33,977 bases of DNA from Armatimonadota bacterium (GTDB lineage: Bacteria > Armatimonadota > Zipacnadia > Zipacnadales > VGFC01). The position numbers were made by a program, and so were the translations under genes. The stretch is taken from contig VGFC01000027.1 of NCBI GenBank assembly GCA_016869045.1, positions 1 through 33,977 of the forward strand, read 5' to 3'. This document shows positions 1-33,977 of this stretch, piece after piece. A model generated the notes under the pieces. The model had not been told where the DNA came from. It did no database searches and was given only the letters and a program-made list of their open reading frames with translations. How positions within the stretch are numbered: position 1 is the first letter of the stretch; every line of letters starts with the position of its first letter.

Positions 1-37
1 TGTTGGTCATGTACGAAATAACCTGACATCATCGGGT

Positions 38-117
38 CGTTGTAGGGGCAGAGCGTGCTCTGCCCACGCCGTCGGTTCGGGCAACACCTGGGCAGAGCAC
101 GCTCTGCCCCTACAACG
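38..117. repeat. REP-like palindrome, perfect 29-bp arms
   Basis: Arms at 38-66 and 89-117 are exact reverse complements, separated by 22 bp. Each arm is itself partly palindromic around GCAGAGCGTGCTCTGC, so this is two REP-like units back to back. It lies in a stretch with no credible gene (1-376). No transposase is nearby. It may be an intergenic BIME-like element. Confidence 0.8.
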
Positions 118-181
118 ACACCCGCCAAGTTATTATGTGCATGGCCATAATGGCGCCCCTACACGACCGGGCGCGATGAAG

Positions 182-287
182 ATTGTGTTGATAAAGGCAG
201 TGTCGGGATTGGTATCCCGACCTACGAGCCGCGTACGGCGCGTATGAGAGGCGTGCTTCCTCGACGCAGCCCTTTTTCAACACAATC
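182..287. repeat. Nested inverted repeat, possible MITE or REP pair
   Basis: The outer arms at 182-197 and 272-287 match at 15 of 16 positions. Inside lies a tight hairpin with arms GTCGGGAT (202-209) and ATCCCGAC (214-221). No coding potential was recognised. With the neighbouring palindromes it fills the gene-free left edge. Confidence 0.6.
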
Positions 288-294
288 CGTATCG

Positions 295-352
295 CGCCCC
301 TACGTCTCAACCGGCTGCAGCCGTAATGTAGGGGCGTGATTCATCACGCCCC
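295..352. repeat. Short palindromes downstream of the reductase-like gene
   Basis: CGCCCCTAC at 295-303 pairs with GTAGGGGCG at 328-336. GGGGCGTGAT at 331-340 pairs with ATCACGCCCC at 343-352. The second hairpin lies about 25 bp beyond the stop of the minus-strand gene at 377, so it could end that transcript. The words resemble the repeat at 38-117, so it may equally be a REP remnant. Confidence 0.4.
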
Positions 353-376
353 CTGCCGTCCTTCCCATACACCCTC

Positions 377-1465
377 TCAGACCCACTCCCAGTCGCGCAG
401 GAAGTGGTAGTCGGGCGGCAGGTTGGCGGTCATCTCCTCGACGGCCTGGCGAAGCCTCGCCTGCTCGCCGAGGTCGAGCTTGCGGTGCTCGCGGACGGCG
501 AGAGCGACGTTCTCGACTTGGTGCGTGTTGATCAGGCCCGGGATCGGCGCCGTGATGGCGGGGTTGCCGAGGATGTAGCGGATGGTGAGGCGGGCGAGTT
601 CGTCGTCCTCGTTGGCGACGGGGCTATCAAGCTGGCTGTTGCCCTTGAAGAGCGAGTTGCTCGAGAAGGGCTTGATCCCGAAGGCGCCGACATCCTGCGC
701 GCGAATCGCGTCGAAGAGGCTGTCTTGCGGCAGCTCCTTGCTGTTGGCGGTGTAGGGGAACAGGATCACGCTGATCTGCGGCCACGTCTCGATGGCATGC
801 TTGAGGAACTCGTGGTGGTGGGAGGAGAGCCCGAGGAAGCGCACCTTCCCCTGGCCGTGCAGCACTTCGAAGGCCTCCATCATGGCCTCCATGTCGGCGT
901 CGGGCTGAGGCTCGGTCATCAGGGCCGAGACGCGCCACACATCGGCGTAGCCGAGCTTCGCCTGGCGCAGGCCGTTGTCGAAGCCCTCGATGAGCTTCTC
1001 CTTCGTGCGCCAGTCGGGGAAGCGCAGCTCGCTCTCATACCACGAGAAGCCGAAGTACATCTTCTCACGCCGTCCGCGCAAGGCCTCGGCGTAGGCCATG
1101 ATCTCCCCGCCCGCGCACGCATCCACGTAGTTGATCCCCACGTCGATGCACTTGCTGATCACCTCGGCGCGGTTGGCAATGAGCGCCTTCATGGCCTGCT
1201 CGCCCGGCAGGTCCCAGCCGCTGGTACCCTCGGCCGCCTGGAGCCGCTTCCAGTGCCCGCCGAGGCAGACCGCCGAGACCCACAGCCCTGTCTTGCCCAG
1301 CCGGCGGTACTCCATGTCCGGGTTGTGGTTCAGGATCTTCGCTGGATCGGGCGGTTGGGCGGCGGCCCGACTCGCGCTCACTCCCGCCGCCGCGCCGAGG
1401 GCCGCGCCGGTGGTGTAGGTGAGGAACTCCCGACGGTCGATGGGCTTGCGCTTGCGCTGAGACAT
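377..1465 (-). CDS. Tat-exported aldo/keto reductase-like protein, atypical active site
   Basis: 362 aa. The start ATG at 1465 is preceded by a strong GAGGAGGG ribosome site; longer in-frame extensions lack such a site. The N-terminus carries a twin-arginine signal (RREFL at 11-15, then a hydrophobic Ala-rich stretch to about residue 36), so export in folded form is expected. From about residue 52 (EYRRLGKTGLWVS) the sequence follows the NADPH-binding TIM-barrel aldo/keto reductase fold, ending in the usual NPAITAPIPG cofactor region. The catalytic tetrad looks broken. Asp115 and possibly Tyr125 are present, but the expected Lys position reads Ser141 (FGFSW) and the expected His reads Ser180 (DVWRVS). 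It may be a non-canonical oxidoreductase or a binding protein. The fold is secure; the reaction is unknown. Confidence 0.85.
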   Translation of the reverse strand: MSQRKRKPIDRREFLTYTTGAALGAAAGVSASRAAAQPPDPAKILNHNPDMEYRRLGKTGLWVSAVCLGGHWKRLQAAEGTSGWDLPGEQAMKALIANRAEVISKCIDVGINYVDACAGGEIMAYAEALRGRREKMYFGFSWYESELRFPDWRTKEKLIEGFDNGLRQAKLGYADVWRVSALMTEPQPDADMEAMMEAFEVLHGQGKVRFLGLSSHHHEFLKHAIETWPQISVILFPYTANSKELPQDSLFDAIRAQDVGAFGIKPFSSNSLFKGNSQLDSPVANEDDELARLTIRYILGNPAITAPIPGLINTHQVENVALAVREHRKLDLGEQARLRQAVEEMTANLPPDYHFLRDWEWV

Positions 1466-1677
1466 GGGGCTGCCCTCCTCACGGAGCGTGTTCGGCGACA
1501 ACAAGGTCCTTTGGACACGCTCACGCGTTTGTCCTGCTTCCCAACACGCTCCGAGAAACCTGCGGGGCCTCAAGAAGGAACCAATGCGAGGACGAGGAAT
1601 GTTGATAGAGGTACTGACGCAAGCGCGGATTTGCGCGTTGATCCTGGATTGGGCTCTTCCCCAGAGGAGGTCTCCTC

Positions 1678-2214
1678 GTGCGCAAGGCCATCGCGGTTCT
1701 GATCTGCCTGATGTTGCTGCTGGCCGTCGGCGTGGCGTACAACCAGTGCGCCCAGAAGCAATGTGACAAGACAAGCTGCCCGTCGCCCTGTCCCGGCAAC
1801 TGCCCGACGCCCACGGCGTCGTGCTCCTCGTGTCCGAAGGCGTCCGCGGACTGCCCGCCGAAGGGCGACTGCGTGAACTGCGACGGCTCGACGTGCTCCC
1901 TCAAGGACTGCGAGAAGGTCGCCGCCTTCACGGGCGTCGTGCGCTACGTCGTCTCGGCGAACTCCCGCGTGAAGGTCGTGGCCGGAGACAAGGGGCTGCT
2001 GTTGCGCGTGCACGATGAGTGCGCGTCGGCCGAGGCGCTCAAGCAGAAGCTCTCCGCCCTCAAGCGAGGCGACACGGTAAGCGCGAAGTTCTGGACCTGC
2101 GCCCAGTCGGGCAAGCACTACCTTGTTGACATCGCCGCCGGCGCTCCGGCAGCCTCCGGCGCCTGCTGTGGTGGCGCGGGCTGCCCGCCGACCGGAGGCT
2201 GCGCCGGCAAGTAA
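1678..2214 (+). CDS. Cysteine-rich secreted protein of unknown function
   Basis: 178 aa, GTG start with AGAGGAGGT about 7 nt upstream. A signal peptide or anchor covers residues 1-20. A Cys/Pro-rich segment follows (about 12 Cys between residues 24 and 78, many as C-x2-5-C), then a compact beta-rich domain (about 82-150; VVRYVV, KGLLLRVH, GDTVSAKFWTC), then a Gly/Cys tail (ACCGGAGC). There are 19 Cys in total, suggesting metal binding or disulphide cross-linking outside the cytoplasm. There is no classical lipobox. The gene is divergent from the reductase-like gene and shares its 212-bp upstream region. I do not recognise the family. Confidence 0.75.
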   Translation: MRKAIAVLICLMLLLAVGVAYNQCAQKQCDKTSCPSPCPGNCPTPTASCSSCPKASADCPPKGDCVNCDGSTCSLKDCEKVAAFTGVVRYVVSANSRVKVVAGDKGLLLRVHDECASAEALKQKLSALKRGDTVSAKFWTCAQSGKHYLVDIAAGAPAASGACCGGAGCPPTGGCAGK

Positions 2215-2286
2215 CCCGGACGCACCAACCGATCTCACCCACAGGGCGTCGCGAAGCACGCGGCGCCCTGTCTGCTACTCCCGACC

Positions 2287-3114
2287 ATGCCTGAACTTCC
2301 GGAAGTGGAGACCATCCGCCGCGACCTGACTCGGTGCCTTGTCGGTCACTCCATCGAGTCGGTGCGGGTGCTCCGCGCCTCAGTGCTGGAGTGCTCCGCG
2401 CGCCGGCTCAAGGCCTCGCTTACAGGTGCGACAGTCCGCGACATTCGTCGCCACGGTAAGGTGCTAATCCTCGATCTCGACTCCGGCCTCAGCCTACTCG
2501 TCCACCTGCGCATGACGGGCCAACTCCTCCTCTGCGGCGACGCCCCGAACCCGCGCTTCGTGCGTGTCGTGTTCCAGCTACGCGATGGCGGCCGCCTCAT
2601 CTACGCCGACTGCCGTGCGCTCGGAAAACTCGAACTGGTGCGCGCCGACCGACTCGCCTCCGCCAAGGCCTTGGCTCGCTTCGGCCCGGATGCGCTGACG
2701 GTCGAGGGTTCGAGCGCCCTCCTTGCCGCCGCACGCCGCCGCGGCACCCCCATCAAGTGCCTGCTGCTGGATCAGTCCGTCATCGCGGGGATCGGCAACA
2801 TCTACGCCAGCGAGATCCTGCACCTCGCGCGCATTGCACCGGATCGTCCGGCCAACACCCTCGCTCCGGCGGAGCTGCGGGCCCTCCAGCGCGCCACGCA
2901 GCCCATCCTCCTCGCCGCCATCGAGGCTCGCGGCACCACCTTCAGCGACTTCCGCACCGGTACCGACGAGCCCGGTGGCTACGCCTCGAAGCTGCGCGTC
3001 TACGGCCGCGAAGGGGAACGCTGCAGGAGACGCGGTTGCGGAGGGACCATCGCGCGACTGGTGCAACAGCAGAGGTCTACATTCTGGTGTCCGGGGTGTC
3101 AGAGGTGGCCGTAG
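2287..3114 (+). CDS. mutM: Formamidopyrimidine-DNA glycosylase (MutM/Fpg)
   Basis: 275 aa, the normal family length. This bifunctional base-excision-repair enzyme removes oxidised purines such as 8-oxoguanine and nicks the resulting abasic site. The N-terminus PELPEVETIRRDL supplies the catalytic Pro and Glu directly after the initiator Met. The helix-two-turn-helix region includes IKCLLLDQSVIAGIGNIYASE (split here only by length: IKCLLLDQSV and IAGIGNIYASE). The C-terminal zinc finger is present, but its first knuckle is C-x4-C (ERCRRRGCGG) instead of the usual C-x2-C; the second is normal (FWCPGCQ). The gene ends 20 bp from a convergent hicA-like gene. Confidence 0.95.
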   Translation: MPELPEVETIRRDLTRCLVGHSIESVRVLRASVLECSARRLKASLTGATVRDIRRHGKVLILDLDSGLSLLVHLRMTGQLLLCGDAPNPRFVRVVFQLRDGGRLIYADCRALGKLELVRADRLASAKALARFGPDALTVEGSSALLAAARRRGTPIKCLLLDQSVIAGIGNIYASEILHLARIAPDRPANTLAPAELRALQRATQPILLAAIEARGTTFSDFRTGTDEPGGYASKLRVYGREGERCRRRGCGGTIARLVQQQRSTFWCPGCQRWP

Positions 3115-3119
3115 GCCAC
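3105..3119. terminator. Short hairpin between convergent mutM and hicA
   Basis: GTGGCC, loop GTA, GGCCAC overlaps the mutM stop codon and sits 16 bp from the hicA stop. The stem is only 6 bp and has no T-tract, so a bidirectional terminator role is weakly supported. Confidence 0.25.
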
Positions 3120-3134
3120 GCTGTGCGCCAGGGG

Positions 3135-3353
3135 TCAGTACACGTCCATGAACTCCTCCGGTGATACACCCGCGCGACGCAGGGCCACAACGAGGGTCCC
3201 CCGCATGACCCGGGAATGGCGAGGGATGGCCACGTTCCGCCCGCGAAGCGGATCCTCGAGCACCGTATGACGACGGCCTTCGCGCATCTCCGTGAACCCA
3301 AGACGACGTAGGGCGATAAGCACTCTCCTGCGGTCGAGATCACTCGGGATCAA
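3135..3353 (-). CDS. hicA: HicA-like toxin (YcfA family mRNA interferase)
   Basis: 72 aa from a TTG at 3353 that overlaps the end of hicB by 14 nt, giving translational coupling; a shorter form could start at the downstream GTG. The sequence follows the HicA fold: DRRRVLIALRRLGFTE, then the His-bearing strand RRHTVLED, then VAIPRHSRVMRGTLVVALRRAGVSPEEF. HicA toxins are small double-stranded-RNA-binding-fold proteins that use this His to cleave mRNA, and they are neutralised by HicB. The His is kept, although the usual GSHH context reads GRRH. The start codon choice is uncertain; the family call is good. Confidence 0.8.
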   Translation of the reverse strand: MIPSDLDRRRVLIALRRLGFTEMREGRRHTVLEDPLRGRNVAIPRHSRVMRGTLVVALRRAGVSPEEFMDVY

Positions 3354-3612
3354 GCGGCCATCCCCTCTCGCGGCAGGACTCGATGAGAAGCGAGATGGCC
3401 TCCGCGACCATGTCGAGGGCCTCCTCGACGGTCTCGCCTTGCGAGGCGCACTTCGGCGGGGTCTCGGAGATCGCGACATACCCCCCGACGTCCAGGTCCG
3501 GCTCAAGCCGTATGCTGTACGTCTGACCATCCACCTTGATGACCTTGTGGATCACGTCGGCAACAGCCTCGATATTGCCCACGGCGGTCCTCCGTACGGC
3601 GAACTCCCCCAT
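3340..3612 (-). CDS. hicB: HicB-like antitoxin
   Basis: 90 aa, ATG start with a GAAGGGGAAG ribosome site. The body reads SIRLEPDLDVGGYVAISE, then a CASQGETVEEALDMVAEAI helix, the signature of the HicB partial RNase-H fold that binds HicA. The N-terminal 25 residues are not typical, so a start further in is possible. No DNA-binding helix-turn-helix or ribbon-helix-helix is obvious after residue 85, so autoregulation by this protein is doubtful. The order is hicB then hicA, the reverse of the classical E. coli order. It follows the Fe-S gene by 17 bp. Confidence 0.82.
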   Translation of the reverse strand: MGEFAVRRTAVGNIEAVADVIHKVIKVDGQTYSIRLEPDLDVGGYVAISETPPKCASQGETVEEALDMVAEAISLLIESCRERGWPLDPE

Positions 3613-3629
3613 GATCTTCCCCTTCGCTG

Positions 3630-4718
3630 TCAGGAGTCAGGTTCCTGCTCACGCAGCCTCATTTGAGCTCCGCACCTCTTCGGCAGCAGCCACCTCTCCC
3701 GCTTGATGAAGCGGCCGTTCTCGAAGGTCTGCTCGCAGGCGTTTCCGGCTTCGAGGTGGTCGAAGCAGCTTCTCATGCAGCCGCGGGAGCCGCCGATTCC
3801 GTAGCTCCCCGCGCCCTCGCCGCCGCCCCAGTGCGCGATCTGCCAGTGCCCGTCTACCAGGTGCCCGGACGGGTCCTCCTCGGTGCGCCGCCAGGAGCCC
3901 AGCGAGAAGGGCCAGCAGAGCTTGTAGGCCATGTCCTCGGTCATTGTCTGCACGGTCACGTCGAACTCCCAGCCAGGGAGGCTCTTGTGCAGGAAGGGCG
4001 AGACCTGCGGGTCGCCGCCGTGGTAGCCGAGCGTGCAGCGGCCAAGCTGGATGTCGGCCCATTCGTAGACCTTGTCCTCGATCTGCACGCGGACGGTCTT
4101 GCCTTCGCGCTGATGCGGGATCGCGTTCGCCTGGCAGCCGGTCACGCAGCTCATGCACCGGTCGCACAGCGACCCCGGCTCGACGAGCGGGTCGGGTTCG
4201 AGCTCCAGGTCGGTGAGGATCGCCGCCAGGCGCACGCGCGGCCCGAAGCGCTTCGTCAGGAAGACCTTGGCCCAGCCCGGCTCACCCAGGCCGGCGGCGG
4301 TGGCGACGAGCCGGATCGCGAAGTGCACGTTCGGCGCCACCGCGCCCTCCCGGATCGGCGGGTCGGGCGGCTGGGTCTCCGGGACGCCGGGGTAATACGG
4401 CACCGCTTCCCAGCCCGCGTCCTCGATGAAGCACGCCGTCTCGTAGACGCCGACGGGGATGAAGAAGCTGTTCAGCAACCCGTGGTAGCCGAAGTACGTG
4501 TAGGTCGGCCAGTACGTCCCCTCCTCGATCCCCCGCCAGTTCCCGCGCAGGATGCGCCGCGCAACCGCGATGACCGAGCGACACTCGGGGAAGATGCTCG
4601 CCGGGTGCATGCGTTCCGGCGCGTTCGCGAAGCGCTCGATGTTCGCGACGCCCACCAGGTCCAGCCCATGCCGCTGAGCAGTCTCGATGATCTGCTGTTT
4701 GGTGATGGTGTGTGCCAT
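3630..4718 (-). CDS. QueG/reductive-dehalogenase-like iron-sulfur protein, copy 1
   Basis: 362 aa. Its ATG directly abuts the TAA of the upstream gene (TAA-ATG), so the two are translationally coupled. The N-terminal half (DLVGVANIERF, FPECRSVIAVARRI, RGIEEGTYW) resembles the corrinoid/QueG-type domain seen in epoxyqueuosine reductase and reductive dehalogenases. A ferredoxin-type motif follows: Cys185, 188, 191 and 195 (C-x2-C-x2-C-x3-C), plus later cysteines (GGSRGCMRSCFDH) that could ligate a second cluster. The C-terminal 120 residues are rich in Trp and Gly and not typical of QueG. No Tat signal is visible, so it is presumably a cytoplasmic redox enzyme. The substrate is unknown. Confidence 0.75.
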   Translation of the reverse strand: MAHTITKQQIIETAQRHGLDLVGVANIERFANAPERMHPASIFPECRSVIAVARRILRGNWRGIEEGTYWPTYTYFGYHGLLNSFFIPVGVYETACFIEDAGWEAVPYYPGVPETQPPDPPIREGAVAPNVHFAIRLVATAAGLGEPGWAKVFLTKRFGPRVRLAAILTDLELEPDPLVEPGSLCDRCMSCVTGCQANAIPHQREGKTVRVQIEDKVYEWADIQLGRCTLGYHGGDPQVSPFLHKSLPGWEFDVTVQTMTEDMAYKLCWPFSLGSWRRTEEDPSGHLVDGHWQIAHWGGGEGAGSYGIGGSRGCMRSCFDHLEAGNACEQTFENGRFIKRERWLLPKRCGAQMRLREQEPDS

Positions 4719-5552
4719 TTACCCCCTCGTCCAGACGGGACGCTTACGGAACGGGTTGGCGAACGCGTTCTGCAGGCGGCCGGCTTCGTCCAGCTGCGCC
4801 ACGCACGTCCGCACACACAGCGCCCCCAGCCGGTCCGGGGTGCCCGCCGGGTGATGCGGGTTTGGCCCCGCGCCGTTCCTGCACTGGCGGCACTTCGCGA
4901 AGTCGATCGCGGCGACCGTCATGTCCTTGCCCGCAATGGTGACCGTGCGGTCGCCCGCCTCAACCCATGCGCCCAGCGGGCAGCTCCTCATGCACTCCCG
5001 GCATAGGTCGCAGACCGATTCTGAGAGCAGCGGCGTCGGCTCGAAGGGCGCATCGGTCAGGATGAGCTGGAACCGCTGGCGCGGGCCGTACTGCGGCGTC
5101 AGCACCTCGCCGCAGTACCCGATCTCCGCCAGCCCCGCCCGCCCCGCCGCCGCGCGCACATCGATCATCACATTCGGCGGCGGCAGATCGCGGCGCACGG
5201 GGATGCCCGACGGGGGGATCAGCGGCGAGAGGTCCTGGATCGGGCACGCCTCCCAGCGGTTGTCCTCCAGCCACGTCGCGAGCGTGATCGTCGTGATCGC
5301 GAGCATCCGGTCGGCGAGCCACGACAGCCCGTACTGGCCGTACAGGTCGAACTGCGTTCCCTCCTCGATGCCGCGCAGCGTTCCGCGCGTGATGCGCTTC
5401 CCGATGGCGATCACTGTGCGACACTCGGGGAAGATGGAGCGTGGGTGGTGCTCGACGGGCACATCGTCGAAGCGCTCGATCGGCGCGAACCCGACCAGAT
5501 CGGCGCGCTTCTCCCGGGCGAAGTCGAGGAACTCGCGGGTCAAGTCGTCCAT
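4719..5552 (-). CDS. QueG/reductive-dehalogenase-like iron-sulfur protein, copy 2
   Basis: 277 aa, a paralogue of the downstream gene. They share DLVGxAxIERF, FPECR(S/T)VIA, and RG-x2-RGIEEGT. Cys181, 184, 187 and 191 form C-x2-C-x2-C-x3-C. A second set (FAKCRQC, later LCVRTC) suggests a second [4Fe-4S] cluster. It lacks the C-terminal extension of copy 1. Adjacent, coupled and of unequal length, the pair could form a heterodimer or act in consecutive steps. Neither looks like a complete QueG. The ATG at 5552 follows a weak GGGGCAGGC ribosome site. Confidence 0.75.
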   Translation of the reverse strand: MDDLTREFLDFAREKRADLVGFAPIERFDDVPVEHHPRSIFPECRTVIAIGKRITRGTLRGIEEGTQFDLYGQYGLSWLADRMLAITTITLATWLEDNRWEACPIQDLSPLIPPSGIPVRRDLPPPNVMIDVRAAAGRAGLAEIGYCGEVLTPQYGPRQRFQLILTDAPFEPTPLLSESVCDLCRECMRSCPLGAWVEAGDRTVTIAGKDMTVAAIDFAKCRQCRNGAGPNPHHPAGTPDRLGALCVRTCVAQLDEAGRLQNAFANPFRKRPVWTRG

Positions 5553-5625
5553 TGCGCCTGCCCCTCGGCGTGTGCTGGGTGTGTGCGGGCGGGTTCCCCG
5601 GCCGGCATGGCGCGGCCTGCCGGGC

Positions 5626-7515
5626 TCAGTAGTACGTGAAGCTGCACAGCCGCTCCGGCTCGTCGATCGGCGCGGGAGGTGTGCCCGCCCCCTGCTCCGG
5701 GCTGTGGTAGACGACGATCTCCTCCGCGTTGTAGAGGATCACCTCGTCCTGACCATCGCTATCGATGTCGGCGATGCGTGCCATGGGGGATTCCGCGCCT
5801 GGGCCTCCGAACGGTGGGGGATCGGCGAAGCGTGCGATCAGCTTCCCGCGACCGTCGACGATGACCCCGTCCGCGGGCATCACGATCCGCGCACTGCCGC
5901 CCCACTCCACCAGCCGCGCGAACCGCTGGTAGGCCGAGTAGTACGTCCCAATCCGGCGGGCCTGCGAGTCGAAGAGCGCCAGTTGTGCGCGCCCCGGTCG
6001 CGCCCAGCCATCATCGACGATCATCTCGCAGCCGCGCAGGTCGGGGCGGATATCGCCGACGCTGATCGTCTGGAAGTGGAAGTCGGTCAGCGGCGGCTGC
6101 GGGTGATGGAGGATCTCGCCCGTCAGCGAGGCGATGACCATCTCGCTTCCGCCGCCGCAACCGAGCACGGCGCGAACCGGCCCTCCGGGTTCCATCCGCA
6201 CCAGGCGCGTGGTGTCCGCATGGTCGGGCAGCGGCAGCTCCCAGAGAACCTTGCCGTCGTGGTCGATCAGCGCATACCCACAGAGGACCTCGTCCCGCCC
6301 ATCGCCGTCGGTATCGCGCACCGTGGGGTGGTGGCCCGTGTTGCCATGCCACTCCCAGAGGACGTTGAGCCGATCGTCGCAGGCCCAGAGGTGGTCGTAG
6401 CGGCTCTTGACCAGGAGGTCGGCCGCGCGCGGTCCTCCGCGCAGGTTCGCGATGATGAGGCAGTCGGCGACCTCCAGGCCCTTCGGCAGCGGGAAGCGCG
6501 CCTTCTCGGTTCCCGTGCGGCCGTCGAGCGCGATGATGAACCCGCGAATGCTGGCCAGCACCTCCGCGTGCCCGTCGCCGTCAAGGTCGTGCACCGTCGC
6601 CGGAACGTCGTACGCTATGTCCGCCCGGCCGCCCTCGCCCCAGCGCCAGAGTTCGGTACCGTCGCTCGCGTAGGCGGTCAGAGCCGTGACCGCCTGGTTG
6701 TCGTTCCGCGCGACCACGAAGTCCGGCTTGCCGTCGCCCGTCAGATCGCCGAGCGCCAACCAGCACCCGCCGCGGGCGCCGGTCGCGATCCGCAAGCATG
6801 GTTCGAGAGCGCGGCACTGCGGCGGCTTCGGCGGATGTGAGGAGCACTCGAGCGCGGTCCAGCGGACGCCGGGCGCCTCGCGCCATCCGCAGTGCGGGCC
6901 GAAGGGGTGCCGCGCGGAACTCGTGGCGAACGGATCGGGGTGCCAGTATGGTTCGCCGCGCTTGCCGGGGAGGACCGGGTCATCGACGACGCTGACCGTC
7001 CAGCGGGGCGCAGGGCCCTGCGCAGGGCAGAGGCGCGCCGACAATCGCAGCACCGGCGGGACGCGGTCGGCGTTGAGGAACCAGACCGGACCGCGCTCGT
7101 CGCGGCGCGCCATTCGTGTCTGCACTTCGAGGACGTACTCGCCCGGGGAGTCGCAGCTTGCAGTCCGCCCCTCGGCGAGGAGGGTCTCTTCGCCGCCAAT
7201 GACCTTCCCCAGCAGCAGGCGACCGGGCACGGTGCGCACGAAGTAGTGCTCGTCCTCGTCCCGGGCCAGAAAGACGATCTCCGCCGTGGCTGACGGCGCA
7301 TCGAGCTGAAACGAGGCGCGGACGTGCGGGTAGGGCCCGACGTCACGACGCGAGAGGATGACGGCCCCCCGGGGTTGGCCCTGCATCTCGGTGGATCTCT
7401 CCGCTTGGCGCGAGGCGCCGGAACTGGGGAGCCCAGCGAAAGGGCGCTGCGCGCCTCCCGGGCCGGGTGACCCGACCAGGCAGGCGAGCAGCGCCCAAGT
7501 GAGCGGGCGAGCCAT
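5626..7515 (-). CDS. Secreted FG-GAP/VCBS-repeat protein
   Basis: 629 aa from MARPLTWALLACLVG, a clean signal peptide. An alternative ATG at 7566, overlapping the upstream prepilin stop as ATGGTAG, would add 17 residues. The N-terminal 200 residues form a beta-rich domain without a clear family. From about residue 240 come repeated calcium-binding-like FG-GAP blades: LGDLTGDGKPDFVVARND, HDLDGDGHAEVLAS, RDTDGDGRDEVLCG, IADIDSDGQDEVILYN. These fit a beta-propeller of the kind found in integrin-like and rhamnogalacturonan-lyase-associated proteins. It probably acts at the cell surface in carbohydrate or matrix binding. Catalytic residues are not recognisable. Confidence 0.8.
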   Translation of the reverse strand: MARPLTWALLACLVGSPGPGGAQRPFAGLPSSGASRQAERSTEMQGQPRGAVILSRRDVGPYPHVRASFQLDAPSATAEIVFLARDEDEHYFVRTVPGRLLLGKVIGGEETLLAEGRTASCDSPGEYVLEVQTRMARRDERGPVWFLNADRVPPVLRLSARLCPAQGPAPRWTVSVVDDPVLPGKRGEPYWHPDPFATSSARHPFGPHCGWREAPGVRWTALECSSHPPKPPQCRALEPCLRIATGARGGCWLALGDLTGDGKPDFVVARNDNQAVTALTAYASDGTELWRWGEGGRADIAYDVPATVHDLDGDGHAEVLASIRGFIIALDGRTGTEKARFPLPKGLEVADCLIIANLRGGPRAADLLVKSRYDHLWACDDRLNVLWEWHGNTGHHPTVRDTDGDGRDEVLCGYALIDHDGKVLWELPLPDHADTTRLVRMEPGGPVRAVLGCGGGSEMVIASLTGEILHHPQPPLTDFHFQTISVGDIRPDLRGCEMIVDDGWARPGRAQLALFDSQARRIGTYYSAYQRFARLVEWGGSARIVMPADGVIVDGRGKLIARFADPPPFGGPGAESPMARIADIDSDGQDEVILYNAEEIVVYHSPEQGAGTPPAPIDEPERLCSFTYY

Positions 7516-7559
7516 GCGAGGGACTCGCTCGACCGGCGGCAGGGCGACGAGTCGCGAGC

Positions 7560-8237
7560 CTACCATCCCTGGCGGAACAGGCTCTGCCCCGCCGTTCGGA
7601 TGGCGCCGGCGCTCTGCCACTTCCCGTGGCCGTCGCAGTACCCGATGCTCGAGCCGCCATTGTGGCGTGCGTTGCGGTCGATGTCGCGAGTGCCCAGGTT
7701 GCAGTTGACTCCGCACTCGTTGGCGTAGGCTACGCGCGCCCAGCAGCAAGCGTGCGCCGGGTGGGCGTTGTCGGCAACCAGAAGGATCCCCGCCGTGGGC
7801 TCAACCTGGGCCATCTTCATGCCCTTGATCGCGTGGTTATAGCCGATGTCCCAGTACTTGCCGTCGAACCCCTGGCCCTGCACGGCCCACAGCCAGTCCT
7901 GAGTTACCGGCGTGGCCGAGTCATGCGCGCGCTGACGCTCGACGCTCGGGCACCCGAAGATCTGGGTGTTCTTGATGTACGGGAGTATGCGGCACTGCCA
8001 CTGCGGCATCACTTCGGTGTTGGGCCAGTCGTTGTTGATCTCAAACCTCTCGTCGTAGTCCTGGGCGTACATCAGGTGCGCCAGGGCCAGCTGCTTGATG
8101 TTGGACAGGCAACTCGCCTGCCGGGCCTTCTCTCGTGCTCATGCGAACACGGGAAACAGGATCGCCGCCAGAATGGCGATGATGGCGATGACAACCAGTA
8201 GCTCGATGAGCGTAAAGCCTCGGGGTTTCTTCTGCAC
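7560..8237 (-). pseudogene. Type IV prepilin-like protein (H-x9-DG family) interrupted by in-frame TGA
   Basis: Reading from GTG at 8237 gives QKKPRGFTLIELLVVIAI and AILAAILFPVFA, then TGA at 8141-8139. It continues in the same frame with AREKARQASCLSNIKQLAL and MYAQDYDERF, through HNGGSSIGYCDGHGKW, to TAG at 7560. In relatives the interrupted position is Arg in FPVFARAREKARQ, so a CGA to TGA change explains it. The prepilin leader (G before FTLIE) and the H-x9-DG tail are both intact on either side. A 170-residue internal ORF from ATG 8072 is open but lacks a ribosome site. The AAGGAGG lies only 1-2 nt from the GTG, which is unusually close. It could be a nonsense pseudogene, a sequencing error or a readthrough site. 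Confidence 0.85.
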
Positions 8238-8273
8238 GCCTCCTTGGAGTGTGGTGCCATGTAGTTCAACGCG

Positions 8274-10892
8274 TCACGCACGGTCTCCTACTTCGGTCTC
8301 TGTGGTGTTGCTCCCGGGATTCTCGTGGCGCCATTCCTCGACCTCGGTGCGGCAGCTCTCCGCCCACATGCCGACCCCGCACGCTTCGAGCATCCCGCAA
8401 GCCCGCTCCATCAGCTCGATGGCCTGCTCGGTCTGGCCCTCGGCCTTGGCGAGGTAGGCCATGCGCTGCCAGCAGCCGGCCAGACTGTAGCGCGCGCCGA
8501 TCACTTCCAGCAACGCTTCGGCCTCGTGGTAGCGGGCGGCGGCCTCCGCGTGCTCACCCACCATGGCGTGGACATCGCCGAGGCTCTGGATGCAGTTCGC
8601 CTCACCCGGACGCGCGCCGATGGACCGGTAGATGGGCCACGCCTCCTCGTACCGCGCCCGCGCCCGGTCGTACTCCGCCTGCAGCCGGTGCATGTCGCCG
8701 AGGCTCATCATGCAGTTGGCCTCGCCTAGCCGAGCCCCGACGGAGGCGTAGATGGGCAAGGCCTCCTCGTACCTCCGGCGCGCGTCATCGTACTCATGGC
8801 GCAGCCGATGCACGTCGCCGAGGCTGGCGATGCAGTTGGCCTCGCCGAGCCGCGCCCCAATCGAGGCGTAGATGGGGAGCGCCTCCTCGTATCGACCCCG
8901 CGCCTGGTCGTACTCGGCTCTCATGCGGTGCACGTCGCCCAGGCTACGGATGGAGTTGGCCTGGCCCAGGCGATCGCCTGCCGCCTCGCAGATCTCGAGC
9001 GCCGCCTCGTAGTGCTGGTGGGCCTGGTCGTAGCCGCCTCGCTGCAGGTACACGTCACCCAGGCCCCGGAGGCAGTTCGCCTCGTCCGGACGATCGGCGA
9101 TCGACCGACAGAGGCCCAGGGCCTCCTGGTACTTCGTCTCCGCCTGGTCGTAGTCCGCCAGCTGCAGGTGCACGTCGCCGAGGCTGCGGATGCAGCGGGC
9201 CTCGCCGCGGGGGTCGTGCAGACTGCGGGCGGCCTCCGCGCCCGCCCCCAGCCGCCGGACGGCCTCCGGGCCGGGCATCGCGAACGGGTAGAAGCGCCGG
9301 AGGGCTTCCGTCAGGTCAGCAACGTACTTCCTGTTCTGGTCTGCCGCGGCTCTCTCCAGCGCAGCATGGAGGTTGGGCAGCTCCGCCGACAGGACCGCGA
9401 CCGCCTCGGCCGTCCGGGGTACCCAGGTCGCCTCGTCGCCGCACCACTGGCGCGCCAGGCTCAGCAGCGACCCATCGAGCCTCGCGCGGAGGGCAGTGAT
9501 GTCAGGCTCCTCTCGGCGGGCGGCGAAGTCGCGCACCGGGGTAAGCATCGTGTAGCGGTCGCCCGCCACCTCCACCAGACGGGAGCGCACCAGAACGGCG
9601 GCGGCGGGCATCGCGCGATCATCGAGGACCTCCGTCAGCAGGGCACTGGTCGCGCCGCCCGGCAGATCCGCGAAGAGACGGAATAGCGCGCGGGAGGAGT
9701 GCTCCGGCCGCGCCGCGGGCCCCGAATCCGAGGGGGGCAGGTTCTCGTAGGAAAGCAGGAGCGAGATCTCGATGCTGTCGGAGCGATGTTGGGCGGCGGG
9801 CATCTCCAGGGCTGCGGTGCGCCGGCCCCGCCACTGAGAGAGCAGTGTGTCCAGGGAGTAGGCGTCGAGCTGCCTCGCGGCAAGAACGATCGCGAGCGGC
9901 CAGCCGCCAAGTTCCGCCAGCAGCTCGCCGCACCGTTCGTCGTCCCCGGCGCGCCATTCGTAGCCGCACAGCCGGGCTTCCGTCCGGAAGAGCGTGTCCG
10001 CATGGGCCGCCGTGAGGACGGGCACCGGTTCCGCGTGCTCGATTCCGGGCACGCCGATGGCTTCGCGTGAGGTTAGCAGGAAACGCGCCGCACCCCCGTG
10101 TTCGTGCAAGGCGCGAACCAAGGCGCGCACTCCGGCCGGGTCGTTCGCCTGGGCGAGGAACAAGTCGTCCAGGATGTGCAGCCGGTCGGCCCGCAGGCTG
10201 TGCGCAAGGTCCGCAGGCGTGGCGACCGGGTCCAGGCCCAGGCGCACCTGAATCTCCGCCGCCGCTCCGTGGGCGTCCGTGGCCGATTGCAGGTCGGCAT
10301 AGCAGACCCCCTCGCTCGGCCAGTTTTGCCGCGCCGCCTCACGGGCCACCGCCTTGGCGACCTCGCTCTTGCCGACGCCGCCGAGCCCGTACAGCGTCAC
10401 GATCCGGTGCTCGCGGAGCAACTGGCACAGGCGCCCGATCAACTCCTCGCGACCGACGAAGGTCTCGACCGGGGCGGGCGGCTCGGCGATGCACGTGGGC
10501 GCAGGCGTCGGCTTGGCGGGCGCAGGAGCCGGAGGCGCGGGCGGAGGTGGCACAGCGAGGGCGACGGCGTCGCGGCGGATGTCGAGATAGATGTGGCGGC
10601 CGATTCGGTAAAGGACGTAGAGCGCGTGCACGGGGATGATGACATAGAAGAGGAGCTTGTCGAAGCACTCGGCGTAGTGCTTCATGTCCGGGCGGACCCT
10701 CTCGATCAGCCACAGGCCGCCCGCGGCCAGAACGTAGACCAGCGCAGCCAGGAGGTTGGCCTTGAGAATCTGCCAGACCTCATGCAGGAAGTGACTCGCC
10801 TCATGTTTGGCGGATGGCGCGTCCAACCGATCGTGCTCCCCTCGGAGCGCCCATTCGCCGTCCGTGCGGTGTTCCCTTGTCCGCGGGGGCAT
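8274..10892 (-). CDS. STAND (NB-ARC) NTPase with two N-terminal TM helices and C-terminal TPRs
   Basis: 872 aa from ATG 10892; the in-frame extension upstream runs through a palindromic repeat and is probably not coding. Residues 47-64 and 80-96 are membrane helices, then a Pro/Ala linker (about 113-142). The NTPase follows: VGREELIGRL, Walker A GLGGVGKS (169-176), Walker B LHILDDLF (about 238-245), sensor FLLTSRE, and LGGWPLAI, the NB-ARC GxP motif. The C-terminal third holds TPR units of exactly 40 residues (ANC-x2-SLGDVH and YEEALPIYASIGARLGE). STAND proteins are ligand-gated switches: TPRs sense, NB-ARC oligomerises and the N-terminus acts as effector. Here that effector would be membrane-embedded. 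No good ribosome site is visible. The stop lies 36 bp from the broken prepilin. Confidence 0.85.
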   Translation of the reverse strand: MPPRTREHRTDGEWALRGEHDRLDAPSAKHEASHFLHEVWQILKANLLAALVYVLAAGGLWLIERVRPDMKHYAECFDKLLFYVIIPVHALYVLYRIGRHIYLDIRRDAVALAVPPPPAPPAPAPAKPTPAPTCIAEPPAPVETFVGREELIGRLCQLLREHRIVTLYGLGGVGKSEVAKAVAREAARQNWPSEGVCYADLQSATDAHGAAAEIQVRLGLDPVATPADLAHSLRADRLHILDDLFLAQANDPAGVRALVRALHEHGGAARFLLTSREAIGVPGIEHAEPVPVLTAAHADTLFRTEARLCGYEWRAGDDERCGELLAELGGWPLAIVLAARQLDAYSLDTLLSQWRGRRTAALEMPAAQHRSDSIEISLLLSYENLPPSDSGPAARPEHSSRALFRLFADLPGGATSALLTEVLDDRAMPAAAVLVRSRLVEVAGDRYTMLTPVRDFAARREEPDITALRARLDGSLLSLARQWCGDEATWVPRTAEAVAVLSAELPNLHAALERAAADQNRKYVADLTEALRRFYPFAMPGPEAVRRLGAGAEAARSLHDPRGEARCIRSLGDVHLQLADYDQAETKYQEALGLCRSIADRPDEANCLRGLGDVYLQRGGYDQAHQHYEAALEICEAAGDRLGQANSIRSLGDVHRMRAEYDQARGRYEEALPIYASIGARLGEANCIASLGDVHRLRHEYDDARRRYEEALPIYASVGARLGEANCMMSLGDMHRLQAEYDRARARYEEAWPIYRSIGARPGEANCIQSLGDVHAMVGEHAEAAARYHEAEALLEVIGARYSLAGCWQRMAYLAKAEGQTEQAIELMERACGMLEACGVGMWAESCRTEVEEWRHENPGSNTTETEVGDRA
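8571..9290. repeat. Six 120-bp tandem repeats encoding TPRs
   Basis: The segment reading (on +) like CACGTCGCCGAGGCT recurs at 8571, 8691, 8811, 8931, 9051 and 9171, exactly 120 bp apart. A GCCTCCTCGT block recurs between copies. Identity is high at nucleotide level, which suggests recent duplication or gene conversion and makes copy-number change likely. Confidence 0.85.
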
Positions 10893-10922
10893 GGGGGAGA
10901 AGTTACTGAGTTTCGGGTGGAT

Positions 10923-10997
10923 ACGGGAACAGTGGGGCGGGCATTCCTGCCCGCCACAGCCTCTGGCGGGCAAGAATGCCCGCCCCACTGTTCCCGT
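10923..10997. repeat. 75-bp near-perfect palindrome upstream of the STAND gene
   Basis: Arms 10923-10956 and 10964-10997 (34 bp each) match with one mismatch around a 7-bp loop. Core words GTGGGGCGGGCATTC and TGCCCGCCA are REP-like. It lies 31 bp upstream of the STAND start and about 115 bp beyond the stop of the gene at 11112. It could affect the STAND transcript's 5' end. Confidence 0.8.
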
Positions 10998-11111
10998 GTT
11001 TCTGCGAAGCGCAGTAGGGGCGCTTTGTCGGGACCAGAACGGCAACGCGCCGACGGACCGGAGTCCGTCAGCGCGCCCTATCGGTCCCAGAGACCCCTGG
11101 GCGGAACGGTC

Positions 11112-11546
11112 CTACGGTTGCCGGACCCGGACGTACCAGCCCGTCCAGTTGGGGGCATAGGCGTACACGCAGAAGTAGTGGACGCCCGTGTAGCCCGCCG
11201 TGAAGCGGATCTTGTCGGTCTCGCCGCGCCCGCGCTTGGACTTCCACAGGTAGTTGCTCGGCGAGCACCACGGCTTGTTCGTGCCGCGCGGGTTCGAGGT
11301 GCCGACGTACAGGTCGGGGTCGTCCGCACGCGTTTCGGGGACGACCTCGATCACGTACGTCCGGCCTCGGTTGCAGTGCGTGTGGTACAGCACGTAGTAC
11401 CCGCGCCACGCCCAGTCGTAGACCCAGCTGCGGCCGATCTCCACTCCGTCGGCCGCCCGGACGCCGTGTGGCGGCGCGATCGCACCGACGGCGAACAGGG
11501 CCGCGGCGAGCAGGGCCAGATCACGGATCAGTGCTTTGCGTCTCAT
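11112..11546 (-). CDS. Small secreted protein with a PPC-like beta domain
   Basis: 144 aa from ATG 11546 (AAAGGGG ribosome site). The signal peptide is residues 1-31 (LALLAAALFAVGAIA, cleavage near VRAADG). The mature part resembles a bacterial pre-peptidase C-terminal (PPC) domain: YVIEVVPETRADDPDLYVG and later YTGVHYFCVYAYAPNWTGWYV. PPC domains are beta-sandwiches usually appended to secreted proteases; here the domain stands alone. It contains three or four cysteines and many aromatics. It lies 56 bp downstream of a prepilin gene and is probably cotranscribed. The domain call is by pattern only. Confidence 0.7.
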   Translation of the reverse strand: MRRKALIRDLALLAAALFAVGAIAPPHGVRAADGVEIGRSWVYDWAWRGYYVLYHTHCNRGRTYVIEVVPETRADDPDLYVGTSNPRGTNKPWCSPSNYLWKSKRGRGETDKIRFTAGYTGVHYFCVYAYAPNWTGWYVRVRQP

Positions 11547-11602
11547 GGTGTGTGCCCCTTTCTGAGCTGGTGCGGCCCGCTCCCCCTCGCGGCGCCTCTT
11601 CG

Positions 11603-12265
11603 CTACTGCAGGTCCCACAGGTACTCCGGCGAGCGCGTCGCCGCCTCGGGCATTCGCTTCACATGCCCGTCCATGAAGGCGAAGTTCGCAGCTTCATGAT
11701 GCCGCTCGGTCGGGAGGACCTGCTCTTGCATTCCGAGCGCGAGGTAGTGGTCCAGGTCGAGCGCGACGGGTACGTTGCTGTAGCCTGCGTCGCAGAGCAT
11801 GATCGTGGCGGCCGGGCTGTGCACTGACGCGACCGTGACCGGCTCGCCCCGGCCGCCGCCCATCGCGGTCAGATCGGGGGGCGAGAGCCACGCATTCAGT
11901 GCGTACGTCGCTTGCAGCTCCGTGGGCAGCTCGTCGGCCTTCGGCCCTCGGTGCTCCCACGCGGGACAGGTCAAGACGCTTCGGTTGCGGACATACGGCT
12001 GGGCTGCCTCGCGCCAGGAGGCATACGGCTCCGTGCCGGTTGCCACATAGGAGACGGGGAAGGTCTCGTCATTGTCCTGCAGGTACATCTCGACCGCCAG
12101 GCTGAGTTGGTGCAGGTTGCCGGAGCAGACGCTCTCCCAGGCCTTGTGGCGCACCGACTGCAGCACCGGGAACAGGATCGCGGCCACCACGGCGATCACC
12201 GCGATGACGACGAGCAACTCAGTGAGAGTGAACCCTCTGACTCCCCGGCAAACGTGGGTGCGCAC
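11603..12265 (-). CDS. Type IV prepilin-like protein, H-x9-DG family (intact)
   Basis: 220 aa. A short basic leader precedes the prepilin peptidase site and hydrophobic helix GFTLTELLVVIAVIAVVAAI (residues about 11-30), so the product should be processed by PilD and assembled or anchored through this helix. The C-terminal motif HHEAANFAFMDGHVKRM is H-x9-DG. Such proteins are numerous in Planctomycetes and Armatimonadota, and their individual roles are mostly unknown. A near-consensus promoter with an operator-like dyad lies 38 bp upstream, unlike the other prepilin in this window. It is probably cotranscribed with the PPC-like gene downstream. Confidence 0.9.
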   Translation of the reverse strand: MRTHVCRGVRGFTLTELLVVIAVIAVVAAILFPVLQSVRHKAWESVCSGNLHQLSLAVEMYLQDNDETFPVSYVATGTEPYASWREAAQPYVRNRSVLTCPAWEHRGPKADELPTELQATYALNAWLSPPDLTAMGGGRGEPVTVASVHSPAATIMLCDAGYSNVPVALDLDHYLALGMQEQVLPTERHHEAANFAFMDGHVKRMPEAATRSPEYLWDLQ

Positions 12266-12302
12266 CGCTCTGCTCCTTGGACCAACTCCCAGGTCCTGCT
12301 TG

Positions 12303-12336
12303 TACTATCTATAATAGTAGAACGCTCGAATGTCAA
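12303..12336 (-). promoter_or_regulatory. Sigma-70 promoter with BlaI-type dyad for the 12265 prepilin
   Basis: On the minus strand, TTGACA (12336-12331), 17-bp spacer, TATAGA (12313-12308). The dyad TACTAT-N5-ATAGTA (12303-12319) covers the -10. The same arms occur in the blaI promoter at 16099-16114 with a 4-bp spacer. This implies repression by BlaI or a related protein. The predicted leader is about 36 nt. Confidence 0.7.
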
Positions 12337-12437
12337 GAGAAGTTCATCCCGCGGGGGCCGATTCACCTGGCGGAGCGCCGACGCCGGCGGCGTGCCGGGG
12401 GAGGGGGGAGTCGGGTTTCGGGCCGGTGGAATGGGAA

Positions 12438-12469
12438 GCGGGCTTGCGGCACGCAAGCCACAAGCCCGC
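12438..12469 (-). terminator. Hairpin downstream of the 37-aa gene
   Basis: Perfect 9-bp stem GCGGGCTTG (12438-12446) with CAAGCCCGC (12461-12469), 14-nt loop, 28 nt past the stop at 12498. It is followed on the minus strand by TTCCCATT, not a strong T-tract. A factor-independent terminator is plausible. Confidence 0.4.
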
Positions 12470-12497
12470 CGACCCCGGAAGTGTGTCGATGGCCACG

Positions 12498-12611
12498 CTA
12501 CGGCGTCCTGGCCTTCTCCTTCTCACGGTGCTTCTTGAGCTTCTCCTTGCGCTCCTTCTTGGTGGTCATCACCCGAGCGCTCTTCTTCTCCTTCTCTCGT
12601 CCCTTGGCCAT
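12498..12611 (-). CDS. 37-aa lysine-rich small protein
   Basis: The reading frame from ATG 12611 gives MAKGREKEKKSARV, then MTTKKERKEKLKKHREKEK, ending ARTP and TAG. About 60% of residues are Lys, Arg or Glu, and the body should be a charged single helix. AAGGTGG sits 9 nt upstream of the ATG as a ribosome site, and a hairpin follows the stop. The composition recalls nucleic-acid-binding or ribosome-associated microproteins, but I do not recognise a family. Low complexity means a chance ORF is possible; the ribosome site and clean intergenic placement argue for a real gene. Confidence 0.55.
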   Translation of the reverse strand: MAKGREKEKKSARVMTTKKERKEKLKKHREKEKARTP

Positions 12612-12833
12612 CGTGCATCACCACCTTGCCGGTATGGTGTTCGGTTGACCCCCGGCGCCCAACCGCCCCACTAGAGGGCTACGCCGCAGACGCGCGAAGG
12701 TTCCAGGCGGCAGTGCATGTTTCGCCGTGGAGGCCAAGGGTCCTGCCGTCGCGTTGGGCAAGGCGGGAAGAAGGATGGCGTCAGCGGCCGGCGAACGACG
12801 GCGGTACGCTCTTTGCTTCGGAGGATTTCGGAC

Positions 12834-13973
12834 ATGACTTCACCTGTGATCCCGCCCTCGACACCCGCGCCTCCCACACCCAAGGGTCCGAGCGGATGGC
12901 TGTACGCTCTCATCGGATGCCTGGCAGTGCTTCTCATCGGAATCGTGGCGGCGGTGTTGGTCGTCGTCTTCGTGTGGCACCCCTGGCAGCGCGACGGCCA
13001 TCCCCCGCCGCCCACGCAGACGACGACGGTCGAGGAGGGCAGCGGCAAGATCGAGGGCACGACCGAGGTGACGACCACCACAGCCCCGGCGAGTTCGCTG
13101 TCCATCGAGGCCGGCAACACCCCGGCCGGCGGTGCGGCGTACAAGCTGTTCGCCGAGTCGGGTGAGGTTGTCGCCTCGGGAACGATCCCGGCAACGCTGG
13201 AGATTCCGGCCGACGCACGGTACAAGCTGGTCGCGGGCAAGACGGGGTACCGATCGTGGGAGGACTGGCAGACCATCGGGGCCGCGGGCTCGTCACAGAG
13301 CGTGTCAGTGAAGCTGGAGGAACTGCCGCCGGAGATGGTCACCGTGATCGTGTGCACGGCGACCGGACGTCGCGGGAACCAGTGGTGCCCGATCACCGTT
13401 CGCCGGGACTTCCGCCGGGGCGACGAACCCGGGACGTGCGCCGTCCACAAGGCCCCGCCAAACCAGGTCGGCGTGAAGGTCTGCACGGTCAGCGGCAAGC
13501 GGGCCAACCGCTACTGCCCGACCGTCGTTACGAAGGCCTTCGCCGCCAACCGCGTGCCGGGCTACTGCACAGTCCACCGCCCGCCCCCGCCGCCCCCGCA
13601 GAGCGGCGTCGTGAAGACGATCTGCCTGGACTCGGGGAAGCTGGCCACGAGGAACTGCAAGCGCACCGGCCAGAAGACCTTCGCGGTGAGCGACGTCCCG
13701 GCCTTCTGCACGGCCTGCCGACCGCCACCGCCGGGCAAGCCCAAGGCCACCGTGCGGATCTGCGATGGGAGCGGTATGCGGGCCGGTCGCTACTGTGTCA
13801 GCACCCACACGGTACGGATGGACGCGGACGCCATCCCGGCGAACTGCACGATGCACACCGAGCCACCCAACAAGGAGTCCACAGACGCGGGGCAGTACAA
13901 GTGGTGCCCGGAGTGCAATGCCCGCAATCGGGTCAATGCGCGCGTCTGCCGGAAGTGCAGCCACCGGTTCTAG
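12834..13973 (+). CDS. Membrane protein with four PBP-tail-like Cys repeats and a zinc ribbon
   Basis: 379 aa, ATG 12834 with GGAGGA 8 nt upstream. One membrane helix lies near residues 23-48 (LYALIGCLAVLLIGIVAAV), then a Thr-rich linker and a PEGA-like beta domain (about 88-165). Four repeats of about 45-50 residues follow, each of the form (V/I)C-x2-(S/T)G-x2-A/G-x3-C-x9-F-x5-P-x2-C with a Pro-rich spacer: VCTATGRRGNQWCP, VCTVSGKRANRYCP, ICLDSGKLATRNC, ICDGSGMRAGRYC. This motif is familiar from C-terminal tails of class A penicillin-binding proteins. The C-terminus is a zinc ribbon (WCPECNARN and ARVCRKCSHRF). There is no transpeptidase. It may bind the cell wall or a wall-synthesis partner. 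Confidence 0.75.
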   Translation: MTSPVIPPSTPAPPTPKGPSGWLYALIGCLAVLLIGIVAAVLVVVFVWHPWQRDGHPPPPTQTTTVEEGSGKIEGTTEVTTTTAPASSLSIEAGNTPAGGAAYKLFAESGEVVASGTIPATLEIPADARYKLVAGKTGYRSWEDWQTIGAAGSSQSVSVKLEELPPEMVTVIVCTATGRRGNQWCPITVRRDFRRGDEPGTCAVHKAPPNQVGVKVCTVSGKRANRYCPTVVTKAFAANRVPGYCTVHRPPPPPPQSGVVKTICLDSGKLATRNCKRTGQKTFAVSDVPAFCTACRPPPPGKPKATVRICDGSGMRAGRYCVSTHTVRMDADAIPANCTMHTEPPNKESTDAGQYKWCPECNARNRVNARVCRKCSHRF

Positions 13974-14224
13974 CGGGTGCCGCGAGGCTCCTGGGAGCGA
14001 CGCCCGGCGATCGCGGCCCTGACGTTGAAGTCCGGATAGGCGGCTGCGAGTTCCTCGGCGGCCGCGGGCGGCACGCCTGACTCCTCCAGGCCCTGGCGGA
14101 AGCCCTTGATGGCCTGCCTCCGCCAGCGGCCGAGCGCGCTCGCCTGTAGCATCATCCGGAAGACCAGACGGGCGGCCGACGGCAGCAGGCGCGCCAGGCT
14201 CAGGACGCCTTGTGGCCGCTCCAT
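13970..14224 (-). CDS. 84-aa hypothetical protein in the ECF sigma operon
   Basis: 84 aa. ATG 14224 overlaps the upstream gene by 25 nt, so translation is probably coupled. The N-terminal 35 residues are basic and amphipathic (LLPSAARLVFRMMLQASALGRWRRQ). The centre (AIKGFRQGLEESGVPPAAA then EELAAAY) repeats the pattern of the neighbouring 90-aa protein. No family was recognised. Its stop shares the CTAG tetranucleotide with the stop of the convergent gene ending at 13973. Confidence 0.65.
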   Translation of the reverse strand: MERPQGVLSLARLLPSAARLVFRMMLQASALGRWRRQAIKGFRQGLEESGVPPAAAEELAAAYPDFNVRAAIAGRRSQEPRGTR

Positions 14225-14472
14225 TTGGTCTGCTCCAGCATGGACTGCAGGCTGCCGATGTAGCTCTTCGCCATCTCCAGCGCGTCCTCGACCGGGATTC
14301 CGCTGTCCACCAGCTCCTTGTAGAAGGCCCCTACCGCGCGGCCCAGGTCCTGCCCGGCCTCCGCCGAGAATAGCGTAGACCGAAGCTGGTTTAGCAGGCC
14401 AGGCAGCTTCTCGGTTACGACGTCCATCAACTCCTTGATGTCCTCGACGGGGATTTCCCTGTCGTGCGCCAT
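14200..14472 (-). CDS. 90-aa hypothetical protein in the ECF sigma operon
   Basis: 90 aa. ATG 14472 has AAGGAGG 8 nt upstream; the GTG at 14481 would overlap that site and is rejected. All-helical and acidic: EDIKELMDVVTEKLPGLLN, then AVGAFYKELVDSGIPVEDA and LEMAKSY. It contains no Cys, no TM and no obvious DNA-binding motif. It follows the anti-sigma gene by 18 bp. The F-x3-L-x2-SG(I/V)P-x3-A-x3-A-x2-Y pattern is shared with the next small gene. Function unknown; it may interact with the sigma system. Confidence 0.75.
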   Translation of the reverse strand: MAHDREIPVEDIKELMDVVTEKLPGLLNQLRSTLFSAEAGQDLGRAVGAFYKELVDSGIPVEDALEMAKSYIGSLQSMLEQTKWSGHKAS

Positions 14473-14490
14473 CTCGCGCACCTCCTTGCC

Positions 14491-14847
14491 TCAGGTACCT
14501 ACGCGAACGGTTGCGACCAGGGGGATGTTCACGGTCAAGGCCGGACGGGTTCGGGGCAGCTCGATAGCCTGTCGAACTGCCTGGGCCACGATCGCGGGCC
14601 CACCCAGCGCTTCCACCAATGACGTTAGCGGCCCGGCCAGCTCCGTGACCGGCCGCACTCCGCCCGTCGGCAGGGCCTGCACGGCCCGGGTCAGCCGCCG
14701 CTGAAGCACGACCGACTGCACGAACTCCGTCCGACACGCCCGGCAGCCGGCGATGTGCCGATAGAGCCCGCACTGCTCTTCAGCCGAGGCCGTCGCGTTC
14801 ACGACCCACGGTACCAACTCCAGGGCTTCCTCGCAGGAAGGCTCCAC
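14491..14847 (-). CDS. Soluble zinc-binding anti-sigma factor
   Basis: 118 aa from GTG 14847, which has GGGAGGAG 6 nt upstream inside the end of the sigma gene. The N-terminal third carries the ZAS zinc motif H-x3-C-x2-C (HIAGCRACRTEF), with a Cys at residue 5 as a possible further ligand. This is how ZAS anti-sigma factors clamp the cognate ECF sigma, often in a redox-sensitive way. No transmembrane helix follows, so it is predicted to be cytoplasmic and would sense an internal signal. The remaining 70 residues are of unknown fold. Confidence 0.8.
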   Translation of the reverse strand: MEPSCEEALELVPWVVNATASAEEQCGLYRHIAGCRACRTEFVQSVVLQRRLTRAVQALPTGGVRPVTELAGPLTSLVEALGGPAIVAQAVRQAIELPRTRPALTVNIPLVATVRVGT

Positions 14848-14849
14848 GT

Positions 14850-15353
14850 TCAGCTCCTCCCTTGCAGCAGCGCCTGCAGCCTGCGCCGGGCGTAGAACGT
14901 CCGCGACTTCACCGTGCCAACCGGTACGTCCATGATCTGCCCGATCTCCCGCTGCGAGAAGCCGTAGTGGAACACGAGTAACAGCAGCTCCCGGTCGTCG
15001 GGCTGCAGGTGGTCGAAGGTCTCCCAGAACTCGATCGCGGAGGCGTCGCCGGCGACTGCCTCGGGGAGCGGCCGGGTCTCGGCCTGGGGGCAGCGCCGCA
15101 GGGCATCGGCCACCTTGTGGCGGCAGATGCCAAACAGCCACGTGCTGACCGACGAAGCCCCGCGATAGGCCGAGGCCGACCGCCACGCGGCGAGCATCGT
15201 CTCCTGGACCACATCCTCCGCGAGCTGCCGGTCGCGCGTTCGGAGGAGCGCGTAGCGGAAGAGCCGGTCAGCGTAGGTCTCATGGAGGTCCCGCATCGCT
15301 GGGGACTCGCCCGCGGCGATCCGCTTCAGCAGCCTCTCCTCGCCGGTCCCCAC
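14850..15353 (-). CDS. ECF-type RNA polymerase sigma factor
   Basis: 167 aa, GTG start with TAGGAG 4 nt upstream. Region 2 is clear (YADRLFRYALLRTRDRQLAE, DVVQETMLAAW, STWLFGICRHKVAD), and region 4 has the helix-turn-helix (LLVFHYGFSQREIGQIMDV, PVGTVKSRTFYARRRLQALL). It lacks sigma regions 1 and 3, as in group IV sigma factors. It directs transcription of a stress regulon that cannot be named from the sequence. It heads a four-gene minus-strand operon with its anti-sigma factor and two small helical proteins. Confidence 0.93.
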   Translation of the reverse strand: MGTGEERLLKRIAAGESPAMRDLHETYADRLFRYALLRTRDRQLAEDVVQETMLAAWRSASAYRGASSVSTWLFGICRHKVADALRRCPQAETRPLPEAVAGDASAIEFWETFDHLQPDDRELLLLVFHYGFSQREIGQIMDVPVGTVKSRTFYARRRLQALLQGRS

Positions 15354-15427
15354 GGCGCGCTCCTATTGCGCTCATCTGGTAGTGAGTCGCGGGAATCGGG
15401 CGGGAGGTTCACGGGGCGGCAACCCGG

Positions 15428-15997
15428 TTACCCCCCTGACACGGAGGTCGTCCGCACATGCCCGCAGGCCAGGCAGCGGTAGGTGATCGGTCGGCCGGTC
15501 TTGATCCGGGCCGCGCCGCCACACTTCGGGCAGAGCCCCAGTATGAGCAGGGCGAAGATGAGCTTCGAGACCACGAGACCCAGGATCGCACCGCCAAAGA
15601 AGACGATGGGCATGGGGAACCCGTGCGGGAGAAGGCTCGGCCCGCGCGTCGCGCCGAGGAAGGCGCCGCCCAGGAAGCCCGCCATCGTGGTGATGATGTA
15701 CAGCGGAAGGTGCAGGGGAATGGGCAGCCTCAACGGCCACTGGGCCTGGGCTGAGGGCACGATCGCGGGCGGCATCGCTGGGGAGTCCGCGGGCTCGTCA
15801 GCGGTGGGCAAGCCGATGTCCGGCGGCAGCGTACTCGTCGCCAGATCGGGCGTCGGCACAGGCATGGGAGGCGGCGGCGCAGGCGCGGGGGCCTGAGAGC
15901 CGTCGAGGGACCCTCCACAACTCCGGCAGATCGTGACAATCGATGACGCCGGGTTCTGGGCGCCACAGTGCGGGCAGATTCGTTGGCCCTGACTCAA
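15428..15997 (-). CDS. Membrane protein with two zinc ribbons
   Basis: 189 aa, TTG start preceded by AAAGGGGA. The N-terminal zinc ribbon is ICPHCGAQN then ICRSCGGS. A Pro-rich linker (about 36-80) leads to two membrane helices (about 99-115 and 127-153). The C-terminal ribbon is LCPKCGGAARI then YRCLACGHVR. Such double-ribbon small membrane proteins are common hypotheticals; zinc or protein binding on the cytoplasmic face is likely. The gene is divergent from blaI, and the palindromic operator between them could influence it. Confidence 0.75.
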   Translation of the reverse strand: MSQGQRICPHCGAQNPASSIVTICRSCGGSLDGSQAPAPAPPPPMPVPTPDLATSTLPPDIGLPTADEPADSPAMPPAIVPSAQAQWPLRLPIPLHLPLYIITTMAGFLGGAFLGATRGPSLLPHGFPMPIVFFGGAILGLVVSKLIFALLILGLCPKCGGAARIKTGRPITYRCLACGHVRTTSVSGG

Positions 15998-16070
15998 GAA
16001 GGCGTCCCCTTTCGCAGCTCATCCCCCTACTTCGAGGCCGCCGGTAGGGCGTCCTCCAATAAGAAGGGCC

Positions 16071-16115
16071 TTGACATGGGAACCTGATGGGGTTATAGTA
16101 CTATATATATAGTAC
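16071..16115 (+). promoter_or_regulatory. blaI promoter with an overlapping BlaI-type operator
   Basis: TTGACA (16071-16076), 17-bp spacer, TATAGT (16094-16099). A perfect 18-bp palindrome GTACTATATATATAGTAC (16098-16115) overlaps the -10 and the expected start site near 16106. Arms TACTAT/ATAGTA with 4-bp spacing resemble known BlaI/MecI boxes (TACTAC-N4-GTAGTA type). Autorepression by BlaI is the natural reading. Confidence 0.85.
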
Positions 16116-16135
16116 AACAAACGAGGTGCACACGG

Positions 16136-16546
16136 ATGCCGAAGGGCCGACAGGCACGAATCACGGAGTTGGGGGAGCTGCAATTGCAGGCGCTGGACCG
16201 GCTGTCGCAACTGGGTGAGGGCACGGTGTATGACGTGCTCGACAAGTTCCCGCCGAAGCAACGACCTCGCTACACGACGATGCTGACCGTGCTGCGCAGC
16301 CTGGAGAAGCGCGGGCTGGTGGAGCACCGCACGGAGTCGCGCTCGTACGTGTTCCGACCGACGATCGAGCCGAAGCGCGTGCGCGGGCAGATGCTGATGG
16401 ATGTGCTGGGACGGGCGTTCAGCGGATCGCCGCGGAGCATGGTGGCGACGCTGCTGGACACGGAGGCGGTCACGCCGGAGGTGCTGCAGGAGCTGAAGGG
16501 CCTGATCGCGGAGCGCGAGGCGAGGGGAGATGACGACGAGTCCTGA
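16136..16546 (+). CDS. blaI: BlaI/MecI-family transcriptional repressor
   Basis: 136 aa, ATG start with GAGGTG upstream. The N-terminal winged helix is typical: ELGELQLQALDRLSQLGEG, TVYDVL, then YTTMLTVLRSLEKRGLVEH and a wing strand (TESRSYVFRP). The C-terminal helices (LMDVLGRAFSGSPRSMVATL) dimerise. These repressors bind TAC-rich dyads and are inactivated by cleavage triggered by a BlaR1 membrane protease. Here the dyad lies on the gene's own promoter and the protease gene overlaps its end by 17 nt. Confidence 0.93.
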   Translation: MPKGRQARITELGELQLQALDRLSQLGEGTVYDVLDKFPPKQRPRYTTMLTVLRSLEKRGLVEHRTESRSYVFRPTIEPKRVRGQMLMDVLGRAFSGSPRSMVATLLDTEAVTPEVLQELKGLIAEREARGDDDES

Positions 16547-18494
16547 TCTTGTGCTGCAGAGCATCGTGGGCGTTACGCTGGCAGTACTCCTGGTGTGGGC
16601 GGCTGCCGCCGTTGGGAAGAGGAGGTCTGCGGCGTTCCGGAATGCACTGTGGCGAGGCGCGGTGGCGGCATTCTGGATCGTGCCACTGGTCTGTGTAGCG
16701 GCAGCCGCCCTGCCCGCGCGGACACCGGCGATCCGCGTCCCCGTGCCCGCGGTGCAAGTGGGAGCAGGAGGCGCTCCGGTCGCCCCACAACCTGGAGCCG
16801 CCACCGTCGCGTCCGCCGACGGCCGGGTGCAGGAGGCTCCCGTTCGGTGGACCCGGTGGGCCAGGTGGTCCACCGCGCCCTTCGGACTGGTCGGCGGCGC
16901 CGTGTGGGCCCTCGGCGCACTGACCGGTCTCGGGCTGCTGGTGCGCGATGCGCTGACGGTTCGGCGGCTCCTGCGCACGGCGGCACCCACCGGAGGCCCG
17001 GCGGCTGATCGCGTGGCGCACTGGGCTCGGGCGCTCGGACTCCCGGCACCTCCGCGGAGTGCCATTGCGCCCTCGGTGCGGGTGCCCACCGTGGCCGGTC
17101 TCCGGCGGCCGACGCTTCTCCTGCCAGTTGACCTCCCTTCTCGGGCGCCGGAGACCGACTCGGTTCTCATCCACGAGATCGCTCACGTCCTGCGCGGCGA
17201 CGTGTGGATCCAGGCGGCCGCGTCCGTCACGCGGGTGCTCTGGTGGTGGCATCCGCTGTCGTGGCTCGTCACGGCGCGCCTGGCGAGCACGGCTGAGGAG
17301 TGCTGCGACGACTGGGTCATCTCCGCAACCGGTGACCGTGAGACGTACGCTGGTGCGGTCGTACGTTGGGCGGAAGCGGCGCACACGGCGGGCACCCTCG
17401 CGTGTGGCTCTCGCGGCAGGGCCCTCGTCCGGCGCGTCCGGAGGATTCTCGCCACCACCTCACGGCCGTCGGTGCGCCTCTCGGCATGGGCGAAGGCAGC
17501 GCTCGCGGGGTTGGCGGTCGTCGTGCTGGCCGGCGCAGGCGCCCTCCGGGTCCAGACGGTGCCCGCGGCCACGCTGTCGGTCTCTGCTCCGATCACCATG
17601 GGGGCAGGGACCAGGGCGCCCTCCGTCGGAGCCCCCGGAACCACAATCCACGTGGTCGCCCGGGGCGAGGACGACTCGCGGCCGGTCGGCGCGCGGTGCA
17701 CGATCGCGCTCCGCGACCGGCAACAGGCGCCCGACAGCCACACTGACTACGACGTGGCCGGCGCGGACGGCGACTGGACGATCCGCGGCGTGCGCGCGGA
17801 GACGTGGACGGTCGACGTGACCGCTGAGGGCTACGCCTGGTACGAGGCGGCGAACACACGGCAGGTTCGCGCCACCGGGGAGGGCGAGCAGACGGTTCGG
17901 CTCACGCTCTCCCGGGGCGGGACGCTCACCGGCCGCGTCGTCGCCGACGACACCGGCGAACCGATCCCCCGCGTGCTGCTCACCAGCGGCCAACTGGCCC
18001 TGAAGCGGGACGAGACGGACGCCAACGGCCGCTACACGCTGGAGCATGTGGCCCCCGCACCCCAGGTGGTGGAGGCGTACTGGACGCCGGGCTTCTACGT
18101 CGGTCGACGGAGCGCGGAGGTGACGGGCAAGGCCGCGGAGACGGTCACTGTCCCGGACATCCGACTGCCGCTCGGCGGGATCATCGAGGGTCGCGTACAA
18201 CTCCCGCCGGAAGGCTGCGGGGAGTGCCGGGCGCTCGTGACGGTCACCTCCGAGCGCCCGGTGGCTCCTGACCTCTTCCTCGATGTGTCCTACCCGAGCC
18301 CTGCGTCGAGCCGCACCTTCCGGCTCGGCCCACTGCCGCCGGGGTCCTACACCATCCACGCCAAGGTGTCCCACGGCAAGGGCCCGCATGTCACGCCTCC
18401 GCACGAGTGGACAGGCCGACTGACCGGGGTCACGGTCAAGACGAAGCAGACGGTGCAGAACGTCGTCGTCGCGGCCGGGCCGCCGGCGCCCTAG
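16530..18494 (+). CDS. blaR1: BlaR1-like M56 metalloprotease with carboxypeptidase-regulatory-like sensor
   Basis: 654 aa. ATG lies within the end of blaI, after GAGGGGAG. Membrane helices near 9-29, 41-61 and 117-138 precede the M56 zinc protease motif HEIAH (215-219, LIHEIAHVLRGD) and the downstream ECCDDWVI. A fourth helix is near 322-340. In classic BlaR1 the extracellular C-terminus is a beta-lactam-binding PBP-like domain. Here it is replaced by about 300 residues of two or more carboxypeptidase-regulatory-like beta domains (GTLTGRVVADDTGEPIPRV and GGIIEGRVQLPPEG). The signal sensed is therefore probably not a beta-lactam. It should cleave, or lead to cleavage of, BlaI. Confidence 0.88.
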   Translation: MTTSPDLVLQSIVGVTLAVLLVWAAAAVGKRRSAAFRNALWRGAVAAFWIVPLVCVAAAALPARTPAIRVPVPAVQVGAGGAPVAPQPGAATVASADGRVQEAPVRWTRWARWSTAPFGLVGGAVWALGALTGLGLLVRDALTVRRLLRTAAPTGGPAADRVAHWARALGLPAPPRSAIAPSVRVPTVAGLRRPTLLLPVDLPSRAPETDSVLIHEIAHVLRGDVWIQAAASVTRVLWWWHPLSWLVTARLASTAEECCDDWVISATGDRETYAGAVVRWAEAAHTAGTLACGSRGRALVRRVRRILATTSRPSVRLSAWAKAALAGLAVVVLAGAGALRVQTVPAATLSVSAPITMGAGTRAPSVGAPGTTIHVVARGEDDSRPVGARCTIALRDRQQAPDSHTDYDVAGADGDWTIRGVRAETWTVDVTAEGYAWYEAANTRQVRATGEGEQTVRLTLSRGGTLTGRVVADDTGEPIPRVLLTSGQLALKRDETDANGRYTLEHVAPAPQVVEAYWTPGFYVGRRSAEVTGKAAETVTVPDIRLPLGGIIEGRVQLPPEGCGECRALVTVTSERPVAPDLFLDVSYPSPASSRTFRLGPLPPGSYTIHAKVSHGKGPHVTPPHEWTGRLTGVTVKTKQTVQNVVVAAGPPAP

Positions 18495-18579
18495 AGGTCG
18501 CCCCGTACCCCAGGCAACTTCCTCGTCCCCGCGAGCAGGTGGAGGTTCCGCGCTCGTCGAACCCCGCCGCATACCCACC

Positions 18580-19722
18580 ATGGCCCAACCCGAACAGCAA
18601 ACCCATGCGTACACTCCCGGTCTGCGCGTGACCGGGTTTGCGGTTCTCCGCCGCGAGCGGCGCCTGCCGCTCCCCGGTAAGGTGCACGTCACCGTGGGGC
18701 AGGAGGTGACAGCCGACACCGTCGTCGCCGCGGCTGAGCTGCCCGGCGACGTGGTCTCCGTCAATGTCGCCAACAAGCTGAGCTGCATGGCCAATGAAGT
18801 GCCCAAGCTGGTGAAGGTCGCCGAGGGCGACAGGGTCACTGCGGGCGACGTGCTCGCCGAGACGGCGGGTTGGTTCGGGCGCTTCAAGACGGCGTGCGAA
18901 GTTCCGGCGGACGGGACCGTCGAGACGATCAGCGGCGTGACCGGGCAGGTCCTCATCCGGCTGAAGCCGGTGCCCATTGAGTTGGCGGCCTACGTTGACG
19001 GGACGGTCGTCGAGCTGATCGGCGAGGAGGGCTGCGTGGTCGAGACCCGCGGCGCCCTGGTGCAGGGAATCTTCGGCCTGGGTGGCGAGACGTTCGGCGA
19101 GCTGCGGATGCTGGTCAATGGCCCCGGCGAGCCGCTGCCGGCCGACCGGATCGGCGCGGACTGCGCGGGGCGGATTCTGGTCGGCGGCGCGTTCGTCACG
19201 CACGAGGCGTTGGACGCGGCTCGCCGGGCCGGCGCTCGAGGGATCGTGGTCGGCGGCATGGATGCGGAGGACGTGGACCGCCTGCTGGGTCGCCCGCTCG
19301 GAGTGGCGATCACCGGGCATGAGGAGATCGGCCTGACCATCGTCTGCACCGAGGGCTTCGGCGCCATGCCGATGGCGGAGCGGACGTTCCGGTTGCTCCA
19401 GGAGCGAGACGGCCGGCAAGCCTCGGTGAACGGAGCGACGCAAATCCGCGCGGGGGTGATCCGGCCCGAGGTGATTGTGCCCGATCTCCAGGCTGCCGGA
19501 CAAGGTGCCGAGGCGGCGGAGGGGGAACAGGGCCTGCGCGTCGGCAGCCCGGCCCGCGTGATCCGCCCGCCGTACTTCGGGGCGATCGTCACGGTAAGGG
19601 AGCTGCCGGAGGAGTTGCAGCAGATCGACACCGAAGCCAAGGTGCGCGTGCTGGTCGCGGAACTCCCGAGCGGGGAGCAAGTGACCCTCCCGCGCGCGAA
19701 CGTGGAGCTGATCCAGCAGTGA
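18580..19722 (+). CDS. Barrel-sandwich and KOW-like protein, first gene of an uncharacterised membrane operon
   Basis: 380 aa. The N-terminal part has two hairpin-type motifs like those of RnfC and biotinyl/lipoyl barrel-sandwich domains (LPLPGKVHVTVGQEVTADT and VAEGDRVTAGDVLAE). A central alpha/beta region follows (RILVGGAFVTHEALDAARR, ARGIVVGG, GVAITGHEEIGLTIV). The C-terminus is KOW/SH3-like (SPARVIRPPYFGAIVTV then VTLPRANVELIQ). There is no signal peptide or TM, so it is probably a cytoplasmic peripheral subunit. No good ribosome site is seen before ATG 18580, so the start is uncertain. Its TGA overlaps the next gene's GTG. I do not know a characterised homologue. Confidence 0.75.
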   Translation: MAQPEQQTHAYTPGLRVTGFAVLRRERRLPLPGKVHVTVGQEVTADTVVAAAELPGDVVSVNVANKLSCMANEVPKLVKVAEGDRVTAGDVLAETAGWFGRFKTACEVPADGTVETISGVTGQVLIRLKPVPIELAAYVDGTVVELIGEEGCVVETRGALVQGIFGLGGETFGELRMLVNGPGEPLPADRIGADCAGRILVGGAFVTHEALDAARRAGARGIVVGGMDAEDVDRLLGRPLGVAITGHEEIGLTIVCTEGFGAMPMAERTFRLLQERDGRQASVNGATQIRAGVIRPEVIVPDLQAAGQGAEAAEGEQGLRVGSPARVIRPPYFGAIVTVRELPEELQQIDTEAKVRVLVAELPSGEQVTLPRANVELIQQ

Positions 19723-21137
19723 CCGGCCTCCCACGACCACTCCCGCCCTTGCGCGTCGCAGCCTGCCTCGCAGCCCTTCTTGTCGCCGGGACCCTCTGCC
19801 TGGCTCAACAGCCGCCGCCCGTCATCCCGGACGCCGAGACCTCGACGCCGGGCCGTGAGGCGACCGGGGAGCCCCCCGCCGCCGCGCTCTCCCCCACCGA
19901 CGTGCGAGCCGAGTTGCCCAAGGATGAGGAGACGGGGAAGCTGACGGACGACGCGGGGGCCGAGGCCCTCATCTCGTGGCAGGCACCCACTGCACCGCCA
20001 CCGCCGGGCAAGGAGTTGAAGGGATACCGCATCTACCGGGCGACCGGCGGCGGCGAGTTCCAGGGGCTCCTGGAACCCGTCACGAAGCCGGATGCGATCA
20101 CCAAGGAGGGGGAGGCGCCGCGTCTGGGCAGCACCGTCTCGGACCTGTGGACGTGGCACACGTACCGCTTCAGGGTGGCGGCCCTCTACGGGGAGCCGGG
20201 CGACCGGCCCTGGTACACGCGAGGGCAGGTCAAGCCCGAAGCGGACCCCGAGCTTGGGGAGCCATACTGGGCTGACGAAGTCCTCTCCGAGAGCGTGTCG
20301 GACCCGATCCGCACGCACGGCAAGTGGTTCCGGGTGGACCGCACGAATGTGCTGGTCGGGGTCGTGCTCTTTGCGGCGGTGGTCATCTGGCTCATCTACC
20401 ACGCCCGGGCCGGGCGGCACATCTACGTTCGACCGATTGCGGGCATGGAGGCCATCGACGAGGCCATCGGTCGCGCGACGGAAATGGGCAAGCCGATCCT
20501 GTTCGTCTCCGGGCTTGCCGGGCTCGGTTCGATCTCCACGATCACCGCCATGACCATCCTCGGACGGGTCGCCCGTCGGACGGCGGAATACGAGACGCCG
20601 CTCCTCGTGCCGTGCGTCGATCCGCTGGTGATGTTGGCTGCTCGGGAGATCGTGCGGGAGGCGTATCTGGACGCCGGCAAGCCGGACGCCTACCGCGAGC
20701 AGGACATCTTCTTCATGACCGACCGCCAGTTCGCGTATGTCGCCGGCGTGGACGGCATCATGTTGCGCGAGAAGCCTGCGGCGAACCTCTACATGGGTGC
20801 CTTCTTCGCCGAGGCCCTCATATTGGCCGAGACAGGCTCGGTGACCGGAGCCATCCAGATTGCCGGGACGGACTCCGACACCCAGATCCCGTTCTTCGTC
20901 ACAGCCTGCGACTACACGCTGATGGGTGAGGAGCTGTACGCCGCGACCGGGTACCTGTCGCGGGAGCCGATGCTGCTCGCGCAACTGCGCGCCCAGGACC
21001 TCGGGAAGGCCTTCCTGGGAGGCCTGTTGGCGCTGGGGACGCTGGCGGCTACGGCCGGGGCGCTGTTCCTGGCCTTCAAAGTGACCGGTCCCGGCCACTG
21101 GATCGACCTCGCGCTGAGCCTGGTTGAGCCCAAGTAG
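19719..21137 (+). CDS. Signal peptide, FnIII-like and membrane protein of unknown function
   Basis: 472 aa. GTG overlaps the upstream stop as GTGA. The signal peptide is about residues 12-29 (ending LAQQ). A fibronectin-III-like domain follows (ALISWQAPTAP, LKGYRIYRATGGGEFQGL, WHTYRFRVAALYG), then one TM (about 207-226, VLVGVVLFAAVVIWLIYHA). A conserved-looking cytoplasmic domain comes next (GKPILFVSGLAGLGSISTI, YETPLLVPCVDPLVMLAAR, YMGAFFAEALILAETGSV, IAGTDSDTQIPFFVTACDY), then a final TM (about 439-457). From memory this may correspond to a Pfam DUF (DUF6754-like), but that is unverified. It is the likely core of the operon. Confidence 0.78.
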   Translation: MTGLPRPLPPLRVAACLAALLVAGTLCLAQQPPPVIPDAETSTPGREATGEPPAAALSPTDVRAELPKDEETGKLTDDAGAEALISWQAPTAPPPPGKELKGYRIYRATGGGEFQGLLEPVTKPDAITKEGEAPRLGSTVSDLWTWHTYRFRVAALYGEPGDRPWYTRGQVKPEADPELGEPYWADEVLSESVSDPIRTHGKWFRVDRTNVLVGVVLFAAVVIWLIYHARAGRHIYVRPIAGMEAIDEAIGRATEMGKPILFVSGLAGLGSISTITAMTILGRVARRTAEYETPLLVPCVDPLVMLAAREIVREAYLDAGKPDAYREQDIFFMTDRQFAYVAGVDGIMLREKPAANLYMGAFFAEALILAETGSVTGAIQIAGTDSDTQIPFFVTACDYTLMGEELYAATGYLSREPMLLAQLRAQDLGKAFLGGLLALGTLAATAGALFLAFKVTGPGHWIDLALSLVEPK

Positions 21138-21168
21138 GGGAGCCCGGTCTCCACGGGAGACGCCGACG

Positions 21169-21795
21169 GTGAAGGTCCGCGTTCCGCTTCTCCTGACGTT
21201 GGTTACGGCGATCGTGATGGCGCTCACGACCTTCGTGCCGCACCGTCTGGGCGACTACGCGTCCACCGAGCTGAGCCAGTGGTTGTCGATCATGGGGGGG
21301 ATGGGCCTCGTCCTCGGCCTGATCAGCCTTGTCCAACGACACCTGCGCCGCGTCCTGCGCCGGCAGCACGACTGGCCCTACAGCGGCGTCACGCTCGTCG
21401 GCTTCCTCGCGATGGCGGCCATCGGTGTGGGCTGGGGCATTCAGGAAGGGACGCCGTTTGACTGGGCCTTCAAGAACATCTACACGCCCCTCGAGGGGAC
21501 GATGTTCTCCGTGTTGGCCTTCTTTGTCGCCTCGGCGGCCTTCCGGACGTTCCGCGCCCGCTCCGTGGAGGCGACGCTGCTTCTTCTGGCGGCCCTGCTG
21601 GTGATGTTCGGACGGGTGCCGCTTGGGGAGATGATCTTCAAGCCGAGCCCGGATATCGCGGAATGGATCATGTCGGGCCCGGCGCTGGGGGCCAAGCGGG
21701 CCATCATCCTGGGGGTCTCACTGGGGGCCATCGCGATGAGCCTGCGGATCGTCCTGGGCATCGAGCGCTCACACCTCGGTGGGGACGGCGAGTGA
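21169..21795 (+). CDS. Polytopic membrane protein of unknown function
   Basis: 208 aa from GTG 21169 (GGGAG about 12 nt upstream). About six hydrophobic helices can be seen: VPLLLTLVTAIVMALTTFV, WLSIMGGMGLVLGLISLV, GVTLVGFLAMAAIGVGW, MFSVLAFFVASAAF, ATLLLLAALLVMF and AIILGVSLGAIAMSLRIVL. It has few charged residues within helices and no transporter signature. It starts 31 bp after the FnIII/membrane gene and ends 6 bp before the next, so it is firmly within the operon. Confidence 0.8.
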   Translation: MKVRVPLLLTLVTAIVMALTTFVPHRLGDYASTELSQWLSIMGGMGLVLGLISLVQRHLRRVLRRQHDWPYSGVTLVGFLAMAAIGVGWGIQEGTPFDWAFKNIYTPLEGTMFSVLAFFVASAAFRTFRARSVEATLLLLAALLVMFGRVPLGEMIFKPSPDIAEWIMSGPALGAKRAIILGVSLGAIAMSLRIVLGIERSHLGGDGE

Positions 21796-21801
21796 CGGAT
21801 C

Positions 21802-22629
21802 ATGACCCTCGATAGGCTGCTGCATCTGGACCGGCGGATCATCTTCGCGCTCATCGCGGTGGCGGTGGGCGTGCCCCTGGCTTCCGGTGCCCGCATCGAC
21901 CCCGGCCGCAACCGACGCAGTGAGGATGTCTACAACCACATCGAGCAGCTGAAGCCGGGCTCGGTGGTCGTCATCGCTTTCGACTACGGACCCTCCTCCA
22001 TGGCTGAGTTGCAGCCGATGGCCGTTGCGATCGCGCGCCATGCCCTGAAGCGCAACCTCCGGGTCGTCGGACTGACGCTGGACGCCGCCGCGCCGATCCT
22101 CATGGAGTCGGTGCTCAACCGCGTCGGCGAGGAGCTGGGCAAGGAGGACGGCGTGGATTACGTCAACCTGGGCTTCAACCCCGGTTACACGGCGGTCATT
22201 GTGGGGATGGGCACGGACATCAGCGCGCAGTACCGCACGGACTTCAAGGGTCGGGCCTACGGGTCGCTGGAAGCCACCCGGGGCCTGCGCAACTACGACG
22301 ATATCGGCCTGGTGGTCGATCTGGCCTCCAGCAACACGCCGACTGCGTGGGTGCAGTTCGCCCACCTGCGGTACGGCGCCAAGGTCGCGGCGGGCGTGAC
22401 GGCGGTCATGGCGCAGGATTACTACCCGTACCTCCAGTCGAAACAGCTCATCGGCCTGCTCAACGGCATGAAGGGCGCGGCGGAGTACGAGAAGCTTGTG
22501 AATGCGCCGGGGGACGGCATGGGGGGCATGGTGGCCCAGTCGTGCTCCCAGGTCCTGATCATCCTGCTGGTGGTGTTTGGCAACACGGTCTACTTCCTGC
22601 ATCGGCGACGGCTGCGCCGCAACCGCTAA
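21802..22629 (+). CDS. Two-TM protein with Rossmann-like soluble domain, unknown function
   Basis: 275 aa. A membrane helix near 12-29 and another near 248-265 flank a soluble alpha/beta domain. The domain opens with GSVVVIAFDYGPSSMAELQ then PMAVAIARHALKRN, continues RVVGLTLDAAAPILMES and DYVNLGFNPGYTAVIVGM, and ends YYPYLQSKQLIGLLNGMKG then AAEYE. I recall hypothetical proteins with the same FDY-PS, LGF/W-PG and PYLQSGQL-GL-GGM-GAAEYE landmarks in other bacteria and archaea, none characterised to my knowledge. It is probably a key subunit with the flanking polytopic proteins. Confidence 0.8.
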   Translation: MTLDRLLHLDRRIIFALIAVAVGVPLASGARIDPGRNRRSEDVYNHIEQLKPGSVVVIAFDYGPSSMAELQPMAVAIARHALKRNLRVVGLTLDAAAPILMESVLNRVGEELGKEDGVDYVNLGFNPGYTAVIVGMGTDISAQYRTDFKGRAYGSLEATRGLRNYDDIGLVVDLASSNTPTAWVQFAHLRYGAKVAAGVTAVMAQDYYPYLQSKQLIGLLNGMKGAAEYEKLVNAPGDGMGGMVAQSCSQVLIILLVVFGNTVYFLHRRRLRRNR

Positions 22630-22652
22630 CTCACGAGTCCGCGAGGACGGCC

Positions 22653-23354
22653 ATGCCCGAGCTCATCTTGGGACTCTCCACGAAGGCGCTGGGCATCTGG
22701 CTGGCAGTCTTCCTCACGCTCGCCATCTACAGCTTCCTGTACAAGGACAACCCAATCTACAAGTTCGCGGAGCACCTGTTCGTGGGCACGTCCGCGGGCT
22801 ACGCGGTAGGACTCACGTACAACCAGGTGGTTCTGCGGCTGGTCGTGGACCCGCTCTTCAGGCCGGCCGCGGTGAACCTGCTGGCCCCCAAGTACCTGGT
22901 CATCGTCCCCACCCTCCTGGGCGTCATGATGTTCTTCCGCTTCAGCCGTCGGTATGGGTGGCTGGCCCGCTGGCCGATCTGCATCGTGATGGGCTGGGGC
23001 GCCGGCGTCGGCATCCCCGGGGCGGTCCAGGACATCCTGGCGCAGACTCACAGCACGATGCTGCCGCTTGCGCCGTTCGACGCCGGGGCGCGCACCTTCG
23101 CGTGGTGGGAAGGGGTCACCGGGCTGATCCTCGTGGTTGCGGTGATCACGACGCTGTGCTACTTCTACTTCTCGAAGGAGCACAAGGGCGCATTCGGTGT
23201 GGCAGGCCGAGCGGGGATCTACTTCCTGATGATCGCCTTCGGGGCCAGTTTCGGGAACACGGTGATGGCCCGCATCTCGCTGCTCATCGGACGGATGCAG
23301 TTCATGATCTACGACTGGTGGCCTCTGGTGGTCGGCCTGTTCCGCAGAGGCTGA
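22653..23354 (+). CDS. Polytopic membrane protein of unknown function
   Basis: 233 aa, ATG with GAGGACGG upstream. Six or seven helices are visible, starting LGIWLAVFLTLAIYSFLY. A short motif KDNPIYKFAEHLFVGTSAGY sits at the first loop and second helix, and LIVVAVITTLCYFYF-type helices follow (actual: GLILVVAVITTLCYFYFS). The glycine-rich stretch IVMGWGAGVGIPGAVQDIL may line a cavity. It may be a channel or transporter-like subunit partnering the 21169 and 21802 products. No characterised family was recognised. Confidence 0.8.
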   Translation: MPELILGLSTKALGIWLAVFLTLAIYSFLYKDNPIYKFAEHLFVGTSAGYAVGLTYNQVVLRLVVDPLFRPAAVNLLAPKYLVIVPTLLGVMMFFRFSRRYGWLARWPICIVMGWGAGVGIPGAVQDILAQTHSTMLPLAPFDAGARTFAWWEGVTGLILVVAVITTLCYFYFSKEHKGAFGVAGRAGIYFLMIAFGASFGNTVMARISLLIGRMQFMIYDWWPLVVGLFRRG

Positions 23355-23410
23355 GCGACCGCGTCTCCTCTTGCCCGGCCGTCACACACGCTCGTAGGCA
23401 GGTGTGGCCC

Positions 23411-23908
23411 ATGAGAGACGTACTCCGGCGGAAGCTACCTAAGACCCGGGGATGGTACACGGGCATCATCCTGGGGATCCTGGCGCTCATTGCCCTCATC
23501 GTATGGCTGATCTGGCGGTCGATGATGGCGGAGAGCCCGCAGCGGACCGTCGAGGCGGCGATCGACGCTTCCCGAACCAGCGACTTGGTCGCCCTGCGCC
23601 AGTGTCTCAGTGCAGAGTCGCTGGCGCATCCGGGGACGGAGGGCTGGCTCAAGCAGTTCGCGGCTGCGCTGGCGAGGCAGGGCGTAGAGATCACGGAGGT
23701 GGATATTCTCCGCGAGGCCGCGACCGTTGTGGTGAGCGTGCCCCATCGCGGCGCAACCGGAGGGCAAGAGCGGACCGAGGTGGCGGTGAAGCTGGTTCGC
23801 CAGAGAGACATCTGGCTGATCGACCTGGAGCCGACGATGGCCTCGCAGAACCTGCAGTTCTGGCAGGCCGTGGCGCTCGAGCAGGCTCAGGAGACGGGGA
23901 CGCGGTGA
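23411..23908 (+). CDS. Single-TM protein with NTF2-like extracytoplasmic domain
   Basis: 165 aa, ATG with AGGTG upstream. A basic N-terminus and a membrane helix (about 18-36, IILGILALIALIVWLIW) are followed by ESPQRTVEAAIDASRTSDL, the usual opening helix of NTF2-like/DUF4878-type domains that accept small ligands, then strands VEITEVDILREAATVVVSV and WLIDLEP. It may be an accessory subunit of the operon. Its stop is one base from the next gene's ATG. Confidence 0.75.
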   Translation: MRDVLRRKLPKTRGWYTGIILGILALIALIVWLIWRSMMAESPQRTVEAAIDASRTSDLVALRQCLSAESLAHPGTEGWLKQFAAALARQGVEITEVDILREAATVVVSVPHRGATGGQERTEVAVKLVRQRDIWLIDLEPTMASQNLQFWQAVALEQAQETGTR

Positions 23909-23909
23909 G

Positions 23910-24839
23910 ATGAGAGGCCGGCTGGCGGCGGTGGCGCTGGTTGTCTTGGCGGCGCTCGCGGCGGGCGTCGTGTGGAGGCTCTACGGCAACGACATCCGCC
24001 TCACTCTCGCGCTGCGCAAGTGTAGTTCGGCATGGGACAGGTTGCGCGACTACGAGAGCGACTTCCGCGTGGACGTGAAGCTGGGCCCCCTGAACCCCTC
24101 CGTGAAGGGCACAGTCGCCTATCTGAAGCCCCACTCCTACCGACTGCAGCTCGGCGATCCGGGCAAGCCTGACTGCACCGTCGTGAAGACGGCTCAGAAC
24201 GCGTACGTCTCGTTCCCGGGCACTCGATTGCCGTTGCTTGAGGTTGAGTTCGCGCCGGAGGCCGAGGCGGACTCCGTCGTGGCCGGTCAGTTGCCGCGGC
24301 CGTGGGTCGAGCAGTTGGGCCAGGGAAGCGAGTTCCAGTGGATTGGCCGGGATGAGGTGAACGGCCGCGCGTGTACGGTGTTGGAGCTTGTGCCGCCGTC
24401 AGAGACTACGGCGGACGGCGGGCTGATCGTGGCGCCCGCGCTGGGCAAGCAGTTCACGGGCATCCCCCTCGTCGGGAGCTGGCAACGCACGCGGGTCTAC
24501 CTCGACCGCAAGACGGGCCTGCCCATCCGTGGCGAGGCGCTAAAGAGCAACGGCGCCCTGCTCTTCTCCTGGACTGCGAGCAACGTGCGCATTGACCAAG
24601 GGCTTTCCGCCAGCGACTTCGGGCTCCCCTCGGCGGGTCAGCGGACCGTGAACCGCACGTACGACCCCGCACACCCGGAGCGCCTCTTCCTGCCCCCGGA
24701 GAGGGGGCGCTCGCTTCTTCGGCGCCTGGGAGATGCGTTGGAGGAAGGGGCCAAGGAGTACCTGGAGGGCGAGGTGGGCGATCGTGACGGCTCGGGGCGG
24801 AGCCTCGGCGAGCACGCAATCGACCAGCTGACGGACTAG
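23910..24839 (+). CDS. LolA/RseB-like fold protein with N-terminal anchor
   Basis: 309 aa. A signal anchor covers residues 5-21. The body begins with an outer-membrane-lipoprotein-sorting pattern: CSSAWDRLRDYESDFRVDV, VKGTVAYLKPHSYRLQL, ACTVLELVPPS, then TRVYLDRKTGLPIRGE. LolA-like half-barrels bind lipids or lipoproteins in the periplasm. There is no lipobox. The C-terminal 45 residues are charged and helical (EEGAKEYLEGEVGDRDG). Placement suggests the operon works at an envelope carrying lipid or lipoprotein cargo, but this is inference. Confidence 0.72.
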   Translation: MRGRLAAVALVVLAALAAGVVWRLYGNDIRLTLALRKCSSAWDRLRDYESDFRVDVKLGPLNPSVKGTVAYLKPHSYRLQLGDPGKPDCTVVKTAQNAYVSFPGTRLPLLEVEFAPEAEADSVVAGQLPRPWVEQLGQGSEFQWIGRDEVNGRACTVLELVPPSETTADGGLIVAPALGKQFTGIPLVGSWQRTRVYLDRKTGLPIRGEALKSNGALLFSWTASNVRIDQGLSASDFGLPSAGQRTVNRTYDPAHPERLFLPPERGRSLLRRLGDALEEGAKEYLEGEVGDRDGSGRSLGEHAIDQLTD

Positions 24840-24866
24840 CGCTCAACACCCGGAGGTAGGCGGTCA

Positions 24867-25679
24867 ATGGCGGACATCCGCGTGGGTTGTCAGACGTACA
24901 GTTGGGAGATGCTCGGCGAGGGCTGGACGGGCACACCGGACGACATCCTCGAGGCCATTGCAGCGGCCGGGTACGCGGGCGTGGAGTTCGCGGCGACGAT
25001 GATCGGGCCATACTACGACGAGCCCGCCGCCTTCGCCCAAGCGCTTGCTCGCCATGGCCTGGAGTTGGCGGCCTTCGCCTATGCGAGCCCGCACGGGTTC
25101 ACCGACCCGGTGCATCTGGACGAGGAGATGGCCGGAGCAGAGCGGGCGCTGCACTTCGCCGCGCAGTTCCCCCGCCCGCTGCTCGCCCTGGGCGGCGCCG
25201 CCAGCCCGAACCGAGAGGATTGCGCTGCGAAGCTCGACCGGGCGTGCGGGTTCTACAGTGAAGTCGCGCACAAGGGTGCGGCGATGGGCGTGGACGTGGT
25301 CGTGCATCCGCACTCTCATCACGGCTCGCTGCTGGAGTCGGCCGAGGAATACGCCCACCTGCTGGAGGCGACCGCCGATAGCGGCCTGGGCTTCAACCCC
25401 GATACCGGCCACATCGTCCGTGGCGGCCAGGACCTCCTGAGCTGCCTGAAGGCCCATGCAGAGCGCATCCGCCACGTGCACGTCAAGGATGCCCGACCGG
25501 ATGGCTCGTGGGCGCCGCTGGGGGGCGGAGTCTGTGACTTCCCGAGCATGTTCGATCTGCTGCGCGGGATCGACTACGAGGGGTGGATCGTCGCTGAGGA
25601 GGAGTCCGACCTTGCGCGGGCCGATCCGGCGGCCGCGATCCGCGTCAACCGGGCCTACCTGCGCTCGGCAGGCCTGTAG
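24867..25679 (+). CDS. Sugar phosphate isomerase/epimerase-like TIM-barrel enzyme
   Basis: 270 aa, ATG with GGAGGT 9 nt upstream. It shows the AP-endonuclease-family-2/IolE-type barrel: VGCQTYSWEM, GYAGVEFAA, MGVDVVVHPHSHHGSL, LGFNPDTGHIVRGGQD, IRHVHVKDARPDG, GWIVAEEESD. The Glu, His and Asp residues in those strands fit divalent-metal ligands, as in inosose dehydratases and related isomerases. The substrate is not deducible. It lies 27 bp after the LolA-like gene and may share its transcript without a functional link. Confidence 0.85.
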   Translation: MADIRVGCQTYSWEMLGEGWTGTPDDILEAIAAAGYAGVEFAATMIGPYYDEPAAFAQALARHGLELAAFAYASPHGFTDPVHLDEEMAGAERALHFAAQFPRPLLALGGAASPNREDCAAKLDRACGFYSEVAHKGAAMGVDVVVHPHSHHGSLLESAEEYAHLLEATADSGLGFNPDTGHIVRGGQDLLSCLKAHAERIRHVHVKDARPDGSWAPLGGGVCDFPSMFDLLRGIDYEGWIVAEEESDLARADPAAAIRVNRAYLRSAGL

Positions 25680-25700
25680 CAACTGGGGCCACGGAGTGCC

Positions 25701-25729
25701 TTGACGATCCCGCAGGGCTCTGGTATACT
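25701..25729 (+). promoter_or_regulatory. Sigma-70 promoter for the Big_1 repeat protein
   Basis: TTGACG (25701-25706), exactly 17 bp, TATACT (25724-25729). A start near 25736 leaves a leader of about 175 nt before the ATG at 25911. Confidence 0.75.
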
Positions 25730-25735
25730 CCGCAG

Positions 25736-25910
25736 ACAACTAGGAAAGCGCTTGCCGGGAGGCCCCTGAGGAGGGGGCCCCCGGGCCTGTGTAACCGTCC
25801 GCCGATACCGGACGCATCGAAGCAATAGACGCAGCAACAGACGAACCATGGCCCACCAGGGTCTCCGCTCGGGCGCATCGAGCGGAACGTTGCAGCAGGA
25901 GGCGAACCGC
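25736..25910 (+). promoter_or_regulatory. Structured 5' leader of the Big_1 gene
   Basis: Three potential hairpins: a GC-rich stem with two bulges at 25754-25786 (core GGCCCC/GGGGCC), GTCCG/CGGAC at 25797-25813, and TCCGCTCG/CGAGCGGA at 25864-25886. A ribosome site AGGAGG lies at about 25897-25902. No known riboswitch signature was recognised, including the c-di-GMP-I core. An in-frame ATG at 25848 is a less likely start. Confidence 0.45.
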
Positions 25911-28900
25911 ATGTCACGGTCCGGCACCCTCCGGTCGCGCGTGGCGGTCTTTTTGTGTTTCACCCTCGTCTTCACACTCATATCCCCCCTCCTGGCGGCT
26001 CCTGAGCAACGCAGTGACGCGCGGGTGCGCGTGGCCGTCGGCGTCTGCACAGACGGCAGCGGCACGGCGCCTGATGCCGTCGAGGCCCTTCAACGCGCGC
26101 TGCAGAGGTCGCTCGCGAGCGAGCGCGGTCTCCGCCTGGTAGGCCTGGACAACGGCGATCCCCAACGCGTGCTCTCGGCGCGGATCGCCTCACTGACCGC
26201 CGACGGTCGGCGGCCGGCAAGGGTCGAAGTCCTGGCGGAATACACGGACCCGGTCTCCGGGGCCGTAGCCTACCGCACGTCCGTCAGCGCCGAGGGGGCG
26301 GTGCGCCCGGGCGAGGAGCAAGTGGCGCGGGTCGAGCGGGCGGTCGAAGCCGCGGCCAGCCAGATCGTGGCTCAGGTCGCGAAGGCGGAGCAGCTGCGCG
26401 GGCACATCATCGGCACCCCGCGACCCAATGTCGTGATCGTGGATGTGGGCGCGAGCGTTGGCCTCACGGCCGGGAGCGAGCTGGAGGTCCTCCGCGACGG
26501 AGCCGTCATCGCTCACGTGCGGATCGAGCAGGTCTCGGACAACACTTCGACGGGTCGGCTGTTTGATGTCCAGCCGGGGGCCGAGCTCCGGGGCGGCGAT
26601 CAGGTGCGCGTCTTGTCGCTGGCGCCGGCCAAGGAGACGCCAAAGAAGCATCGGGGCAACAGCACCGCGAAGATCGCGGCCATCGTCCTGGGGGCCGGTC
26701 TGCTGGCGGCGCTACTGATGGGCGGAGGCGGCGGAGGGGGCGGCAACAACCAACTGACACTGGTCGCGGTGGATGCGCAACTGCCGGCCGACGGCACGAG
26801 TCAGACGACGATCACCGCGACCCTCCAAGACAGCAAGGGACGGCCGCTTCGCGACGGCACGAAGGTGGAGTTCGAGACAACCCTCGGCATGATCTCCCCG
26901 GGGCAGGTGGCTCTGGCGAGCGGCCAGGCCGAGGCGACCCTCACCGCCGGCACCACGGCGGGTACCGCCATCGTGCGGGCGCGGTCCGAAGGGAAGACGG
27001 CCATCGTGCAGGTCGTCTTCACGGCCGGACCGGGTCAGGCGCAACCGGCAGGCCTGACGGTCATCGCCGGCTCGCGGGAGATCCCCGCGGACGGAACGAG
27101 CAGCACCAAGATCACCGCGGTCGTCACCGACCGTAACGGCAACCCCCTGGCCGACGGCACGGACGTGCAGTTCCGTACGTCGCTCGGCATGATCACTCCC
27201 GCGGTCGCCAAGACCTCCGGCGGCCTCGCCGAAGCCGAGCTGCGAAGCGGCACTGACGCGGGCAAGGCCGTTGTCTCGGTGAAGGTCGGGAGGCTCAGAG
27301 ACCAGGTCAGGGTGCAGTTCGTCGCCGCCGGCGATACGGGCCGGCGATCGCTCTATCTGACGCGCTCCAAGTCCAGCATCCCGGCGGATGGTCAGAGCAC
27401 GGCGACTATCGAGGCAACCGTCAAGACCTCCGACAACAACCCCGTGCCTGACGGGACGCCGGTGCAATTCGCGAGCACCGCGGGAACGATCTACCCGGCC
27501 CGTGTAGGCACCGTGGATGGCGTGGCAACGGCAACCCTGCGCAGCGACCCGACGCCCGGCACCGCCGTCGTCACAGCCACCGCCGGGCAGCTGACGGCAA
27601 ACATCACGGTCAGCTTCGTGGGTGGCGGCGGGGCGGACGTGGCCAGCATCTTCCTGACGCGCACCCCCGCGGAGATCCCCGGCGACGGCGTGAGCACCTC
27701 CGCCCTGACGGCGACCGTGCGTGACGCGAACAACAACCCGGTGGCCGATGACACGCCGGTGATCTTCACCTCCACGCGCGGGCTGGTCGCGCCCAGCATC
27801 GCCTACACGCTGAACGGTCGCGCGCAGGCGACGCTGCAGAGCGAACCGACCTCTTCGGACCTCACCGCGACGGTGACGGCGATGGCCGGGTCGCAGCAAG
27901 CGGTAACCACCGTGAAGTTCGTGGGCACCGGCGGCGGACCGACCCAGCTCTCGCTCATCGCCGACCGCACGAACATCCCCGCGGACCGCAAGTCCACGGC
28001 CTCCCTGCGGGCGACGTTGGTGGACGGTACCGGTAAGCCGGTGGCCAATGCGGACGTGCGCTTCACGGCGAGCGCGGGGCAGCTTCAGGCCGCCGGCGGC
28101 TCGGGCTGGGTCAAGCAGCTCACGGTGAAGACCAACGCCCAGGGCATTGCCGACGTCCTGCTGCGCAGCACACTCAACCCGAACACCGCGACGGTCACAG
28201 CCGGCGCGCCGGCCGTGACGACCGACGTGGCCTCGGTGACGGTGGCGTTCACCTCCCTGATCATCCAGAGCGTTGCGGCCGACCCGGCCAGCGTTCCCGT
28301 GGGCGGCAACAAGAGCTCGAAGGTGACCGCCACGATCGTCGATACGCTCGGGAATCCGGCGCCCAACGGGACGGTGGTGCAGTTCTCCATCATCAACCAG
28401 ACGCAGATTCCGTCGGCGACGATCACGCAGTCGGCCTCCACGGCCGACGGGAAGGCCACCGCGATCTTCCGCAGCGGCTCGGAGGTCGGCACAGCGCGGA
28501 TCCGGGTCTTCGTGCCGGCGGCGAACGCCACGAACGATCAGACCATCATCGGCATCACCGCCGGACCGCCCGCCCTGATGACGGTGGCGGCGGACGCCTT
28601 CGTCACGTCGGCCCGTGACCTATCCAAGGCGGTCAAGGTCACGGCGCTCGTTTCCGACCAGTTCGACAACCCGGTGGAGGACGGGACGGTCGTACGGTTC
28701 GACGTCACGCCCGATGCGGGAGGCGTCATCACTGGAACCGGGGTGACGCAGGGCGGGTTCGCGCAGGCCAACCTCTACACAACCGGCTGGGTCGGCGACT
28801 TGGGCGTCGTCGCCTCCACGACGGGTGCGGGCGGCGTGACCGTAGACAACAGCGGGCGGCCGCTGATGATCCACATGGGCGGTGCACCCGCCACCGTAGC

Positions 28901-29225
28901 GATCATCTCGCCCGACCCGACCCTGTACACCCCGGCCTCGCCGCTGGAACTCTACACCGAGGCCGACCAGAAGATCGTGGTGCAAGTGAAGGACATCTCA
29001 GGCGGCCCGGCTGATCCGAACGCGCAGGTGACGTTCCAGACCGACCGGGGCAGCGTCGATCCCGACCCGGCGCCGATCACCGCGCCGCTGGCAGGTACGT
29101 GCACTGCGATCTACCGGTCCGATCAGCCGACTCCGCTCAGCGGAGTGGACCGCATCATCGCCGTGTGCGAGGGAGTGATCTCGAATCCGCTGTACATCTT
29201 CGTGGAGGTGAACCCGGCGCTGTAG
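25911..29225 (+). CDS. Large surface protein with Big_1 (bacterial Ig-like) repeats
   Basis: 1104 aa; ATG 25911 with AGGAGG 8 nt upstream. Signal peptide 1-30. Residues about 36-245 form a periplasmic domain like the FlgT C-terminal/CsgG-related type (VNVVIVDVGASVGLTAGSEL-like segment: NVVIVDVGASVGLTAGSEL). A membrane-like helix (about 252-268) and a Gly run lead to about eight Ig-like units of roughly 95 residues, with landmarks (L/I)PADGxS, TATVxDxxGNPVxDGTxVxF and TxxGxIxP. Big_1 domains occur in intimin/invasin-type adhesins. The C-terminus has no LPXTG, autotransporter or PEP-CTERM sorting signal, so anchoring may rely on the N-terminal helix. Probably an adhesin or a structural envelope fibre. 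Confidence 0.88.
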   Translation: MSRSGTLRSRVAVFLCFTLVFTLISPLLAAPEQRSDARVRVAVGVCTDGSGTAPDAVEALQRALQRSLASERGLRLVGLDNGDPQRVLSARIASLTADGRRPARVEVLAEYTDPVSGAVAYRTSVSAEGAVRPGEEQVARVERAVEAAASQIVAQVAKAEQLRGHIIGTPRPNVVIVDVGASVGLTAGSELEVLRDGAVIAHVRIEQVSDNTSTGRLFDVQPGAELRGGDQVRVLSLAPAKETPKKHRGNSTAKIAAIVLGAGLLAALLMGGGGGGGGNNQLTLVAVDAQLPADGTSQTTITATLQDSKGRPLRDGTKVEFETTLGMISPGQVALASGQAEATLTAGTTAGTAIVRARSEGKTAIVQVVFTAGPGQAQPAGLTVIAGSREIPADGTSSTKITAVVTDRNGNPLADGTDVQFRTSLGMITPAVAKTSGGLAEAELRSGTDAGKAVVSVKVGRLRDQVRVQFVAAGDTGRRSLYLTRSKSSIPADGQSTATIEATVKTSDNNPVPDGTPVQFASTAGTIYPARVGTVDGVATATLRSDPTPGTAVVTATAGQLTANITVSFVGGGGADVASIFLTRTPAEIPGDGVSTSALTATVRDANNNPVADDTPVIFTSTRGLVAPSIAYTLNGRAQATLQSEPTSSDLTATVTAMAGSQQAVTTVKFVGTGGGPTQLSLIADRTNIPADRKSTASLRATLVDGTGKPVANADVRFTASAGQLQAAGGSGWVKQLTVKTNAQGIADVLLRSTLNPNTATVTAGAPAVTTDVASVTVAFTSLIIQSVAADPASVPVGGNKSSKVTATIVDTLGNPAPNGTVVQFSIINQTQIPSATITQSASTADGKATAIFRSGSEVGTARIRVFVPAANATNDQTIIGITAGPPALMTVAADAFVTSARDLSKAVKVTALVSDQFDNPVEDGTVVRFDVTPDAGGVITGTGVTQGGFAQANLYTTGWVGDLGVVASTTGAGGVTVDNSGRPLMIHMGGAPATVAIISPDPTLYTPASPLELYTEADQKIVVQVKDISGGPADPNAQVTFQTDRGSVDPDPAPITAPLAGTCTAIYRSDQPTPLSGVDRIIAVCEGVISNPLYIFVEVNPAL

Positions 29226-29304
29226 GATCGCCGGGACAGACCGGCGGGAACCGGCACGCGTACAGGCGCACGACGCACGTACGCGGCTTGTGAAGGCGGG
29301 AATT

Positions 29305-29334
29305 CCGGAGCACAGACCCCCTCCCGTGCTCCGG
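29305..29334 (+). terminator. Hairpin 1 in the convergent 29226-29412 gap
   Basis: Perfect 9-bp stem CCGGAGCAC (29305-29313) with GTGCTCCGG (29326-29334), loop 12 nt. It is located between the Big_1 stop and the convergent HEAT gene stop. Confidence 0.45.
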
Positions 29335-29343
29335 GGAACCCAA

Positions 29344-29381
29344 GAGGCGGGCGGACTCAGGGGCGCTGATCCGCCCGCCTC
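29344..29381. terminator. Strong bidirectional hairpin between convergent genes
   Basis: Perfect 12-bp stem GAGGCGGGCGGA (29344-29355) with TCCGCCCGCCTC (29370-29381), 14-nt loop, followed on + by GCCCTTCTC. It is well placed to end both the Big_1 and HEAT transcripts. Confidence 0.6.
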
Positions 29382-29412
29382 GCCCTTCTCGTATTCCCCA
29401 CCACATGCACGG

Positions 29413-31047
29413 CTACCTTGTTCGCAACCGCGCATCTTCCTGTGCGAGCTCGATCCGGTGAATCACGTCCTGCGCCTCGACGCGGATGCGCCAGATGATG
29501 TCGTCATGGGCCACCTGCTGCAGGACCGGCAGCGACTCGGGCGCGCCGATGAACCCGAGACCGACGACCGCGCCATAGCGGATGTCCCGGTACTCGTCGG
29601 GGTCGCCCGCGAGGCGCTCCAGCTCGCGCCGCGCCTCTTCTCCCCCCATACGCCCCAGGGCCATGCACAGGAAGCTGCGCCAACGCACTGTCTGGCTCTC
29701 CCCGAAGTGCTTGCCCGAGGCGAGGGCCATCGGGTCGGCAAACGGGTAGCCCTCGTCGATCACATCGACGATCGCCGGCAAGGCCTCGACGGCGTGGAGG
29801 CGTCCGAGCGCCATCGCGGCATAGACGCGCGCGATGAAGGCCGGATGCTGCAGCAGCGGCACGAGCCTCGGCGCAAGGCGGCGGTCGCGGATCAGGTGCG
29901 ACATCGCGCACACCGGCTGCGAGGTCGTCAGCCCGTCGTTGCGCACGAAGCCGGGCCGCAGTTCCTCGCGCAAGGCGACCATCGCCAGCCGTAGGTCTCC
30001 GGGAATCTGCTCGTCAACCACGCTGCACTCCATCTCGCGCAGGACGGCCTCGACCACCTCGGGCCCGCGGCCGCTGCGCAGGATGAGGTTCGTGCAGGCG
30101 CGTTGAAGCGGCGTCGGGTCGTAGGTGAGGTTCTCGGGCTGGCCGCGGTACGTGACACAGCCGTAGGCGCCGACCAGCATCGGCACGAACTCGCCGCAGC
30201 GCGTGCTGTGCAGCCGGTCGAGGTTGATGAGGTGCTGCGGGTCCCAGACGCCGAAGCGGCGCAGGCCGCGGATCAGCGCCTCTTCGGCCTGCGGGCCGCC
30301 GATCTGGCCCAGCGCCCACGCAGCGGTCGGCTGCTGTTCGGCCACGCTCGTCAGCCACGGCAGGGACGCCGGCGTACCGATGCGTTCGAGCACCGCGATC
30401 GCGAGCGCCTGTTGCGTGCCATCCGGCGGCGGACTCGCCGAGGTCACGAACTCGAGCACCGGCCCCTCGGCCTCGGGCCCCGCGAAGCAGCGCAAGGCCT
30501 TCAGCGCGCGCACGCGGACCACACCGTCCGCCGTCCTCAGGTCGTCCAGCAGCTTCTGCTCGTACGCCTTGGCCGACGTCCCCTGCCACCAGGCAAGCGT
30601 CGGGTCCTCGAGTTGCGTGAGCGACTGCAGCGACAGCGCCGCGTGCTGCCGAACGCCCACGTCCGCGTCGTTCACCATCTCGAACAGAACGGGGATCGAG
30701 TCACGCCGGCCGACCCGCCTAAGCGCGAAGGCGACCTCCCGCCGGACCTCGGGGGAGTTATCCTTCGCCGGCCTCAGCAGATAGGGCTCCGCCGAGAAGT
30801 GCTTCAGCCAACTGAAGCCCTGCACGCCTTCGAGCCGCAGCTCCGCGACGGGGCTCTCCACGAGCCTCGCATACCGCGCGAAGTCCTCCTTGAAGAGGTC
30901 GGGCGGGTCGTCCGCCCACGCCGCCGCACAGACCATGAGGGAGGCGAGCCCCCATTGTAGGAGCGGCTTCAGCCGCGATGCCATCGGCAACGGCATCGCG
31001 GCTGAAGCCGCTCCTACAATGGGAGGCCGTCCCCTCTCACTCCCCAT
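29413..31047 (-). CDS. Secreted HEAT-repeat protein
   Basis: 544 aa. ATG 31047 has AAGGAG 7 nt upstream and overlaps the end of the previous gene by 11 nt, so it is coupled. The signal peptide's hydrophobic core is GLASLMVCAAAWA (cleavage near AWA-DD); its N-region is encoded by a 73-bp palindrome. Internal Met starts at residues 18 and 22 would also give a signal peptide but lack a ribosome site. The mature protein is a chain of HEAT/armadillo helices: SPEVRREVAFALRRVGRRDS, DVGVRQHAALSLQSLT, FIARVYAAMALGRLHAVEAL, RWRSFLCMALGRMGG, RYGAVVGLGFIGAPESL. A protein-binding scaffold outside the cytoplasm is likely. Confidence 0.85.
   Translation of the reverse strand: MGSERGRPPIVGAASAAMPLPMASRLKPLLQWGLASLMVCAAAWADDPPDLFKEDFARYARLVESPVAELRLEGVQGFSWLKHFSAEPYLLRPAKDNSPEVRREVAFALRRVGRRDSIPVLFEMVNDADVGVRQHAALSLQSLTQLEDPTLAWWQGTSAKAYEQKLLDDLRTADGVVRVRALKALRCFAGPEAEGPVLEFVTSASPPPDGTQQALAIAVLERIGTPASLPWLTSVAEQQPTAAWALGQIGGPQAEEALIRGLRRFGVWDPQHLINLDRLHSTRCGEFVPMLVGAYGCVTYRGQPENLTYDPTPLQRACTNLILRSGRGPEVVEAVLREMECSVVDEQIPGDLRLAMVALREELRPGFVRNDGLTTSQPVCAMSHLIRDRRLAPRLVPLLQHPAFIARVYAAMALGRLHAVEALPAIVDVIDEGYPFADPMALASGKHFGESQTVRWRSFLCMALGRMGGEEARRELERLAGDPDEYRDIRYGAVVGLGFIGAPESLPVLQQVAHDDIIWRIRVEAQDVIHRIELAQEDARLRTR
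30951..31023. repeat. REP-like perfect palindrome, 32-bp arms, inside a signal-peptide coding region
   Basis: Arms 30951-30982 and 30992-31023 are exact reverse complements around a 9-bp loop. Each contains TGTAGGAGCGGCTTCAGCCG, close to REP words of Pseudomonas and Xanthomonas relatives. It lies wholly within the 5' end of the HEAT gene and encodes roughly PIVGAASAAMPLP and MASRLKPLLQWG. Confidence 0.85.
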
Positions 31048-32341
31048 CCGGCACTCCTTCTAGCTTCGCGGCGATCCAGCGCACGAGGTCGCAGACGACG
31101 CCGTCGGCGATGCGCGCGTCGTTCATGATCCCCGACCACACGTACAGGATGCAGCCGCCCCCATCGAACTCGAACAGCGCCGCCGCCGGGCCGATGGGCC
31201 GGCCGTCCTCGGCGCGCACCTCGACCAGCGGCGTCATCTTCACACTCTCACTCGTCGAGGCGAAGCTCCTCAACCGCAGGTCGCCGGTCTCGGGGTATGC
31301 CCAACTCGGCGGAAGGCTGGGAAGCAGTGTCTGCCCTTCGAGCGGCTGTAGAACCAGTTTCGCGCCCTCCGGCGGGCGTTCGAAGGCGGCGATGATGTCG
31401 ATCCCTATTCTGCGAAGCAGCGGTTGGTTGGGGATGCCCTGAGGGCTGCCGGCGTCGATGGCGTAGTAGGTCGGGTAGGGCCACGCGGTCGCCATGAGGA
31501 TCGTGCCGCCCTCGGTCACGTAGCGGATGACGGCGTCGGCGGCGTCGTTCTCGGTGCGGATCGTGCGCAGGTGCGCTTCCTGCCCCACGTAGAGCGCCAC
31601 CGGGAACCGCTGCGCGCTGAACCGCCGGGCACCCAGCAGGTCCGCGCCTTCCAACTCCACGAGCTTCTGCCGCAGGCCCGTCCGCCCGAGCAGCATTGAC
31701 AGGGCAGCCGGTTCGGCGCCTTGCGGCGGCAGCACCGCGATGCGGCCGCTCGGGATGCCGGCGGCGACCTCCTGCAGGCGCACGACCGGAGGCGCCTCTT
31801 CCCGGAAGCGCGCACGCCACTCCGCCTGACCCTTCTCGTACTCCGCCTTCAGGCGCGCGTCTGCAGGATCACCGGCCACGAGCGCAAACAGGTAGCACCC
31901 GCGCGGTATGACGCGGGCGATGGGAGCCTCGCCCGGCGCCTCGCCTCGCGCCAGGAGCAGCCTTCGTGTGCGCAGCTTGCTCGCCGCCCACGCCAGGGCG
32001 CAGTGTTCAGCCTTCACGATTGCCGACTTCCCGTCGGTCCCCTCGAAGACTACCGCTGCGAGCTGGGGCTCGACAACGGGGCTGACCAGGGCGTAGACGA
32101 GAGGAGCCGGTTCCGGCAGGTCCACCGGCGAGGCTGCCGCGAACACGTCAGTGCCGTTCGCCGCGGGCATCTCGGCTGGCACGCCCCAGGCCTCCAGCTT
32201 GCCCTGCGGCAGGCCGAACCATGACCAGGGCTCACCCTCGGCGACCGAGACGGGCACAGTCCGCTCGAAGGCCGTCGGGGAGAGCGCCTGACCCTCCGCA
32301 GGCCGGAGGACAGCCGCAAGCAGCGCGATGCACACCAACAC
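31037..32341 (-). CDS. Secreted protein with amidotransferase-like (GATase1/ThuA-type) region
   Basis: 434 aa from GTG 32341 with GAGGTG 4-5 nt upstream. A short signal peptide (LVCIALLAAVLRPAEG) is followed by about 170 residues of unclear beta-rich sequence. An alpha/beta domain then begins near residue 190 (GRIAVLPPQGAEPAAL, FPVALYVGQEAHLRTI, DAVIRYVTEGGTILMATAW), like the flavodoxin/class-I-amidotransferase fold of ThuA and related envelope proteins. No catalytic Cys is seen at the nucleophile elbow, so it is probably not an amidotransferase. It is coupled to the HEAT gene and divergent from an ECF sigma gene. Confidence 0.65.
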   Translation of the reverse strand: MLVCIALLAAVLRPAEGQALSPTAFERTVPVSVAEGEPWSWFGLPQGKLEAWGVPAEMPAANGTDVFAAASPVDLPEPAPLVYALVSPVVEPQLAAVVFEGTDGKSAIVKAEHCALAWAASKLRTRRLLLARGEAPGEAPIARVIPRGCYLFALVAGDPADARLKAEYEKGQAEWRARFREEAPPVVRLQEVAAGIPSGRIAVLPPQGAEPAALSMLLGRTGLRQKLVELEGADLLGARRFSAQRFPVALYVGQEAHLRTIRTENDAADAVIRYVTEGGTILMATAWPYPTYYAIDAGSPQGIPNQPLLRRIGIDIIAAFERPPEGAKLVLQPLEGQTLLPSLPPSWAYPETGDLRLRSFASTSESVKMTPLVEVRAEDGRPIGPAAALFEFDGGGCILYVWSGIMNDARIADGVVCDLVRWIAAKLEGVPDGE

Positions 32342-32495
32342 GGTTCACCTCAAACGCGCGGGTTCGCAGCACGCAACCGAAGGGCCTTCTTCGCGCGCGG
32401 CAAGGCCGGGTGGTCGGCGGAACGTCAACGGTGATAGGGAGCCGCCGGGTAGACAGATCAGGTCTCGACGCGCGTCTTGTCTGTAGGGAACGCTG

Positions 32496-33014
32496 ATGAA
32501 CGTGACCGACGATGGCAGGCTGCGCGAAGCGTTCCGGGAGCTGTCCCGTGGCAGGATGGACGCGCTGGAGGTCATCTGGGGTGAGTGCGCCGAGCGGCTG
32601 CACAACTACGCCTTCGCCCTCACCGCGAGCGATGACGAGGCGGATGACATCCTCAGCGAGGTCCTGGTCCGCGTCGCGCGGCGCAGGTGGCGGTTGCGTC
32701 TCGTTCGCGACCCGAAGGCCTACCTCTTCGCCGCCGTGCGGAACGCCGCCCGGTCACGGGCGCGACGCAAGCCTTCCGAGGCCCTGGCCGAGGGGGAACA
32801 CCCGGCACGCGCCGCGCCCGATCCGCAGGCGGTGGCCGTCCGGCAGGCGGTGTTGGGCCTGCCCGGCGAGCAGCGGGAGGTCATCGTGCTTCACCTCTGG
32901 GGCGGGCTGACCTTCGAGGAGATCGGCCTTGCAGTCGGCACTTCGCCGAATACGGCCGCCAGTCGGTACCGATACGCACTGTCGAAGCTGCGACAGGCCC
33001 TGGGAGACGAGTAG
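32496..33014 (+). CDS. ECF-type RNA polymerase sigma factor (second)
   Basis: 172 aa, ATG with AGGGAA upstream. Region 2: WGECAERLHNYAFALTASDD, EADDILSEVLVRVARR, DPKAYLFAAVRNAARSRARR. Region 4: LPGEQREVIVLHLWGGLTFE, EIGLAVGTSPNTAASRYRYA and LSKLRQALGDE, a typical sigma70_r4_2 helix-turn-helix. Divergent from the secreted amidotransferase-like gene across 154 bp; no confident promoter was identified there. It is followed after 1 bp by a TM protein that is probably its regulator. Confidence 0.9.
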   Translation: MNVTDDGRLREAFRELSRGRMDALEVIWGECAERLHNYAFALTASDDEADDILSEVLVRVARRRWRLRLVRDPKAYLFAAVRNAARSRARRKPSEALAEGEHPARAAPDPQAVAVRQAVLGLPGEQREVIVLHLWGGLTFEEIGLAVGTSPNTAASRYRYALSKLRQALGDE

Positions 33015-33015
33015 G

Positions 33016-33420
33016 ATGGATGACGAGCGCCTTGAGGGACGGCTGAGGAAGGTCCGGCTGAGCGTACCGGGCGTGACCTTCGCGCAGGTCGAGGCCCGAG
33101 CCCGGCGACGCCGGGCAAGCAGACCTCTACTGCGGATGGCGGTGGCGACGGCCGCGGTGTGGCTGATCGCGTGGGGAACGCAGGTGGCCGTCGAGCACGG
33201 CGTGCAGGGCCCGGCCTTGCCGGCGAGCGCAGCCGTCGCCGACCATCCGACCTCCGGCGGCGAGAACGTGACGCCTGGTCTCCTGGTGCGCCGGCAACTG
33301 TTGGATGAGCTGGCCCCGGAGGCCTGGGACACGGTTGGCCCTGTCGAGTCCGAGCCCCCAGGCGAGCGTGACACGCGCGGAACTGACTCCGCGGCCCTGA
33401 GGAGGTTGGGCTATGTCTGA
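33016..33420 (+). CDS. Single-TM protein, candidate anti-sigma factor
   Basis: 134 aa. ATG is one base after the sigma stop (TAG-G-ATG). A cytoplasmic, basic N-terminal 40 residues (RLEGRLRKVRLSVPG, QVEARARRRRA) lead to one membrane helix (about 41-56, MAVATAAVWLIAWGTQV), then a periplasmic tail. The topology fits a membrane anti-sigma factor, but no zinc motif is present, so the call rests on position and topology. It ends in GYV-TGA, overlapping the next gene's ATG. Confidence 0.6.
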   Translation: MDDERLEGRLRKVRLSVPGVTFAQVEARARRRRASRPLLRMAVATAAVWLIAWGTQVAVEHGVQGPALPASAAVADHPTSGGENVTPGLLVRRQLLDELAPEAWDTVGPVESEPPGERDTRGTDSAALRRLGYV

Positions 33421-33977
33421 TGCGGGAAGCGCAGGACGCTCAAGCGGCTGGTTCCCCACCTTCAGGAGGCTTCTGCGGTGGCGCATCTGGCGAGTGTGGC
33501 GCATCGTCGCCTACGGTCTGCTGGCGCTGCTGCTTCTCGGGGGGCTGCTGAACCTGGTCGGCAACCTCTACTACGGGCACAGAGTGAAGGCCGAGATTCG
33601 CGCGCTCAAGGCCGCCGGGCATCCGGTGACCCCCGCCGACATCACGCCGCCGCCGGTTTCCGAGGCCGAGAACGCGGCTCCCCTGTACAAGGCCGCCGCG
33701 CAGATCGTGAAGCCGCATCAGGAGGGCGCATCCGGGACTGGCCCGAATGCGACCTACCCCTTCGGCTACCGCGACCGTGAGTGGAACGACCCCAAGGTGC
33801 TCGCCTGCCTCGCTCAACTGGTGAAGGAGGACCGAGCCGCGCTGGACCTAGTCCGCCAGGCCTCCGCGAAGCCCGGCTACCGCTCTGAGACCGACTACTC
33901 CGACCCGGCCATCGCCGAGTTCCCTCAGTTCAACGAGGCCGCGGCTTTGGCTTACTTCCTCGCCTCAGCGGCGGTCG
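33413..33977 (+). CDS. Membrane-anchored protein of unknown function (partial at right edge)
   Basis: Reading from ATG 33413 (ATGTCTGA overlaps the upstream stop by 8 nt) gives 188 codons open to the window end. A basic N-terminus (FRRLLRWRIWRVWR) and one membrane helix (about 37-55, GLLALLLLGGLLNLVGN) precede an extracytoplasmic domain with VSEAENAAPLYKAAAQI, EWNDPKVLACLAQLVKEDRA and FPQFNEAAALAYFLASAA. I have seen the NAAPLY-K/R helix in hypothetical proteins of related phyla but know no function. Coupling suggests it belongs to the sigma module. Confidence 0.75.
   Translation, partial: MSDAGSAGRSSGWFPTFRRLLRWRIWRVWRIVAYGLLALLLLGGLLNLVGNLYYGHRVKAEIRALKAAGHPVTPADITPPPVSEAENAAPLYKAAAQIVKPHQEGASGTGPNATYPFGYRDREWNDPKVLACLAQLVKEDRAALDLVRQASAKPGYRSETDYSDPAIAEFPQFNEAAALAYFLASAAV

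Follow-up and report, generated by a model that had tools for sequence, protein, structure and literature searches.

Here we report that two palindromic promoters in a 33,977-nucleotide stretch of an Armatimonadota genome (contig VGFC01000027.1; hereafter the window), one before a blaI gene and the other before a prepilin gene, are probably look-alike operators of two BlaI paralogues rather than one shared operator. At the prepilin, the palindrome is very probably a true operator of the BlaI family, and on our best reading the prepilin gene belongs, at genus level, to an envelope regulon that spans the order and would be repressed by the second paralogue, BlaI-B. Annotation commonly treats BlaI/M56 pairs as switches for antibiotic resistance; here, sequences from 41 genomes speak for a conserved regulon, made up mainly of secreted and lipid-anchored proteins, that has no penicillin sensor.

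Two palindromic promoters in the window

As the preliminary description had it, both promoters have the form TTGACA-N17-TATAG(T/A), and their coordinates could be located on both strands. On the forward strand, the blaI promoter consists of a -35 TTGACA (16071-16076), a 17-bp spacer and a -10 TATAGT (16094-16099), and its dyad, TACTATATATATAGTA at 16099-16114, lies within a perfect 18-bp palindrome (16098-16115). On the reverse strand, the prepilin promoter has its -35 TTGACA at 12336-12331, again a 17-bp spacer, and its -10 TATAGA at 12313-12308; the 17-bp dyad TACTATTATAGATAGTA occupies 12319-12303. Both dyads had been placed over the -10 element, which holds for the prepilin dyad, centred on a -10 contained within it, and not for the blaI dyad, which begins at the last -10 base and extends across the presumed start site. 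The half-sites are 4 nt apart at blaI and 5 nt apart at the prepilin, a difference that was mentioned only in passing earlier and is the key fact here.

Both palindromic promoters are real and far above chance. The window holds no third copy of the dyad with up to two mismatches allowed, in agreement with the earlier reading, and shuffles expect 0.02-0.03; genome-wide (7.87 Mb, 723 contigs), exact TACTATN{3,6}ATAGTA has five matches and its reversed control none. Taken together, the window shuffles and the genome count against the reversed control rule out a chance palindrome.

The gene behind the reverse-strand promoter (11603-12265, minus strand, GTG start at 12265) encodes a 220-aa prepilin-like protein of the DUF1559 type (PF07963, PF07596, TIGR02532), with a class III signal, GFTLxE, and a hydrophobic helix; the family is assigned by sequence and does not imply assembly into pili. 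A secreted-protein ORF from the ORF list (11112-11546, minus strand), without a Pfam match and recorded as overlapping the prepilin gene at its end, is likely part of the same operon. The sister species G001 (VGFB01, an Armatimonadetes MAG and the only same-genus genome) has the same neighbour, a 76% identical prepilin orthologue and the same -35. Its 17-bp operator (C502:967-983) is identical to ours within a nearly identical promoter block, while the 60-bp upstream stretches are 45-48% identical and the leader 35%.

Several other features surround the two promoters. Upstream of the prepilin promoter lies a short Lys/Arg-rich ORF (12502-12612, minus strand; MAKGREKEKKS...) that is also conserved in G001 (L169 1115-1228), and downstream of the prepilin operon a STAND-type ATPase with tetratricopeptide repeats (8274-11045, minus strand). 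Between the two operators are an ECF sigma factor gene (14850-15353, minus strand) with a possible anti-sigma ORF after it (14491-14850), and a zinc-ribbon protein gene (15428-15997, minus strand) that is divergent from blaI and could share its operator region. Further along, a long exported-looking protein (25848-29225, plus strand) shows repeated Ig-like segments by eye from the translation. No RNA elements or tRNA were found in the window.

Two BlaI paralogues and their spacing classes

The genome contains exactly two Penicillinase_R genes, each adjoined by an M56 gene. BlaI-A, of the penicillinase-repressor family (136 aa; 16136-16546, plus strand; PF03965, E 2.6e-19), is the blaI product of the window, and BlaI-B is encoded on the minus strand of contig C11 at about 26105-26563, its Penicillinase_R match covering C11:26144-26497. 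Both carry the PF03965 winged-helix domain, and both fall far below the NCBIfam cut-offs of the named BlaI, MecI and CopY (CopY profile scores of 32 and 49 against a cut-off of 122 bits); they are members of the BlaI/MecI family and of no named equivalog. The closest solved structure to both is Mycobacterium tuberculosis BlaI 2g9w (E 3e-6 and 3e-11), a weak sequence similarity that is a likeness by protein and not by operator. Their putative recognition helices are consistently distinct, YTTxLTVLRxLE in the A group and YTTxMTT(L/M)xRL in the B group.

A penicillin sensor is absent from both M56 proteins in Pfam and NCBIfam. The BlaR1-like protease of the window (16530-18494, plus strand; PF05569, PF13620; HExxH motif HEIAH) carries a CarboxypepD_reg domain in place of the C-terminal penicillin-binding sensor domain of BlaR1/MecR1, and scores 45 bits against a cut-off of 400 for blaR1_generic. 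In M56-B (339 aa, PF05569, HExxH motif HEQAH), Pfam and NCBIfam found no domain beyond M56 and no penicillin sensor.

Orthologues of BlaI-A at 50% identity or above occur in 11 of the 291 genomes of the phylum, from many families, and every one of the 11 is preceded by a TACTAT-N4-ATAGTA-like dyad, which in most of them begins where the -10 ends. The N4 match beats any N5 arrangement in ten of them and ties in the remaining one; a 7-nt arrangement scores one point above N4 in two, the source being overlapping ATAATACTAT repeats. BlaI-A appears to regulate nothing beyond its own operon.

Of the 41 genomes, 30 have BlaI-B (50-100% identity, a weak 25% match being left out of the count), and an M56-B-like gene adjoins it in 27 of the 30. 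The promoters of its orthologues carry TACTAY-N5-RTAGTA in most genomes, so that each paralogue has its own putative operator class at its own promoter, N4 for BlaI-A and N5 for BlaI-B. The site before blaI-B in our own genome (C11:26693) is a weaker match.

A probable N5 regulon of mostly exported proteins

Across the 41 genomes, TACTAYN{4,5}RTAGTA has 156 matches in the 30 that carry BlaI-B and 10 in the 11 that do not (P 5e-6), compared with 69 and 17 for the reversed control (P 0.4); the genomes are related, and these P values overstate their independence. Since the search pattern itself defines the dyads, the evidence lies in their spacing, position and co-occurrence and not in the matches inside the dyad. 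Among 158 distinct sites read in context, the spacer is 5 nt in 156 and 4 nt in two, against 19 N5 and 30 N4 in 49 control sites. Just one of the 158 lies inside a gene, as opposed to 36 of the 49 control sites; nearly all the dyads are at promoters, chiefly of genes for secreted proteins and lipoproteins.

A gene starts within 250 bp of 130 sites, and in 23 of these cases it is BlaI-B itself. The other distinct targets number 102, of which 76 open with a strongly hydrophobic, export-like segment (21 with a lipobox), as do 67 of 170 non-target genes in the same stretches; a simple codon-usage caller supplied the gene starts, and hydrophobicity was the sole criterion of export. Recurring target families are small secreted proteins of the DTGRIIAGIAAGALVYG and WYRGYFDGEVT types and lipoproteins with a GGASVWV-type segment. 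The dyad overlies the -35 (TACTATTGACARTAGTA), the -10, or both as tandem copies 25-30 bp apart.

Exact N5 sites in this genome stand before the prepilin gene, a lipoprotein gene (C35), a cdsA homologue (C43, in tandem), two pairs of paralogous secreted proteins (C301 and C391; C189 and C3), a secreted 172-aa protein (C6:27163) and a signal-peptide ORF (C6:597), several of these sites departing from the strictest form by one or two bases. A scan allowing two mismatches gave 22 N5 sites against 19 in the control and 3 N4 sites against 16, counts that leave weak sites indistinguishable from noise; the C11:26693 site and a weaker tandem pair (3981/4006) upstream of a zinc-ribbon protein gene (C371) were retained for their layout. 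A zinc-ribbon gene stands behind this tandem site as well as beside blaI. Besides the prepilin, seven target genes or families have a site-bearing orthologue in G001, namely the lipoprotein, the C301/C391 family, C189, C3, C6, cdsA and blaI-B.

The prepilin is a target in this genus only, in two genomes. By the preliminary description, further hits in prepilin or envelope promoters would speak for a regulon: the sites do lie mostly before genes for exported proteins, and the sole prepilins among them are the present one and its sister-species orthologue. The prepilin belongs to a very large family, with at least 71 matches in this genome (G000), and a general prepilin regulon was rejected on the grounds that, despite these homologues, only the sister-species orthologue is prepilin-like among the 130 assigned targets. 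The earlier view that the link is not to a beta-lactamase agrees with what we see: no beta-lactamase or resistant transpeptidase was noticed among the targets read (Pfam was run on those of our own genome only). With no such target apparent and no sensor domain in either M56 protein, a beta-lactam response was likewise rejected.

Assignment of the prepilin site and known systems

Because the N5 class follows BlaI-B and the N4 class follows the BlaI-A orthologues, we assign the prepilin site to BlaI-B. We hold with good confidence that the prepilin dyad is the BlaI-B operator and the blaI dyad the autoregulatory operator of BlaI-A, and that BlaI-B represses a set of mostly exported-protein genes which M56-B presumably releases. 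From the sites and promoters, their conservation and spacing classes and their co-occurrence with BlaI-B, we infer binding, repression, proteolytic induction and a signal as follows. The BlaI-A/M56 operon would be autoregulated via 16098-16115, while BlaI-B dimers would bind TACTAY-N5-RTAGTA over the -35 and/or the -10 and block RNA polymerase at blaI-B itself, at many exported-protein and lipoprotein genes and, in this genus, at the prepilin operon and cdsA. By analogy with BlaR1, which directly cleaves BlaI in the staphylococcal system (PMC9834060), M56-B would presumably cleave BlaI-B on an envelope signal and so release the whole set.

The preliminary description had instead proposed one operator common to blaI and the prepilin gene, with the BlaI of the window and its BlaR1-like neighbour controlling both. 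The two sites do share the half-site TACTAT and the promoter layout, the genes are 4 kb apart, and both members of the genus have BlaI-A together with the prepilin site. We nevertheless consider control of both by BlaI-A quite improbable: the spacers differ in length by a single base, with each class following its own repressor, the recognition helices consistently differ, and N5 sites are plentiful in 23 genomes where BlaI-B occurs without a close BlaI-A orthologue. Since half-sites are identical between the classes, BlaI-A could also bind the prepilin site alongside BlaI-B, and the promoter would then integrate two M56 signals. Genomes with BlaI-A do average more dyads (7.0 against 4.7, P 0.02), and the largest genomes are among them. 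Such cross-regulation strikes us as unlikely, given that the strict spacing classes (156 N5 against two N4; N4 at all 11 BlaI-A genes) suggest selection for separate recognition.

Ownership of the N5 dyad by an unrelated regulator, or its being a structural DNA element, is hardly credible. A few genomes without detected BlaI-B still have dyads, as in G027, with four (79% complete). Against this, the dyad stands in the blaI-B promoters of most genomes and recurs near more distant BlaI genes of other phyla, and a BlaI with a measured motif shows the same N5 layout (PMC8457756). Exact N5 dyads near BlaI-B-related BlaI genes in one unclassified bacterium and three Aquificota MAGs suggest that the N5 class of operator extends beyond the Armatimonadota; in the MAGs (L180 2501, L181 2523, L183 2493) they lie about 500 bp upstream. 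Acidobacterial BlaI relatives have no TACTA-type dyad, and the N5 rule therefore does not cover all relatives.

In a wider interpretation, to which we give about an even chance, an M56/BlaI pair lacking a penicillin sensor governs a general response of the envelope throughout an order of Armatimonadota, perhaps also in other phyla; a one-base difference between N4 and N5 would insulate it from a second BlaI/M56 pair of the same cell, and individual lineages would add targets such as the prepilin operon. A literature search returned nothing direct on an envelope role of BlaI/M56. The sequences also point to a simple spacing rule that keeps apart two repressor paralogues sharing one half-site, and this rule offers a means of matching operators with BlaI paralogues in other genomes.

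The staphylococcal BlaI/BlaR1 and MecI/MecR1 systems likewise place a repressor gene beside an M56 protease gene and an operator over the promoter; unlike them, the system described here lacks a penicillin-sensor domain, and neither a beta-lactamase nor a mecA target was seen. Clostridium thermocellum BlaI_0696 binds GTCTAT-N5-ATAGAC (DAP-seq and gel shift) and shares with our system the inverted repeat with a 5-nt spacer, paired sites, autoregulation, adjacent BlaR1-type genes and targets of unknown function (PMC8457756), but it serves three operons only, whereas the sites here, with half-site TACTAY, recur at exported-protein promoters across an order. The 16-base CopY operator RNYKACANNTGTMRNY (PMC7253601) has a 4-nt spacing, the same as the BlaI-A site, and by the published sequences compared N4 therefore looks usual and N5 less common. 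CopY/CopR is metal-responsive and not M56-linked, unlike BlaI-A and BlaI-B. Its paired operators are mostly 24-39 bases apart, one of them proposed to lie over a -35 (PMC7253601), and the tandem N5 copies resemble both these and the paired sites of the C. thermocellum BlaI (PMC8457756).

Follow-up and report, generated by a model that had tools for sequence, protein, structure and literature searches.

In this study, we describe a set of eight genes, F8, F7, a gene for a MutL-like ATPase and g1 to g5, and consider it fairly probable that they encode an envelope machine in which a cytoplasmic module of the ATPase and g1 sits on a membrane core formed by g2 to g5. Five of the eight parts, g1 to g5, lie in the window (the whole stretch of 33,977 nucleotides that was analysed). 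Nearly every sampled member of two phyla has the set, which tends to be lost jointly; this points to a cell-envelope machine.

Genes of the window and their products

Open reading frames were called using our own script, and the gene starts in relatives are approximate. All seven open reading frames listed in an earlier sequence-only reading of this DNA were recovered at the same positions (Table 1), together with the GTG start of g2 in a 4-bp GTGA overlap with g1 and the intergenic gaps of 31, 6, 23, 56 and 1 bp from g2 to g7.

Table 1. Open reading frames of the gene cluster (gene, positions in the window, strand, features of the product)
g1	18580..19722	+	soluble, without TM helix; barrel-sandwich-like N-terminal region; KOW/SH3-like C-terminal region by eye
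g2	19719..21137	+	signal/TM, putatively periplasmic FnIII, TM, putatively cytoplasmic DUF6754 (PF20539) at about residues 200-448, C-terminal TM
g3	21169..21795	+	polytopic membrane protein; about 5 TM (hydropathy); AAFRTFRAR-type conserved motif
g4	21802..22629	+	two TMs; soluble domain between them (about residues 38-235), putatively Rossmann-like and periplasmic; Q-G-L-G-KGAAEYE motif
g5	22653..23354	+	polytopic membrane protein; FGNTVMAR-SLLIGR motif conserved
g6	23411-23908		ORF in window
g7	23910-24839		ORF in window

The g2 product matched DUF6754 at 379.2 bits against a gathering cut-off of 27 (E 1e-113). The FnIII domain previously ascribed to it was upheld by both profile and model: the g2 profile matched FnIII chains of the PDB with E values down to 4.5e-10 (titin FnIII), and the predicted model (pLDDT 79.7) matched FnIII structures with Z up to 12.3 (2.9 A over 103 residues). 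The single sequence scored 17.6 of 25 bits with Pfam fn3, below cut-off. Searches with the g2 model gave no clear structure match for the DUF6754 fold, because FnIII matches filled the result lists. Judged from positive charges, FnIII would be periplasmic and DUF6754 cytoplasmic.

For g3, g4 and g5, no Pfam or NCBIfam family was found above cut-off. The conserved motif noticed earlier in g4 proved real in an alignment of relatives, in which E69, G124, Q215, G218, G222, G225, G260 and N261 were each at least 97% conserved (96 rows, fetched loci). The AlphaFold2 model of g4 had a pLDDT of 94.5, and its soluble domain matched, by VIA, 1kjn (Z 10.2, rmsd 3.0, 137 residues), CODH epsilon (Z 9.9) and TrkA (Z 9.3); by Foldseek, TM-scores were at most 0.35 among the 50 matches listed. 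The likeness is thus to Rossmann-like domains in general and places g4 in no particular family. The search of g4 against PDB sequences gave no relative up to E 1. Positive-inside reasoning suggests that this domain lies outside the inner membrane.

In predicted models, the order of helices and strands is alike in DUF6754 and the g4 domain. Profile comparison of the two gave E 0.0075 in one direction and 0.016 in the other, and reversed-column controls gave 0.04 to 0.11; the score is not significant because the unrelated pairs g2/F7 and g2/g1 reached 0.014 and 0.028, and paralogy of g2 and g4 is therefore not claimed. Full-length profile comparison of g2 with g4, and profile comparison of g3 with g5, gave no match.

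Conserved motifs in g1 are TEGFG and GATQIRAGVIRPE. The barrel-sandwich assignment of g1 is weak by sequence, with both Biotin_lipoyl (19.2 bits, cut-off 22.1) and RnfC_N (15.1 bits, cut-off 25.6) below cut-off, as was NQRA_N (13.5 bits, cut-off 25). Against PDB sequences, g1 had no convincing relative (best E 0.078).

The inclusion of g6 and g7 in the system is unsupported, because neither had a tblastn relative (E 1e-3) in those of the fetched loci that were searched. Their readings as NTF2-like and LolA-like retain a weak likeness that falls below cut-off, g6 scoring 30.6 of 37 bits with Rv0361_Cterm (NTF2-like/Rv0361-type) and g7 17.1 of 22.3 bits with MucB_RseB (RseB/LolA-type).

Partner genes and conserved gene order

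Three further partners were identified on a different contig of the same genome: an actin-fold (ASKHA) ATPase of about 600 aa, related to MutL/GlmL, and the small proteins F7 and F8. The earlier member list stands for g1 to g5 and had overlooked these three. The MutL-like ATPase (genome G000, L059:7500-9290) matched PF13941 at 425 bits, above the gathering cut-off, over profile positions 1-450 of 450, and its motifs DCGSTTTK, VDIGGATTD and GSGG-LSH are at least 97% conserved (67 rows). It scored below the NCBIfam GlmL cut-offs (NF040745, 222.3 of 475 bits; NF040744, 225 of 600; TIGR01319, 160.2 of 204) and carries a conserved C-terminal extension. Among named proteins it is closest to GlmL and ornithine Or-4, with a weak relation to EutA, and no convincing relative was found among PDB sequences up to E 0.1. 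A URO-D gene follows MutL in the window's genome but was set aside as a member. None was found beside MutL in five other MutL loci, a weak negative because the contig ends near MutL in some of them (L060, L063, L064).

The order g2-g3-g4-g5 was found at 90 of the 96 testable g2 places (fetched loci, three phyla) and, recurring so often, is not due to chance; the recurrence of the first five genes in the same order across phyla, raised in the sequence-only reading, was likewise checked and found. The six exceptions are L028, which is probably a spurious FnIII-only match, L047, which has g1-g2 without g3-g5 after them, and L095, L097, L130 and L139. The full order F8-F7-MutL-g1-g2-g3-g4-g5 was present in 18 of 34 loci from the window's taxonomic order, most of the others being part-only or truncated by the contig end, and also in L072 (window's class) and L125 (second phylum). 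Other arrangements were F8-F7-(g2 to g5)-MutL-g1 (L084, L091), MutL-g1-(g2 to g5) (L098) and, in the third phylum, (g2 to g5)-F8-F7 (L081). Elsewhere in the window's phylum, MutL-g1 usually lies apart from g2-g5; of 18 such places, one had g2 following g1 at a distance of no more than 1.5 kb.

Among 20 loci of the second phylum, hand-picked and mostly with closely placed g1 or g2 matches, 11 carried at least two complete g2-g5 quartets, and in 14 the g2 gene was present two or more times. Two quartets were also found in each of L004, L006 and L007. The g2-g5 core behaves as a single unit, since its tandem duplications comprise all four genes. The g4 tree recovered neither the window's phylum nor the second phylum as a clade; in the g2 tree, the window's phylum outside the window's own group had no sequence.

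Joint presence and absence across genomes

In the window's phylum, genomes were surveyed one by one for g2, MutL and g1; in the second and third phyla the survey covered g2 and g1, and F7, F8 and g3 to g5 were read in the fetched loci only. Of the 151 genomes sampled from the window's phylum, 135 had a relative of g1, as did 111 of 118 in the second phylum and 2 of 144 in the third. All 118 genomes of the second phylum had g2, with g2-g5 often repeated in tandem, and in the third phylum g2 (above cut-off) and g1 occurred in the identical 2 of 144 genomes.

Within the 151 genomes of the window's phylum, 134 had both MutL and g1, 15 had neither and 2 had one without the other (Fisher 1.4e-18); for g1 and g2 the corresponding numbers were 127, 14 and 10 (Fisher 1.7e-12). 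Both Fisher values are overstated because the genomes are kin. When 116 better-quality genomes were considered, the same 8 had none of g1, g2 and MutL. The genomes discordant for g1 and g2 comprise eight having g1 without detected g2, three of good quality (G062, G092, G136), and two having g2 without detected g1 (G046, G149). In addition, G178 has g1 without detected MutL. With its markers near-ubiquitous among the sampled members and mostly lost jointly, the eight-gene set probably belongs to the basic cell-envelope biology of both phyla.

Searches of plasmids by tblastn with the DUF6754 domain and g1 gave no match, and spread by plasmids was rejected. An anti-phage defence system was also considered and rejected, PADLOC giving 0 families at E 0.01 for g1 to g5 and MutL.

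The machine seems to be as yet undescribed. Six of the eight families had no Pfam match above cut-off, and the earlier statement that no characterised pathway matches the first five genes holds. A literature search, with most subscription journals outside its scope, yielded no paper on the eight-gene system, none naming DUF6754 and none placing a MutL/GlmL-like (PF13941) protein in such a context.

The proposed machine, its alternatives and known systems

In the proposed machine, the cytoplasmic module would bind the DUF6754 domain of g2, and the putatively Rossmann-like domain of g4 and the FnIII domain of g2 would lie beyond the inner membrane. The idea of an envelope complex with an outer module is thereby kept, the outer role being better placed by positive-inside reasoning on these two domains than on g6 and g7. 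The ATPase, on binding or hydrolysing ATP, would produce a change at the cytoplasmic face (g1, DUF6754), which the core would relay to the periplasmic domains, so that an envelope step would be driven or gated. We infer a physical complex, ATP coupling and a cellular task for the set; transport, assembly or remodelling is our guess at that task. If so, DUF6754 would gain a function. The gene set itself places a MutL/GlmL-like ATPase in a new context, away from glutamate mutase, with a defined list of partners. More tentatively, and with rather little confidence, we suggest that an ASKHA ATPase powers the membrane machine, the MutL-like protein and g1 driving the g2-g5 core, which would act across the inner membrane by means of two doubly wound domains, DUF6754 inside and g4 outside. 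Such a transporter or energiser would be ATP-driven, without kinship to the ABC, P-type, AAA and Tol/Exb systems, and near-universal in two phyla.

The separation of MutL-g1 from F8-F7-g2-g5 into distinct loci, seen at most sampled places in the window's phylum outside its class, would also suit one process served by two entities, with MutL and g1 as a soluble pair, either an enzyme or a regulator, and with g2 to g5 as a separate membrane complex acting on the same molecule or pathway. We regard this as a minority possibility that deserves attention; linkage in several arrangements across three phyla and joint loss suit a closer tie. GlmL and EutA are reactivating ATPases for B12 enzymes, and kinship with GlmL, Or-4 and EutA could mean that MutL is a reactivating or assembly ATPase, a chaperone that serves the g2-g5 core or the cofactor of that core and is not an engine. 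That role appears improbable, given the scores below the GlmL-family cut-offs and the conserved C-terminal extension, and we know of no cofactor site in g2 to g5, which weighs against it. Furthermore, the glutamate mutase E subunit (PF06368, to which the search among B12 mutases was confined) was found in 0 of 41 genomes with relatives, which argues against a glutamate-mutase reactivase and weakens the mutase-reactivase reading.

The idea of a complex for redox chemistry or carboxylation, of Rnf/Nqr or biotin type and with g1 as an RnfC/NqrA-like subunit, draws on the RnfC_N, NQRA_N and Biotin_lipoyl matches of g1. Every one of these is below cut-off, and the Rnf-type or carboxylase link suggested earlier is unsupported; other Rnf/Nqr subunits had no Pfam match among g1 to g7, no Cys is among the g1 residues conserved at 97% or more, and we consider such a complex very improbable. 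The order of unrelated genes can persist among related genomes, and an old housekeeping operon of functionally unlinked genes might look similar, but the occurrence in three phyla, the rearrangements that keep the link, the tandem duplication of the quartet and the joint loss leave that explanation hardly any probability.

Returning to the eight-gene machine, its parts can be set beside known systems. In the second phylum, NfeD-SPFH-CBS genes separate two g2-g5 quartets in L004 and, judged by eye, in L007; they are not constant members, L006 having a CBS-like gene alone at that place (by eye). RnfC and NqrA are weakly resembled by the N-terminal part of g1, below cut-off, and no further Rnf/Nqr subunit is among g1 to g7. 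Through g2 the set includes a clear member of DUF6754, a family defined as a domain of unknown function. The partner ATPase matches the MutL/GlmL family (PF13941) over the full profile length and retains the ATP motifs, but differs from it in its length of about 600 aa with the C-terminal extension, in the absence of a glutamate mutase E subunit among 41 relatives and in being tied to membrane genes. PilM/GspL-type proteins have an actin fold, lie in the cytoplasm and dock on a platform in the inner membrane. No pilin or secretin was recognised among the eight genes. The likeness to the PilM/GspL type is one of working, as the eight-gene set would likewise combine a cytoplasmic actin-fold ATP-binding protein with membrane proteins that have periplasmic domains.

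Window genes and their predicted products

The seven closely spaced genes that the sequence-only reading had described as a candidate membrane system were confirmed in the window, with the same gaps and overlap. The product of the second gene, g2, carries FnIII and DUF6754 (PF20539, E 1e-113), no Pfam or NCBIfam family above cut-off was found for g3, g4 or g5, and the sandwich-type matches of g1 (Pfam and NCBIfam) were all sub-threshold. The structural model of g4 was good (pLDDT 94.5), comprising a transmembrane (TM) segment, a doubly wound alpha/beta domain and a long TM helix at the C terminus. Among solved structures, those nearest to g4 have generic Rossmann-like folds (1kjn, Z 10.2; CODH epsilon, 9.9; TrkA, 9.3), and many short-chain dehydrogenases scored 8 to 9 in the structure search. 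The g2 model was moderate (pLDDT 79.7); its FnIII is certain, and DUF6754 looks doubly wound as modelled. Arg/Lys residues flank the TM segments: in g4, DRR precedes the first TM and a basic tail follows the last, and in g2 the TM is followed by a basic stretch. This charge pattern suggests that the g4 domain lies outside and DUF6754 inside.

Neighbouring features are listed in the table. A formamidopyrimidine-DNA glycosylase-type gene was also seen near the system in loci L003, L004, L006 and L007 and, by eye, directly after g1 in L084 and L091; this recurrence may be chance.

Coordinates of features in the window and in fetched loci
Location	Feature	Remark
window 2287-3111	formamidopyrimidine-DNA glycosylase gene	
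window 16136-18494	BlaI/MecI-type penicillinase repressor, then BlaR1-type M56 peptidase with carboxypeptidase-regulatory domains	immediately upstream of g1
window 18580-24839	g1 to g7	
window 25848-29222	1125-aa large Ig-repeat surface protein	6 Invasin_D3 and 5 Big_1 stretches
L059:2229-2840	short protein with dense Cys-Asn type repeat (by eye)	upstream of F8-F7-MutL
L100:8679-9311	pseudopilin-like protein (by eye)	between MutL and g1
L004:4074-5944	NfeD, SPFH (stomatin-like) and CBS-domain genes (Pfam)	between two g2-g5 quartets; L007 likewise (by eye)

The eight-gene set in the window's order

Three partners accompany g1-g5: an actin-fold MutL/GlmL-like ATPase of about 600 aa (PF13941; MutL hereafter), in which the three ASKHA nucleotide motifs are conserved; F7, of about 100 aa; and F8, by eye a small membrane protein. 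The tested members of F7 and F8 had no Pfam family above cut-off. Among the 41 genomes of the window's order, DUF6754 was found in 35 and PF13941 above cut-off in 37; some PF13941 matches there were short and weak (about 21-29 bits; the only kind in G020) and probably represent other ASKHA proteins. Read by profiles, with profile F17 counted as F8, the full order F8-F7-MutL-g1-g2-g3-g4-g5 was present in 18 of the 34 fetched loci, others carrying a partial set, often through a contig end. The set is split in the window's genome, with F8-F7-MutL on another contig, C78 (L059). The Cys-Asn repeat protein encoded there is perhaps a modified peptide precursor, and a radical-SAM-looking gene was seen nearby by eye.

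ARRANGEMENTS

Elsewhere in the window's phylum, F8-F7-g2-g3-g4-g5 was found in 20 of the 27 loci fetched around g2 (a second g2 in one, MutL-g1 behind in two) and partially in the other seven. MutL and g1 are usually away from g2-g5 there, yet often near each other; MutL-g1 follows g5 in L084 and L091, both of one family, and precedes g2 in one locus, L098. MutL lay at most 3.5 kb upstream of g1 in 23 of 28 places in the window's class, 12/18 in the rest of its phylum, 11/12 in the second phylum (Zixibacteria) and 1/1 in the third, that of a Bacteriovoracaceae MAG. The genome scan with g4 gave five relatives, four in Zixibacteria MAGs, all with g2-g3-g4-g5 in order (a tandem double in three), and one in the Bacteriovoracaceae MAG, where g4-g5 face a g1 gene, itself adjoining a MutL/GlmL-like gene, and two small genes lie in between. 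Second-phylum loci have as many as three copies of the g2-g5 quartet after MutL-g1, with two or more complete quartets in 11 of 20 selected loci. In the MutL and g1 trees the second and third phyla stood apart from the window's phylum (support 0.98 to 0.99), and both genes have probably descended within each phylum; the g4 tree did not recover this split.

The pseudopilin-like protein (~210-260 aa) was seen in this position, between MutL and g1, in eight loci (L099-L106), the three tested members having no Pfam match. Genes resembling TolQ/ExbB (L138, L139, L141) and TolR/ExbD (L138, L139) were observed by eye beside g1 in the second phylum.

Joint loss and a proposed membrane complex

Across the same 151 genomes of the window's phylum, DUF6754 was found in 129, PF13941 above cut-off in 135 and g1 in 135. 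With MutL scored absent in 13 genomes without a match and in three with short weak matches only (G011, G086, G146), MutL and g1 were both present in 134, both missing in 15 and discordant in 2; for g1 and g2 the counts were 127, 14 and 10 (8 g1 only, 2 g2 only). The Fisher values for both pairs are too small, since the genomes share ancestry and are not independent. In the 116 better genomes (at least 90% complete, at most 5% contaminated), g1, g2 and MutL were all missing in eight, and G062, G086, G092 and G136 were discordant. The eight belong to families f6, f11 and f14; as f6 and f14 also contain genomes with all three, several separate losses are likely. All 118 Zixibacteria genomes have DUF6754, most of them 4 to 6 matches, and 111 have g1; in the third phylum, DUF6754 above cut-off and g1 occurred in the same 2 of 144 genomes, a coincidence with a chance of about 1e-4 for two random pairs, and a third DUF6754 match was marginal, below cut-off. 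In four genomes of genus g72 (G106, G131, G136, G155) the g1 reading frame contains one in-frame TAG, which could reflect recoding, a pseudogene or two ORFs.

DUF6754 and PF13941 are already catalogued families. No publication on the eight-gene set, its distribution or its joint loss was found in the literature searched; we rate the set as new as a system, and its task could yet prove a known one. We propose an inner-membrane complex in which g2-g5 would form the core, MutL and g1 an ATPase module on the cytoplasmic face, and F7 and F8 accessories. Actin-fold proteins of the PilM/GspL type dock on a membrane platform, and proteins of the GlmL/EutA type are ATP-dependent reactivators. The proposed complex may work like the former, a parallel for which no kinship is claimed, and may likewise work like the latter, to which the claimed kinship is limited to PF13941.
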